Source of the DNA: Acidimicrobiia bacterium
GTDB lineage: Bacteria; Actinomycetota; Acidimicrobiia; IMCC26256; JAMXLJ01
DNA length: 46,129 nucleotides
Assembly (NCBI GenBank): GCA_024281095.1
Contig: JAMXLJ010000168.1
Span: forward strand, 1-46,129
Direction: 5' to 3'
The position numbers and the translations under genes were made by a program. The notes beneath the pieces were generated by a model. The model saw only the letters and a program-made list of their open reading frames with translations. It did not search any database and had not been told where the DNA came from. Shown piece by piece: positions 1-46,129 of this stretch (position 1 is its first letter; each line of letters opens with the position of its first letter).

Positions 1-653
1 CGACGGGCGACGAGGTTGAGCGCGCGCTTGTGACCGTGGATGGTCAGCGGAGCGAGCGAGGCGAGCTCGGTCGCCAGCGCGACGCCCGCGACGCGCGCGT
101 CGTCGACCACCTCGTGCACGAGGCCGACTCTCAGCGCCTCCTCCGCGTCGACGGAGCGGCCCGTGAAGAGCAGGTCGCGCGCGGTGGCCTGCCCGACGAG
201 GACGGCGAGACGGGTGATGTTCGCCGCGCTCAGGAGCACGCCGAGCTTCGACGCCGGGATGCCGAGCTGCGCGCCGGGCTGCACGACGCGCAGGTCGCAC
301 GCCACCGCGAGCTGCAAACCCGCGCCGAGTGCATGGCCGTTGATGCCCGCGATCACCGGCGCGGCGTAGTCGACGATCGTGTCGAGCAGCTGCTCGAACG
401 CGGGGCGAAAGGAGTCGGTCGCCTGCCCGTCGGCGGCGGAGACGTCGTCGAAGCGGCGGGCCAGGTCCGCGCCGGCGCAGAACGCGCTGCCCTCGCCGGT
501 GACAACGACGGCGCGCAGCCCGGCCTCGTGCTCGAGATGCTTGCGCAGGTCGCCGGCGAGCTCGGCGTTCAACGCGTTTCGCCGCTGCGGACGATCGATC
601 GTCGCGATGCCGACCCCGTCGCGCGTCTCCCAGCGAATCGTGCCGTCGCCCAC
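1..653 (-). CDS. Enoyl-CoA hydratase/isomerase family protein (partial, C-terminus outside window)
   Basis: A crotonase-fold protein, expected to add water to, or isomerise, an unsaturated acyl-CoA. The frame starts with GTG, 3 bases after the stop of the biotinyl protein, and stays open to the window edge (about 217 residues). I see the N-terminal crotonase pattern IATIDRPQRRNALN, the first oxyanion-hole segment AFCAGADL and the second INGHALGAGLQLA, in the right order and spacing. The exact substrate cannot be read. It lies last in a same-strand run with a biotinyl carrier, a carboxyltransferase and another hydratase, so a role in short- or branched-chain acyl-CoA breakdown is inferred. The family call is secure; the natural end is not visible. 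Confidence 0.9.
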   Translation of the reverse strand, partial: MGDGTIRWETRDGVGIATIDRPQRRNALNAELAGDLRKHLEHEAGLRAVVVTGEGSAFCAGADLARRFDDVSAADGQATDSFRPAFEQLLDTIVDYAAPVIAGINGHALGAGLQLAVACDLRVVQPGAQLGIPASKLGVLLSAANITRLAVLVGQATARDLLFTGRSVDAEEALRVGLVHEVVDDARVAGVALATELASLAPLTIHGHKRALNLVAR

Positions 654-656
654 GAG

Positions 657-875
657 TCAGCTCTCGTCGATGATCGCGATGAGGTCGCCTTCCTGCACGA
701 CGTCCTCGGGTTGCACGTGGATCTCACGCACGACGCCGGGCGTCTCGGTGACCACGGGGATCTCCATCTTCATCGATTCGAGGATCACGATCTCGTCGCC
801 CTCGGCCACCATCTGGCCCTCCTCGGCGACGACCTGCCACACGTTCGCGGTGATCTCCGCGCGCACTTCAGCCAT
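657..875 (-). CDS. Biotinyl (biotin/lipoyl attachment) carrier protein
   Basis: A stand-alone 72-residue biotinyl domain, the swinging arm that carries CO2 between the biotin carboxylase and carboxyltransferase halves of an acyl-CoA carboxylase. The biotinylation motif ESMKMEIPV is present, with the target lysine at about residue 36, and the segment ends with the usual GDLIAII strand. I chose the ATG at 875 because it begins directly at the domain (MAEVRAEI); an upstream ATG at 911 would add a non-conserved tail. It lies between the carboxyltransferase gene and a hydratase. A fused biotin carboxylase is usual in actinobacterial alpha subunits, so a separate carrier is a little unusual; no biotin carboxylase gene is in view. 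Confidence 0.92.
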   Translation of the reverse strand: MAEVRAEITANVWQVVAEEGQMVAEGDEIVILESMKMEIPVVTETPGVVREIHVQPEDVVQEGDLIAIIDES

Positions 876-929
876 GTCTTCTCGCTCGCTCCACTCGCTG
901 CCCGGCCGCACGCTACACGGGGCCGCGCC

Positions 930-2549
930 CTACACGGGGAGGACGCCGTGCTTGCGCCACGGGCGCTCGACATGCTTGTCCCGCGACACGCGCAGACCGC
1001 GCGCGATCGCGGCACGGGTCTCGGCCGGGTCGATGACGTCGTCGACCTTCGCGTGACCGGCCGCGACGTAGGGATCGATGTTGCGCCGGATCTCCTCGGC
1101 GAGCTCCAACCGCTTCGTCGCCCGCTCCTCTTCGGGGACTGCCTCGAGCGTGCGCCGGTGGATGATCGCGACGGCGCCGTCGGGACCCATCACCGCGATC
1201 TCGGCCGTCGGCCATGTGACGATGTAGTCGGCTTCGTACGCCAGCCCGTTCATCACGAAGTAGCCGGCGCCGTAGCTCTTGCGCATGACGACACTGATCT
1301 TCGGCACCGTGGCTTCCGAGACCGCGAACAGCATTTTGGCGCCGTGCCTGATGATCCCCTGCTTCTCGACCGCCGAGCCCACGACGAAACCCGGCACATC
1401 GTGGAGGAAGACCAGCGGAATGTTGAACGCGTCGCACAGCCAGACGAAGCGCGCCGCCTTGTCCGCGGCGTTCACGTCGAGCGCGCCGCCGAGCACCATC
1501 GGCTGGTTGGCCACGATCCCGACCGCGGCACCGCCGACGTGCGCGAGCGCGGTGACGACGTTCTTCGCCCAGTCGGGCTTCATCCAGAGCACGTCGCCGT
1601 CGTCGACGATGGCGGTCACGACTCTCCGAACGTCGTACGCGCGTCGTGGCGCGGTCGGGACGATCGCATGCAACTCGTCGACCCGTCGGTCGACCGGATC
1701 GTCCGTGGGCCGCTCGGGTGGACGCTCCCGGTTGTTCGACGGGAAGAACGAAAGGTACCGGCGTACGACCGCGAGGCATTCGTCGTCGTCGGCGACTTCG
1801 AGGTCGGCGACACCCGACACCTTCGTGTGCACGGCGGAGCCGCCCATCTCCTCCTCGGTGACGTCCTCCCCCACGGCGGCCTTCACGAGGTGACGGCCTC
1901 CCAACGCCATCGACGACGTTCCCTTCACCATGGGCACGAAGTCGGCGAGCGCGGGGATGTAAGCGGTGCCGGCCGCGCAGTGCCCGAGCATCGCGGCGAC
2001 CATCGGAACGACCCCGCTCATCGCGACCTGCTCGCGGAACAGCGCGCCCATGCCCGCGAACGTCGACCCGCTCTGGGACGAGATGCGTGCTCCGGCCGAG
2101 TCGAGCAGCCAGACCATCGGAATCCGCTGACGCAGCGCGAGCTCCCGGATGCGCGACACCTTGTCTTCGCCCACGGCGCCCATCGACCCCGCCATCACGG
2201 TGAAGTCGTACGCCGCGATCGCAACGCGGCGGCCGTCGACGTCACCCACGCCGGTGACACATCCGTCGGCGGCGAGGTACCGGTCACCGAGGCCGGGATC
2301 CATGTGGTCGGCGAGCATGCCGAACTCGACGAACGTGCCCTGATCCACGAGGCGCTCCAACCGCTCGCGAACGGTGAGCTTGCCGAGCGAGTGTTGCCGG
2401 TCGACAAGCTCGGGACCGCCCATTCCGAGGGCCTGTTCCCGCCGCGCCACCAGACCGTCGACGAGCGGACCCCACTCGTGCACGTCGCCGCCTTCGTGCG
2501 ACACGGGCCGCGGGGCGTCGTCGCTCATCGCGCGTTCATCCCGGCTCAT
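930..2549 (-). CDS. Acyl-CoA carboxylase, carboxyltransferase (beta) subunit
   Basis: A 539-residue carboxyltransferase of the propionyl/methylmalonyl-CoA carboxylase family, which moves CO2 from biotin to an acyl-CoA. The N-terminal half has the typical start (RQHSLGKLTVRERLERL), the GSMGAVGEDK region, and the first crotonase-like oxyanion segment. The C-terminal half has FLHDVPGFVVGSAVEKQGII and the KSYGAGYFVMNG segment. Length matches the family. I prefer the ATG at 2549 because it makes an ATGA overlap with the hydratase upstream; an ATG at 2561 would also work. It is probably translated together with the hydratases and the biotinyl carrier. Propionyl-CoA, acetyl-CoA or another acyl-CoA could be the substrate; sequence alone does not decide. 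Confidence 0.93.
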   Translation of the reverse strand: MSRDERAMSDDAPRPVSHEGGDVHEWGPLVDGLVARREQALGMGGPELVDRQHSLGKLTVRERLERLVDQGTFVEFGMLADHMDPGLGDRYLAADGCVTGVGDVDGRRVAIAAYDFTVMAGSMGAVGEDKVSRIRELALRQRIPMVWLLDSAGARISSQSGSTFAGMGALFREQVAMSGVVPMVAAMLGHCAAGTAYIPALADFVPMVKGTSSMALGGRHLVKAAVGEDVTEEEMGGSAVHTKVSGVADLEVADDDECLAVVRRYLSFFPSNNRERPPERPTDDPVDRRVDELHAIVPTAPRRAYDVRRVVTAIVDDGDVLWMKPDWAKNVVTALAHVGGAAVGIVANQPMVLGGALDVNAADKAARFVWLCDAFNIPLVFLHDVPGFVVGSAVEKQGIIRHGAKMLFAVSEATVPKISVVMRKSYGAGYFVMNGLAYEADYIVTWPTAEIAVMGPDGAVAIIHRRTLEAVPEEERATKRLELAEEIRRNIDPYVAAGHAKVDDVIDPAETRAAIARGLRVSRDKHVERPWRKHGVLPV

Positions 2550-3319
2550 CGCCCGGTCCACCGCGGCGCGCGCTTCTCGGCGAAGGCGGCGACCCCTTCG
2601 GCCGCATCCTCACTGGTGCTCGTCACCGAGAGCATCGCGTGTAGATACGCGAGCGCGTCGTCGGCCGCCATGTCGAGGACGCGGTAGAAGGACTCGCGGC
2701 CCCAGCGCATGATGAGCGGCGATTTCGACGAGAGCACGGTCGCGAGCTCGTCGACAGTGGTATCGAGCTCGGCGACCGGCACGACACGGTTCACGAATCC
2801 CAATGCGGAGGCCTCGAGCGCGTCCACGCGACGCCCCGTCATCATGAGGTCGAGCGCCTGCTTGGGCGACATCGCCCGCAGCAGCGGCACGCTGATCATG
2901 AACGGCCACAGGCCGACGTCGATCTCGGGCGTGCCGAACACCGCGTCGTCGGCCGCGACGACGAGGTCACAGGCGAGCGCGAGCCCGAAGCCGCCGGCGA
3001 GCGCGTATCCGCGAACCCGCGCGATCGTCGGCTTGCCGAGCGTCCACAGTGACCGGAACAACGCGGGGAACAGGCCGCGGGCGTCGTGTGCAGAGCCGGC
3101 CGGCGCGCCGGTGACGCCGCTCAGGTCGGCGCCGGTACAGAACGCGCGGTCGCCGGCGCCCGTGAGAACGACGACGCGCACGTCCTCATCGGCGCGGGCC
3201 CGGCCGAGCGCGTCGTCGAGCTCGCGCAGCGCGGCGAACGACAAGGCGTTCCGGCGCTCCGGCCGGTCGATCGTCACCCGCGCCACCGGCCCGGCCCGTT
3301 CGTACCGGACCTCGTCCAT
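2546..3319 (-). CDS. Enoyl-CoA hydratase/isomerase family protein
   Basis: A 257-residue crotonase-family protein. The start is set at the ATG at 3319 (MDEVRYERAG); an upstream in-frame start at 3343 would add eight residues. The crotonase hallmarks are VTIDRPERRNALSF near the N-terminus, AFCTGADLSG (first oxyanion segment) and VRGYALAGGFGLALACDLV (second). It is first in the run that continues into the carboxyltransferase (ATGA overlap). On the minus strand a TACGAT box lies about 10 bases upstream of the start, so the transcript may be leaderless. Substrate unknown; the neighbours suggest branched or odd-chain acyl-CoA metabolism. Confidence 0.92.
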   Translation of the reverse strand: MDEVRYERAGPVARVTIDRPERRNALSFAALRELDDALGRARADEDVRVVVLTGAGDRAFCTGADLSGVTGAPAGSAHDARGLFPALFRSLWTLGKPTIARVRGYALAGGFGLALACDLVVAADDAVFGTPEIDVGLWPFMISVPLLRAMSPKQALDLMMTGRRVDALEASALGFVNRVVPVAELDTTVDELATVLSSKSPLIMRWGRESFYRVLDMAADDALAYLHAMLSVTSTSEDAAEGVAAFAEKRAPRWTGR

Positions 3320-3364
3320 ATCGCGGCATCGTACGCGGTCCACCCCGGGCCGGCGGTGCCTCGC

Positions 3365-3370
3365 TACCGT
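3365..3370 (+). promoter_or_regulatory. Putative -10 box for a leaderless transcript
   Basis: TACCGT fits the TANNNT -10 pattern and lies 8 bases before the ATG of the DUF5317 gene. That spacing would place the transcription start at or beside the start codon. No good -35 hexamer is seen. The intergenic space to the divergent hydratase gene is only about 59 bases. Confidence 0.45.
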
Positions 3371-3378
3371 GGCACGCG

Positions 3379-4194
3379 ATGACGTTCATGCCGCTCGGGG
3401 TGGTGGCGGCGCTGCTGCTGGTCCTCGCGACCCGGGGCAGCCTGGCCCGTCTCGGCCGGCTGCCGCTCCGGGCGCTCGACATGCTCTTTGCCGGGCTCGC
3501 GCTCCAGGTGCTCCTCCAGGTCGTGCACATCCCTCAGGCGCGCGTCGACGACGTCGGGTTCGGCCTCCTCCTCGCGTCGTACGCCCTGATCCTCACGTTC
3601 TGCCTCGGAAACCTCCACGTGCGTGGCATGACGATCGTGCTGCTCGGTGTCGCGTTGAACGCGGTCGTCATCGCGCTGAACCAGGGCATGCCCGCGAACG
3701 GGCCCACGCGCAGAACCGCCGACGGCCACCGCATCTCGCGTGTGATCACGAACGTGAAGCACCGGCCCGAGCGACCCGACGATCTGCTCACCCCGCTCGA
3801 CGACCGCATCATGCTGCCGCGGCCGTCACACGACCTCCTGTCCTTCGGTGATCTCGTGCTCGTCGCGGGCCTGCTCGACGTCTGCTACTGGGGTAGCCGC
3901 CGGGACGAGGAGGACGGATCGACGAGTGTGTTCGCGATGTCCTTCCGTGCGGCTGGCGCGCCGGCGCCGAAGGCGGCGCGCCAGCCCGAGACCGTGCAGA
4001 GGGGTGCTGTCGAGATCGAGGACTCCGAAGACCGCCCCGCTCCCGAGGACGTGGAGGAGAACACCGCGTTCCTCGCGTACGACAGCATCCTCGACTTGAG
4101 CAAAGCGGAGCGCGCGGAGCGCGAAGGTCAGGCGCGCACCGACGACCGACGCGACACGACGCGCTCGAGCGCGGCCACGACGTCCTGGTCGTAG
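3379..4194 (+). CDS. DUF5317 family membrane protein
   Basis: A 271-residue integral membrane protein of unknown function. The N-terminal 100 residues hold three or four hydrophobic helices, followed by the segment ALNQGMPANGPTRR, which I recognise as typical of DUF5317. One more hydrophobic helix (LLSFGDLVLVAGLLDVCYW) lies near residue 160. The C-terminal 90 residues are charged and low in complexity and look cytosolic. Its last 67 bases overlap the end of the convergent HD-domain gene, so part of the tail is encoded on both strands. No enzymatic motif is visible. The start is supported by a -10-like box 8 bases upstream. The family call is from memory of the motif, not a search. Confidence 0.75.
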   Translation: MTFMPLGVVAALLLVLATRGSLARLGRLPLRALDMLFAGLALQVLLQVVHIPQARVDDVGFGLLLASYALILTFCLGNLHVRGMTIVLLGVALNAVVIALNQGMPANGPTRRTADGHRISRVITNVKHRPERPDDLLTPLDDRIMLPRPSHDLLSFGDLVLVAGLLDVCYWGSRRDEEDGSTSVFAMSFRAAGAPAPKAARQPETVQRGAVEIEDSEDRPAPEDVEENTAFLAYDSILDLSKAERAEREGQARTDDRRDTTRSSAATTSWS

Positions 4195-5300
4195 GCGTAG
4201 CCCGGTCCGGAGTACAGGACTTCGATCGCGCCGCGTGCGTGCTGCGGGCTCCCCGCGGTCAGCTCGTCGAACGCGCTCGCGACCTTGAGAATGTGTCCGC
4301 TCAGCGCACGTCCGTCGTCGACGAGCTCGAGCGCACGGTTGCGACGGATCGGTTCGACCGTGAGGACATCGCCGGCGGGGGCCAGGTACTCGGTCGCGCG
4401 CAGGATCGCGGCGCCGGCCTCCGCGACCTCCCACGGGTCCGCCGGCCGCCCGAGCACCTCCGCGTCGTCGAGACACAGGTGACCGATGTGGTGGAGCAGC
4501 GCCGCGGTCTCGAGGTGCTGCAGCTGTACCGGCTCGAGATCGAGCTCGTCGCCGATCTCGACGCACAGTGCGGCGACGCGCTCGGCGTGCCCGGGCCGCA
4601 CGAGACCACCGAGCTCCGGCGCAAGCGACAGCGCGCGGATCGTCTGGTCGTACGTTGCGCGGATCGAGCTCAGACGGTTGAAGGAGTACCAGGTCGCGAG
4701 CAGCGGCACCGAGAAGATCAGCGGCCCCCACAGGCCGATCCCGTGACCACCGATGCCGGTCTCGCCCGCGGCCATCAGCACGCCGCTCGTCAGCAACGCC
4801 AGCTCGGCCTCCCAGCCGTGGAAGGCACGCCCGAGGCCTCGGCGGCCGCCTGCGAACACCACCTCGTCGCAGGCGATCTGGGCCAGACCCGCGAGCGCGA
4901 GTGCGAGCAGACCGACGGCCCGACCGTTGCCGTAATGGAACAGCTCGGCGGTGACCCGGAACACGACGTACGCGGCCAGCCCCGTGACGACGCGCTGTGC
5001 CGCCGTCATGACGCGCGTGTGTCCGTTCGCCTCCGACCGCACGACCGCGGCGGCGAGTTGCGCCGCGCAGACCGTGATCGCGAACGCAGGCAACGTCGCG
5101 ACGGCCGCCAGCACGAGCACAACCGCGTGCGACAACGGCAACGCAGGACCGTGTTGCGGCTCGAGCTCGAGCAACTCGCCGAGCACGACTCCGGAGGCAA
5201 GCGCGACGAGCGCGACGGCGTCGCCGTGCGGCGCGACGATGGCCGCGATTCCCGCGGCGCACGCCCCGACCGCAACCACGAGCAGCATCCGATGTCTCAC
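4128..5300 (-). CDS. Membrane protein with degenerate HD domain
   Basis: A 390-residue protein with about six hydrophobic helices in residues 1-210 and a C-terminal HD-phosphohydrolase-like domain. The first histidine (H238 in GHAERVAAL) is kept. The HD dyad is replaced: residues 268-274 read LLHHIGH, with His where the metal-binding Asp should be and His where the usual Lys stands. No GYP motif is present. It is therefore probably not an active phosphodiesterase; a sensory or partner role with the intact HD protein upstream is inferred. It overlaps that gene by ATGA (5297-5300), so the two are translationally coupled. The 3' end overlaps DUF5317 tail to tail. Confidence 0.82.
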   Translation of the reverse strand: MRHRMLLVVAVGACAAGIAAIVAPHGDAVALVALASGVVLGELLELEPQHGPALPLSHAVVLVLAAVATLPAFAITVCAAQLAAAVVRSEANGHTRVMTAAQRVVTGLAAYVVFRVTAELFHYGNGRAVGLLALALAGLAQIACDEVVFAGGRRGLGRAFHGWEAELALLTSGVLMAAGETGIGGHGIGLWGPLIFSVPLLATWYSFNRLSSIRATYDQTIRALSLAPELGGLVRPGHAERVAALCVEIGDELDLEPVQLQHLETAALLHHIGHLCLDDAEVLGRPADPWEVAEAGAAILRATEYLAPAGDVLTVEPIRRNRALELVDDGRALSGHILKVASAFDELTAGSPQHARGAIEVLYSGPGYAYDQDVVAALERVVSRRSSVRA

Positions 5301-6655
5301 GCGGCACCGCCGTCCGACGCCACCCGTTGCGCCTCGGGCAAGAGGTCACCGAGGCCGGCTGATCCCGTGCCGGCGACCGGTGGCGGCGTGGCCCAGTGCT
5401 CGTCGGCCTCTTCGTAGCCCGCACCGAAATGCTCGCCGCGGCGCTCGATCGCGACGATCAGCGCCTCGACGACCCGAGGATGGAACTGACGGGCGGCATT
5501 CTTGCGCAGCTCTCCGAACGCGATTTCCTGCGTGAGCGCCCGACGATACGAACGCGTCGACGTCATGGCGTCGAATGCGTCCGCGACCGCGACGATGTGC
5601 GGCTCGATCGGCTGACCGTACTTGTCGGACACCCACGTGAAGCGCGCGTGCTCGCTCGATGCGCTCGGCGCAACCGGCGCGAGGAAATCGATGCGGCTGA
5701 GGATCTCCACCGACACGTGCTCGTGCTCCCGCACGCGGGCGAACTCCTCGGCGGTGAGCCGGCCGGGCTTGTTCAACAAGTGGTTCGGCACGATCAGCTT
5801 CCCCACGTCGTGCATCAGGGCCGCGAGACGCAGACGCTCGAGTTGCATCGGTGAGAGCCCTAACTCAGCGCCGATGTACAACGCGAACCTTGCGACGCGC
5901 TCCGCGTGCCCGGCGGTGTACGCGTCCTTCGCTTCCAGCGCGCGGATGAGAATCCGGATGGTCGCCTCGTGGGCTTCCTTCAGGTCGATGTAGCTCTTGA
6001 ACACGTGGCGAGCGATGACGATCGGGACGATGAACAACAGCACCGACGCCGGCCCGATCTGCAGGTAGAGGCGACCCATGAAGACGCCCAGCACCGCGAA
6101 CGGGTAGACGTGCAGATACGTGGGCGCGTAATCGGCGAGCACCGCGCGGGCTCCACGTCCGGTGGCCGCGGCAACCACCATCGTCAGGAACAGCGTGCCG
6201 AGGATCGAGTTTGCCGCGGCCGCGGGCAACGAGACGACGAGCAGGGTCGGCACGAAACTGCTCGACGAGTGCGGCATCGTTGCGAAGGTGACCGCTGCCG
6301 CCAGCGTGGCGAGCGACAGATTTCCGACGTTGAAGAGGACCTTGCGCCAGTCGAACGCGCGGAAGTGCTCGATCAGAACGGCGCCGCAGGCGCCGACGAG
6401 CATCGGACCGAGTAGAGAGTTCTCGGACCGGAACACCACGACGGCGGCCATGGTGATCATGAAGCTCGCACTCACACCGGTGCCCGCCAACGTGACGTCC
6501 TGGTTCGCGGCGAACGCGGACAGCGTGCCGAGCAGCACGAGGGGCACGATCGAGGGACGTGCCGAGACGCGCGCCGCGAGGACCGCGGCACCCAGGGCGG
6601 TGATTCCGATGGCGACGCACATGACGTCGATGCGATTCGGACGGCGGAGCGACAC
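5297..6655 (-). CDS. Membrane-anchored HD domain protein (HD-GYP-like)
   Basis: A 452-residue protein with seven or eight hydrophobic segments (about 12-215), a short linker helix and an HD domain. The HD residues are complete: H250 (AGHAERVARF), H282-D283 with K286 (LMHDVGKLIVP), H311/H313 and D359 (AVADAFDAMTSTRSYR). The last motif is typical of HD-GYP c-di-GMP phosphodiesterases, but the GYP loop is altered: the stretch around residues 334-350 reads SEHARFTWVSDKYGQPI. Cyclic-dinucleotide hydrolysis is therefore possible but unproven. The GTG at 6655 is chosen because a GGAAGGA lies about 12 bases upstream; the frame extends further without good starts. It lies 52 bases after a 29-residue peptide gene and overlaps the degenerate HD partner. 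Confidence 0.85.
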   Translation of the reverse strand: MSLRRPNRIDVMCVAIGITALGAAVLAARVSARPSIVPLVLLGTLSAFAANQDVTLAGTGVSASFMITMAAVVVFRSENSLLGPMLVGACGAVLIEHFRAFDWRKVLFNVGNLSLATLAAAVTFATMPHSSSSFVPTLLVVSLPAAAANSILGTLFLTMVVAAATGRGARAVLADYAPTYLHVYPFAVLGVFMGRLYLQIGPASVLLFIVPIVIARHVFKSYIDLKEAHEATIRILIRALEAKDAYTAGHAERVARFALYIGAELGLSPMQLERLRLAALMHDVGKLIVPNHLLNKPGRLTAEEFARVREHEHVSVEILSRIDFLAPVAPSASSEHARFTWVSDKYGQPIEPHIVAVADAFDAMTSTRSYRRALTQEIAFGELRKNAARQFHPRVVEALIVAIERRGEHFGAGYEEADEHWATPPPVAGTGSAGLGDLLPEAQRVASDGGAA

Positions 6656-6707
6656 CGGTTCGGCGGATCCTTCCGGGAGGAGACAGCAAGGCCCCGACGG
6701 GAGTGAA

Positions 6708-6797
6708 CTACTTCCAGACGCCGTTCGCGCCACCTGCCAGCAGCAGCGCGGCCAGCGCCGAAGCGATCGCAGCAATACGGACGTAGGCCTTCTTCAT
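6708..6797 (-). CDS. Small hydrophobic peptide, 29 residues
   Basis: A short ORF with ATG at 6797, preceded by a strong ribosome site (AAAGGGGGTC) about 10 bases upstream. The product starts MKKAYVRIAAIASALAALLL and ends AGGANGVWK. It has a Lys-rich N-terminus and one hydrophobic helix of about 18 residues with small residues, like a minimal membrane peptide or an uncleaved signal. It lies at the head of the HD-protein operon, 52 bases before the GTG of the intact HD protein. No family is assigned. A translated-leader role or a small membrane partner of the HD proteins is possible. Confidence rests on the ribosome site and the amphipathic layout. Confidence 0.6.
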   Translation of the reverse strand: MKKAYVRIAAIASALAALLLAGGANGVWK

Positions 6798-7203
6798 CGG
6801 GTGAAGACCCCCTTTACGGTGATCTCCCCGGCCGTCCGCTGTGTGGCCTGGGGGAATCCGCTTCGCTTGGGGTGCCTTACACGCCGGGACCTTGTTGTCT
6901 CCCTCCGTGACGTGCGCTCACGGGTGGGACTTGGCTCGTGCCATCCTCCCGATCGTCGACGGACGTTCGCTCTCCGTGGTTCTCGTCGGCCTGCCCGTGG
7001 CCCTTGAATCCTGAGCAGACACGGCCTTACGGCACCAGAGTCGGTCGGCCCAATTTCCGGGCCCGGAGATCACGGTAGTTCACTCCAACCACAGAAGCCA
7101 CAGACGCGTTTGACGCGGCACGGGTTCCATCGGCAGTTCCGGCCAATTTCCGAGGCCTTCGGCCTTATGCTTCCTTCCTCCGACGGGGGGCGGGAGACAC
7201 GCT
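6798..7203. other. 406-base intergenic region, hairpin-rich, divergent promoters
   Basis: No convincing gene here. On the minus strand it forms the leader of the small peptide and HD operon and can fold locally: CCGTGA/TCACGG hairpin at about 6914-6932 and a GGGA/TCCC stem at about 6888-6905. I compared it by eye with the c-di-GMP (GEMM) and c-di-AMP (ydaO) riboswitch consensus cores and found no match. The right part should hold the promoter of the gene at 7204 and two copies of an AATTTCCG motif. Confidence 0.5.
7047..7157. repeat. Two copies of a GGCC(C)AATTTCCGRGGCC-like motif
   Basis: GGCCCAATTTCCGGGCC at 7047-7063 and GGCCAATTTCCGAGGCC at 7141-7157 share the core AATTTCCG with G/C-rich inverted arms, 94 bases apart. 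One copy is nearer the minus-strand HD operon, the other nearer the plus-strand gene at 7204. They could be binding sites of one shared regulator. Direct observation; the function is inference. Confidence 0.45.
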
Positions 7204-7869
7204 GTGAACGACGGGGACGGGCAGGGCGCCGACCAGTGGCAGGAGCTCGAGCGGGAGCTCTGCCGGCTTCCTGACATCTCTGCGGCACGCATCGTGGTCG
7301 ACCAGGAGAGCCAGCCCGTCGAGGTGCACGTCCTCGCCCTGCCCGGGAAGCACCCCAAGCAGGTGGTGCGCGACATCCAGTCGGTTGCGCTCGCGTCGTT
7401 CGGTATCGAGCTCGACCGGCGGATCGTCTCGGTCGTGCAGTTCGGCAACGAGGCCGGGGGCGCTCGAGCGAGTGCGGCAGGTGGGCCCCGCACCGTGATC
7501 GGGGGGATCACCGCGGAGACGAGCGGCCTCCGCTCGCTCGTCCGGGTGACGCTGCGCCGCGGCGAGCAGGAGGCGGTCGGCTTCGCCGAGGGGTCGATCG
7601 CGGTCGCGACGCGGCACCGCCTCGTCGCGACCGCCACGCTCGACGCCCTCCGGCAGCTCGATCCGGTGGCCGAGTGCCTCGACGTCGACAGCGCCCAGAT
7701 CACCCGGGCCGGCATGCACGAGGTCGCGCTCGTCACGATCGTGTTCGTCGTGCCGCCCGGCGAACATCTGGTCTCGGGCTCGGCCGCCGTACGCGGCCAT
7801 CAGGAGGCCGACGCGGTGGCACGCGCGGTCCTCGACGCGACGAACCGCCGGCTCCCGCAACTGGCCTGA
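7204..7869 (+). CDS. Conserved protein of unknown function
   Basis: A 221-residue soluble protein starting with GTG (gggggcgggagacacgctGTG; the G-rich stretch may serve as ribosome site). Residues 25-65 hold the pattern PVEVHVLALPGKHPKQVVRDIQS followed by FGIELDRRIVSVVQF. I recall this pattern from many uncharacterised actinobacterial and clostridial proteins, where the first strand-rich part may sense or bind something. The C-terminal half has repeated beta/alpha segments (RSLVRVTLRRG, GSIAVATRHRLVATATLDAL, LVTIVFVVPPG). No signal peptide or membrane helix. It is divergent from the HD operon and 31 bases ahead of a glycosyltransferase. Function unknown. Confidence 0.78.
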   Translation: MNDGDGQGADQWQELERELCRLPDISAARIVVDQESQPVEVHVLALPGKHPKQVVRDIQSVALASFGIELDRRIVSVVQFGNEAGGARASAAGGPRTVIGGITAETSGLRSLVRVTLRRGEQEAVGFAEGSIAVATRHRLVATATLDALRQLDPVAECLDVDSAQITRAGMHEVALVTIVFVVPPGEHLVSGSAAVRGHQEADAVARAVLDATNRRLPQLA

Positions 7870-7900
7870 GTCACCGCGCACCTATCGTTGCCACGAAGCC

Positions 7901-9013
7901 ATGGGTCCACGTCGTTCGATCGCGGTGGTGTCGTTCCGTCTCGGCGGAACCGACGGTGTATCGGTCGAGGCCGCCAAGTGGGAGTACGGCTGGCGTTCGC
8001 TCGGCTTCGACGTCGCACGCGTCGCCGGCACGATCCACGGCCCGCGTCGCGCCGGTGACGTCGAGCTCCCGTGGCTCGCGATCGAACCGCCCGGTGACGC
8101 TCGTCCAGACCCGGAGCAGCTCGCCCGAGCGCTGTCGGGGGCCGCAGTCGTCGTGGTCGAGAACCTGTGTTCCCTGCCGATGAACCTCGACGCGGCCCGC
8201 GTCACCGCCGGCGTGCTGGCGGCGAGAGACGGACCCGTCGTGCTGCACCACCACGATCTGCCCTGGCAGCGCGCCGAGTACGAGGCGCTCACCGACCTGC
8301 CACCCGACACGCCCACGACCCTCCACGTCACGATCAACGACCGCTCGCGCGCCGAGCTGCTCTCTCGCGGGTACGACGGCGCGCGCGTCGTGCGTATCCC
8401 GAACTGCTTCGGCGTCGCCGACGCGCCGGGCGAACGCCGGCGGACGCGGCAGGCAATGGGGTTCGAACGCGACGACGTCGTGGTGTTGCAGCCGACGCGC
8501 GCGATCGCCCGCAAGAACGTCCCTGGTGCACTCGCGTTCGCGGCCCGCCTCCAGGAGAGGCTTCCCCACCGTCGTATCCGCTACTGGCTCACCGGTCCCG
8601 CCGAAGACGGCTACGGGCCGGTGCTCGGCGCCCTCGTGGCGCGGGCGCGTGTCCCCGTCACGCAGGGCCGCGTCGCCCGTGCGGCCGATGCGTACGCCGC
8701 GGCCGATCTGGTCGCGTTTCCGTCGACATGGGAAGGGTTCGGCAACCCGATGGTCGAAGCAGCCGTCGCCCGGCGAGCCGTCGTCGCGGGGACGTTTCCG
8801 GTACGGGCGGAGCTCGAGGCCCTCGGGATGCGCTTCCTGTCGCTCGACGCGGTCGACGACGCGGCCGCGTGGATCGAGGCGCCCGACGAACGCCGGCTCG
8901 ACGCGAACCTCGCCGCGGTGCGTCGCCACCTCGACCTCCGGTCGTTACCGGCCCGTCTCGACGCGGCGCTCGGGCGGCTCGGTCACGGCGCGGCGCTCGG
9001 GGCCCGTTCGTGA
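7901..9013 (+). CDS. Family 4-like glycosyltransferase
   Basis: A 370-residue GT-B fold glycosyltransferase. The C-terminal nucleotide-sugar domain has QPTRAIARKNV (residues about 188-198) and the E-x7-E region STWEGFGNPMVEAAVARR, typical of retaining GT4 enzymes. The N-terminal domain (about 1-175) shows the glycine-rich start FRLGGTDGVSVEAAKW that often binds the acceptor, and a short HHHDLPWQ motif. A TATCGT box lies 12 bases before the ATG, so the transcript has little or no leader. Donor and acceptor are unknown. It is followed 7 bases later by a small membrane protein, which may be co-expressed. Confidence 0.88.
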   Translation: MGPRRSIAVVSFRLGGTDGVSVEAAKWEYGWRSLGFDVARVAGTIHGPRRAGDVELPWLAIEPPGDARPDPEQLARALSGAAVVVVENLCSLPMNLDAARVTAGVLAARDGPVVLHHHDLPWQRAEYEALTDLPPDTPTTLHVTINDRSRAELLSRGYDGARVVRIPNCFGVADAPGERRRTRQAMGFERDDVVVLQPTRAIARKNVPGALAFAARLQERLPHRRIRYWLTGPAEDGYGPVLGALVARARVPVTQGRVARAADAYAAADLVAFPSTWEGFGNPMVEAAVARRAVVAGTFPVRAELEALGMRFLSLDAVDDAAAWIEAPDERRLDANLAAVRRHLDLRSLPARLDAALGRLGHGAALGARS

Positions 9014-9020
9014 GCCGGCG

Positions 9021-9284
9021 GTGACGACGCCGGACCCGGTCGCGCGGCGGCGGGCCCGACTCGCGGTGGGCGTGCGCATCGCGAAGCGAGCGGGCTATGC
9101 ATGCCTTCTCGTCGCGATCGTCGCGTTCGCGATCGGCTTGGCGACCGGGTTTCCCGGGCCGCTCGTCGCGTTGAGCATCGGCGGCCTGATCGCGTCGTGC
9201 ATCGTGCTGCCGGTCCCCATCGTCATGGGATACGGCATTCGCGCCGCCGAGCGCGACGAGCGCGCCCGCGGCGGGCCGCGCTGA
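9021..9284 (+). CDS. Small two-helix membrane protein
   Basis: An 87-residue protein starting with GTG at 9021, 7 bases after the glycosyltransferase stop. It has a basic N-terminus (ARRRARLAVGVRIAKRAG), two hydrophobic helices (YACLLVAIVAFAIGLATGF and LVALSIGGLIASCIVLPVPIVMGYGI) and a short charged tail. No conserved motif is recognised. The tight spacing suggests co-transcription with the glycosyltransferase. The start has no strong ribosome site, so coupling to upstream translation is likely. Confidence 0.7.
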   Translation: MTTPDPVARRRARLAVGVRIAKRAGYACLLVAIVAFAIGLATGFPGPLVALSIGGLIASCIVLPVPIVMGYGIRAAERDERARGGPR

Positions 9285-9354
9285 GGTCCCGGCGAGGGGC
9301 GCGACGCCGGTCTCCTCTACGCTGGCAGCGGGTTGCAGGACCAAGGAGTGAGCC

Positions 9355-10461
9355 ATGCCCAGAGCCGCCGTAGCGAGAGAGATCGGATCGCCCCTCGAGG
9401 TGCTCGACGTCGAGCTCGAAGCACCGAAGGCCGGCGAGGTGCGCGTCCGCCTCGGGGCGTCGGGCGTCTGCCACTCCGATCTGTCGGTCGTGAACGGCAC
9501 GCTGCTGAGCCCGCTGCCGTCGGTGCTCGGGCACGAAGGTGCGGGCGTCGTCACGGAGCTCGGTGAAGGCGTCGAAAACCTGAAGGTCGGCGACCACGTG
9601 GTGATCTCGTGGGTTCCGCAGTGCGGCCGCTGCTACTTCTGCGAGCACGACCAGGGCGAGCTCTGCGAGTCGGGCTCGGCCGCGGCGATGTCGGGCGGCC
9701 TGCTCGACATGACGACCCGGTTCTCGATCGGCGGGCAGCCGCTGTACCAGATGGCGGCGTCGGGCACCTTCTCCGAGGAGACGGTGGTGCCCGCGATCGG
9801 CGCGGTGAAGATCGCGGACGACATCCCGCTCACCGCGGCCGCGTTGATCGGCTGCGGCGTGCTCACCGGCTTCGGTGCCGCCGTGAACACCGCCGACATT
9901 CGCCCGGGCGACACGGTCGCGGTCATCGGGTGCGGCGGCGTCGGCCTCAACGTGATCCAGGGCGCGCGGCACATGGGCGCGGACCGCGTCGTCGCCGTCG
10001 ACATGAACGACGGGAAGCTGCAGACCGCGCAGAAATTCGGTGCCACCGATCTCGTGGACGCGTCGAACGGCGATCCCGTCGCCCAGGTGATGGAGCTGAG
10101 CGGCCAGCGCGGCGCCGACGTCACGTTCGAGGTCATCGGGCTGCAGCAGACGATCGAGCAGGCGTTCAACATGGCCCGCCGCGGCGGCCAGACCATCCTC
10201 GTCGGCGTGCCGAAGATGGAGGTCATGGTCAACATCCCTGCGGCAATCGGCCTCGTCATCATGGAGAAGCAGATCCGCGGCTGCTGGTACGGCTCGTCGA
10301 ACGTGCACCGTGACATCCCCACACTGACTCGGCTCTATCAGGAGGGGAAGTTGATGCTCGACGAGCTCATCTCGGCCGAGATCCCGCTCGACGGCGTGAA
10401 CGACGCCCTCGACAACATGGGGTCGGGGTCGATCGCGCGGTCGGTCATCAAGTACTCGTAG
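9355..10461 (+). CDS. Zinc-dependent alcohol dehydrogenase (class III-like MDR)
   Basis: A 368-residue medium-chain dehydrogenase that would oxidise alcohols or reduce aldehydes with NAD(P). Catalytic zinc ligands are C39 (GVCHSD), H60-E61 (GHEG) and C167 (IGCGVLTG). The structural-zinc lobe is C90, C93, C96 and C104. The Rossmann motif GCGGVGLN follows near residue 195. Layout and length match the class III/mycothiol- or NDMA-dependent alcohol dehydrogenase group. It has a good ribosome site (AAGGAG, 7 bases before ATG) and a TACGCT -10 box at 9318-9323. An aldo/keto reductase and a TetR regulator follow on the same strand. Confidence 0.93.
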   Translation: MPRAAVAREIGSPLEVLDVELEAPKAGEVRVRLGASGVCHSDLSVVNGTLLSPLPSVLGHEGAGVVTELGEGVENLKVGDHVVISWVPQCGRCYFCEHDQGELCESGSAAAMSGGLLDMTTRFSIGGQPLYQMAASGTFSEETVVPAIGAVKIADDIPLTAAALIGCGVLTGFGAAVNTADIRPGDTVAVIGCGGVGLNVIQGARHMGADRVVAVDMNDGKLQTAQKFGATDLVDASNGDPVAQVMELSGQRGADVTFEVIGLQQTIEQAFNMARRGGQTILVGVPKMEVMVNIPAAIGLVIMEKQIRGCWYGSSNVHRDIPTLTRLYQEGKLMLDELISAEIPLDGVNDALDNMGSGSIARSVIKYS

Positions 10462-10507
10462 ACACAGTTGTCCCGGCGGCAGGCGCGGGCATCGAGGAGC
10501 ACATCCC

Positions 10508-11512
10508 ATGCGGTATCGACGTTTCGGCAACAGCGAGCTCCAGGTCTCCGAAGTCGGCTTCGGCGTCTGGACCATCGCGACCGACTGGTGGGGCGTCGTC
10601 GACGACAAGGCCGGGCTCGTGCACGCGGCCCTCGACGCGGGCATCAACTTCTTCGACACCGCACCGGCCTACGGCGAGGACGGCTTCGGTGAACGCATCC
10701 TTGCCGAGCTGCTGGGTCGCCGCGACGACGTCGTCATCACGACCAAGTGCGGCTACGACATTCACGCACCGCGCATGGCGAACCAATCGGAGCGCCCGCA
10801 GGACTGGACCCCCGGCGGCGTCCGCCGTCAGGTCGAGGACTCGCTGCGCCGTCTCGGTCGCGAGCACATCGACCTCCTGCAACTGCACAACGTGCGCCTC
10901 GACCCCGTACGCGACGACGCGCTGTGGGACGAGCTCGCCAAGTTGCGCAGCGAGGGCAAGGTGCGTGAGCTCGGCGTCGCGCTCGGCCCCGCAATCGGCT
11001 GGGTGCAGGAGGGGCGCGAGGCGCTCCAGACCCGCGAGATCGTCGCGTTGCAGACCGTCTTCAACGTGCTCGAGCAAGAGCCCGGCCTGACGTTCGCGAA
11101 CGAGCCCGCGGTGCGGGAAGGTCGGGTGGGCATGATCGCCCGCGTGCCGCACGCCTCCGACGTGCTGTCGGGCAAGATCACGCGCGACAGCGTGTTCGCG
11201 CCGGGCGACCATCGCGGCCACCGCAACCGGGACAACATGCTCGACAACTTCGAGAAGGCCGAGCGGCTCGAGTACCTGTGGTCACCCGAGACCGGCCGTA
11301 CGATCGGCCAGGCCGCGGTCGCGGGGATCCTTGCGTTCGACGGGTTCGCCAACGTGCTGCCGACCTGCCTCACGGCCGACGAGGTGCGCGAGTACGCGGC
11401 CGCTTCGGACCTGCCGCTGTCGCGCGACGAGAAGTCCGAGCTCGACGACTTGTGGTCGCGCAACTTCGACCACACCGACCGCTTCGTGATGCCGCTGAAG
11501 TCGAGCGTGTAG
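10508..11512 (+). CDS. Aldo/keto reductase
   Basis: A 334-residue NADPH-dependent aldo/keto reductase of the (beta/alpha)8-barrel family. The catalytic tetrad can be placed: Asp and Tyr in FFDTAPAYGEDGFGE, Lys in VVITTKCGYD and His in DLLQLHNV. It begins with the usual MRYRRFGNSELQVSEVGFG. It lies 46 bases after the alcohol dehydrogenase, and a GTG-started TetR gene follows after two bases, so the three may form one transcript. The substrate is not visible; sugars, aldehydes or ketones are all possible. Confidence 0.93.
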   Translation: MRYRRFGNSELQVSEVGFGVWTIATDWWGVVDDKAGLVHAALDAGINFFDTAPAYGEDGFGERILAELLGRRDDVVITTKCGYDIHAPRMANQSERPQDWTPGGVRRQVEDSLRRLGREHIDLLQLHNVRLDPVRDDALWDELAKLRSEGKVRELGVALGPAIGWVQEGREALQTREIVALQTVFNVLEQEPGLTFANEPAVREGRVGMIARVPHASDVLSGKITRDSVFAPGDHRGHRNRDNMLDNFEKAERLEYLWSPETGRTIGQAAVAGILAFDGFANVLPTCLTADEVREYAAASDLPLSRDEKSELDDLWSRNFDHTDRFVMPLKSSV

Positions 11513-11514
11513 GA

Positions 11515-12138
11515 GTGCGCCTCCCTGCAGAGCAACGACGCCGGCAACTGCTCGACGTCGCGTGCGACGCCTTCGCGGCGAGCGGATTTCACGCCACGTC
11601 GATGGACGACGTGGCGGAAGCGGCCGGCGTCACCAAGCCGGTGCTCTACCAGCACTTCCCGTCGAAGCGCGCCCTCTACAACGAGTTGCTCGCCGACGTG
11701 GAGACCCGCTTGCTCGACCAGATCACCCGCGCAACCGAGCACGCGACGACCGGCCGTGAGCGGGTGGAAGACGGGTTTGCCGCATACTTCCGGTTCGTCA
11801 CGCAGAACGATGCCGGCTTCCGCCTGCTCTTCGGTGCGTCCGTGCGCAACGATCCGGGCTTCGCGGTGGTGGTGCAACGCACGATCGACGAGATTGCCGA
11901 CGTCATCGCGGGCTTGATCGAGATCGAGTCCACCGAAGAGCACCGGCGGGTGCTCGCCCACGCCCTCGTCGGCATGGCCGAGGCGACGAGCCGCCGCCTT
12001 CACCGTGCCGACGCCGAACGCGACCCCCAGCGACTCGCGCGCTGGCTCGCCGAGATGGCCTGGTTCGGTTTACGCGGTGTGCGCAGCGGCGATGCCGACG
12101 TCGGTGACCTCGCGGCCCAGGCCGGGCAGCCCACGTAG
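11515..12138 (+). CDS. TetR family transcriptional regulator
   Basis: A 207-residue one-component repressor. The N-terminal HTH is clear: RRRQLLDVACDAFAASGFHATSMDDVAEAAGVTKPVLYQHFPSKRALYNEL (residues about 8-58, quoted only for its order of helices in pieces: FAASGFHATSMDDVA, then VTKPVLYQHFPSK). The C-terminal ligand domain is all-helical and variable. GTG at 11515 is the start, 2 bases after the reductase stop, with GGAG overlapping that stop. Likely controls the ADH/AKR genes upstream or itself; no palindromic operator stood out. A terminator-like hairpin follows. Confidence 0.88.
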   Translation: MRLPAEQRRRQLLDVACDAFAASGFHATSMDDVAEAAGVTKPVLYQHFPSKRALYNELLADVETRLLDQITRATEHATTGRERVEDGFAAYFRFVTQNDAGFRLLFGASVRNDPGFAVVVQRTIDEIADVIAGLIEIESTEEHRRVLAHALVGMAEATSRRLHRADAERDPQRLARWLAEMAWFGLRGVRSGDADVGDLAAQAGQPT

Positions 12139-12159
12139 GCAGATCGATCGATCAGCCGT

Positions 12160-12188
12160 ACGCGCGCGGCACGGGTGGCCGCGTGCGT
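12160..12188. terminator. Bidirectional terminator-like hairpin
   Basis: ACGCGCGCGGC and GCCGCGTGCGT form an 11-pair stem (one G-T wobble) around a 7-base loop, without a T-tract. It sits between the convergent TetR and anti-sigma genes, where a shared terminator is expected. Confidence 0.55.
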
Positions 12189-12209
12189 CGCCCGCTCCGG
12201 CGCTCGCGC

Positions 12210-12629
12210 TCAGACGACGAGCTGCGTGCGCCGCTCGAACCAGACGACCTTCCCGCCGTCGCGCGCGGGTTGCCACCCCCACCGGTCGGCGAGCTGGTCG
12301 ACGAGTTGAAGACCGAGACCGCCGACGCGGCCGTCCCATTCCTCGAGCACGGGGGGCAGCTCGCCGCCGTCGACGACCTCGACCCGCAACCCGCTGCGGT
12401 CCGCGTACAGGCGGATCGTGATGTCGGACGAGGTGTGGATGCAGGCGTTGGTGACGAGCTCGCTCACCATGAGCAACGTGTCGTCGAGCCCGCTGTCGAG
12501 GCCCGAACCGAGCGCGCCGGACACGAGGTGCCGGGCCAGGCCCGGCGCCCGCGTGTCGGGTGGCAGGCGCTCGGCGAGCACCAGGCGCCGTTCTTGCTCG
12601 CTTCTCGAGATCGTGCCGTCGATAGCCAT
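12210..12629 (-). CDS. Anti-sigma factor-like serine kinase (RsbW/HATPase_c_2)
   Basis: A 139-residue GHKL ATPase-fold protein like the RsbW/SpoIIAB regulators that bind and inhibit SigB/SigF-type sigma factors or phosphorylate an antagonist. The N box is SELVTNACIH (residues about 57-66), the G1 box VEVVDGGELPP, and the G2-like segment GRVGGLGLQLVDQLADRWG. The ATG at 12629 starts the domain; a TTG at 12659 is a weaker alternative. No sigma factor or anti-anti-sigma gene is adjacent, so the partner is elsewhere. A SigB/SigF-type promoter lies 56 bases upstream, suggesting feedback control by its target sigma factor. It might also be a stand-alone ATP-binding regulator as in Streptomyces. Confidence 0.85.
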   Translation of the reverse strand: MAIDGTISRSEQERRLVLAERLPPDTRAPGLARHLVSGALGSGLDSGLDDTLLMVSELVTNACIHTSSDITIRLYADRSGLRVEVVDGGELPPVLEEWDGRVGGLGLQLVDQLADRWGWQPARDGGKVVWFERRTQLVV

Positions 12630-12684
12630 ATCCGATGGAGGGTCCGCTACGGGAGGCAAGGCTTCGCGAAGTTCGCCAACAGTG

Positions 12685-12711
12685 ATACCCGCATTTCGAC
12701 CGCCTCTATAC
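12685..12711 (-). promoter_or_regulatory. SigB/SigF-like promoter of the anti-sigma gene
   Basis: On the minus strand GTAT (12711-12708), a 17-base spacer and GGGTAT (12690-12685) match the actinobacterial SigB/SigF pattern GTTT-N15-17-GGGTAT with one change in the -35. It lies 56 bases before the ATG. Confidence 0.5.
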
Positions 12712-12761
12712 CTCCACGGCCGTTTTCACCCCTGACGTGCCACCGGGCACGTCCATCCCGG

Positions 12762-13427
12762 TCACGGACCGGCGAAGGTGTAGCCCTCTCCCTTGACGGT
12801 GCGGATCGCGGGAGGCAGCCCGGCGGCCTCGAGCTTCTGGCGCAGCCGCCGGACGTGCACTGCCACCGTGCCCGCGTCCTGCGGGCCCGGTGGCGCGTGC
12901 CAGACGTCGCGAAGCAGGCGCGGAGTCGCGAAGACCCGGCCCGGGTGGCTCGCCAGATACGCGAGAAGGTCGAACTCGCGTGGGGCGAGATGGATACGGC
13001 GCGCCCCCACGCGTACCGCCCGCGCACCCACGTCGATCGTCAGCGCGCCGGAACGCAGCACCACGTCGGGCGCCGGCCGCTGCGCCAACGAGCGCAGCGT
13101 CGCCAGCAGGTGCGTGGCGACCACCGGACGGACGAGATACGCGTCGGCGCCGTGGGCCTCCGCGTCGGCGCGCTCCTCAGGGCGGCGGCCACCGACGACC
13201 GCGGTGGGCACACCCGCCTCCCGCAGCTCGCGCACCAGCGCCAGCGGGTCGCCACACGCAAGATCGGTGTCGACGAGCGCGACGTCGGCCTTCCGGTGCC
13301 CGGTCACCGCGGAAGGTCGGCCGTCGCTCGTCACGTGCACGTCGAAGCCGTGCCGGCGGAGCACGCCGACGAGAATGGCTGCGTCAACCCCGTCGCCCGC
13401 GGCGACGACGACACTCGGCTCCCGCAA
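12762..13427 (-). CDS. OmpR-family response regulator with degenerate receiver
   Basis: A 221-residue protein with an N-terminal receiver-like domain (1-115) and a C-terminal OmpR/PhoB winged helix (about 125-219: LAPREFDLLAYLASHPGRVF, then VAVHVRRLRQKLE and TVKGEGYTF). The receiver keeps the aspartate that aligns with the phosphoacceptor (D53 in VALVD), but lacks most of the rest. The acidic pair is reduced to D12, the Thr/Ser is a Gly (VGG, 78-80) and the conserved Lys is R100. It therefore likely acts without normal phosphorylation. No histidine kinase is adjacent. An 8-bp inverted repeat lies just upstream and may be its operator. Confidence 0.87.
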   Translation of the reverse strand: MREPSVVVAAGDGVDAAILVGVLRRHGFDVHVTSDGRPSAVTGHRKADVALVDTDLACGDPLALVRELREAGVPTAVVGGRRPEERADAEAHGADAYLVRPVVATHLLATLRSLAQRPAPDVVLRSGALTIDVGARAVRVGARRIHLAPREFDLLAYLASHPGRVFATPRLLRDVWHAPPGPQDAGTVAVHVRRLRQKLEAAGLPPAIRTVKGEGYTFAGP

Positions 13428-13447
13428 CCTCGGCCTCCGGGTTGGGC

Positions 13448-13468
13448 GAGGTGGTTGCTCACCACCTC
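13448..13468. repeat. Perfect 8-bp inverted repeat (operator or terminator)
   Basis: GAGGTGGT, a 5-base spacer TGCTC and ACCACCTC form a perfect inverted repeat. It lies 21 bases upstream of the orphan response regulator start and 86 bases after the hemerythrin gene stop (both minus strand). It could be a regulator operator or a short terminator; there is no T-tract. Confidence 0.45.
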
Positions 13469-13554
13469 ACGACCGGCTTTGTCGGGTCGCGTCGCCCACC
13501 CGGCGCGCCCCAATGTCATCAAGCGCGGTCAAGGTTGCGCAAGCACGGCTGCAC

Positions 13555-14142
13555 TCAGGACTTGTCCCGAGCAGCCCTGATCGCGTCGCGCACACGGTCG
13601 GCGACCGCGACGAACGGCCCGAGCAGCATGTTGCCGGAGGCGGATTCCGGCGAGTTCGGGTGCGGGTGCGTCGGCGCGACAGCCTCCGCGGCGCGGAACA
13701 AACCCGCGAGGTTGCGCCGCCGATCGGCGTCGACCTCCCGCTCGATGCGGGGATGCTCCTGTTGCTCCTCCTGGTCCGCGTGCTGCAACACGGCGCTGCG
13801 GACCTGCTGGAACTTCGACTCGAACTCGGGTGTGCCCGGTTCGGTCTTCTCGAGCTCCGCGAGCTCCTTCTTGGCCTGGTCTTCCTGCTGCAACAGGCCC
13901 TCGACGATGCTCTCGCCTTCGGGCGCCTTGCGCAGCAGCGGGTGGACGAGCTCCTCTTCGGCCGTCTCGTGGACAGCCAGCTTCGCCACGAGCAACCGGA
14001 ACGCGTCCCGCTTCGCGTCACCCGACCCGGCGTCCACGCGCCCGAAGAGGTCTTTGATCTCGGCATGGTCGCGACGTACCGCGGCGACGATGTCGTCGGT
14101 CGCCGATCCGGTCGTCGACGTACCGCTGCGTATGTCCGTCAT
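13555..14142 (-). CDS. Hemerythrin domain-containing protein
   Basis: A 195-residue protein with a hemerythrin/HHE four-helix domain, which usually holds a di-iron site binding oxygen or reactive species. Iron-ligand candidates are His in RRDHAEIKDLF, H-E in KLAVHETAEEELVHPLL and the HADQEEQQEHPRI segment. The ATG at 14142 is supported by AAGGAGACGGTC directly upstream. The C-terminal 55 residues are not conserved. It is divergent from the SDR gene at 14260. A stress role is inferred from the family; no cognate partner is adjacent. Confidence 0.9.
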   Translation of the reverse strand: MTDIRSGTSTTGSATDDIVAAVRRDHAEIKDLFGRVDAGSGDAKRDAFRLLVAKLAVHETAEEELVHPLLRKAPEGESIVEGLLQQEDQAKKELAELEKTEPGTPEFESKFQQVRSAVLQHADQEEQQEHPRIEREVDADRRRNLAGLFRAAEAVAPTHPHPNSPESASGNMLLGPFVAVADRVRDAIRAARDKS

Positions 14143-14259
14143 GACCGTCTCCTTCCTGATTGCGTTCTCGGTCCCCCCTTCCCACCGCCTCGGAGGCCGA
14201 ATCACGGTCCGCCGTCGAGCCCCTTTCGCGCGCGGCCTCGCTGCAGTAGGAACGCGCCC

Positions 14260-15069
14260 ATGGTCGACGCATCCCGCACCCCCACTCGGCCGCTCGCGCT
14301 CGTGACCGGCGCATCGAGCGGCATCGGCTCGGAGCTCGCGCGTGTCGCCGCGCGCGACGGATACGACCTACTCCTCGTGGCGCGACGGCGCGACCGGCTC
14401 GAGGCCCTTGCCGACGAGCTCTCGCGCGACCACGGAGTGGACACGCGTGTGGCCACCGCCGATCTCGCGACGCCGAACGGCGTGGAGGAGGTCGAGCGTG
14501 CGCTCGACGGTGCACCGGTCGAGGTGCTCGTGAACAACGCCGGCTTCGGCGGACGCGGACGGTTCGCAGTGGAGCGCCCGCTCGCCGACGATCTCGCGAT
14601 GGTCCAACTGAACGTGGCGTCGCTCGTCCACCTCACCGGAGTCGTGTTGCCGGGCATGGTGGAGCGCCGGTCGGGGGGCATCCTCAACGTCGCGTCGACC
14701 GCGGGGTATGCGCCCGGTCCGTTGCAGGCCGTGTACTACGCGACGAAGGCGTTCGTGAAGTCGTTCAGCGAGGCGCTCACCGAGGAATGCCGGGGTACCG
14801 GCGTACGCGTCACGGCGCTGTGCCCGGGCCCCGTCGACACCGAGTTCGCCTCGGTCGCCGGGATCGAGGGCACGTCACTCATGCGGGCACCACTCATCAA
14901 GGTGTCCGCCGAGAAGGTGGCCGAGAGCGGTTGGCGGGCGCTGCGGCGCGGGCGCGCGGTCGTGGTGCCGGGAATTCCGCTGCGGCTCGCGATGCAGAGC
15001 CTGCGGCTCACGCCGCGGCGGGTCGCGGCCCGGATCGCCGAGCGCAGCCAGGCCGCGCCCCGCTCCTGA
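14260..15069 (+). CDS. Short-chain dehydrogenase/reductase (SDR)
   Basis: A 269-residue classical SDR with NAD(P)-binding TGASSGIG (residues about 16-23), NNAG (about 90-93), the catalytic serine in NVASTAGY and YYATK (Tyr-X3-Lys), and the CPGPVDTEF loop. Basic residues after the second strand (ARRRDR) favour NADP(H). Length is normal for the family. The C-terminus is basic (LTPRRVAARIAERSQ), as in membrane-associated SDRs that act on lipids. Substrate unknown. It is divergent from the hemerythrin gene with 117 bases between the starts. Confidence 0.92.
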   Translation: MVDASRTPTRPLALVTGASSGIGSELARVAARDGYDLLLVARRRDRLEALADELSRDHGVDTRVATADLATPNGVEEVERALDGAPVEVLVNNAGFGGRGRFAVERPLADDLAMVQLNVASLVHLTGVVLPGMVERRSGGILNVASTAGYAPGPLQAVYYATKAFVKSFSEALTEECRGTGVRVTALCPGPVDTEFASVAGIEGTSLMRAPLIKVSAEKVAESGWRALRRGRAVVVPGIPLRLAMQSLRLTPRRVAARIAERSQAAPRS

Positions 15070-15174
15070 GTACGGAGCGGCCGTCCGCCGCCTCCGGACA
15101 CGGGGGCACCGGACACAGCGGGGACACCGGGGAAAGTCTTGCCCGGTACGGTGCGTGGCCTCGCCTGCGTTCTC

Positions 15175-15180
15175 TAGGCT
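15175..15180 (+). promoter_or_regulatory. Putative -10 box upstream of leader ORF
   Basis: TAGGCT fits TANNNT and ends 6 bases before the ATG of the 32-residue ORF at 15187, the spacing expected for a leaderless transcript. No clear -35. It is the best promoter candidate for the GMC oxidoreductase transcript. Confidence 0.45.
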
Positions 15181-15186
15181 GTCGTG

Positions 15187-15285
15187 ATGCGGTGGGTCGA
15201 GGGTGAGGTCGTCGGGCCGGCGGGCGACCGGTCCAACGGAGGGACATCGACGATGGCGCACCCCAGTGTGGGCAAGGCCACGTGA
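15187..15285 (+). CDS. Putative 32-residue leader peptide upstream of GMC oxidoreductase
   Basis: A short ORF starting with ATG at 15187, 6 bases after a -10-like TAGGCT, and ending in a GTGA overlap with the GTG of the oxidoreductase. An internal in-frame ATG at 15253 has a good ribosome site (GGAGGG, 9 bases before) and would give only 10 residues ending in VGKAT. The oxidoreductase GTG itself lacks a ribosome site, so it may depend on translation of this ORF. No homology is recognised. It may be a coupling leader rather than a functional protein. Confidence 0.45.
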   Translation: MRWVEGEVVGPAGDRSNGGTSTMAHPSVGKAT

Positions 15286-16694
15286 CCCGCATCGACACCG
15301 AGGTGCTCGTCGTCGGCTCGGGAGCAGGAGGCGCAGTCACGGCCGCCACACTCGCCGCCGCGGGTCGCACCGTCACCGTGCTCGAGGAAGGTCCGTGGGT
15401 CGATCCGGACGCGCTCGAGCCCTTCTCGCTCGACGAGATGCGGCTCAAGTACCGGCACCGCGGATTGTCGGCCGCACTCGGCGCGCCGACGATCGCGTTC
15501 GCCGAGGGACGCTGCGTCGGGGGCAGCACCGAGATCAACAGCGGCCTGTTCCCGCGCCTCCCCGACGAGCTCGCCGAGGAATGGCGGCTGAACTACGCGA
15601 TCGACGAGTTCACACCGGCGACACTCGCCCGCTATGCCGACGGGATCGAAGCGCAGTTGACGGTCTCGACGCTTCCGTCGGCGCCACCCGTGTCCTCCGC
15701 GCTGCTCGAACGCGGCGCGACCAAGCTCGGCTGGCGCTCCGTGGAGTTCCGGCGGGTGTTTCGCTACGAGGGCGGGCGCGCCACGAAGCAGACGATGGCC
15801 CGAACGTTCATCCCGCGGGCGGTCCGGTCCGGCGCGCGCGTGATCCCCGATTGTCGCGTCGCGAAGCTGCTGCGGGACGGTGACCGGCTCGTCGGAGCGC
15901 GGGCGAAGCGCTCGACCCCCGACGGCGACGAGCCGGTCGACATCCGTGCCGAGCACGTCTTCGTTTGCGGCGGCGCGGTGCAGACGCCCGCGCTGCTCTT
16001 GCGCAGTGGGATACGCGCACGCATCGGCGTCGGCCTGAAGCTGCACCCGATGATCAAGATCGCGGCGCGGTTCCCGTTCGAGCTGGACCACGGCGACGTG
16101 CCGATGCATCGCATCACCGAGTTCGCGCCCTACATCGAGATCGGCGGCTCCGCGAGCCGCAAGGGTCAGGTCGCGATGGCGCTCGCGGACTCGGGTGCCG
16201 AATACAGCGAAGCGATGACCGACTGGTCGCACGTCGCGGTGTACTACGCGGCCATCCGAGAGGGCATCGGCCGCGTACGTGTCGTCCCCGGGCTGCGGGC
16301 GCCGATCGTCACGTACAACCTCACCGACGCGGACATGAGCCGCCTCGCCCGCGGGCTCGTCCGCCTCGGCGAAGCGCTGCTCGCGGCCGGTGCCACGGAG
16401 CTGTACCCGTCGGTGGGTGGTGCCGACGTCGTGCGACGCCCCGAGGACCTCGTCTCGTGGTGGGACGCCGTGACGCGCACCCGCACGAACCTGATGACGG
16501 TGCACCTCGCCTCGACGGTGCGCATGGGCGAGAACCGCGCCTGCACCGCCGCAGACAGCTTCGGAAGGATCCGGGGCTTCACGAACCTGCGCGTGAACGA
16601 CGCGTCACTGCTTCCCGATGCTCCGGGAGTGAACCCGCAGTCGGCGATCATGACCATCGCGGCTCGGAACTGCGACGAGTTCCTGGCAAGCTGA
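15282..16694 (+). CDS. GMC family FAD-dependent oxidoreductase
   Basis: A 470-residue flavoprotein of the glucose-methanol-choline family. FAD-binding VVGSGAGGAVTAATLAAAG lies at residues 10-28; GGSTEINSG (about 83-91) is the GMC signature; the C-terminal region holds HLASTVRMG and VNDASLLPDAPGVNPQSAIM, the usual active-site and flavin segments. At 470 residues it is shorter than the common 530-560, as in cholesterol-oxidase-like and short actinobacterial members. It likely oxidises an alcohol or sterol-like substrate. The GTG start overlaps the end of a leader ORF. A MarR regulator gene follows after its own operator. Confidence 0.88.
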   Translation: MTRIDTEVLVVGSGAGGAVTAATLAAAGRTVTVLEEGPWVDPDALEPFSLDEMRLKYRHRGLSAALGAPTIAFAEGRCVGGSTEINSGLFPRLPDELAEEWRLNYAIDEFTPATLARYADGIEAQLTVSTLPSAPPVSSALLERGATKLGWRSVEFRRVFRYEGGRATKQTMARTFIPRAVRSGARVIPDCRVAKLLRDGDRLVGARAKRSTPDGDEPVDIRAEHVFVCGGAVQTPALLLRSGIRARIGVGLKLHPMIKIAARFPFELDHGDVPMHRITEFAPYIEIGGSASRKGQVAMALADSGAEYSEAMTDWSHVAVYYAAIREGIGRVRVVPGLRAPIVTYNLTDADMSRLARGLVRLGEALLAAGATELYPSVGGADVVRRPEDLVSWWDAVTRTRTNLMTVHLASTVRMGENRACTAADSFGRIRGFTNLRVNDASLLPDAPGVNPQSAIMTIAARNCDEFLAS

Positions 16695-16700
16695 CAGGGC

Positions 16701-16732
16701 ATGGTTGAGAGGTCAACCATCCGCGGTACCCT
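16701..16732 (+). promoter_or_regulatory. MarR operator overlapping a leaderless promoter
   Basis: ATGGTTGA, GAGG, TCAACCAT (16701-16720) is a perfect 8-bp inverted repeat of the MarR type. A -35-like TTGAGA (16705-16710), a 16-base spacer and a -10-like TACCCT (16727-16732) place the start of transcription at the ATG at 16740. The palindrome covers the -35, so binding would block the polymerase: direct autorepression of the MarR gene is the simple reading. Confidence 0.72.
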
Positions 16733-16739
16733 CTGATCG

Positions 16740-17282
16740 ATGGCTGACGGACGGTGGCTCGACACGAACGAACGGCGGCAATGGCTGACGTTCATCTTCG
16801 CGACGCAACTGCTGAACGAGCAGCTCGAGCGCGACCTCCAGCGCGACGCCCGGATGCCGCTCGCCTACTACCAGATCCTCGTCGCGCTGTCGGAGTCGCC
16901 CGCCCGCACCCAGCGGATGAGCGACCTGGCCGACATGCTGCTCGTGTCGCGCAGCCGGTTGTCGCACGCGATCGCCCGGCTGGAGGAAGCGGGCTGGGTC
17001 AGTCGCTCCCGCTGTCCGAGCGACCGACGCGGTGCAAACGCAACGTTGACCGACGCGGGTTTCGCGGTTCTCGAAGCCGCGGCGCCCGATCACGTGAACA
17101 GCGTCCGTGCCCATCTGTTCGACCAACTCACGGCGGAGGAGCTCGAGCAGCTGCAGTCGATCTGCGGGAAGCTGCTCGACCATCTCCTGCCTTCGCTCGG
17201 TTGGGAGCCCCCGAGCATGCTCGATCTCGGGTGCGGCGCCCGCGAAGCCGCCGAAGTCGTCGAGGCGGCCGAGGCCCGCTGA
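16740..17282 (+). CDS. MarR family transcriptional regulator
   Basis: A 180-residue winged-helix regulator. The order fits MarR: an N-terminal dimer helix, then the HTH (AYYQILVALSES, MSDLADMLLVSRSRLSHAIARLEEAGWVSR split into helices two to four), the wing CPSDRRGANATLTDAGF, and the C-terminal dimer helices. A 40-residue tail extends past the usual MarR end. It probably represses its own gene through the palindrome at 16701 and may control the GMC oxidoreductase, whose gene ends 45 bases upstream. The ligand is unknown. Likely leaderless mRNA. Confidence 0.92.
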   Translation: MADGRWLDTNERRQWLTFIFATQLLNEQLERDLQRDARMPLAYYQILVALSESPARTQRMSDLADMLLVSRSRLSHAIARLEEAGWVSRSRCPSDRRGANATLTDAGFAVLEAAAPDHVNSVRAHLFDQLTAEELEQLQSICGKLLDHLLPSLGWEPPSMLDLGCGAREAAEVVEAAEAR

Positions 17283-17379
17283 CGGCACAGGCCTCCCACG
17301 CCGGGCCGTGCCGGCTCCGTCCGCTCTCAGTGCACGTTCAGCTTGCGCGCGCGACCCTTGCGAAGCGGAGGTGTGCCCG

Positions 17380-18057
17380 GTGCGGGTCTTGGTCGTGGAG
17401 GACGAGGCGAGGGTCGCGTCCGCGGTGAAGCGAGGGCTCGAGGCGGAGGGTTTCGCGGTCGACGTCGCGGGCGACGGCACGGACGGCCTGTGGCTCGCGC
17501 AGGAGAACAGCTACGACGCCATCGTCCTCGACATCATGCTGCCGGGCGTCAACGGCTACCGGGTCTGCGCGAAGCTCCGTGAGGCGGGCGACTGGACGCC
17601 CATCCTCATGCTCACGGCCAAGAACGGCGAGTACGACGAGGCCGAAGCACTCGACGAGGGCGCCGACGACTACCTCACCAAGCCGTTCTCCTACGTCGTG
17701 CTGGTCGCACGTCTGCGCGCGCTGCTCCGGCGGACCGGCCGCACGCAGCATCTGCGCTACGAGGCCGGCGATCTGCACCTCGATCCCGCGGCCCATCGGG
17801 CCTGGCGGAGCAGCGAGGAGATCGAGCTCACCGCACGCGAGTTCTCGGTGTTGGAATACCTGCTGAGCCGGGCGGGTGAGGTGGTGCCGAAGCGCGAGAT
17901 CCTCGAGCACGTGTGGGACTTCGACTTCGAGGGCGACCCGAACATCGTGGAGGTGTACGTCCGCCGGCTGCGGCGCAAGATCGACGAACCACAGGGGCGT
18001 CACGCGATCGAGACGATCCGCGGCGCCGGCTACCGCCTCCGAGCCGATGGCGGCTGA
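17380..18057 (+). CDS. OmpR-family response regulator
   Basis: A 225-residue two-component regulator. The receiver is intact: acidic pair E7-D8, phosphoacceptor D51 (IVLDIMLPG), T79 and K101 (DDYLTKPF). The C-terminal winged helix has LTAREFSVLEYLLSRAGEVV and VEVYVRRLRRKID and ends TIRGAGYRLR. The GTG at 17380 is preceded by GGAGG 8 bases upstream. It overlaps the sensor kinase gene by 11 bases. It belongs to the PhoP/MprA-like branch by motif appearance; its target genes are not evident, though MarR and the GMC oxidoreductase lie upstream. Confidence 0.93.
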   Translation: MRVLVVEDEARVASAVKRGLEAEGFAVDVAGDGTDGLWLAQENSYDAIVLDIMLPGVNGYRVCAKLREAGDWTPILMLTAKNGEYDEAEALDEGADDYLTKPFSYVVLVARLRALLRRTGRTQHLRYEAGDLHLDPAAHRAWRSSEEIELTAREFSVLEYLLSRAGEVVPKREILEHVWDFDFEGDPNIVEVYVRRLRRKIDEPQGRHAIETIRGAGYRLRADGG

Positions 18058-19453
18058 CCGTGCAGCCCGAGCCGGCCATGGGTATCACCGGCGCGGCATC
18101 CGTGTCCGTACGACGGCGTTCGCGACGGTCGCGGTCGCGGTCGCACTTGCCGCCTGCGCCGCGCTGCTCGTCGTCGAGGCCCGCCGTTCGCTGACGCGAG
18201 ACGTCACCACTGCCGCGCGGCTCCGGGCCGAAGACGTCGAGAGCCTTCTTACCGCGAGGCTCCTTCCGCTCACCCTCAAGGTTCCGAGTGACGATCGGTC
18301 GGCCGTCCAGGTCATCGACGTGACGACCGGCCAGGTCGTCACCGCTACCGACAACGTCGGAGGCGAGGCTCGTCTCTCGTCCATCGTGCCGCGCCCGGGC
18401 GGGTTCGTCGCCCGGACCGTCGCGCGCTTGCCCGTCGGCGAGGGATCGTTCCGAGTTGTCGCGCACACGGTCGAGAACCCGGCCGGGAAGTACGTCGTCT
18501 ACGCCGCCGCGAGCCTCGCGCCGGTTCGGAACAGCACCGCCACGCTGATTCGGCTCCTCCTGATCGGTCTTCCCGTGCTGCTCGTCCTCGTCGGCGTCGT
18601 CACATGGATCGTCACGGGACGCGCGCTGCAACCGGTAGAGCGCATTCGCCGTGAGGTCGCCGAGATCGGCGACCGTGAGTTGAACCGGCGCGTTCCCGAG
18701 CCGGGAACGGGCGACGAGATCGACCGCCTGTCGCGCACGATGAACGCGATGCTCGCGCGCATCGAGCAGGCGACCGCGCGACAACGCCGGTTCGTCGACG
18801 ACGCGTCGCATGAGCTGCGCAGCCCGCTCACCGCGATCCGGTCGCAGCTGGAGGTCGATCTGGCTCATCCCGACCGCGCCGATTGGAGACAGACGGAGCA
18901 CGACGTGCTCGACGAGACCGTGCGAATGCAGCGCCTGGTCGACGATCTGCTGGTCCTCGCGCAGAGCGACACCGACTCGCTTCCGACGCGTCGCGCGCCA
19001 GTCGACCTCGACGACCTCGTGCTCGACGAGGCGCGTCTTTTGCGCGAACGAGGCCGCGTCAGGGTCGATCTGACCCACGTGTCGGGGGGTCAGGTGATGG
19101 GCGATGTCGACCAACTGCGCCGGGTGCTGCGCAACCTCCTCGACAACGCCGAGCGCCATGCCGCGCACGCGGTGCGGGTCACGGTCCGTGAATACGACAG
19201 CTCGGTCGACCTCGAGGTCGCCGACGACGGCCCGGGGATCCCACCGGACCAGCGCGAGGCGGTCTTCGAACGGTTCACGCGTCTCGATCTCGCTCGCGCG
19301 CGCTCCGCCGGCGGCACGGGCCTCGGGCTCGCGATCGCGCGTGAGCTCGTGGAACACCACGGTGGCACGTTGCGACTCGCCGATCGCACCAGCGGTGCAA
19401 GCTTCGTCGTGACACTTCCGGCCGCGAACGGTGGACCGCCGTCGCACGAATGA
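18047..19453 (+). CDS. Sensor histidine kinase
   Basis: A 468-residue membrane kinase, partner of the upstream regulator. It has a first membrane helix at about residues 22-44, an extracytoplasmic loop of about 120 residues, a second helix at about 165-190, a HAMP linker (about 191-245), the H box FVDDASHELRSPLT with H255, the N box LLDNAERH, the G1 box VADDGPGIPP and G2 GGTGLGLAIARE. All catalytic boxes are intact. The start is set at ATG 18047 because it overlaps the regulator stop; the signal sensed by the loop is unknown. A hairpin terminator begins inside its stop codon. Confidence 0.92.
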   Translation: MAADRAARAGHGYHRRGIRVRTTAFATVAVAVALAACAALLVVEARRSLTRDVTTAARLRAEDVESLLTARLLPLTLKVPSDDRSAVQVIDVTTGQVVTATDNVGGEARLSSIVPRPGGFVARTVARLPVGEGSFRVVAHTVENPAGKYVVYAAASLAPVRNSTATLIRLLLIGLPVLLVLVGVVTWIVTGRALQPVERIRREVAEIGDRELNRRVPEPGTGDEIDRLSRTMNAMLARIEQATARQRRFVDDASHELRSPLTAIRSQLEVDLAHPDRADWRQTEHDVLDETVRMQRLVDDLLVLAQSDTDSLPTRRAPVDLDDLVLDEARLLRERGRVRVDLTHVSGGQVMGDVDQLRRVLRNLLDNAERHAAHAVRVTVREYDSSVDLEVADDGPGIPPDQREAVFERFTRLDLARARSAGGTGLGLAIARELVEHHGGTLRLADRTSGASFVVTLPAANGGPPSHE

Positions 19454-19476
19454 CCGGCCCAAGGGTTCGGCCGGTC
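19452..19476. terminator. Bidirectional terminator hairpin
   Basis: GACCGGCC, loop CAAGGGTTC and GGCCGGTC form a perfect 8-bp stem that includes the last bases of the kinase stop codon. It sits between the convergent histidine kinase and nucleotidyltransferase genes and marks the end of the RiPP-like operon. Confidence 0.6.
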
Positions 19477-19486
19477 GGACGTTCGT

Positions 19487-20704
19487 CTAGGAGCGGGCCG
19501 CCGAGATCATCGCGAGATACTCCTTCCGGCCGGTGCGCGAGGCGACTGCAGCCGTGCGCACGTCGAACAGTGCGGGCGGCGGCGCCCGCCGGTCGCGCCA
19601 GCCCGAGCGCCGGACCCATCTCCGGCACCGCCGCGCGACATCCTCGGCGACCGCGCGGGGACTTCCGTGCGCGGAGCGCCGAAGCATCGTCGGGACCGTT
19701 CCGTAGCCCCGAGAAGCCTCGATCGGGGACAATCGATCCACCCCGTCGATCAAGAACCGCCATCCGGCAGGGGCAAAGGAACGGTCGACTGCTTCGGGGA
19801 TGTGCGCGTCGAGCACGTGCCGCGCGGCGCGGAACATCGCAGCGGTCGCAAGGCCGGTCCTCCACTTCCGCACCGTTCGTACAACCTCGTGCCACGCGGG
19901 CGTGTCGTGTTGAGCCAACTGGGCCAGATCCTGCAGCCAGACGAGACGATTCCCGCCGTGCAGGCAGGCGTGAAGGGCGACGTACGCGGTCAAATCCTCC
20001 CGACCGAGCGCCGGCACGGGTGCACCGTCGATCGGCAGTGTGCGCGCCCGTCCGAACAGCTCGTCGATGTCGATGCGGAAACCGTCGCGCACGGGACCGA
20101 GGTTCACGAGGTGCCAGTGGAGGTCGACGACCGTGCCGAGCGGTGCCACGAGCGGAACCTCGCCGAGCCGGCGCTCCCGAGCTGACAGCCAGTCGTTGTC
20201 GAGCACCGCGAGCCCGGCCGATTCCAGCGCGCCGAGCGCGACCTCGAAATGGCGCGGCGGCACCAACACGTCGAGATCGATGTAACCCCGGAGATCCTTG
20301 CGCGCGTACACGAAGTCGCTGAGTACGGGACCCTTCAGCAGCACCCACGGGACGGACGCACGGTCGAGCAGAGTCGCGACGGTCGCGAGATCCGCGCGGC
20401 TGCGGAGCCGGTCCTGCATCATCTGGCGGTGCGCGGCGACGAGGCGGGTCGAGAGCTCGTCGTCCAGCGGGTCGCGTGCGTGGCGTACATCCAGTGCGTC
20501 GCGCCGGCGGAGCGCGAGGTACACCGGGCTCGTCACACCATGGAACTCGGACGCTCTCGCCAGCTCGACGTCGTCGACCAGTGGGGCAAGCTGCACGACG
20601 TCCTCGTCTGCCTGGCCGCCGGCACACGAGCGCACCGACGCGACGAGCAGCTTCCCGATCAGGCGACGATTGGTCCTGCGCCTCACACGAGCAGCGGCCG
20701 TCAT
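19487..20704 (-). CDS. Nucleotidyltransferase family protein (NTP_transf_5-like), RiPP tailoring candidate
   Basis: A 405-residue protein with the polymerase-beta-like nucleotidyltransferase pattern: VPWVLLKGPVLSDFVY (about 118-133) followed by GYIDLDVLVPP with the paired aspartates D143 and D145, and VVDLHWHLV downstream. This layout is that of the NTP_transf_5 group often found in lasso peptide clusters, where such proteins act together with a precursor kinase on the peptide C-terminus (known for pseudomycoidin-type clusters). It is last in the five-gene operon and overlaps the kinase-like gene by ATGA. Substrate and product here are inferred from context only. Confidence 0.82.
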   Translation of the reverse strand: MTAAARVRRRTNRRLIGKLLVASVRSCAGGQADEDVVQLAPLVDDVELARASEFHGVTSPVYLALRRRDALDVRHARDPLDDELSTRLVAAHRQMMQDRLRSRADLATVATLLDRASVPWVLLKGPVLSDFVYARKDLRGYIDLDVLVPPRHFEVALGALESAGLAVLDNDWLSARERRLGEVPLVAPLGTVVDLHWHLVNLGPVRDGFRIDIDELFGRARTLPIDGAPVPALGREDLTAYVALHACLHGGNRLVWLQDLAQLAQHDTPAWHEVVRTVRKWRTGLATAAMFRAARHVLDAHIPEAVDRSFAPAGWRFLIDGVDRLSPIEASRGYGTVPTMLRRSAHGSPRAVAEDVARRCRRWVRRSGWRDRRAPPPALFDVRTAAVASRTGRKEYLAMISAARS

Positions 20705-21696
20705 GCGACGAGGGGGCGGAGGAGCTCCACCGCCTGATCGAGGTCGCTTCCCGCGACGAGCCGGTGGGTCGGGACACACCGCGACAGCTCGGCCAGCACA
20801 CCGAGGTGCTGTCGTGACGACGCCGCGTCCGTCAGAAGGACGTTCGGCGCAAGCTCACGGATGAGCTCCGACGGCGCCAACGCCACCAGGCTGCTGTGCT
20901 CTCGTGCCGCGATGTCCGGAACGATCAATGCCACCGGGCGGCACTGCAGTTGCGGCGAGACGCCGAAGAGCTCTTCCACCCGCACCGCGTGCTTCGCACG
21001 CGCGGGCGGCATCATGGTTCTCGAGAGATACGCAAGCTCGGGAAACATGGCGACGGTGCCACGGCTCACGTCGACCTGGTCCGGCAGGCCGACGACGCGC
21101 AGCTCATCGCGCCGCCGCTGCAGGAACACGATGTCGTCGGCGAGGAATGCGAACCCCGCCTTCGTCAAGGCAAGGCTCAGCGTCGACTTTCCTGCTCCGC
21201 TCGCGCCGGCGATCAGAAGACCGGCATCGCCACGCGCGACGCACGCCGCGTGGAGCGGGTACAGGCCTCGCCGCTTTGCGAGCTCGAGCAGCGGGATGCT
21301 GAGGAAGGCGTTCATCGCGTGGGGACGGCCGGCGTGAGGCTCGAGAACCTTCACCTCGACGCGCCCGGTGCTGACGCGACAGCGCGCGCGCACGACGCCG
21401 GGGCAGTCGACAAAGAGCTCGTCGGTCGCCTCGAAGTAGTCGACAGCTCCCGCGGGGCTGCCGTAGACCTGGCGCGCGGTACCCGCAGGGCGCGCGCCGA
21501 ACGCGGGCGGGGCGTCGGAAACGAGCACGCGATACGCGATGTCGGCATCTCGGCGGAGCTCGGCACGAAGCGGGCGCAGGCGAGCGTCGATACCTGCGAG
21601 CACGCGCTCGTCGTCCGTCTCGATCTCGATGCCGAGCCGAGCCAGCTGGTACGTCGCCCGCAGCACCCGCTGGGAGATCCGGCCGGTACGGGTCAC
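20701..21696 (-). CDS. HPr kinase-like protein, RiPP tailoring candidate
   Basis: A 331-residue protein related to HPr kinase/phosphorylase. The Walker A loop GASGAGKST lies at residues 164-172, preceded by LYPLHAACVARGDAGLLIA and followed by the paired aspartates of FLADDIVFL (187-188), the usual arrangement in HprK-like precursor kinases. In lasso clusters such as paeninodin the homologue phosphorylates the C-terminal serine of the precursor. The GTG at 21696 makes a GTGA overlap with the B2 gene; the longer start at 21747 would overlap far more. Target Ser in this operon could be S23 of the 24-residue precursor, which is next to last. This is inference. Confidence 0.82.
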   Translation of the reverse strand: MTRTGRISQRVLRATYQLARLGIEIETDDERVLAGIDARLRPLRAELRRDADIAYRVLVSDAPPAFGARPAGTARQVYGSPAGAVDYFEATDELFVDCPGVVRARCRVSTGRVEVKVLEPHAGRPHAMNAFLSIPLLELAKRRGLYPLHAACVARGDAGLLIAGASGAGKSTLSLALTKAGFAFLADDIVFLQRRRDELRVVGLPDQVDVSRGTVAMFPELAYLSRTMMPPARAKHAVRVEELFGVSPQLQCRPVALIVPDIAAREHSSLVALAPSELIRELAPNVLLTDAASSRQHLGVLAELSRCVPTHRLVAGSDLDQAVELLRPLVA

Positions 21697-22199
21697 GTCT
21701 CGACGCCGCAGCGCGAGATGCGTGCGACCTCCCTGAAGCGTGCGCACGGGTCACTGCGCTCGAACGCGGGCCGACCGTCCACGGCAATCCAACAATGTCC
21801 GACGGTCGACGTGCCCGACGTGTCGACACCGAAGCACAAGGCGACGTCGACCCCGAGCCGGCGAAGCCCGTAGTAGAGCGCGATGCCGCGTCGTGTGCAG
21901 CTCGGTCGAACCAACGGCGCCCCGTGCCGGAGTACGGCATCCACCCACCGCTCCAGCCTTTCGACACGAACATGGATGGACGGCGCGGCCGGGTGCCGGC
22001 GCCCGCGCTTCGTCTCGGGAGCCGGCTCGAGAAGCCGCTGGACCCGGCCCAGATCGAAACGAAGGATCGCGGGTGCGAGCGTGGCGATGAGTGCGCATCG
22101 CGCGAGCAACGTGATGTCGCGCGGCCCCGGCCGGGACTGCGAATTGCTACGCGTCGAGAAGATGGTCTCTCGCAAGCGCGCGGACGAGGTCGACGACAT
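21693..22199 (-). CDS. Lasso peptide biosynthesis B2-type leader peptidase (transglutaminase-like)
   Basis: A B2 protein of the transglutaminase-like cysteine protease fold, which removes the leader peptide in lasso biosynthesis. The triad can be placed: Cys101 in RPSCTRRGIALYYGLRRLG, His135 in VGHCWIAVDG and Asp141. The N-terminal segment RPGPRDITLLARCALIATL is also typical. The start is uncertain: ATG at 22199 gives 168 residues but overlaps the PqqD-like gene by 53 bases, while a TTG at 22109 gives about 138 residues, close to the family norm. There is no ATG or GTG in frame between them. It overlaps the kinase-like gene by 4 bases. Confidence 0.88.
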   Translation of the reverse strand: MSSTSSARLRETIFSTRSNSQSRPGPRDITLLARCALIATLAPAILRFDLGRVQRLLEPAPETKRGRRHPAAPSIHVRVERLERWVDAVLRHGAPLVRPSCTRRGIALYYGLRRLGVDVALCFGVDTSGTSTVGHCWIAVDGRPAFERSDPCARFREVARISRCGVET

Positions 22200-22455
22200 C
22201 CGCTTCGACCGTAGAGCGGGGAGCGTCGTACTCGTCGCACAGCAGGGTGACGATGTCCGCAACGTCGTGCGTTCCGTCACACAGCTCCCACACCCGCGTT
22301 CCGACTTCGTTCAACGAGAAGTAGTGCCCGCCGTCGAGCGCGAGCAAGATGGTTTCCTCTTCCGTCCGCTCAGCGAGGACACGAGAGCTTCGCTTCGGAG
22401 CGGTGTCGACCGCGACGTCTTCGACGGGCCTGCCCCCCGGCCCGCGGCGTGCCAT
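22147..22455 (-). CDS. PqqD family RiPP recognition protein (lasso B1-like)
   Basis: A 102-residue PqqD-fold protein (RiPP recognition element), which binds the leader peptide and presents the precursor to its enzymes. Typical features are ILLALDGGHYFSLNEVGTRVWELCDG (about 37-62; the strand pair that holds the leader is GGHYFSLNEVG), then VADIVTLLCDEYDA and VEADVVDLVRALARDHLL. The N-terminal 30 residues are basic and variable. Its ATG shares one base with the precursor stop codon (TGATG), so the two are translated together. Together with the B2 protein it makes a split B1/B2 pair as in actinobacterial lasso clusters. Confidence 0.9.
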   Translation of the reverse strand: MARRGPGGRPVEDVAVDTAPKRSSRVLAERTEEETILLALDGGHYFSLNEVGTRVWELCDGTHDVADIVTLLCDEYDAPRSTVEADVVDLVRALARDHLLDA

Positions 22456-22529
22456 CAGAACGAAAAGCGAGTGAGCTTCCGGAGCAGTCCCAGGTCGGTC
22501 AAGGTCGGCTTCTTGTACGGCCGCTTCAT
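22455..22529 (-). CDS. Lasso-type leader peptide with minimal core (24 residues)
   Basis: A short ORF, ATG at 22529, preceded by a strong ribosome site (GAGGAGGGCGGACC). The product matches the lasso leader motif Y-x2-P-x-L-x3-G-x5-T exactly: Y5, P8, L10, G14 and T20. In known lasso precursors this Thr is position -2, so cleavage would fall after R21, leaving only F22-S23-F24. A normal lasso core has about 14-25 residues starting with Gly, Ala or Ser, so the core is missing or tiny. S23 would be available for the kinase-like protein. No frameshift that restores a plausible core was found (the +1 frame reads through Arg-rich sequence). The next gene (PqqD-like) begins at the stop codon. Confidence 0.8.
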   Translation of the reverse strand: MKRPYKKPTLTDLGLLRKLTRFSF

Positions 22530-22632
22530 GGTCCGCCCTCCTCGTGGCTGGCCGTAGTCTGCCGCGTCACCGGCAGGGTGTCGACCCTTCATCGGTCAGG
22601 GCGTGACATACCCGTATTCGGGCTGCTCCTGC

Positions 22633-22905
22633 TCACCTCTGGGCGCGCCGGAACGCGTCCCGGATCAGTGCATAGAGGCGGTCCAGCGGGTCGTATGTCG
22701 GCCAGGTGCCGGGAATCAGCAGGTGAACGAGCACATACCCGAACACGGCGAATAGGAGCCACCGGCCCAGCGGATGGGTGCCTGCGTTGCGGGTCCAGGC
22801 CGTGATGGTCTCGCCCTTCGCCCAGATGGCTCCGATATCCCAGCCGACCATCACGGCAATGACGAGCACCCAGCCGTGCCAGCCATGAGCGAAGAGCTGC
22901 CTCAT
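22633..22905 (-). CDS. Small two-helix membrane protein
   Basis: A 90-residue protein with two hydrophobic helices (GWVLVIAVMVGWDIGAIWA and GRWLLFAVFGYVLVHLLIP), Trp-rich, with a charged C-terminus (YALIRDAFRRAQR). The ATG is preceded by GGAGGACGTCGG. The pattern HPLGRW between the helices is seen in phage and actinobacterial small proteins that I cannot name. It lies 103 bases upstream of the RiPP-like precursor on the same strand. A link to that operon (for example immunity or export) is possible but not shown. Confidence 0.65.
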   Translation of the reverse strand: MRQLFAHGWHGWVLVIAVMVGWDIGAIWAKGETITAWTRNAGTHPLGRWLLFAVFGYVLVHLLIPGTWPTYDPLDRLYALIRDAFRRAQR

Positions 22906-23082
22906 CCGACGTCCTCCGCCTCGGTGGTCGCAATGGCGCCGGAATCATACGGCGCCCTGTGGCGCCATCACTCGCTGCGCACGATGAAGAGCGGCCATTC
23001 ATCATCGAGTAACGAAAGTCATTCCGCCTCTCCCCTGCCTCCGAAGACCGGTGGCAGCGCGGCGCGTTCTTTGCATTCCTCC

Positions 23083-23088
23083 TACACT
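23083..23088 (+). promoter_or_regulatory. Putative -10 box of the cyclase-domain gene
   Basis: TACACT fits TANNNT and lies 31 bases before the ATG, leaving a leader of about 25 bases with GGGAG as ribosome site. No clear -35. Three GGCGCC copies stand further upstream (22935, 22951, 22961). Confidence 0.45.
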
Positions 23089-23119
23089 CCTGCCGGCTGG
23101 GTGGGACAACGGGAGTGCC

Positions 23120-26100
23120 ATGGCGTTTTCGACCCCGGGCACACGCACCGTGCTGTTCACGGACTTGGTCGGCTCGACCATTCTCCGTACGCGCCTCGGT
23201 GACGTCACTGCCGACGAGCTGCGTCGAGAGCACGATGACATCCTTGCGCGAGCGGTTGTTCGACACGGTGGCACACGGGTGAAGAACACCGGCGACGGCG
23301 TCATGGCTGTCTTCGAGAGCGCCGCAGAAGGGGTTGCGTGTGCGGTCGAGATGCAACAACTCGTCGACCGCTATCGGCGCGACCGCGATCTCCCGATCGC
23401 GATCAGGGTCGGGCTGAGTGCCGGTGACATCGCGTTCGAGCGGAATGACTACTTCGGCACACCGGTCGTCGAGGCTGCTCGTCTGGAGGCGGCCGCGGCC
23501 GGTGACCAGATTCTCGTGTCCGACGTCGTGCGGCTGCTCGCCGGCACGCGGACCGATCTCAAGTTCCTCCCGGTCGGACCCCTCGACCTGAAGGGGCTCG
23601 CAGCACCCCTCTCCGCCTACGACGTCCCGTGGGAGCCGAACGAGCACGTGTCCGCGGCGCGAACCGACGAATGGGTCACGGGTGACATCGGGTTCCCCGC
23701 AGCATTGACACTGTCAGGTTCGCAGCCGTGCGTCGGTCGTGAAGAGCTGCTGACGTCGCTCGACGCCCGCTGGCAGGACGTACTGCGCGGACGATCGGAC
23801 TTCGTCGCGCTGGGCGGTGAACCCGGAATCGGCAAGAGCCGTCTCGCGGCGGAGTTCGCTGCGCATGTTCATCGGGCCGGCGGGCTCGTCTTGTTCGGAC
23901 GGTGCGACGAAGCGGCACCGCAGGCCCTGCAGCCGATCGCCGAGGCGGTGAGCGAGTGCCTGCGGGACGTGAACGTCGAGATGATCGGGCGGCAGCTGGG
24001 CTGGGTCGTGCGGGCGCTCACACCGCTGGTCCCCCGCCTCGCCGGAGCGGACACCGAGACGCCACCGTGGCCGGGCGATCAGCGCGCGTTGTTCGGGGTG
24101 GCCGGCGAGCGATTCGTCGTGTTCGAGGCCGTCGCCGAGCTCGTCCGGAGGCTGGCGGTCGAGGCACCCCTGCTGCTCGTCGTCGACGATCTGCACTGGG
24201 CAACCGAGCCCACGGTGAGCGCGCTTCGGCACATGCTCCATCGCTGCTTGGACTCTCCCGTGATGGTGCTCGGCACGTATCGAGATACGGAGCTCGGACG
24301 CGGCGAGCCGTTCGCACGGGCGCTCGTCGAACTGCGCGGCGAAGGGATCGTCACGCGGCTCGCTGTGCGCGGCCTCGAGGCCTCGGCCATCGGAACCCTC
24401 GCGGCGACGATGGTCGACGTCACCGACACGACCCTCGTACAACGCGTGCACGAGCAGACCCGCGGCAACCCGTTCTTCGCCACGGAACTGCTGCGCAGTG
24501 TTGCCGAGCACGGCAGTGATCCGCATCTGCCGGAAGGCATCAAGGAAGCCATCGGCTTACGCCTCTCACGTCTTCCGGAATCGGTGACTCGAGTCCTGCG
24601 GGTGGCCGCGGTCGCCGGGCCGTCCTTCACGGTGCGGCTCCTGGAGCAGATACCCGCCGCGGCGAATGGTGTCGACGCGCTGCTCGACGCGGTAGATCTC
24701 GCACTCGACGAAGGGTTGATCGTCGAGCAGCGGCGCGCGGACGATCGGTACGAGTTCGCGCACGCACTGATCCGGCAGGTTCTCTACGACGAGGTGTCGT
24801 CTGCGAGGCGAGCGCGTCTCCACTCCGACGTCGCCCAGGCTCTCGAGCGTGAAGGAGCGCTCTCCAACGAGAACCTCGCCTCGCTCGCGTTCCACTACAC
24901 GGAGGCCGCCCATGCCGGTCACCTCGACAAGGCGGTCGAGTATTCACTGCGCGCGGCAGAGGCAATCGTCACGGTCGCGGCAGAGGACTCCATCGCGATC
25001 GTTCAACGAGCGCTCGACGTCGTCAGCCTCGCACCGGGGTCGGAGACAGCACAGGCAGATCTCCTGATCTTCCTGTGCTCTCCGCTGCGCCTCTGCGAGC
25101 GCTGGACCGAGGCACGCCGTGCGTGCCTCGACGCCATTTCACTCGCGCGAACGCTGCGGGACGGGCGCCGGATTGCGCAAGCCGTCGACGCGTACACGCG
25201 CTGCCAGGAGCTGGGACGACCCGATGCACAGGTGTCGTCGCTGATCGGCGAAGCGCTCGCCGCTCTCGACGCCGGAAACCCGGGATTGCGGGCCCGGCTG
25301 CTCGTGGCGAGTGCCGACCAGATGTTGTTCGCAGGCGGCGACTGGCACGCGACCTGGCCTTTGCTCCAACAGGCGACAGAGTTGACGCACGAGGGTGCCG
25401 ATGCTCACGACCGCTTCGAGGTCTTCTGGATGGCGCTGCGCCACATCTGGGCCTCCCCGCTCGCCGAGGAACAGCAGAGCCTGCTCGACGAGTTCGAAGT
25501 GGTCGAGGCCGCACTGCCGCCTTCACTCGCGCGGAGAAGGCTGCATCTCGTGTTCGACGCACGGCTCAAGCTCGAACTCGGTGATCCGGAGTTCGCCTCC
25601 TCACTCGAGAGCTGGATCGCACTGCACCAGGACGCGACCGACCTGAACACCATCGGATGGCGTGATTACCTCAGTGCCGCACGGAGCTTGATGCACGGAA
25701 AGTTCGACGACGCCGAGTTCGTGATCCAGTCCATTCTCGCGCGCGGCACCGAGTCCAACGACCGTTCGACGGTGGCGCTCGCGCAGCTGTTCCTGCTCTA
25801 CCGGGAACGCGGGCGCGTAGGAGAGATCCTCAGTCTCGCGATCGACGCAATCGAGCAGAACCCCGGACTGGCCGGCTTCCGCGCCGCCGTCGCGCTCGCG
25901 CATGCGGACCTCGGCGACGTCGCAGCGGCGCAGCAGGTATTCGTGTCGCTGAGCGAGGACGGCTTCGGACCCGTACCGCGTGATATGACCTGGACGGGTT
26001 CTCTGGTCGTTCTGGCGGAGATCTGCGCGATCCTGTCCGACGCCGATCACGCGCCCGCGCTGACGGAGTTACTCGAACCGTACGCCGGACGGATGGTGGT

Positions 26101-26461
26101 CATCGCCGACCTCGCACTCGCGCCGGCGGCAGCCGACCGCGGGCTGGGACAGCTCGCGACCGTAATGAGGCGATGGGACGACGCGGAAGCGCACTATCGC
26201 AACGCCCTCGAGATCGAAACGCGCCTCCAGGCGCGACCCCTTGTCGCGCGCACGCAGTACTGGTATGCACGAATGCTGCTCGACCGGGGTCGCGACGAGG
26301 ACGCCATGCACGCTTTCGCGCTGCTCCGTTCGTCGCAAGCGGAAGCCGAAGAGCTCGGCATGAAGACGTTGAGCGCCGACATCGCTTTCGCGCTGGCCGG
26401 CGCGACCGACCTCCCGCGGCACACACGTGCGACGTCTGCAGCCGCCGGAAGGAACGATTGA
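23120..26461 (+). CDS. Class III cyclase domain - AAA ATPase - TPR-like regulator
   Basis: A 1113-residue multidomain protein. Residues 8-170 are a class III nucleotide cyclase domain: metal ligand D15 (FTDLVGST), purine-contacting K55 and second metal ligand D59 (KNTGDGVMAVF). The Asn of the transition-state pair appears as E118 (VVEAARLE) while R121 is kept. Residues about 205-470 are an AAA/STAND ATPase: Walker A GGEPGIGKS (232-240), Walker B LLLVVDDLHW (351-360). The remaining 600 residues are helical, TPR-like. Such proteins are common in actinobacteria and are thought to couple ligand sensing to ATPase switching. cAMP synthesis is uncertain because of E118. ATG at 23120 is preceded by GGGAG. 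Confidence 0.9.
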   Translation: MAFSTPGTRTVLFTDLVGSTILRTRLGDVTADELRREHDDILARAVVRHGGTRVKNTGDGVMAVFESAAEGVACAVEMQQLVDRYRRDRDLPIAIRVGLSAGDIAFERNDYFGTPVVEAARLEAAAAGDQILVSDVVRLLAGTRTDLKFLPVGPLDLKGLAAPLSAYDVPWEPNEHVSAARTDEWVTGDIGFPAALTLSGSQPCVGREELLTSLDARWQDVLRGRSDFVALGGEPGIGKSRLAAEFAAHVHRAGGLVLFGRCDEAAPQALQPIAEAVSECLRDVNVEMIGRQLGWVVRALTPLVPRLAGADTETPPWPGDQRALFGVAGERFVVFEAVAELVRRLAVEAPLLLVVDDLHWATEPTVSALRHMLHRCLDSPVMVLGTYRDTELGRGEPFARALVELRGEGIVTRLAVRGLEASAIGTLAATMVDVTDTTLVQRVHEQTRGNPFFATELLRSVAEHGSDPHLPEGIKEAIGLRLSRLPESVTRVLRVAAVAGPSFTVRLLEQIPAAANGVDALLDAVDLALDEGLIVEQRRADDRYEFAHALIRQVLYDEVSSARRARLHSDVAQALEREGALSNENLASLAFHYTEAAHAGHLDKAVEYSLRAAEAIVTVAAEDSIAIVQRALDVVSLAPGSETAQADLLIFLCSPLRLCERWTEARRACLDAISLARTLRDGRRIAQAVDAYTRCQELGRPDAQVSSLIGEALAALDAGNPGLRARLLVASADQMLFAGGDWHATWPLLQQATELTHEGADAHDRFEVFWMALRHIWASPLAEEQQSLLDEFEVVEAALPPSLARRRLHLVFDARLKLELGDPEFASSLESWIALHQDATDLNTIGWRDYLSAARSLMHGKFDDAEFVIQSILARGTESNDRSTVALAQLFLLYRERGRVGEILSLAIDAIEQNPGLAGFRAAVALAHADLGDVAAAQQVFVSLSEDGFGPVPRDMTWTGSLVVLAEICAILSDADHAPALTELLEPYAGRMVVIADLALAPAAADRGLGQLATVMRRWDDAEAHYRNALEIETRLQARPLVARTQYWYARMLLDRGRDEDAMHAFALLRSSQAEAEELGMKTLSADIAFALAGATDLPRHTRATSAAAGRND

Positions 26462-26522
26462 CGCTGGCGCTGCGCTGGTGCAGGCTTCAAAGGTGCGGAT
26501 GGGCACGACAAGGGGGTCCGCA

Positions 26523-27146
26523 ATGGTCCGGCTCACGCCTCTCGCCTTCGCGTTGCTCCTCGTCGGAATGGCTCTGGGCCTCGCCGCATGCGACGGCACC
26601 GGCGCCAATATCCGCTGCGACGTCACCCCGATATCGAACGGCGTTCAGGTCGCAGTCGTCGACCAGGTCGACGGATTGAAATCGATCGTGAGCGGGCCTT
26701 TGACGTCCAATGCGAACGTTGTCGTTCCGGCGTTCCCATCGGGCACGAAGAATCCAGTCACGGTAACCGCCACCAAGCAGTCGCCTGGGCCGTCGGTTGT
26801 GGATCTCAACGTCACGAACTCCGACCTCGGCCAGAAGGAATGTGATCCGTCGCTCTTCAATGTCGTTCGTGGCGCCGAAGACGCGGTAACAGCCCGGGGC
26901 GTGCCCGACGTGGAGCACGCCGTGGCGGTTCAAAATGGCTCACCGGGCTTGACGGTTCTGAAGGTCGCCGTCAACGGCAAGAAGTTCACTCTGAACCTCC
27001 GGCACGGTGCAAAGACACTCGACATCAGCAGTGCCATGCATCAAGGGAACAGCAACACGATCGTTCTGACCGGCCAGGGCCCGGCGAACGCCTCCGCCAA
27101 CGTCCTGCTCTGGGACGGTACCGGCAAGGGCGGACGCACGAGCTAG
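26523..27146 (+). CDS. Predicted lipoprotein of unknown function
   Basis: A 207-residue exported protein with a lipoprotein signal: basic start, hydrophobic helix and lipobox LAAC (Cys near residue 23). The mature part is beta-rich with no motif I recognise (VTVTATKQSPGPSVVDLNVTN, LTVLKVAVNGKKFTLNLR). The ATG at 26523 is favoured by AAGGGGG 5-11 bases upstream; an ATG at 26499 would lengthen the N-terminus. It lies 61 bases after the large regulator gene and before a sialidase-fold protein, all three on one strand. Confidence 0.75.
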   Translation: MVRLTPLAFALLLVGMALGLAACDGTGANIRCDVTPISNGVQVAVVDQVDGLKSIVSGPLTSNANVVVPAFPSGTKNPVTVTATKQSPGPSVVDLNVTNSDLGQKECDPSLFNVVRGAEDAVTARGVPDVEHAVAVQNGSPGLTVLKVAVNGKKFTLNLRHGAKTLDISSAMHQGNSNTIVLTGQGPANASANVLLWDGTGKGGRTS

Positions 27147-27170
27147 AAGTCGACAGCCCGCGCCTCGCCA

Positions 27171-28769
27171 GTGCATCCCGTTCGGCGGTCACGGCTTCGA
27201 CACTCGCTGTGGACGCGCGGCATGGTCGCCCTGGTACTGCTGATGTCGTCGGCATGTGCCGCCGTCGCTTCCACCCCGCGGTCCGGCTCCATGGCCGCCT
27301 CGGCGCCCCCGCTCTCCGATGTCTCCAGCTCGCCACCCGGCCGGCAGCATGACGCTGCGCCCGCGCGACCTCAGGATCGCCGGCGGATCAGCGAAGAGAT
27401 CACCGTGGTCGATCCGGTGGTCTCCAACACCGATCCGCAGCGCGCGGTCCACGACCGTGTCGGCGGCAGCGAGCCCAGCATCGCGGTGAACCCGCGCAAC
27501 CCGTCCGAGATCGTCATGACGGCCTTCTCCGGCGAGAACTTTTCGGGGGGTTGGCCGAGCCCCGCGCCACTGTGGTTCTCGAGCGACGCGGGCCGGCACT
27601 GGACGAAGGAGTTCAGCATCCCGAGCCCGCCCGGGCACGCGACCCGTTTCGGCACGTGTCCGTGCGACCAGACCGTCGAGTACGGAAACGACGGCTTGCT
27701 CTACGGAACGTTCCTCGCCGACGCGAGCGACACCCAGCCGTGCGGCAACGCGGCCGCAGGCCAGTGCGTGGTCGTGACCGGAGGCACGACCGACCCGAGA
27801 GATGTGAACGCGTGGCGGTGGCGCGGGGACCCAGTTCAAGCCACGAATCAGGTCCACCCCGGATCCGCCGACCAACCGTGGTTGGTCGTCGACGCCAAGA
27901 ATGCACTGCACGTGGCTTACGACGACTTCGCCGGCGGGCCGAGCGCTCAAGTCGCGACTGCGGCGGCGAGCGCCCTGCCGCCCGACTTCGCGACGGACAC
28001 GTCGCCGGGAATCGAAGTCCCGTTCGCGGCGAACCCTGGTTTGCGACTCGCGGTCGACCCACGGGGCGCGCTCTACGCGCTGTTCCAGCGGTCCGAAGGG
28101 CTCGGGAACCCCAAGACCGTCAGCTACGTGCTCAATCGCTCGACCGACGGCGGAAGGACGTGGAACCTCAACGGTGCATCGGACGGAGTAGTGATCGCCA
28201 CGGTACTCAGCGATCAGGCACCCGACTACAAGTTCGGCGGCGTCAACGCGTTGCTCGGCGGAGTGGACGCGCTCGCCGTTGGTCCGACGGGCGACGTGTA
28301 CGTCGTGTACGGGGCCGACGTCTCGGGATCGGGTGCCGGGAACCAGTTGTTCGTCGACCGCTTCCGCCCCGGTCCTCACCGCACGCTCGAACTGCGCGAG
28401 GAGCACGTCGTCAGCGGTGCGGCCAGCGCGGCCTTGCCCGCGATCGCGGTGACACAGGACAGCACGGTCGGCGTCCTCTACGACACCTTCGACGGCTTCA
28501 CGAGCGACGGGCTGCCGGCATTCACCGTTCATCTCGCACTCGGCAGGAACCGGGGCCGGCTGTTCACCGACGTGGTTCTGGAGGAGTTCCTCACGCCGCC
28601 GACCTTCGAGGGGCGACCGAACGACGACCCCCGCCAACGCGTCCTCGGCGACTTCCAGCAACTGAAGGCCGTGCGAGGGACGCTGTACGGGGCGTTTGCC
28701 GGGAACCGCGCACCATTCGGCGGTGTGTTCTCTCAGATCGACCCGATCTTCTTCACCGCGGAGCGGTAA
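27171..28769 (+). CDS. Exported sialidase-fold (BNR/Asp-box) protein
   Basis: A 532-residue secreted beta-propeller protein. GTG at 27171 gives a signal peptide with an Arg-rich N-region (RRSRLRHSLWTR) and a hydrophobic core ending MSSACAAVAS, so it may be a lipoprotein or signal peptidase I product. Two Asp boxes are visible: SSDAGRHW (about 146-153) and STDGGRTW (about 325-332), which are turns of the six-bladed sialidase fold. Catalytic sialidase residues (Arg triad, Tyr/Glu) cannot be assigned, so enzymatic activity is not claimed. Neighbours are a lipoprotein and a PQQ-like propeller, suggesting a cell-surface set. Confidence 0.8.
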   Translation: MHPVRRSRLRHSLWTRGMVALVLLMSSACAAVASTPRSGSMAASAPPLSDVSSSPPGRQHDAAPARPQDRRRISEEITVVDPVVSNTDPQRAVHDRVGGSEPSIAVNPRNPSEIVMTAFSGENFSGGWPSPAPLWFSSDAGRHWTKEFSIPSPPGHATRFGTCPCDQTVEYGNDGLLYGTFLADASDTQPCGNAAAGQCVVVTGGTTDPRDVNAWRWRGDPVQATNQVHPGSADQPWLVVDAKNALHVAYDDFAGGPSAQVATAAASALPPDFATDTSPGIEVPFAANPGLRLAVDPRGALYALFQRSEGLGNPKTVSYVLNRSTDGGRTWNLNGASDGVVIATVLSDQAPDYKFGGVNALLGGVDALAVGPTGDVYVVYGADVSGSGAGNQLFVDRFRPGPHRTLELREEHVVSGAASAALPAIAVTQDSTVGVLYDTFDGFTSDGLPAFTVHLALGRNRGRLFTDVVLEEFLTPPTFEGRPNDDPRQRVLGDFQQLKAVRGTLYGAFAGNRAPFGGVFSQIDPIFFTAER

Positions 28770-29242
28770 CACTCGAAGCGAAGAACGCTCTTGTCTCGCG
28801 CCGCGCGCTCGTGCACAATCACGGCCACCTCGGGCTCGTCATTCCGGGCGCACGTCCTCACAACGGGGCAGGAGCAGGGGAACACCGGGGCAGGCCGGCG
28901 GTGTCGGGGGCGCCGCCGGCACCGGTGCGCGCAAGTCTCGCGCCATGCAACGGTCGAACACCTCGCCGCGCTCAGAGGCTCGATGCCGCATGCGTCCGCT
29001 CTTGGGCATCGAGCTCGTCGCCTTCCTCGATCTTCCTGAAGGAGCGACGATTGGGGTCGCCTCGTGTCGCTGACGACGCGGACGGTGCCGTGGTCTCTTG
29101 ACGGCGGGCGCCGGTAGCGCCTATCCACGTGCCGGGTAGCTGGGCGGGGACCCGAGCGCTCCGGGCGTACGTGTAACCGTTCACGCTTCAGGGCACGATG
29201 AGCACGGATCGTGGCTGCTGGGCGGAGATTGGTGGAAAGCGG
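28770..29242. other. 473-base intergenic region without convincing genes
   Basis: Short ORFs occur on both strands, but none shows family motifs or a good ribosome site. A perfect 7-bp hairpin (CCGGCGG/CCGCCGG, 28895-28919, 11-base loop) may terminate the sialidase-fold transcript. Repeats of GGGGCAGG precede it. The segment ending at 29242 should hold the promoter of the next gene. Confidence 0.5.
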
Positions 29243-30574
29243 ATGCAGCGTCGGGGAATGTGGCTCGCGATCGCGCTGACGATCGGGCTCTGCGCCACCG
29301 CGTGCAGCCCCATCGACTGGCTCACCTACCACCGCGACAACTCGCGGACGGGTTCCGACCCGAACGGTCCCGCAACGCCCGTCGGCGTGGCATGGACGTC
29401 GCAGTTCCTCGACCAGTTCCCGTACACCGAGCCGATCGTGTACCAGAACCGCGTCTACGTCGCGACGGAGAACAACACCGTCTACGCGTTCGACATCTCC
29501 AACGGCGGCCTCGTGTGGAGCACCCACATCACCTCGCCGTTCACTCAGGTCGTCACCCCGTGCATGTACGACGTGAATCCAGTGGGCATCACGGGGACGC
29601 CGGTGATCGACTCGAGCACCAACACGATCTACGTCGTCATCGAGACGGGGAACCAGGGCCACGCGCTCGTGGGGCTCGACACTGCATCGGGTAATCCGAC
29701 GGTGCTCGCGTCGGGCGACCCGGCCGGCGCAAAGACGTCGACGATGTGGAACCGGACCGCGCTCACACTGGGCAACGGCCGGCTCTACTGGGGCTACCTC
29801 GGGGCCGACTGCAACTTGTACAACGGCACAATGGTCAGCGTGAAGACCGACGGGACGTCGCCGGTCTTCTACCAGGTGCCGGGCACCCGCGGCTCCTTCT
29901 GGGGCGCGTCCGGCGCGGCGATCGACGGCGACGGCAACGTCTGGGCGACCTCGGGGAGCGGCGCGCAGACGAACCCGACCGCGCCACCCGACCGCACCGA
30001 GTCGCTGATCAAGTTGTCCCCGACGCTGCAGGAGCTCGGCTTCTTCACACCCACCGACTGGGTCACGCTGAACATCAACGGGCAGGACCTCGGGTCGGCC
30101 GGCCCCGCGCTGCTACCCAACGGATTGGTGTTCCAGGCGGGCAAGAACAAAGTGGCGTTCCTCGTGAACCAGGCGACGCCCGGCGGTGTCGGCAATCCGG
30201 TCGCGTCGTACGCGACGAACTGCCGCTCGTTCGGAGGCGACGCGTACAACGCGGGCGTCGTCTACATGCCCTGTGAAGACGGGATGCTCGCGCTCTCGGT
30301 CTCGAATACCACGCCGCCGACGCTCACCAAATTGTGGAAGGGTCCCTCGGATTCCAACGGTTCGCCGGTGTACGGCGGGAACGCCGTGTGGGTCATGTCG
30401 GTCGACACCGGGAACCTGTACGCGCTCAATCCCGCCGACGGCACCGTGAAACAGTCGATCCAGTTGGTGCCGAACGAGAACGCTCGTCACTTCACCACAC
30501 CGACGGTCGCGGGCGACACGGTGCTCGTGGCCACCGCGCACCACGTGGTGGCGGTACGGCACGTGTCGAGCTGA
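29243..30574 (+). CDS. PQQ-like beta-propeller lipoprotein
   Basis: A 443-residue exported protein. Signal: basic start (MQRRGMW), hydrophobic core, Cys near residue 21 in CATACSPIDW, where lipidation is likely. The mature part has repeated PQQ-like propeller blades, for example RVYVATENNTVYAFDISNG and GNLYALNPADG, with closing strands such as LVWS. These blades resemble BamB and PQQ-dehydrogenase-like repeats; no dehydrogenase active site is seen. The ATG at 29243 has GGTGGAAAG upstream; an upstream ATG at 29198 is less likely. It ends 16 bases from the convergent hydratase gene. Role unknown, perhaps a scaffold at the membrane surface. Confidence 0.85.
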   Translation: MQRRGMWLAIALTIGLCATACSPIDWLTYHRDNSRTGSDPNGPATPVGVAWTSQFLDQFPYTEPIVYQNRVYVATENNTVYAFDISNGGLVWSTHITSPFTQVVTPCMYDVNPVGITGTPVIDSSTNTIYVVIETGNQGHALVGLDTASGNPTVLASGDPAGAKTSTMWNRTALTLGNGRLYWGYLGADCNLYNGTMVSVKTDGTSPVFYQVPGTRGSFWGASGAAIDGDGNVWATSGSGAQTNPTAPPDRTESLIKLSPTLQELGFFTPTDWVTLNINGQDLGSAGPALLPNGLVFQAGKNKVAFLVNQATPGGVGNPVASYATNCRSFGGDAYNAGVVYMPCEDGMLALSVSNTTPPTLTKLWKGPSDSNGSPVYGGNAVWVMSVDTGNLYALNPADGTVKQSIQLVPNENARHFTTPTVAGDTVLVATAHHVVAVRHVSS

Positions 30575-30590
30575 CGCGCGGGCACAGCGC

Positions 30591-31439
30591 TCAGCGAATA
30601 CGCGGCTTGATCCGTTCGCCGGACTGGAACGACTGCTGCCCCGCATACAACGAGTCGGGGTCGCTGCCGACACGGATGATCACGCGACCCATGTCGAGCG
30701 CCTGCCGGCGTGACAGCTCCCGAGCCGTCCACAGCGACCGCACTGTGCCCTGGATCGCGACGGGCGGCGCGGACGCGATACGCGTCGCGACCCATTCGGC
30801 CGCGGATCGCAACTCGGCAGCCGGCACGACCTCGGTGACGAAGCCGATCTCCCGCGCCCGCTGCGCGGACATGCGCTCGTGCGAGCCGAGGAGCGAGAGT
30901 CGCATGACTTCGTGGAACGGCATCTTCTGCAGCAGGTGCATCGACTCGAAGCACATGGTCATGCCGAACGTCACGTGCGGGTCGAAGAACGTGGCGTGCT
31001 CGGCCGCGATCACCACATCGACCTCGCCGAGCATGTAGAACGCGCCGCCGCAGGCCATCCCGTTGACCGCGGCGACCACAGGCTTCCAGAGATCGTTCGT
31101 CTTCGGGCCGAGGTTGTCGCCCGGATCGTCGAAGTGCCACGGTGACGCACCGGCCTGACCGGTGGAGGCAACGGCGTCGTCGGGACGGCTGCCGACGTCG
31201 CTCCCCGACTCCCAGCCGCCCATCATCTCGGAGCGGTCGATGCCGACGCAGAAGGCCTTGTCACCCGCACCGGTCAACACCACGCACCGGACGTCGTCGT
31301 TGGCCCGCAGCCCCCGCCAGAGGTCCTTGAGCTCGTGTTGCATCCGGAAGTTGAAGGCGTTGTGCACGTCGGGCCGGTTGAGGGTGACCCACGCGACACC
31401 GTCGATCTCGTCGTAGTCCAGCGTTTCGAAGTCCGGCAT
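30591..31439 (-). CDS. Enoyl-CoA hydratase/isomerase family protein
   Basis: A 282-residue crotonase-family protein. Hallmarks: VAWVTLNRPDVHNAFN at the N-terminus, AFCVGIDRSE (first oxyanion segment) and VNGMACGGAFYMLGEVDVV (second). A 30-residue insert follows the first motif (about 75-105). It differs clearly from the two hydratases at the left end. It stands alone on the minus strand, divergent from a membrane protein gene. Substrate not known. Confidence 0.92.
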   Translation of the reverse strand: MPDFETLDYDEIDGVAWVTLNRPDVHNAFNFRMQHELKDLWRGLRANDDVRCVVLTGAGDKAFCVGIDRSEMMGGWESGSDVGSRPDDAVASTGQAGASPWHFDDPGDNLGPKTNDLWKPVVAAVNGMACGGAFYMLGEVDVVIAAEHATFFDPHVTFGMTMCFESMHLLQKMPFHEVMRLSLLGSHERMSAQRAREIGFVTEVVPAAELRSAAEWVATRIASAPPVAIQGTVRSLWTARELSRRQALDMGRVIIRVGSDPDSLYAGQQSFQSGERIKPRIR

Positions 31440-31567
31440 GGCGGCATCCTACGGCGACTCCCCGAGAGGCCGGCCGAACCCGCTCGGTGGCCTGACCAGG
31501 AAAAGTTGGCGCGCGGCACGTGACAAACCGGGTCCGATGACCCACCCTGGTGCTGCTCGTTCGGGAT

Positions 31568-31595
31568 CTGACGTCCCGGCGCAGCCGGACGTCAG
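31568..31595. repeat. Perfect 9-bp inverted repeat upstream of a membrane protein gene
   Basis: CTGACGTCC, a 10-base spacer and GGACGTCAG form a perfect inverted repeat ending 18 bases before the ATG at 31614 and just before AGGGAGGG. As DNA it looks like a repressor site; as RNA it could form a 9-bp hairpin close to the ribosome site. Confidence 0.55.
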
Positions 31596-31613
31596 GCCAT
31601 AGGGAGGGACCTG

Positions 31614-32330
31614 ATGGACGACAAAGGGTGGGAGCGCTACGGGGCCGTCGGCGGCATCGTTTTCGTGGTGCTGTTGCTGCTGAGCACCTTCATGGTGTCG
31701 CAGCCGCCGCACGTCGATGCGAGCACACTGAAGATCGCGAAGTACTTCCTCGACCACCCGAACCGCATCCTCGCGTCGCAGATGATCGGGGCGTTCGCGG
31801 TGCTGGGATTCGTGTGGTTCGTGGCCCATCTCCGCACAACGCTCAAGGCGGCCGAGAGCGTGAGTGACGGCCTCTCGTCACTCGTGTTCGGCAGTGGCAT
31901 CGCTCTCGCCGCGCTCGGTGCGCTCGCGAGCGTCCCGAACGCGGTGCTCGCCTACGCGGCGAAGCAGAAGTCGGAGATCATCACGAACGCGGGCTCCGGA
32001 ATCGTGCGGGGCCTCTTCGACGTCAACCTCATGCTCGGAAATGTGCTGACCATCCTGCTCGGCCTGTTCGTGGCCGCGGCGGCGTACGCCATGGTTCGCC
32101 GCGAGGTTGCGGTGCCGTGGCTCGGCTTCGCCGGCCTGGTGGTCGCAGTCATCGCGTTCGTCGCCGGAGCAACCGGCTTCTTCGTCACCAAGAACAACGG
32201 TGGCGTGACCGCGCTCGGGCTCATCGCGTTCCTCGGCTTCCTGGCGTTCGTGGCGGTGACGTGCATCTGGATGCTGATGCCCGCCCACCGGGCCCCGGCG
32301 TATCGGGCGGTACCGGCGCCGGTGACCTGA
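31614..32330 (+). CDS. Integral membrane protein, five or six helices
   Basis: A 238-residue membrane protein with hydrophobic helices at about residues 11-28, 55-75, 85-108, 135-162, 170-192 and 200-222. No catalytic or family motif is recognised, though the layout (short N-terminus, small-residue-rich helices, GATGFFVTKNNGG loop) resembles uncharacterised actinobacterial membrane proteins of the DUF4386 kind. ATG preceded by a strong AGGGAGGG. The perfect inverted repeat upstream suggests specific control. Confidence 0.75.
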   Translation: MDDKGWERYGAVGGIVFVVLLLLSTFMVSQPPHVDASTLKIAKYFLDHPNRILASQMIGAFAVLGFVWFVAHLRTTLKAAESVSDGLSSLVFGSGIALAALGALASVPNAVLAYAAKQKSEIITNAGSGIVRGLFDVNLMLGNVLTILLGLFVAAAAYAMVRREVAVPWLGFAGLVVAVIAFVAGATGFFVTKNNGGVTALGLIAFLGFLAFVAVTCIWMLMPAHRAPAYRAVPAPVT

Positions 32331-32374
32331 TCGGATCGCGCGAAGAGCGACACGTGGCGCGCGCCTGCCTGCAA

Positions 32375-32400
32375 GTGTGTTTTTCGCAGGCGGCGGGTAA
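32375..32400 (+). promoter_or_regulatory. SigB/SigF-like promoter of a 50-residue membrane protein
   Basis: GTGT (32375-32378), a 16-base spacer and GGGTAA (32395-32400) resemble the SigB/SigF pattern GTTT-N15-17-GGGTAT with one mismatch in each box. It lies 27 bases before the ATG at 32428. The anti-sigma gene at 12629 has a similar promoter. Confidence 0.4.
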
Positions 32401-32427
32401 AGCCTCGGGCACAGTTGGGAGGTAGCC

Positions 32428-32580
32428 ATGTTGTTCGATGTCCTTGTCGCGCTCCTTATCACCGCGTTGGCGGTCGTCTTGGGGATCACCGTGCACCCGG
32501 TGCTGTTCTTCATCATCGTGCTGGCGATCATCTGGTTCGTCGCACGTTCGAGGTACGGCACACGCGCGCACGGCCTCTGA
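32428..32580 (+). CDS. Small membrane protein, 50 residues
   Basis: A short ORF with ATG at 32428 and a good ribosome site (GGGAGG, 5 bases upstream). The product has two hydrophobic stretches, LVALLITALAVVLGI and VLFFIIVLAIIWFVA, joined by THVHP-like turn TVHP, and ends in a basic tail (RSRYGTRAHGL). Small proteins of this type are found in actinobacterial stress regulons; that link is my inference from the SigB/SigF-like promoter. A strong hairpin follows the stop. Confidence 0.7.
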   Translation: MLFDVLVALLITALAVVLGITVHPVLFFIIVLAIIWFVARSRYGTRAHGL

Positions 32581-32603
32581 CCGCCGCAGTCACACGCAAA
32601 GCC

Positions 32604-32635
32604 CGAAGACGCGCGCCGCGAGGCGCGCGTCTTCG
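32604..32635 (+). terminator. Perfect 14-bp terminator hairpin
   Basis: CGAAGACGCGCGCC, loop GCGA and its perfect complement form a 14-bp stem, 23 bases after the stop of the small membrane protein. There is no T-tract, as is common in high-GC actinobacteria. It is the strongest hairpin I found in the window. Confidence 0.7.
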
Positions 32636-32729
32636 CGTCGAACCCCCTCCGCTTCTCGTGTCTCGGCGTGCGTATCGATACTCACGGCCGTTGGGTATCC
32701 GGACGCTTCCCAATTCGTCGAGCCTGTCG

Positions 32730-33044
32730 ATGATCGAGACCGACACAAAAGGCAACCGTCCTGAGGAATGGTGGAGGATGGCGCTCGCTTACCAGGCCGC
32801 TGAGCGCTCGGTCGGAGTCACGTCGCACATCCGGCGGCTGAACGGCGCGCCGCTCACGCCTCGCGAGAGCGCAGTCGCAGGACTCGTCGCGCGAGGTGCG
32901 ACGAACAAGGAGGCAGCGGCAGCGCTGTTCGTGAGCGCGAAGACCGTCGAGTTCCATTTGAGCAGCGTCTACCGGAAGCTAGGCGTGCGTTGCCGCTCGG
33001 AGCTCGCGTGGCTGGTCGCGACGGTCGAGCCTGGCACCAGTTGA
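32730..33044 (+). CDS. Stand-alone LuxR-type HTH regulator
   Basis: A 104-residue protein with a C-terminal LuxR/GerE helix-turn-helix (residues 42-97: LTPRESAVAGLVARGATNKE, then AAALFVSAKTVEFHLSSVYRKLGV) and a short non-conserved N-terminus with no receiver or ligand domain. The start is uncertain: ATG at 32730 lacks a ribosome site and ATG at 32778 lies too close to GGAGG. A perfect palindrome GTATCGATAC (32672-32681) stands upstream. It is 36 bases before the OleB-OleC gene and is a close paralogue of the LuxR protein at 37040, so it may control the lipid genes. Confidence 0.82.
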   Translation: MIETDTKGNRPEEWWRMALAYQAAERSVGVTSHIRRLNGAPLTPRESAVAGLVARGATNKEAAAALFVSAKTVEFHLSSVYRKLGVRCRSELAWLVATVEPGTS

Positions 33045-33080
33045 CGCCGAGCCCGCGTCAGCGGGCATGCGTTCGGGCCG

Positions 33081-35768
33081 GTGACGGTCCGCTTCTTCCG
33101 ACCAGAACAAGCTCGTGACATCGCGGTCATCGAGACGTACGATCCGCGCGTGTCCCGGCAGGGAATCGGGCTCAGACGGCTTGGTGACGCGGGCCCGGTT
33201 GGATCTCGCGCGTCCACCGCACCGGCGACGCGCCCGCCCGCTGATCTCCCAGGTCTCGAGCCGTCGTGGTCACGGTTGATCACGACGCCTGACCTCGACG
33301 GCGTCGGCCGGACGTTCCACGTGCTCGACAACGCCGTCTCGAACCCGCGCGTCACCTTGCTGTGCGTGCACGGCAACCCTACGTGGTCGTATCTGTGGCG
33401 GAAGGTCGTCGCGAAGGCCGACCCGGGAGTCCGGGTAATCGCGGTCGACCAGCTGGAGATGGGATTTTCCGAGCGCACGGGCGCAACTCGACGGTTGCGA
33501 CAACGCGTCGACGACCTCTGCGCGCTCACCACTGAAATGGGCCTCGACGGGCCTGTGATCACCGTCGGTCACGACTGGGGTGGTGCCATATCGCTCGGGT
33601 GGGCGGCGAGACATTCGGCACGACTCGAGGGTGTCGTGTTGACCAACACCGCGATCCACCAGCCCGAAGGTTCACCGGCGCCCGCGCTCATCCGCATGGC
33701 TCGTCTGCCCGGTGTGCTGCAGCTCGTGTGCGTCGCAACCCCGACGTTCATCGATTCCGCGCTCGCGCTCTCGCGACCGCGCATACCGCAGCCGGTTCGT
33801 GACGCGTTTCACGCGCCGTACCGATCCGCGGGCAGGCGCGCGGGCATCGGGGCGTTCGTCGAAGACATACCGCTGGATCCGGCCCATCCGAGCGCTGAGG
33901 CACTCGACGAGATTGTCGCGGGCGTCGAGAAGCTCAGGGACATTCCGGCCCTGCTGTTGTGGGGACCGTCCGATCCGGTGTTCTCCGATATCTACTTGCG
34001 CGATCTCGCGGGCCGCCTCCCGCGTGCCGACATTCATCGCTTCGTCGGGGCGAGCCACCTGGTTTGCGAGGACGCGGATGTTGCCGGCGCCATCCACGCA
34101 TGGGTCGGCCAGCTCCATGGTTCCCAGCCGCCTCCGGCCGCTCCGCCACCGCGACCTCCGGCGTGGGCCGGGCTCGAGCGGCGGGCCCGGGACAGCGACG
34201 TCGCGATGGTGGAGATGACGCCGCGCGGGCGGCAGCGATCGATCACCTTTGCGGACCTCGGTGCGGACGTGAAGCGGGTCGCGGCCGGCCTCGTCGAGGC
34301 CGGCGTCACGAAAGGTGACCGGGTCGCGTTGCTCGTCCCGCCGGGCGTGGATCTCGCCGTCTGCCTGTACGCGTGCTGGCGTACCGGTGCGGTCGTGGTC
34401 CTCGTGGACGCGGGTCTCGGGGCTCGAGGGATCAGTCGCGCGCTCAAGAGTGCGGCACCGAAGTACGTCATCGGTATCCCGCGCGCGTTGGTCGCGGCGC
34501 GGGCACTGCGGTGGCCCGGTGAGCGCGTCGCGGCCCTCCCGATGGACCGGCGGACCGCACGGGCGCTGGGCGTCTTCACGACGCTCGATGACGTGCGCCG
34601 AGCCGGAAGCATGGCGGCCCTGCCTCTCGAGCCGGACGACATGGACGACGCGGCGGTCGTCTTCACGTCCGGTGCCACCGGGCCGGCCAAGGGGGTGCTC
34701 TACCGCCATCACCAACTTCAGGCCCAACGCGACGTCCTCGCGCGTCTGTACGACATCTCGGACGCAGACCGGCTCGTGGCGGCGTTCGCGCCGTTCGCGC
34801 TCTATGGCCCTGCAATCGGCGTGCCGTCCGTCGTTCCCGCCATGAACATCACTGCACCGGGCACCCTCGAAGCCGTTGCACTTGCCGACGCGGCTGCGGC
34901 GATCGACGCAACGCTGGTGTTCGCGTCGCCGGCGGCGCTCGCGAATGTGGTCGCGACCTCCGGCGCCCTCACGCCGCCCCAACGCGCGGCACTGGCAAGG
35001 ATCCGGCTCCTCTTGTCGGCCGGAGCCCCGGTCTCGCGCTCGGTGCTCAGTGCCGCGAACGAGTTGATGCCGAACGCAGAGCCCCACACGCCCTATGGCA
35101 TGACGGAGGTGCTGCCGGTTACCGACGTCACGCTTGGCGAGATCGAAGACGCGGGTGATGGCAACGGCGTCTGTGTCGGCCGGCCCGTCTTTGGTGTGGC
35201 CGTCGCGGTGAGCCCGCTCGATGCCGTAGGACGGGCGACGGGTGAGCTGACGACCGTTGCGGGCGTGACGGGTGAGGTGTGCATCCAGGCCGCGCACATG
35301 AAGGAGTCCTACGACAACCTGTGGGTCACGCAGCATCGGACCACGCAGCCGCCGGGGTGGCATCGCAGCGGTGATGTCGGCCACTTCGACGCCGAAGGAC
35401 GCCTGTGGATCGAGGGCCGGCTGATCCATGTGGTGTCGACAGACATCGGGCCGGTGACGCCGGTCGGGATCGAGCGCGCGGTCGAGTCACTCCCGAGCGT
35501 GTGCCAAGCCGCCGTTGTCGGCGTGGGGCCGCCTGGCACGCAGCGAGTCGTCCTGGCGGTGGTCCCGAACGACGGGTGTGGGCGGCTGCATCTCGCGCCC
35601 GAGACGCTCGCCACGCAGGTGCGCGCCGTCACACATGTCGATGTCGCGGCCGTCCTCACGGTGCCCGCGTTGCCGGTCGACAAACGCCACAACTCGAAGG
35701 TTGATCGCACGCGAGTCGCGACATCAGCGGGCACGGTGCTCGCCGGTGGAAGAATTCGAAAGCTGTGA
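33081..35768 (+). CDS. oleBC: OleB-OleC fusion: beta-lactone decarboxylase and beta-lactone synthetase
   Basis: An 895-residue two-enzyme protein of bacterial long-chain olefin synthesis. Residues about 65-345 are an alpha/beta hydrolase of the haloalkane-dehalogenase type (OleB): HGNPTWS near 98, nucleophile D165 in GHDWGG, catalytic H326 in GASHLVCEDA. A Pro-rich linker (350-361) leads to an AMP-forming ligase domain (OleC) with P-loop FTSGATGPAKGV (528-539) and the PYGMTEVLPV motif. In the known pathway OleC turns a beta-hydroxy acid into a beta-lactone and OleB removes CO2 to give an alkene. The fusion is known in actinobacteria. GTG at 33081 adds about 60 non-conserved residues; GTG at 33150 is an alternative. 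It overlaps oleD by GTGA. Confidence 0.9.
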   Translation: MTVRFFRPEQARDIAVIETYDPRVSRQGIGLRRLGDAGPVGSRASTAPATRPPADLPGLEPSWSRLITTPDLDGVGRTFHVLDNAVSNPRVTLLCVHGNPTWSYLWRKVVAKADPGVRVIAVDQLEMGFSERTGATRRLRQRVDDLCALTTEMGLDGPVITVGHDWGGAISLGWAARHSARLEGVVLTNTAIHQPEGSPAPALIRMARLPGVLQLVCVATPTFIDSALALSRPRIPQPVRDAFHAPYRSAGRRAGIGAFVEDIPLDPAHPSAEALDEIVAGVEKLRDIPALLLWGPSDPVFSDIYLRDLAGRLPRADIHRFVGASHLVCEDADVAGAIHAWVGQLHGSQPPPAAPPPRPPAWAGLERRARDSDVAMVEMTPRGRQRSITFADLGADVKRVAAGLVEAGVTKGDRVALLVPPGVDLAVCLYACWRTGAVVVLVDAGLGARGISRALKSAAPKYVIGIPRALVAARALRWPGERVAALPMDRRTARALGVFTTLDDVRRAGSMAALPLEPDDMDDAAVVFTSGATGPAKGVLYRHHQLQAQRDVLARLYDISDADRLVAAFAPFALYGPAIGVPSVVPAMNITAPGTLEAVALADAAAAIDATLVFASPAALANVVATSGALTPPQRAALARIRLLLSAGAPVSRSVLSAANELMPNAEPHTPYGMTEVLPVTDVTLGEIEDAGDGNGVCVGRPVFGVAVAVSPLDAVGRATGELTTVAGVTGEVCIQAAHMKESYDNLWVTQHRTTQPPGWHRSGDVGHFDAEGRLWIEGRLIHVVSTDIGPVTPVGIERAVESLPSVCQAAVVGVGPPGTQRVVLAVVPNDGCGRLHLAPETLATQVRAVTHVDVAAVLTVPALPVDKRHNSKVDRTRVATSAGTVLAGGRIRKL

Positions 35769-36751
35769 AGGCCCTCGTCACGGGTGGCACCAGCCTCCTC
35801 GGGAGCACGACCGCCCGAAAACTGCGCGCCCGTGGCGACGACGTGACGGTGTTCCAACGCCGCCCGAGTGGCCTTGGCGCGCGCGAGGTGCTCGCGGATA
35901 TCGCCGACGCCGAGGCGGTGACACGCGCGGTCCAGGGCGCAGATGTCGTGATCCACGCCGCCGCGAAAGTGGAGATGGCCGGCCCCTGGCCTGCCTTCGA
36001 GCAGACGAACATCAAGGGAACGGTGAACCTGGTCCGGACCGCCCGCGACAGCGGCGTGCAGCGGTTCGTCTACGTGTCGTCGCCTTCGGTCGCTCACGCG
36101 GGGCGGTCCCTCGTAGGTCGGCCCGCCACACCGGCAAGTCCGGAGTCCGCCCGTGGTTCCTACGCGCGCAGCAAGGCCGCGGCCGAACGCCTCGCTCTCG
36201 CGGCGAACGAGTCCGGGTTCTCCGTGGTGGCCGTACGTCCGCATCTGGTTTGGGGTCCCGGCGACCAGCAGCTCGTCGGACGGATCATCACGCGCGCGCG
36301 CCAGGGTCGGCTCGCCATCATCGGGACGGGCACGGCTCTCGTCGACACGACATACGTGGACAACGCGGCTGACGCACTCGTAGCCGCAGCCGACCGCGCC
36401 CATGAGTTGGGCGGACGCGCCTTCGTCGTCTCGAACGGCGAGCCTCGTCCCGTTTCCGAGCTGTTGAACCGGATCGTCGTGGCCGCCGGGCTTCCCCCGA
36501 TACGCCTCCGCGTCCCCGCCGCAGTGGCCCGTGCCGCAGGAGCCGTATTCGAACAACTCTGGGATCGGCTGAACCGAGAGGATGAGCCGCCGATCACGAG
36601 GTTCCTTGCTGAACAGCTGTCAACCGCGCATTGGTTTGACCAACGCGAGACTCGACGGTTGCTGGCGTGGCGGCCCGCAGTCGGTCTCGATGAGGGTTTT
36701 TCGCGACTGGCCGAGTGGTTCCGAGCATCAAAACCAACCGGCTCTCTTTGA
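35765..36751 (+). CDS. oleD: OleD-like NAD(P)-dependent 2-alkyl-3-oxoalkanoate reductase
   Basis: A 328-residue extended SDR of the 3beta-HSD/epimerase type. N-terminal ALVTGGTSLLGS binds the cofactor, VIHAAAKVEMAG is the conserved second segment, and the catalytic Ser-Tyr-Lys lies in VSSPSV and YARSKAAAE. In the known pathway OleD reduces the beta-keto acid made by OleA to the beta-hydroxy acid used by OleC. Identity is supported by the GTGA overlap with oleBC. The C-terminal third ends with a helical, substrate-covering part. An upstream regulatory region and a LuxR gene follow. Confidence 0.88.
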   Translation: MKALVTGGTSLLGSTTARKLRARGDDVTVFQRRPSGLGAREVLADIADAEAVTRAVQGADVVIHAAAKVEMAGPWPAFEQTNIKGTVNLVRTARDSGVQRFVYVSSPSVAHAGRSLVGRPATPASPESARGSYARSKAAAERLALAANESGFSVVAVRPHLVWGPGDQQLVGRIITRARQGRLAIIGTGTALVDTTYVDNAADALVAAADRAHELGGRAFVVSNGEPRPVSELLNRIVVAAGLPPIRLRVPAAVARAAGAVFEQLWDRLNREDEPPITRFLAEQLSTAHWFDQRETRRLLAWRPAVGLDEGFSRLAEWFRASKPTGSL

Positions 36752-37039
36752 CGGGGCGCCGCTCGGAATCTGATCGAATTGTGCCGATACGCAAGCACGA
36801 CTTGTGGCCCACGAACCCGATGGATTGTTGTGCGGACCGGGCGTACAGTGGGCAGCGGCTGCCGCGGGAGGCTGGGAGTACCGCGGCACGGGAAGCTTCA
36901 GGAGCGGTGGTGGCGAGGAAGCTTCGGGGCAACTATTCCTGCGATCGAACCGCTGCGGTGGCGATCACGGGCGTTCGCTTTCCGATCCCCAGCGCGGCCC
37001 AAGAGCCGGACGCGACGTAGGACGCGGAAGGGGTGCCCG
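36752..37039. other. 288-base regulatory region: hairpin and paired GAAGCTTC sites
   Basis: No convincing gene. It contains a perfect 8-bp hairpin TGCCGCGG/CCGCGGCA (36860-36888, 13-base loop), which may end the oleBC-oleD transcript, and two identical palindromes GAAGCTTC at 36892-36899 and 36918-36925, 26 bases apart. The second operon half (LuxR, ABC, patatin) starts 115 bases later. I checked for a tRNA in the part that reads like tRNA-derived sequence (around 36960-36990) and found no cloverleaf. Confidence 0.5.
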
Positions 37040-37357
37040 ATGCAGGCAGGGGACATTGACGTTTTCGACGGTTTCGCGGCGCCGGCCATTCCGACCGTGA
37101 CTGGCGCAGCGTCGCTCACACCCCGCGAAGGAGTGATCGCCGAGCTCGTTGCTCGCGGAGCGACCAACAAGCAGGCTGCCCAGATACTGTCGGTGAGCCC
37201 GAAGACCGTCGAGTTCCACCTCAGCAAGGTCTTTCGGAAGCTCGGAGTGGCATCCCGCTCCCAGTTGGCGTGGCTCATCGCTCGCGCCCACCGCGACAGG
37301 TCCGACGGCAGCGTGGAATCGGCGCGGGCGAACATGTCGCACGGCGGAATGTCGTGA
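37040..37357 (+). CDS. Stand-alone LuxR-type HTH regulator
   Basis: A 105-residue protein with a LuxR/GerE HTH at residues 26-82 (LTPREGVIAELVARGATNKQ, then AAQILSVSPKTVEFHLSKVFRKLGV) and a short acidic N-terminus. It has no sensor domain. It shares most HTH residues with the protein at 32730, including LVARGATNK and KTVEFHLS, so the two are paralogues. ATG preceded by GGAAGGGG. Its stop overlaps the permease GTG (GTGA), so it is co-translated with the transporter and patatin genes. Confidence 0.88.
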   Translation: MQAGDIDVFDGFAAPAIPTVTGAASLTPREGVIAELVARGATNKQAAQILSVSPKTVEFHLSKVFRKLGVASRSQLAWLIARAHRDRSDGSVESARANMSHGGMS

Positions 37358-38403
37358 CACTTCTGAGCGCACTGCGAGACTTGCAGTGGCGGCGTCGCCG
37401 GGTTTTGATCGCTGCGATCGGGACTGCCCTCGTCTTCGCTCTCACGCTCGTGCTCTCCGGCGTGTCGCACGGATTCGACGTCGAGACCAGTCGCACGATG
37501 TCGAAGTTCCACGCCGATGGTTGGGTGATCAGCAGCGGAGCGTCAGGACCGTTCGTCGGCCAGTCGCCCCTGCTCGCCTCGAACATCGATGCAGTCCGCC
37601 GCCAACCAGGAGTTCACGAGGCAAACGGGTTCATTTTCTCGCGAAAGACCGTCGGCGTCGCGGCGGACAAGGAAGTGAACCTCTTTGGCGTGGGAAGCCG
37701 TGGTGTTGCAGTGCCCTCCGTGGACAATGGCCGGGGGCCGAGGAGAAGCGGCGAGGCGACGGTGAGCACCCGTCTCCACTACGGCATCGGCGACAAATTC
37801 TTCCTGTCGGGGCGCGAGTTCGTCGTCGTGGGGACCATCGGCAACTGGACGGCAGTAGCGGGTGTTCCCAACGTGTTCGTCGGCCTTGCCGACGCGCAGA
37901 AGATCGCGTTCGTCGGACAACCCATCGTCTCGGCGGTCGCAGTGAAGGGGACGCCCACGAACGTGCCCGCCGGCACGACGTTCATGTCGAACTCGGTGGC
38001 ACGTAAGGATCTCCTGCGATCGGTGAAGAACGCGCGGTCCGGCATCGACCTCGTGGGGCTCCTGCTCTGGGTCGTGGCCGCGACGATCATCGGATCGGTC
38101 ATCTACCTTTCCGCACTGGAGCGCGTCCACGACTTCGCCGTCTTCAAAGCGACCGGAACTTCCAGCGCGACGATTCTCGTCGACCTGATCATTCAGGCCG
38201 TGATCCTCGCTCTTCTCGCGGCGGCGATCGGCGCGGGCCTCGCAGTCTTGATCGGGCCCCGGTTTCCAATTCCCGTCGTGATACCGATGAGCGCGTTCGT
38301 GTTGTTGCCACTTCTCGCCATAGCCGTCGGCCTCGTGGCGAGCCTGGCCGGGCTGCGTCGCGCGATCACTGTCGATCCAGCCGTGGCGTTCACGACCGCG
38401 TGA
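37354..38403 (+). CDS. FtsX/MacB-like ABC transporter permease
   Basis: A 349-residue permease of the MacB/LolC type: one N-terminal helix (residues about 17-40), a large extracytoplasmic domain (40-235) and three C-terminal helices (about 236-262, 275-310, 318-345). The segment ALERVHDFAVFKATGTSSATI is the usual coupling region before the second helix. It begins with GTG overlapping the LuxR stop. The partner ATPase follows 22 bases after its stop. Such transporters move lipids or lipoproteins to or through the membrane, which suits a lipid-producing operon. No separate second permease is seen, so it may work as a homodimer. Confidence 0.88.
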   Translation: MTLLSALRDLQWRRRRVLIAAIGTALVFALTLVLSGVSHGFDVETSRTMSKFHADGWVISSGASGPFVGQSPLLASNIDAVRRQPGVHEANGFIFSRKTVGVAADKEVNLFGVGSRGVAVPSVDNGRGPRRSGEATVSTRLHYGIGDKFFLSGREFVVVGTIGNWTAVAGVPNVFVGLADAQKIAFVGQPIVSAVAVKGTPTNVPAGTTFMSNSVARKDLLRSVKNARSGIDLVGLLLWVVAATIIGSVIYLSALERVHDFAVFKATGTSSATILVDLIIQAVILALLAAAIGAGLAVLIGPRFPIPVVIPMSAFVLLPLLAIAVGLVASLAGLRRAITVDPAVAFTTA

Positions 38404-38425
38404 GGCTCCACCCACAGGAGAAGCG

Positions 38426-39475
38426 ATGGAACTGAGCATCCGCGACCTGACCATCGAGTATTCGAGCGGTGGCTACGTCGTGCGACCCGTCGACGGGCTC
38501 GATCTCACCGCGTCCACGGGCTCGCTCGTGTTGCTCCTCGGACCGAGCGGATGTGGCAAGACATCACTGCTGTCCTGCCTCGGGGGGATCCTGACGCCGA
38601 AGCACGGAAGCATCCGGTTCGGCGACGTCAACATTGCCGGGCTCAGTGGCCCGTCGCTCACAACCTTTCGTCGTCAGACCGTGGGGATCGTCTTCCAGGC
38701 GTTCAACCTCGTGCCGAGCATGACCGCGCTCGAGAACGTGATGGTGCCGCTCTGCAACGGAGGCATGCGGCGGCGGCTCGCGCGGAGTCGCGCCAACCAG
38801 CTCCTCTCCGACGTGGGGCTCGCAGATCGCACCAGCCACCGTCCCGGCGACATGTCCGGCGGCCAACAACAGCGCGTCGCGATCGCGCGCGCCCTGGCCT
38901 TCGACCCTCCGCTGTTGCTCGCCGACGAGCCGACGGCTCACCTCGACTACATCCAGGTGGAGGGTGTGCTGAAGCTGATACGGCAGCTCGCCGACGGTGA
39001 CCGCCTCGTCATCATCGCGACGCACGATCACCGGCTGCTGCCGATCGCGGACCGCGTGGTCGAGCTGGTTCCGGAAGTCGGCCACACCGCGCGGCCTCCT
39101 GAACGTGTACTCCTCGACACCGGCGATGTTCTGTTCCGGCAGGGCGATTGGGGCGACCTCGTCTACGTGATCGAAGACGGCGAGATGGAGATGGTGGCGG
39201 AGCTCGAGGGTGGCCGCGAGGAGGTCCGCAGCGTCCTGGGGCCGGGCGGATACTTCGGCGAGGTCGGTCCGGTGTTCGCTTTGCCCCGGTCCGCCACGGC
39301 GCGGGCAAGCCGGCCGAGCATCGTGCTCGGCTACACCACGCGTGAGTTCCGGGACCGTGTCGGGCCGATACCGGTGGAACGCGTCGGAACCGGTCTGCCC
39401 GAGGTCGTGCCGGCAGTGTCGGGTACTGCGCACAGACAGGCTGCGGTCGACACTGCGTCCTCCAGCGCGCCATGA
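38426..39475 (+). CDS. ABC transporter ATPase fused to a cyclic-nucleotide-binding domain
   Basis: A 349-residue fusion. Residues 1-220 are a MacB/LolD-type ATPase: Walker A GPSGCGKT (39-46), signature MSGGQQQRVAIARAL (143-157), Walker B LLLADEP (163-169) and H-loop ATHDH. Residues about 228-305 form a CRP-type cNMP-binding domain, with the phosphate-binding cassette FGEV...PRSATARA (G278-E279, R288). The last 45 residues are not conserved. The cNMP domain suggests that transport is gated by cAMP or a related nucleotide. The gene overlaps the patatin gene by ATGA. I know of no characterised transporter with this order. Confidence 0.88.
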   Translation: MELSIRDLTIEYSSGGYVVRPVDGLDLTASTGSLVLLLGPSGCGKTSLLSCLGGILTPKHGSIRFGDVNIAGLSGPSLTTFRRQTVGIVFQAFNLVPSMTALENVMVPLCNGGMRRRLARSRANQLLSDVGLADRTSHRPGDMSGGQQQRVAIARALAFDPPLLLADEPTAHLDYIQVEGVLKLIRQLADGDRLVIIATHDHRLLPIADRVVELVPEVGHTARPPERVLLDTGDVLFRQGDWGDLVYVIEDGEMEMVAELEGGREEVRSVLGPGGYFGEVGPVFALPRSATARASRPSIVLGYTTREFRDRVGPIPVERVGTGLPEVVPAVSGTAHRQAAVDTASSSAP

Positions 39476-41409
39476 GCGTCGAGGCCACGCTCGACCGGGC
39501 CGCGGTGCTTGCACGCGCGCCCCTGTTCGCGGATCGCGATCCGGCGGAGTTGCGGGCAGCCGCGGCGCGATGCACCGAGCGCGCATATCGCAAAGGCGAA
39601 GGAGTGTGGAGAGCCGGCGATCGCGGCGAAGAGCTCCTGATCGTCGAGAGCGGCGAGCTGGCCGTCTGGGGCACCGACGAGAGCGGCGCCGACGAGTTGC
39701 TCGCCCGCCTTGGTCCAGGCGAATGCGTGGGCGAGATGGCGTTGCTCGTCGACGACTGGCGCTGCGCGACGGTCACGTGCACCCGGTCGGCCCGCGTGCT
39801 GGCTTTGAACCAGACCGACTTTCGGCAAGTGGTCGCGAGTGATGCCGGCACGATGTCCCGGGTGTCGGAGATGCTGTCGCGTCGAGCCGCGTCGGCGGCA
39901 CGACGAGCCCCCATCCATCGACAGACCACCATCGTCACGGTCGTTGCCGAGCCCGGGATGAAGGGAGCCAGCCTCGTCGCCGCAGCAGTGGCTGCACTGC
40001 AGGCGGAGCGCTTGTCCGACACCGTGATGCTCGTGCGCCTCGGTGATGACGGGCCGTGTTGCAGCGAGGTGGAGGCTTCCGCCGTACACCCCACGACGCG
40101 CACCAACGCCGTCACCGTGATCGACGTGTCGGCAGAAGAGCCGCAGGGCGACGCCGTCGTCAGTGCACTGGACCGCTTCACCTCGACGTTGGTCGGCATG
40201 GCGCCCGTCGTGGTCGTCGATGTCCACGGTTCATCGATCGACGTCACAGGCGCGTCGATGTTCTCGGACGTGGTGATCGACATCGCCGCAGCCGCCGATG
40301 CTCCAGAGATGCCGACGCACGGCGACACCTCGGTGCTCAGGGTCGTCAACCTCTACAACGCCGGTTCGCACCCGTTCCCCGTCAACCAGTCTCAGCCTCT
40401 CGCATTGCCTATCGACGCTGCTCTGGACGGCGCGCCGGTGGAACGACAGATCGGTCACGTGCTCGAGGCGGGTAGCTCACCCGTCGGGATCGCGCTGCGC
40501 CGATTGGCGCACAAGACACTCGGGGTGAGCGTCGGCGTCGCGCTCGGCGGCGGGGCGGCATTGGGCATCGCACACATCGGTGTCCTGCAGGCTCTCGAAG
40601 ATGCGGGCATTCCCGTTGACATGGTCGCCGGCGCCAGCATGGGCTCGGTTATCGCCGTCGGCTATGCAGCCGGTCTGACGCCCGAGGTCATGCTCGACAT
40701 GGCCCGCCGTGTCGGCACCGTACGGACCACGCTGTCGGTCCTCGACCCCACGCTCGCCGGCACCGGCCTGCTCGCCGGGAAGCGGATGAGAAAGATCCTC
40801 GCGCCGCTGCTCCCCAGCCACGTCGACACGTTCGACGACCTCGTGCGTCCGTGCCGGGTGCTGGCGACCGACGTCGAGACAGGTGAGCGTGTCACCATCG
40901 GCGACGGCAGGCTCGAGCCCGCGGTGAGAGCGAGCTGTGCGATACCGGTGATCTTCACGCCGGTGCGACATCAGGGCCGTACGTTGATCGACGGCGCGTT
41001 CGTCGATCCGGTGCCGGCCGACGTCGTCGCGGAGATGGGTGCCGACGTGATCATCGGCGTGAACGTCGTCCCACCGCTCGAACGCGGCGCATCGAACCCT
41101 GTCTCACGAGCCTTCCATGGGATCAACCGGCTGAATCCGTTCTCGTATCTCTACGGCACGCAAGGCGCACCCAACCTCGTCGACGTCCTGATGAACACAT
41201 TGCAGATCGTCGAATACGAGCTCGGCACCTACAAATCGAGGAGTGCCGACGTCAGCCTCGCGGTCGACCTCGCAGGATTCACGTGGATCGAGTTCTACCG
41301 CGGGCCCGAGCTCGTCGCGCGCGGTCGTGAGGCGGGCGAGCGCGTGCTGCCGGAGGTTCGTCGCGTCATCGACCGGCGGATGGCGGCCTACGCTCGCACG
41401 CCTGCGTGA
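39472..41409 (+). CDS. cNMP-binding patatin-like phospholipase (NTE family)
   Basis: A 645-residue protein. Residues 15-125 are a cNMP-binding domain with an intact cassette (GECVGEMALL...WRCATV). Residues about 150-275 form a Rossmann-like segment without a P-loop. Residues 350-600 are a patatin lipase: GGGAALGIAHIGVL (the usual GGGxRG with Leu in place of Arg), nucleophile S389 in GASMGS, and the catalytic Asp D507 in DGAFVDPVP. It would hydrolyse acyl chains from phospholipids or lysolipids, under nucleotide control. It overlaps the ABC-cNMP gene by 4 bases and meets the convergent WS/DGAT gene with a 22-base overlap. Confidence 0.9.
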   Translation: MSVEATLDRAAVLARAPLFADRDPAELRAAAARCTERAYRKGEGVWRAGDRGEELLIVESGELAVWGTDESGADELLARLGPGECVGEMALLVDDWRCATVTCTRSARVLALNQTDFRQVVASDAGTMSRVSEMLSRRAASAARRAPIHRQTTIVTVVAEPGMKGASLVAAAVAALQAERLSDTVMLVRLGDDGPCCSEVEASAVHPTTRTNAVTVIDVSAEEPQGDAVVSALDRFTSTLVGMAPVVVVDVHGSSIDVTGASMFSDVVIDIAAAADAPEMPTHGDTSVLRVVNLYNAGSHPFPVNQSQPLALPIDAALDGAPVERQIGHVLEAGSSPVGIALRRLAHKTLGVSVGVALGGGAALGIAHIGVLQALEDAGIPVDMVAGASMGSVIAVGYAAGLTPEVMLDMARRVGTVRTTLSVLDPTLAGTGLLAGKRMRKILAPLLPSHVDTFDDLVRPCRVLATDVETGERVTIGDGRLEPAVRASCAIPVIFTPVRHQGRTLIDGAFVDPVPADVVAEMGADVIIGVNVVPPLERGASNPVSRAFHGINRLNPFSYLYGTQGAPNLVDVLMNTLQIVEYELGTYKSRSADVSLAVDLAGFTWIEFYRGPELVARGREAGERVLPEVRRVIDRRMAAYARTPA

Positions 41410-42851
41410 TCATCCTCGCGTGATGGCGCCTGCTCAGGAACGTCGTCGCGCAGGTCGATCGCGACTTCGCGCGTGCCGGTCGCGGCCTGCAACTCGACGA
41501 GTGCACCCGAGACTGCATCCGCGAGTGACTGGATGTCCGGCACACGCTCGGCGCACCCGATGAATCCGAAGGAGACGCGGTCCAAGTAGGTCACGACGGT
41601 GACATTGAGCGGCACTGCCTCGAACAGCGGGCCGAGCGGGAAGATGTGATCGACGCGCGCGCCGGCCACGTACAACGGAAAATCAGGTCCCCTGACGTTC
41701 GAGATGAACAGGTTCGCGAACGGTGGCACGACGTGAGGGAGACGAAGTTCCGAAGCCGCTCGCATGATCCAGCGGATCGAGCCGGGAGGTACCAGCCCGG
41801 TCACGCTCTCCAATCGTCCCGTACCGACCCTCTCGTGATGGTCCTTTGCCGCGTTCGCGGACCGCTGGATGGCCATGATCCGCTCAACGGGGTCGGCCAG
41901 ATGCACGGGCAAGGCGTAGAACAGCGTCGAGAACTTGTTTCCGGTGCGCTGGTCCTCCAAGCCCCGTTCCGAAGTCGGTACGCAGGCCGTGAGGGTGCGC
42001 TCCAACCTTTCGTCATGAGATGTCAGATACGAGCGCAGGGCGCCGGTGCAGAGCGCGACGACGACGTCGTTCACGGTCACGCCGAGGTGCTTGCGGATGC
42101 GCTTCACGTCGTCCAGTGGAACGGACGTCAGCGCGACGCTGCGCCCGCGACTCAACGCGTGGTTCAGCGCAAGGCGCGGCGCCGTGAACGGAAACGGCGT
42201 TCGCGGCACACTGTCATCGCGCTTGCGTCGATCGCCGAGCCACGATCGGCCGAGCGCGAAGGCACTCCGCGCGAAGGTGAACGGCCATGTCGCGGCGGCG
42301 CCCAACGAGGCGCCGGCAACCGTTGCAAGCCCCGGTGCGGGCTGTGGTCGCCAGTCCGTCCCGTGTTCCGTGGGCGCATCGGGAGCAAGATCGAAGAACT
42401 CCGCAAGGGCGGTGATGCCCGACACGCCGTCGATGGCGCAATGGTGCACCTTCGCGATCGCCGCGGTCTTGTCACCTTCGAGACCTTCGACGAACCAACA
42501 TTCCCAGAGAGGTCGGTCTCGGGGAAGCTGCCCGGCCGCGACGTGCGCGGTCACGTCCGCGAGCTCGCGGAAACCTCCCGGGCGGCCGACCACAGCATGG
42601 TGGAGGTGGCGATCGACGTGGACCTCGGCATCCTCCACCCACACGGCTTGTCCCGTGGGTAGGCGTCGTAGCCGGCGACGGCAGGGCGGAATCGCGGGGT
42701 ATCGCTCTTCGATGCGATCACGGAAGACGCGGTACCGGTCCTCCGGAGGCGTCGCGCCGGAGTCGAGCACGAGAACGGCCACGACGTTGAGCGCCTGAGT
42801 CGCGGTCTCGGCATCCAGGAACGCGCCGTCCAAAGGCGAGAGGTACTCCAC
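41388..42851 (-). CDS. Wax ester synthase/diacylglycerol acyltransferase (WS/DGAT)
   Basis: A 487-residue acyltransferase of the bacterial WS/DGAT family. The N-terminus starts with SPLDGAFLDAE, as usual, and the catalytic HHxxxDG motif is HHCAIDG (H136-H137, D141-G142). Further family segments are TACVPTSERG-like ACVPTSERG and NVTVVTYLDRVSFGFIGC near the C-terminus. It would esterify an acyl-CoA or acyl-ACP with a fatty alcohol or diacylglycerol. It is last in a four-gene minus-strand operon with a KAS III, FAAL and ACP, one base after the ACP stop. Confidence 0.93.
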   Translation of the reverse strand: MEYLSPLDGAFLDAETATQALNVVAVLVLDSGATPPEDRYRVFRDRIEERYPAIPPCRRRLRRLPTGQAVWVEDAEVHVDRHLHHAVVGRPGGFRELADVTAHVAAGQLPRDRPLWECWFVEGLEGDKTAAIAKVHHCAIDGVSGITALAEFFDLAPDAPTEHGTDWRPQPAPGLATVAGASLGAAATWPFTFARSAFALGRSWLGDRRKRDDSVPRTPFPFTAPRLALNHALSRGRSVALTSVPLDDVKRIRKHLGVTVNDVVVALCTGALRSYLTSHDERLERTLTACVPTSERGLEDQRTGNKFSTLFYALPVHLADPVERIMAIQRSANAAKDHHERVGTGRLESVTGLVPPGSIRWIMRAASELRLPHVVPPFANLFISNVRGPDFPLYVAGARVDHIFPLGPLFEAVPLNVTVVTYLDRVSFGFIGCAERVPDIQSLADAVSGALVELQAATGTREVAIDLRDDVPEQAPSREDDHAGVRA

Positions 42852-42852
42852 G

Positions 42853-43146
42853 TCAACGCGCTCCGTCGATGCGAGCGGGTATCGACTCGCGCACGAACGT
42901 CACGAGCTCTCCGACGGTTTCGAGCCACGGCACCGTCGGTGGTTCGCCGATCTCGTCCGCGGAGAGCCCGAGATCGGCGAGAAGCTGCTCCCGTACCGAG
43001 ACCAGAACCTCGATCAGCGCGAGTGAGTCGAGCCCCACGTCGCTGAGCAGCGCGTCGTCCGTAAAGGACGAGAGCGGCTCCTTCGTGACGACGGCGAGCT
43101 CGGCGCGAAGCGCCGTCGAAACTCGCTCGTCCATCGCGGACGTCAT
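42853..43146 (-). CDS. Acyl carrier protein
   Basis: A 97-residue stand-alone ACP. The phosphopantetheine site is S41 in DVGLDSLALIEVLV, and four helices surround it. The ATG at 43146 overlaps the FAAL stop (ATGA), which supports this start; an in-frame ATG at 43134 also exists. It is probably the acceptor of the fatty acyl-AMP made by the ligase encoded before it, and the donor for the KAS III or the WS/DGAT. Confidence 0.9.
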   Translation of the reverse strand: MTSAMDERVSTALRAELAVVTKEPLSSFTDDALLSDVGLDSLALIEVLVSVREQLLADLGLSADEIGEPPTVPWLETVGELVTFVRESIPARIDGAR

Positions 43147-44777
43147 CCGAAGTCCACCCGGGCCAGAAGGCCGTCGCCCTCCCCCACCAGCCTTCGTATG
43201 GCCATACGGCGCAGCTTTCCGCTGGGAGTCTTCGGCAACGTGCCTCGCGGTACGAACGCAACGGTCGCCGGCGCAACCCCCGTCTCGCGTGCGACGCTCG
43301 CACGGATCCTCCGGCACGCCACCTCGAGCTCGCCTGTCGACATGGTCGCGCTGCTCGGTTCGGCCACGATCGCGAGGCCGCCGTCGGGTGCGGCAACTGC
43401 GGCAAGACAACCGGCACGGATCGCGACATGCCGGACACGGCCTTCGATGTCGGTGGGATAGATGTTCCGACCGCCGACGACGATGACTTCGTCTCCCCGA
43501 CCGATCACGAACAGCTCGCGTCCGCCCATCAGGCCGACGTCGCCGGTCACGAAGTAGCCGTCATCCGTGAGACAGAGCTCGGCGCCGATGTAGCGGTCCA
43601 GCAACGACGGGCTCCGGAACTCGATCGGCCCGATCCCGTCCTCGCCGGCGGCGACGCGCACGTCGACACCGTCGAGCGCCGAGCCCGTGCAGACGAGCGG
43701 AGCGGCTGCGCCATCCCGCGATCCGCGCGCGGGGTTCGGTATGGATCTCCATGCCTCCCTCGGGCGTACGATCGTCACAGCGAGCGTTGCCTCCGCCATT
43801 CCGTAGGCGGGGCAGAACGCCAATGGGCGGAATCCCACCGGCGAGAACGCCTCCGTGAAGCGAAGGAGGGTGTCGCGCCTGACGGATTCCGACCCGACGA
43901 TGCAGGCCCGGATCCCCGACAGATCTACGGGTCCGACACGCGCGCTCGTGCGCGTCGCGAGCTCGAGTGCGAAGTTCGGCGCGACCGTGATCGTTGCGCC
44001 GGTTTGCGAGCACGTCCGAAGCCATGACGCCGGGCTCGCGACGAACGTCTCCGGCGTCATGAGCGTGAGTGTGTGATGTCCGTACTGGGGCGCGCCCGCG
44101 CACAACGGCGCAAGGAGCTGGCCGATGAGACCCATGTCGTGGGAGAGCGGAAGCCACGAGCACGAGCGGTCGCCGGGCGCCACTTCCAAGGCGGCGAGCG
44201 TGGCGAGGACGTGCGCGCCGAGCGCGTGGGCGGTCAGATGGATGCCCTTCGGCATGCCAAGGCTTCCGGACGTGAACTGCACGAGCGCGGGTTTGTCGCC
44301 GAGGGGCGCCGACCCGTGTCCGGAGGCGGCGTCGTCGAACGTCGAGACGGGCACGCCGAGAGTCATGTCGCCCAGGAGGGGGGCATGCTCGCGGTCGAGG
44401 AGCAGGATCTGGGCCTCGACGATCTTGCAGAAGCGTTCGAGCTGGCCGGCATAGACGGCCGGCGCCATGCCGCGTGAGGGCAACGGCAACGACGCCACCG
44501 TGCAGCCCGCCCGCAACGCGCCGAGCAACGCAGTGACCGCGGGCCGCGTGTTGGTGAGTACCGCGGCAACCGTTGATCCCGGACCGGCCCTCTCCGCCAG
44601 CCACCGCGCCGTGCGCTCCGATGCCTGCCAGAGATCACAGATCGGAGTCGGTTCCGGATCGTCGTGAAGGAAATGAACCCAACCGCGTCCCGACGCGCCC
44701 TCTTCCAACACGTCGAGAATGGAGACTGGCTCGCTACTTGCGTGAGGCGCTGGCCCTGCCGCCAGTCCGACCGTCAT
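43143..44777 (-). CDS. Fatty acyl-AMP ligase (FAAL)
   Basis: A 544-residue adenylating enzyme that activates fatty acids and passes them to an ACP. The P-loop is FTSGSLGMPKG (168-178). The motif SWLPLSHDMGLIG (207-219) is the FAAL-type hallmark rather than an acyl-CoA ligase one. The C-terminal lysine lies in TLPKTPSGKLRRM. The ATG at 44777 has GGAGGG just upstream and is placed 10 bases after the KAS III stop. It overlaps the ACP gene. FAAL-ACP pairs normally feed lipid or polyketide assembly, so fatty acids here are likely loaded directly on the ACP. Confidence 0.92.
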   Translation of the reverse strand: MTVGLAAGPAPHASSEPVSILDVLEEGASGRGWVHFLHDDPEPTPICDLWQASERTARWLAERAGPGSTVAAVLTNTRPAVTALLGALRAGCTVASLPLPSRGMAPAVYAGQLERFCKIVEAQILLLDREHAPLLGDMTLGVPVSTFDDAASGHGSAPLGDKPALVQFTSGSLGMPKGIHLTAHALGAHVLATLAALEVAPGDRSCSWLPLSHDMGLIGQLLAPLCAGAPQYGHHTLTLMTPETFVASPASWLRTCSQTGATITVAPNFALELATRTSARVGPVDLSGIRACIVGSESVRRDTLLRFTEAFSPVGFRPLAFCPAYGMAEATLAVTIVRPREAWRSIPNPARGSRDGAAAPLVCTGSALDGVDVRVAAGEDGIGPIEFRSPSLLDRYIGAELCLTDDGYFVTGDVGLMGGRELFVIGRGDEVIVVGGRNIYPTDIEGRVRHVAIRAGCLAAVAAPDGGLAIVAEPSSATMSTGELEVACRRIRASVARETGVAPATVAFVPRGTLPKTPSGKLRRMAIRRLVGEGDGLLARVDFG

Positions 44778-44787
44778 CGTCCCTCCT

Positions 44788-45825
44788 TCAGATGACCAAC
44801 GGGACCACCGCCGCGCTGAAACCGGCTGCGCCGCCGACGAGGAGCACTTTGTCGCCGGCGCCCACCCGTCGCTCCTCGATCGCGACATCGAGCGCGACCG
44901 GGATGCTTGCGGCAGCGGTGTTGCCGAACCGTTCCAGCGTTGTCATGCAGCGCTCGAACGGGTAACCGAGCAGCGAAGCGACTCGCTCGATGACCGATCG
45001 CGAGACCTGGTGGGGCACGACGAGAGCAACGTCGTCGAGCGACCAGTCGAGCTTCAGCAGCACATCGTTGACCAGAACGGGTATCCGGCTCACGGCAAGG
45101 CGCTGCAGTGTCGTGCTCTGACATTCGAAGAACATTCGCTCCGGCGCAGCTCCGTAGCGGGAACCTCCTCCGAGCACGGTAGAAAGCTCCCAGTGGCGCC
45201 CGTCCGATTCGAAGGCGCCGCGCAAGATCCCGCGGAACGGGTCCGTGCTGGACTCGACCACGAATGCGGCCCCCGCGTCACCGAGCGTCAACGCCGCGAG
45301 CCGCGTCTGCAACTCGTTCGTATCGCGGATCTCCCACTTGATGGTCGGCGAGAGGTGTTCCCCTGCCGCGACGAGGACGCGGGTGGCGCGGCCGGTCTCG
45401 ATGAACGACTGCGCGACATCGAGGCCGTTGAGGAAGCTGTTGCAGGCGTTCTTCACGTCCATGACCGACGCCCGGTCGCAACCGAGCTCAGCTTGAACGA
45501 TGTTCGCAGTCGCCGGCTCGGCAACGTCGTGCGATGCCGACGCGAAGATCAGGAGGTCGATGTCCCGCGGGTCCGTCTCGGCGGCATCGAGCGCATGTCG
45601 TGCCGCTCGCGTCGCGAGATCGGACGAACACATACCGTCGTCCGCGTACCGTCGCTCGCGGACTCCAGTGGCCATCCGAATGACTCCGTTCGGAATCCGC
45701 CACCCGCCGCTCGACGCGTCGACACGCGCCTCGACCATTTCGGAGGTCCACGTGTTGTCCGGTATGTACCGACCGGTGCCGGCAATGAGGCCCCGGCTTC
45801 GGTGTTCGGGAGCGCTTTGCCCCAT
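44788..45825 (-). CDS. 3-oxoacyl-ACP synthase III / OleA-like thiolase-fold synthase
   Basis: A 345-residue thiolase-fold condensing enzyme. Catalytic residues are C128 (DVKNACNSFLNGL), H272 (VVPHQVS) and N302 (FGNTAAASIP), the FabH/OleA triad. Length is typical. With oleBC and oleD on the convergent operon, an OleA-like head-to-head condensation is an attractive reading, but the sequence does not tell OleA from a FabH-type or other synthase. It is first in the FAAL-ACP-WS/DGAT operon. A palindrome GTGCCAT/ATGGCAC lies 43-60 bases upstream. Confidence 0.88.
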   Translation of the reverse strand: MGQSAPEHRSRGLIAGTGRYIPDNTWTSEMVEARVDASSGGWRIPNGVIRMATGVRERRYADDGMCSSDLATRAARHALDAAETDPRDIDLLIFASASHDVAEPATANIVQAELGCDRASVMDVKNACNSFLNGLDVAQSFIETGRATRVLVAAGEHLSPTIKWEIRDTNELQTRLAALTLGDAGAAFVVESSTDPFRGILRGAFESDGRHWELSTVLGGGSRYGAAPERMFFECQSTTLQRLAVSRIPVLVNDVLLKLDWSLDDVALVVPHQVSRSVIERVASLLGYPFERCMTTLERFGNTAAASIPVALDVAIEERRVGAGDKVLLVGGAAGFSAAVVPLVI

Positions 45826-45868
45826 CGCGTCCTCTCAGGGATACCCGCGGCGACCTGACAGGAGGACC

Positions 45869-45885
45869 GTGCCATTTCATGGCAC
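45869..45885. promoter_or_regulatory. Perfect 7-bp inverted repeat, candidate operator
   Basis: GTGCCAT, TTC, ATGGCAC lies 44-60 bases upstream of the KAS III ATG at 45825 (minus strand). A 3-base spacer is short for a hairpin loop but fits a DNA-binding site. A GACAGGAGG-type sequence between it and the gene reads on the plus strand only. Confidence 0.45.
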
Positions 45886-46009
45886 TTGGGCACATCCGGG
45901 AAATCCCTAGTTTCGGACACCTTTCAATTCCGACATCCGGGCCGCGCCATCAGACCTTCTCGAGCCGAACGCGCTCGCGCGGTGCACACGGCCACGTGGG
46001 CGGGTCGGG

Positions 46010-46129
46010 CTATTCCTGTTTCGCCAGCCATTCCTCGCCGAAGCGGTGCTCCGTTTCGATGGTTTGACGCGCTTGATCGAATACAAAGCGCTCGAGCCGT
46101 CCACCGATCAACGGGACCGAGACCTTGAT
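46010..46129 (-). CDS. DUF2505-like protein (partial, C-terminal 39 residues)
   Basis: The minus strand is open from the window edge to a TAG at 46010-46012. The 39 residues include VSVPLIGGRLERFVFDQARQT followed by FGEEWLAKQE (given in two pieces), which resembles the C-terminal end of DUF2505 (SRPBCC-like) proteins, where V-PLIGG-LE-F and a late WL are conserved. The rest of the gene lies outside the window, so the call rests on one motif only. The gene is upstream of and on the same strand as the KAS III operon, with 184 bases between. Confidence 0.55.
   Translation of the reverse strand: MKVSVPLIGGRLERFVFDQARQTIETEHRFGEEWLAKQE

Follow-up and report, generated by a model that had tools for sequence, protein, structure and literature searches.

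An operon of lasso-type parts without a cyclase suggests a ring-free RiPP pathway in Acidimicrobiia

Introduction

The Linear Polyphosphorylated Peptides (LPP) are encoded by lppAKBSDN clusters that contain an RRE, a kinase and an NTP transferase and no cyclase, and they have been described as limited to Bacillota (PMC13381572, Nat Commun 2026). Their precursors, of 35 to 200 aa, contain a long core, which in LppA measures 45 aa. Cleavage follows a conserved Thr, and LppK phosphorylates Ser3, three residues past that Thr in the motif ...ETxxS; an S3T variant showed no phosphorylation, and activity of LppN was undetectable (PMC13381572). Lasso peptides, too, are tailored by a kinase and a nucleotidyltransferase (PMC8498205). 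Published lasso leaders carry Tyr at -17, Pro at -14, Leu at -12 and Thr at -2, and BsfK phosphorylates Ser3 of the lasso peptide Bsf in a reaction that B1 speeds (PMC10368454). Cyclase-free settings are known in bulk, though not dissected, since about half of the RREs that RRE-Finder retrieved with its discrete lasso model lacked a co-occurring peptidase and cyclase (PMC7470986). Our own literature search, covering few subscription journals, found no publication describing a cyclase-free B1-B2-kinase-nucleotidyltransferase arrangement.

Results

A five-gene operon with lasso-type parts

The window, by which we mean the whole analysed stretch of 46,129 nucleotides from an Acidimicrobiia bacterium (genome G000), holds an operon that reads, 5' to 3' on the minus strand (22529-19487), precursor, B1, B2, HprK-like kinase and nucleotidyltransferase (Table 1). 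All five touching or overlapping genes of the initial annotation were recovered in place, and profile scores confirmed their families, including the discrete RRE B1 and the leader peptidase B2 that the operon shares with lasso clusters. The ribosome site GAGGAGGGCGG lies immediately 5' of the precursor ATG, TGATG is common to the precursor stop and the B1 start, the start region of B2 overlaps B1 (the B2 start codon is uncertain, with ATG 22199 likely), and overlaps of GTGA and ATGA join B2 to the kinase and the kinase to the nucleotidyltransferase. Alignments revealed that B2 keeps the Cys of RPxC, the His of GHCW and an Asp, that the kinase, with its P-loop GASGAGKST, conserves LHAAC and LADD, and that the nucleotidyltransferase keeps YxDLD...DLHW with D142, D144 and D193 invariant. 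Profile searches against solved structures returned TbiB1 (5v1u, 5.3e-20) as the closest relative of B1, matched the kinase to HprK (PDB 1jb1, 4.5e-6), and left B2 and the nucleotidyltransferase without a match.

Table 1. Features of the operon and its downstream hairpin, in window positions
Feature	Position	Strand	Details
Precursor peptide	22455..22529	(-)	24 aa, MKRPYKKPTLTDLGLLRKLTRFSF; ATG 22529, stop 22457-22455
B1, PqqD-like RRE (leader-binding adapter)	22147..22455	(-)	102 aa; PF05402 1.2e-22
B2 leader peptidase, transglutaminase-fold Cys protease	21693..22199	(-)	NF033537 lasso_biosyn_B2 49.5 bits (cut-off 33); PF13471 2.1e-13
HprK-like kinase	20701..21696	(-)	331 aa; PF07475 35.7 bits (cut-off 33.3)
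Nucleotidyltransferase (NTP_transf_5)	19487..20704	(-)	405 aa; PF14907 9.3e-36
GC-rich hairpin 3' of the operon, possible terminator	19453..19475	(-)	No U-tract; fold, terminator scan

The hairpin has an 8-bp GC stem, and its 51-nt fold reaches -22.2 kcal/mol (z -2.5). Its presence bears out the initial annotation; its role as the terminator that closes the operon is weaker than was claimed and only plausible, because the U-tract is absent and the terminator scan did not call it. The reported lack of a nearby exporter held among the 20 further window ORFs scanned, where the sole transporter is an FtsX/ABC pair (37270-39475) about 15 kb off.

The lasso cyclase is absent from the genome

Lasso clusters encode an asparagine-synthetase-like macrolactam cyclase, and here it is missing not only from the window, as had been noted, but from all of G000 (4.39 Mb, 97.98% complete) in a genome-wide PF00733 search. 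The two matches, of about 21 bits each, we take by their known motifs to be the tRNA 2-thiouridylase MnmA (L001) and the glutamine-type NAD synthetase NadE (L002), so that lasso cyclase and asparagine synthetase are both absent from the genome. The same search for an orphan cyclase, set beforehand, found no candidate in G375, a genome with identical gene order whose PF00733 matches are QueC, GuaA and MnmA. The method does find a cyclase where one is present, since it detected the one in G014, a genome of the window's order with a true lasso cluster (B1, B2, cyclase, nucleotidyltransferase and precursor) whose precursor, ...EDITL/ANNFASQSDGVFVQTPQGLASLGS, has Asp at core position 9. B2 occurs only once in G000, in the operon.

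Could a normal lasso pathway be at work here, with the cyclase gene located in another part of the genome? The remaining operon genes do match phosphorylated lasso clusters (PMC8498205), and G046, one of the related genomes described below, retains two asparagine-synthase-related proteins on a contig other than that of its set, so only for G000 and G375 can the absence of a cyclase be called firm. However, these two genomes lack the enzyme, those PF00733 proteins of G913 and G917 that were checked begin with [MV]CGIAG and score above the asparagine synthase cut-off, and the three-residue core offers no Asp or Glu as ring acceptor, which together make this explanation extremely improbable. A cyclase elsewhere in G000 is refuted at 98% completeness, save for one hidden in a gap, and the core would still lack an acceptor.

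A precursor that is almost all leader

Y5, P8, L10 and T20 of the precursor fit the lasso leader register exactly (Y-17, P-14, L-12 and T-2, as in Bsf, with G14 also in the leader), which places the core at F22-S23-F24. Scores stayed below the model cut-offs, at 16.4 bits for NF033521 lasso_leader_L3 (cut-off 19) and 14.2 bits for PF19397. Across four genera there are seven such mini-precursors of 24-30 aa, all of which share L-G-L-L-R-x-L-T-[RQ]-[FY]-[ST] and end one or two residues later, in LT[RQ][FY][ST]F or LTRFSVV, leaving FSF, YTF or FSVV as cores in the lasso register. Acidic residues are absent from the window core and from the six others; a three-residue core without Asp or Glu makes a macrolactam of 7-9 residues impossible, and the core with Asp/Glu at 7-9 plus a tail that lasso peptides have is not found here. 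Nearly the whole precursor is leader, and the roughly three conserved residues at its end are probably decorated by the neighbouring kinase and nucleotidyltransferase. This near-absence of a core, which the initial annotation did not raise, is a stronger point than those it made.

Comparing the window precursor with copy a of G046, the last 12 codons comprise 11 synonymous changes, one identical codon and no non-synonymous change, which shows purifying selection on the peptide, C-terminus included, rather than decay. Over 20 codons there are 12 synonymous and five non-synonymous changes, all five at variable leader positions. Loss of the cyclase and of most of the core in a decaying lasso cluster would account for the missing enzyme, for the truncated look of the precursor and for the sister genome G001 being without the set, but the codon pattern and the conservation contradict it: the same state is seen in four genera, motifs are intact in all enzymes, and precursor copies have multiplied in G046 (two) and G917 (three). 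We regard decay as very improbable.

The gene set recurs in other genera

Surveying how often the set occurs without a cyclase, as the initial annotation had suggested, we found the genes for B1, B2, kinase and nucleotidyltransferase again in four more genera (G046, G375, G913 and G917), in none of which does a cyclase gene lie next to them. G046, from the window's order and another family, clusters the four enzymes, encoded on both strands, with a pair of precursors (MKRPYRKPQVRRLGLLRKLTRFSF and MTKRPYVKPALKQLGLLRKLTRFSVV) on contig JAODBJ010000034.1 of an Actinomycetes MAG. G375, from another order, repeats the window's gene order from precursor to nucleotidyltransferase, and its precursor, MKDKRTYEKPELQRLGLLRDLTK/STQSFTPPRWGLPS, has a longer core of 14 residues. 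G913 and G917 carry B1-B2-kinase with the nucleotidyltransferase nearby; the three G917 precursors end in LTRYTF, and the single G913 precursor, on a separate contig, ends in LTQFSF. Because precursor homologues recur in genomes with the same enzyme set, the precursor is not a chance ORF. Identity across genera is about 38-46% for the kinase and 28-36% for the nucleotidyltransferase with motifs kept, so that the decay of these two genes in relatives, named beforehand as evidence against the reading, was not seen, though G001, the only congener searched, lacks the set.

The operon is rare. Within partial genome samples, in which several of the relatives are MAGs of 85-94% completeness, a close kinase was present in two of 58 genomes of the window's order (G000 and G046), and in the order of G375 the kinase at E<1e-70 was confined to G375, G913 and G917 among 298 genomes sampled. 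Mini-precursors at E<=0.001 were found there only in G913 and G917 (397 genomes sampled), that is, in two of the three genomes holding the kinase at E<1e-70. A contig scan with a two-sequence kinase profile matched just the record of G046 and, distantly, a single betaproteobacterial one, a yield kept low by the use of no more than two narrow peptide patterns. In the B1 and B2 trees (for B2, the row of G090 was disregarded for its wrong reading frame) the five sets group with weak support, and we accordingly do not claim a single origin for them.

Comparison with described systems

The set appears to work like LPP, with which it shares a discrete RRE, an HprK-like kinase, an NTP transferase, a lasso-like YxxP leader, the lack of a cyclase and a hydroxyl acceptor three residues past the conserved Thr (S23 to T20, the T-x-x-S spacing of the LPP phosphosite). 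Against the LPP motif YxxPxVLxHQxIxFETxxS, the precursor fits at Y1, P4, the aliphatic positions 6 and 12, T16 and S19, but not at HQ (positions 9-10) or FE. LPP clusters also have the SpI-like (SipW-type) signal peptidase LppS and an MsbA-like exporter, whereas the window operon has the lasso B2 with nothing SpI-like among its five genes and no MsbA-like exporter, the distant FtsX/ABC pair being the only transporter among the ORFs scanned; their precursors are longer than the mini-precursors, with a core of about 3 aa here; and they belong to Bacillota, whereas the window set belongs to Actinomycetota. Because peptidase, exporter, precursor length and phylum differ, we do not file the set as a member of LPP. 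With the phosphorylated lasso peptides paeninodin, pseudomycoidin and Bsf it shares B1, B2 and the HprK-like kinase, and with pseudomycoidin the nucleotidyltransferase as well; the paeninodin leader has Trp where the window leader has Tyr.

In PQQ and mycofactocin biosynthesis, systems with a PqqD-type RRE and radical SAM chemistry turn a small part of a precursor into a cofactor. The window operon resembles them in its PqqD-type adapter and in a putative product of few precursor residues, and differs in having a kinase and a nucleotidyltransferase in place of radical SAM chemistry. An HprK-related kinase also adjoins a PqqD-like protein in the HprK_rel_A and HprK_rel_B families (TIGR04352, TIGR04355), but the window operon adds the B2 peptidase and a lasso-like precursor, and its kinase, at 39.5 and 57.6 bits, stays below the curated NCBIfam cut-off of 200 that applies to each, so it is a member of neither.

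Discussion

Taken as a whole, a ring-free, lasso-derived RiPP pathway is the best explanation of the locus, and one that we hold to be moderately probable. B1 would bind the 24-aa precursor at its YxxPxL leader; the HprK-like kinase, helped by B1, would place a phosphate on the hydroxyl next to the C-terminus (S23, or Thr in G917); B2 would cut after R21, one residue past T-2, to release FSF, YTF or FSVV, or, in an LPP-like variant, directly after the Thr to release RFSF; and the nucleotidyltransferase would add a group to the phosphate, perhaps a nucleotidyl or sugar moiety, with no ring formed at any point. We infer this sequence as the most likely one because S23 stands at T20 +3 as in LPP and because Ser3 of Bsf is phosphorylated with the help of B1. 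The proposal that S23 is the kinase target is favoured in its placement, by the LPP spacing and by proximity to the Bsf Ser3 site, and is weakened by the Thr of G917, which counts against the pathway because the LPP S3T variant was not phosphorylated (PMC13381572). Also against the pathway are the penultimate position of S23, compared with the C-terminal Ser of paeninodin, the longer G375 core, the undetectable activity of LppN in LPP (PMC13381572), the incompleteness of several relatives, which are MAGs, and the rarity of the operon with its absence from G001.

One alternative is that the kinase and nucleotidyltransferase serve another substrate, such as a surface glycan or protein, and merely share the operon. 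G042 and G055 group genes for an HprK-like kinase, a PqqD-like protein and an NTP transferase, with no B2 or lasso-like precursor found, and both LPP and paeninodin loci lie among polysaccharide genes; yet the genes here overlap in one operon, the same set is found in five genera, and the related kinases that have been assayed (that of paeninodin, BsfK and LppK) act on the precursor peptide (PMC8498205, PMC10368454, PMC13381572), which leaves this explanation rather improbable. Slightly less so, and still unlikely, is that the precursor is not trimmed to a tiny core and that the whole leader-like peptide or a modified form of it is active, for instance as a tag, a linker or a partner of a cell-surface protein, with B1, B2 and kinase acting in place. 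Extra precursors adjoin a secreted choice-of-anchor L protein in G046 (L034:3685-5457) and a choice-of-anchor C-like secreted protein, below the model cut-off, in G917 (L111:1453-3009), a secreted protein precedes most peptides of family f80, and the conserved block LGLLRxLTRFSF covers leader and core alike. However, no secreted protein lies beside the window operon, neighbour distances vary, and B2 keeps its Cys, His and Asp in every set, which argues for cleavage.

The ring-free reading of the initial annotation is supported by what the sequences hold, namely no cyclase in G000 or G375, no ring acceptor and a conserved set, but a ring-free RiPP family with kinase and nucleotidyltransferase had already been published: LPP has established ring-free, kinase-modified relatives of lasso peptides (PMC13381572), and the window set is a variant and not unprecedented. 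Under the pathway that we favour, the mature product might consist of no more than three or four conserved residues ([FY]-[ST]-F) that first receive a phosphate and afterwards a nucleotidyl or sugar group. Lasso machinery would then make a small conserved molecule, serving as a signal, as a cofactor-like compound or as a surface linker, and not a variable antibiotic; we offer this tentatively, as a possibility that falls somewhat short of probable.

Our observations would bring Actinomycetota, alongside Bacillota, into the range of ring-free RiPPs tailored by a kinase, with the lasso B2 protease in place of the LPP peptidase, a swap which suggests that lasso parts and cyclase-free chemistry mix more freely than published families suggest. 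The nearly core-less and conserved precursor is the surprising part and points to a fixed small product. Since a synthetic precursor of 24 residues and four small enzymes would suffice, the entire pathway is directly testable, and it would give a simple system for the roles that HprK-like kinases and nucleotidyltransferases play in lasso clusters.

Related loci in other genomes

The genome G090, in which three precursors share the pattern MSYEAP..RSLGSVAE.T..., encodes no protein above the cut-off for the Asn_synthase profile PF00733, and thus offers another arrangement that is free of a lasso cyclase (Table). Within the G087 locus, too, no cyclase was seen. In the genome family f80, glycosyltransferase-like genes lie close to the kinase-B1-B2 loci, the large membrane protein that follows in L101 is a DUF2079 protein, and the PF00733 matches in the f80 genome G457 are weak only, leaving no asparagine synthetase or cyclase candidate there.

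Three f80 genomes hold a further family of lasso-like peptides (example, MAQKSQREPYAKPALVKHENLKEITFECANWQCSVVVPQQP) with no adjoining cyclase. These peptides occur in 2 or 3 copies per locus near a second HprK-like kinase, most copies lying directly 3' of a large secreted protein gene, and their leader resembles that of the ring-free Linear Polyphosphorylated Peptides (LPP) of Bacillota in having His at LPP position 9.

Secreted neighbours of the extra mini-precursors (short lasso-leader peptides) in G046 and G917 hint at a link of these peptides to the cell surface.

Coordinates of the operon's upstream gene and of loci in relatives (B1, PqqD-like; B2, leader peptidase)
Feature	Position	Strand	Genome
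Small DUF7427 protein gene, immediately upstream of operon, same strand	window 22633-22905	-	G000
Extra mini-precursor, secreted choice-of-anchor L protein	L034:3164-5457		G046
Extra mini-precursor, secreted choice-of-anchor C-like protein	L111:1310-3009		G917
Lasso-like peptide MGGCKVKYETPQIKDFGSIAEHTFMPGDCKPRLLTFQQYDGCHHS near kinase, B2, B1-like genes	L071:4842 and 5315-6700		G087
Kinase-B1-B2, then large membrane protein	L101:3137-5755, L103:6757-9119, L099:6550-8906		f80
Lasso-like peptides	L100:4118-8275, L102:2469-8900, L106:4172		G652, G613, G718 (f80)
B1, B2, two HprK-like kinases, three precursors	L072:6826-10303		G090
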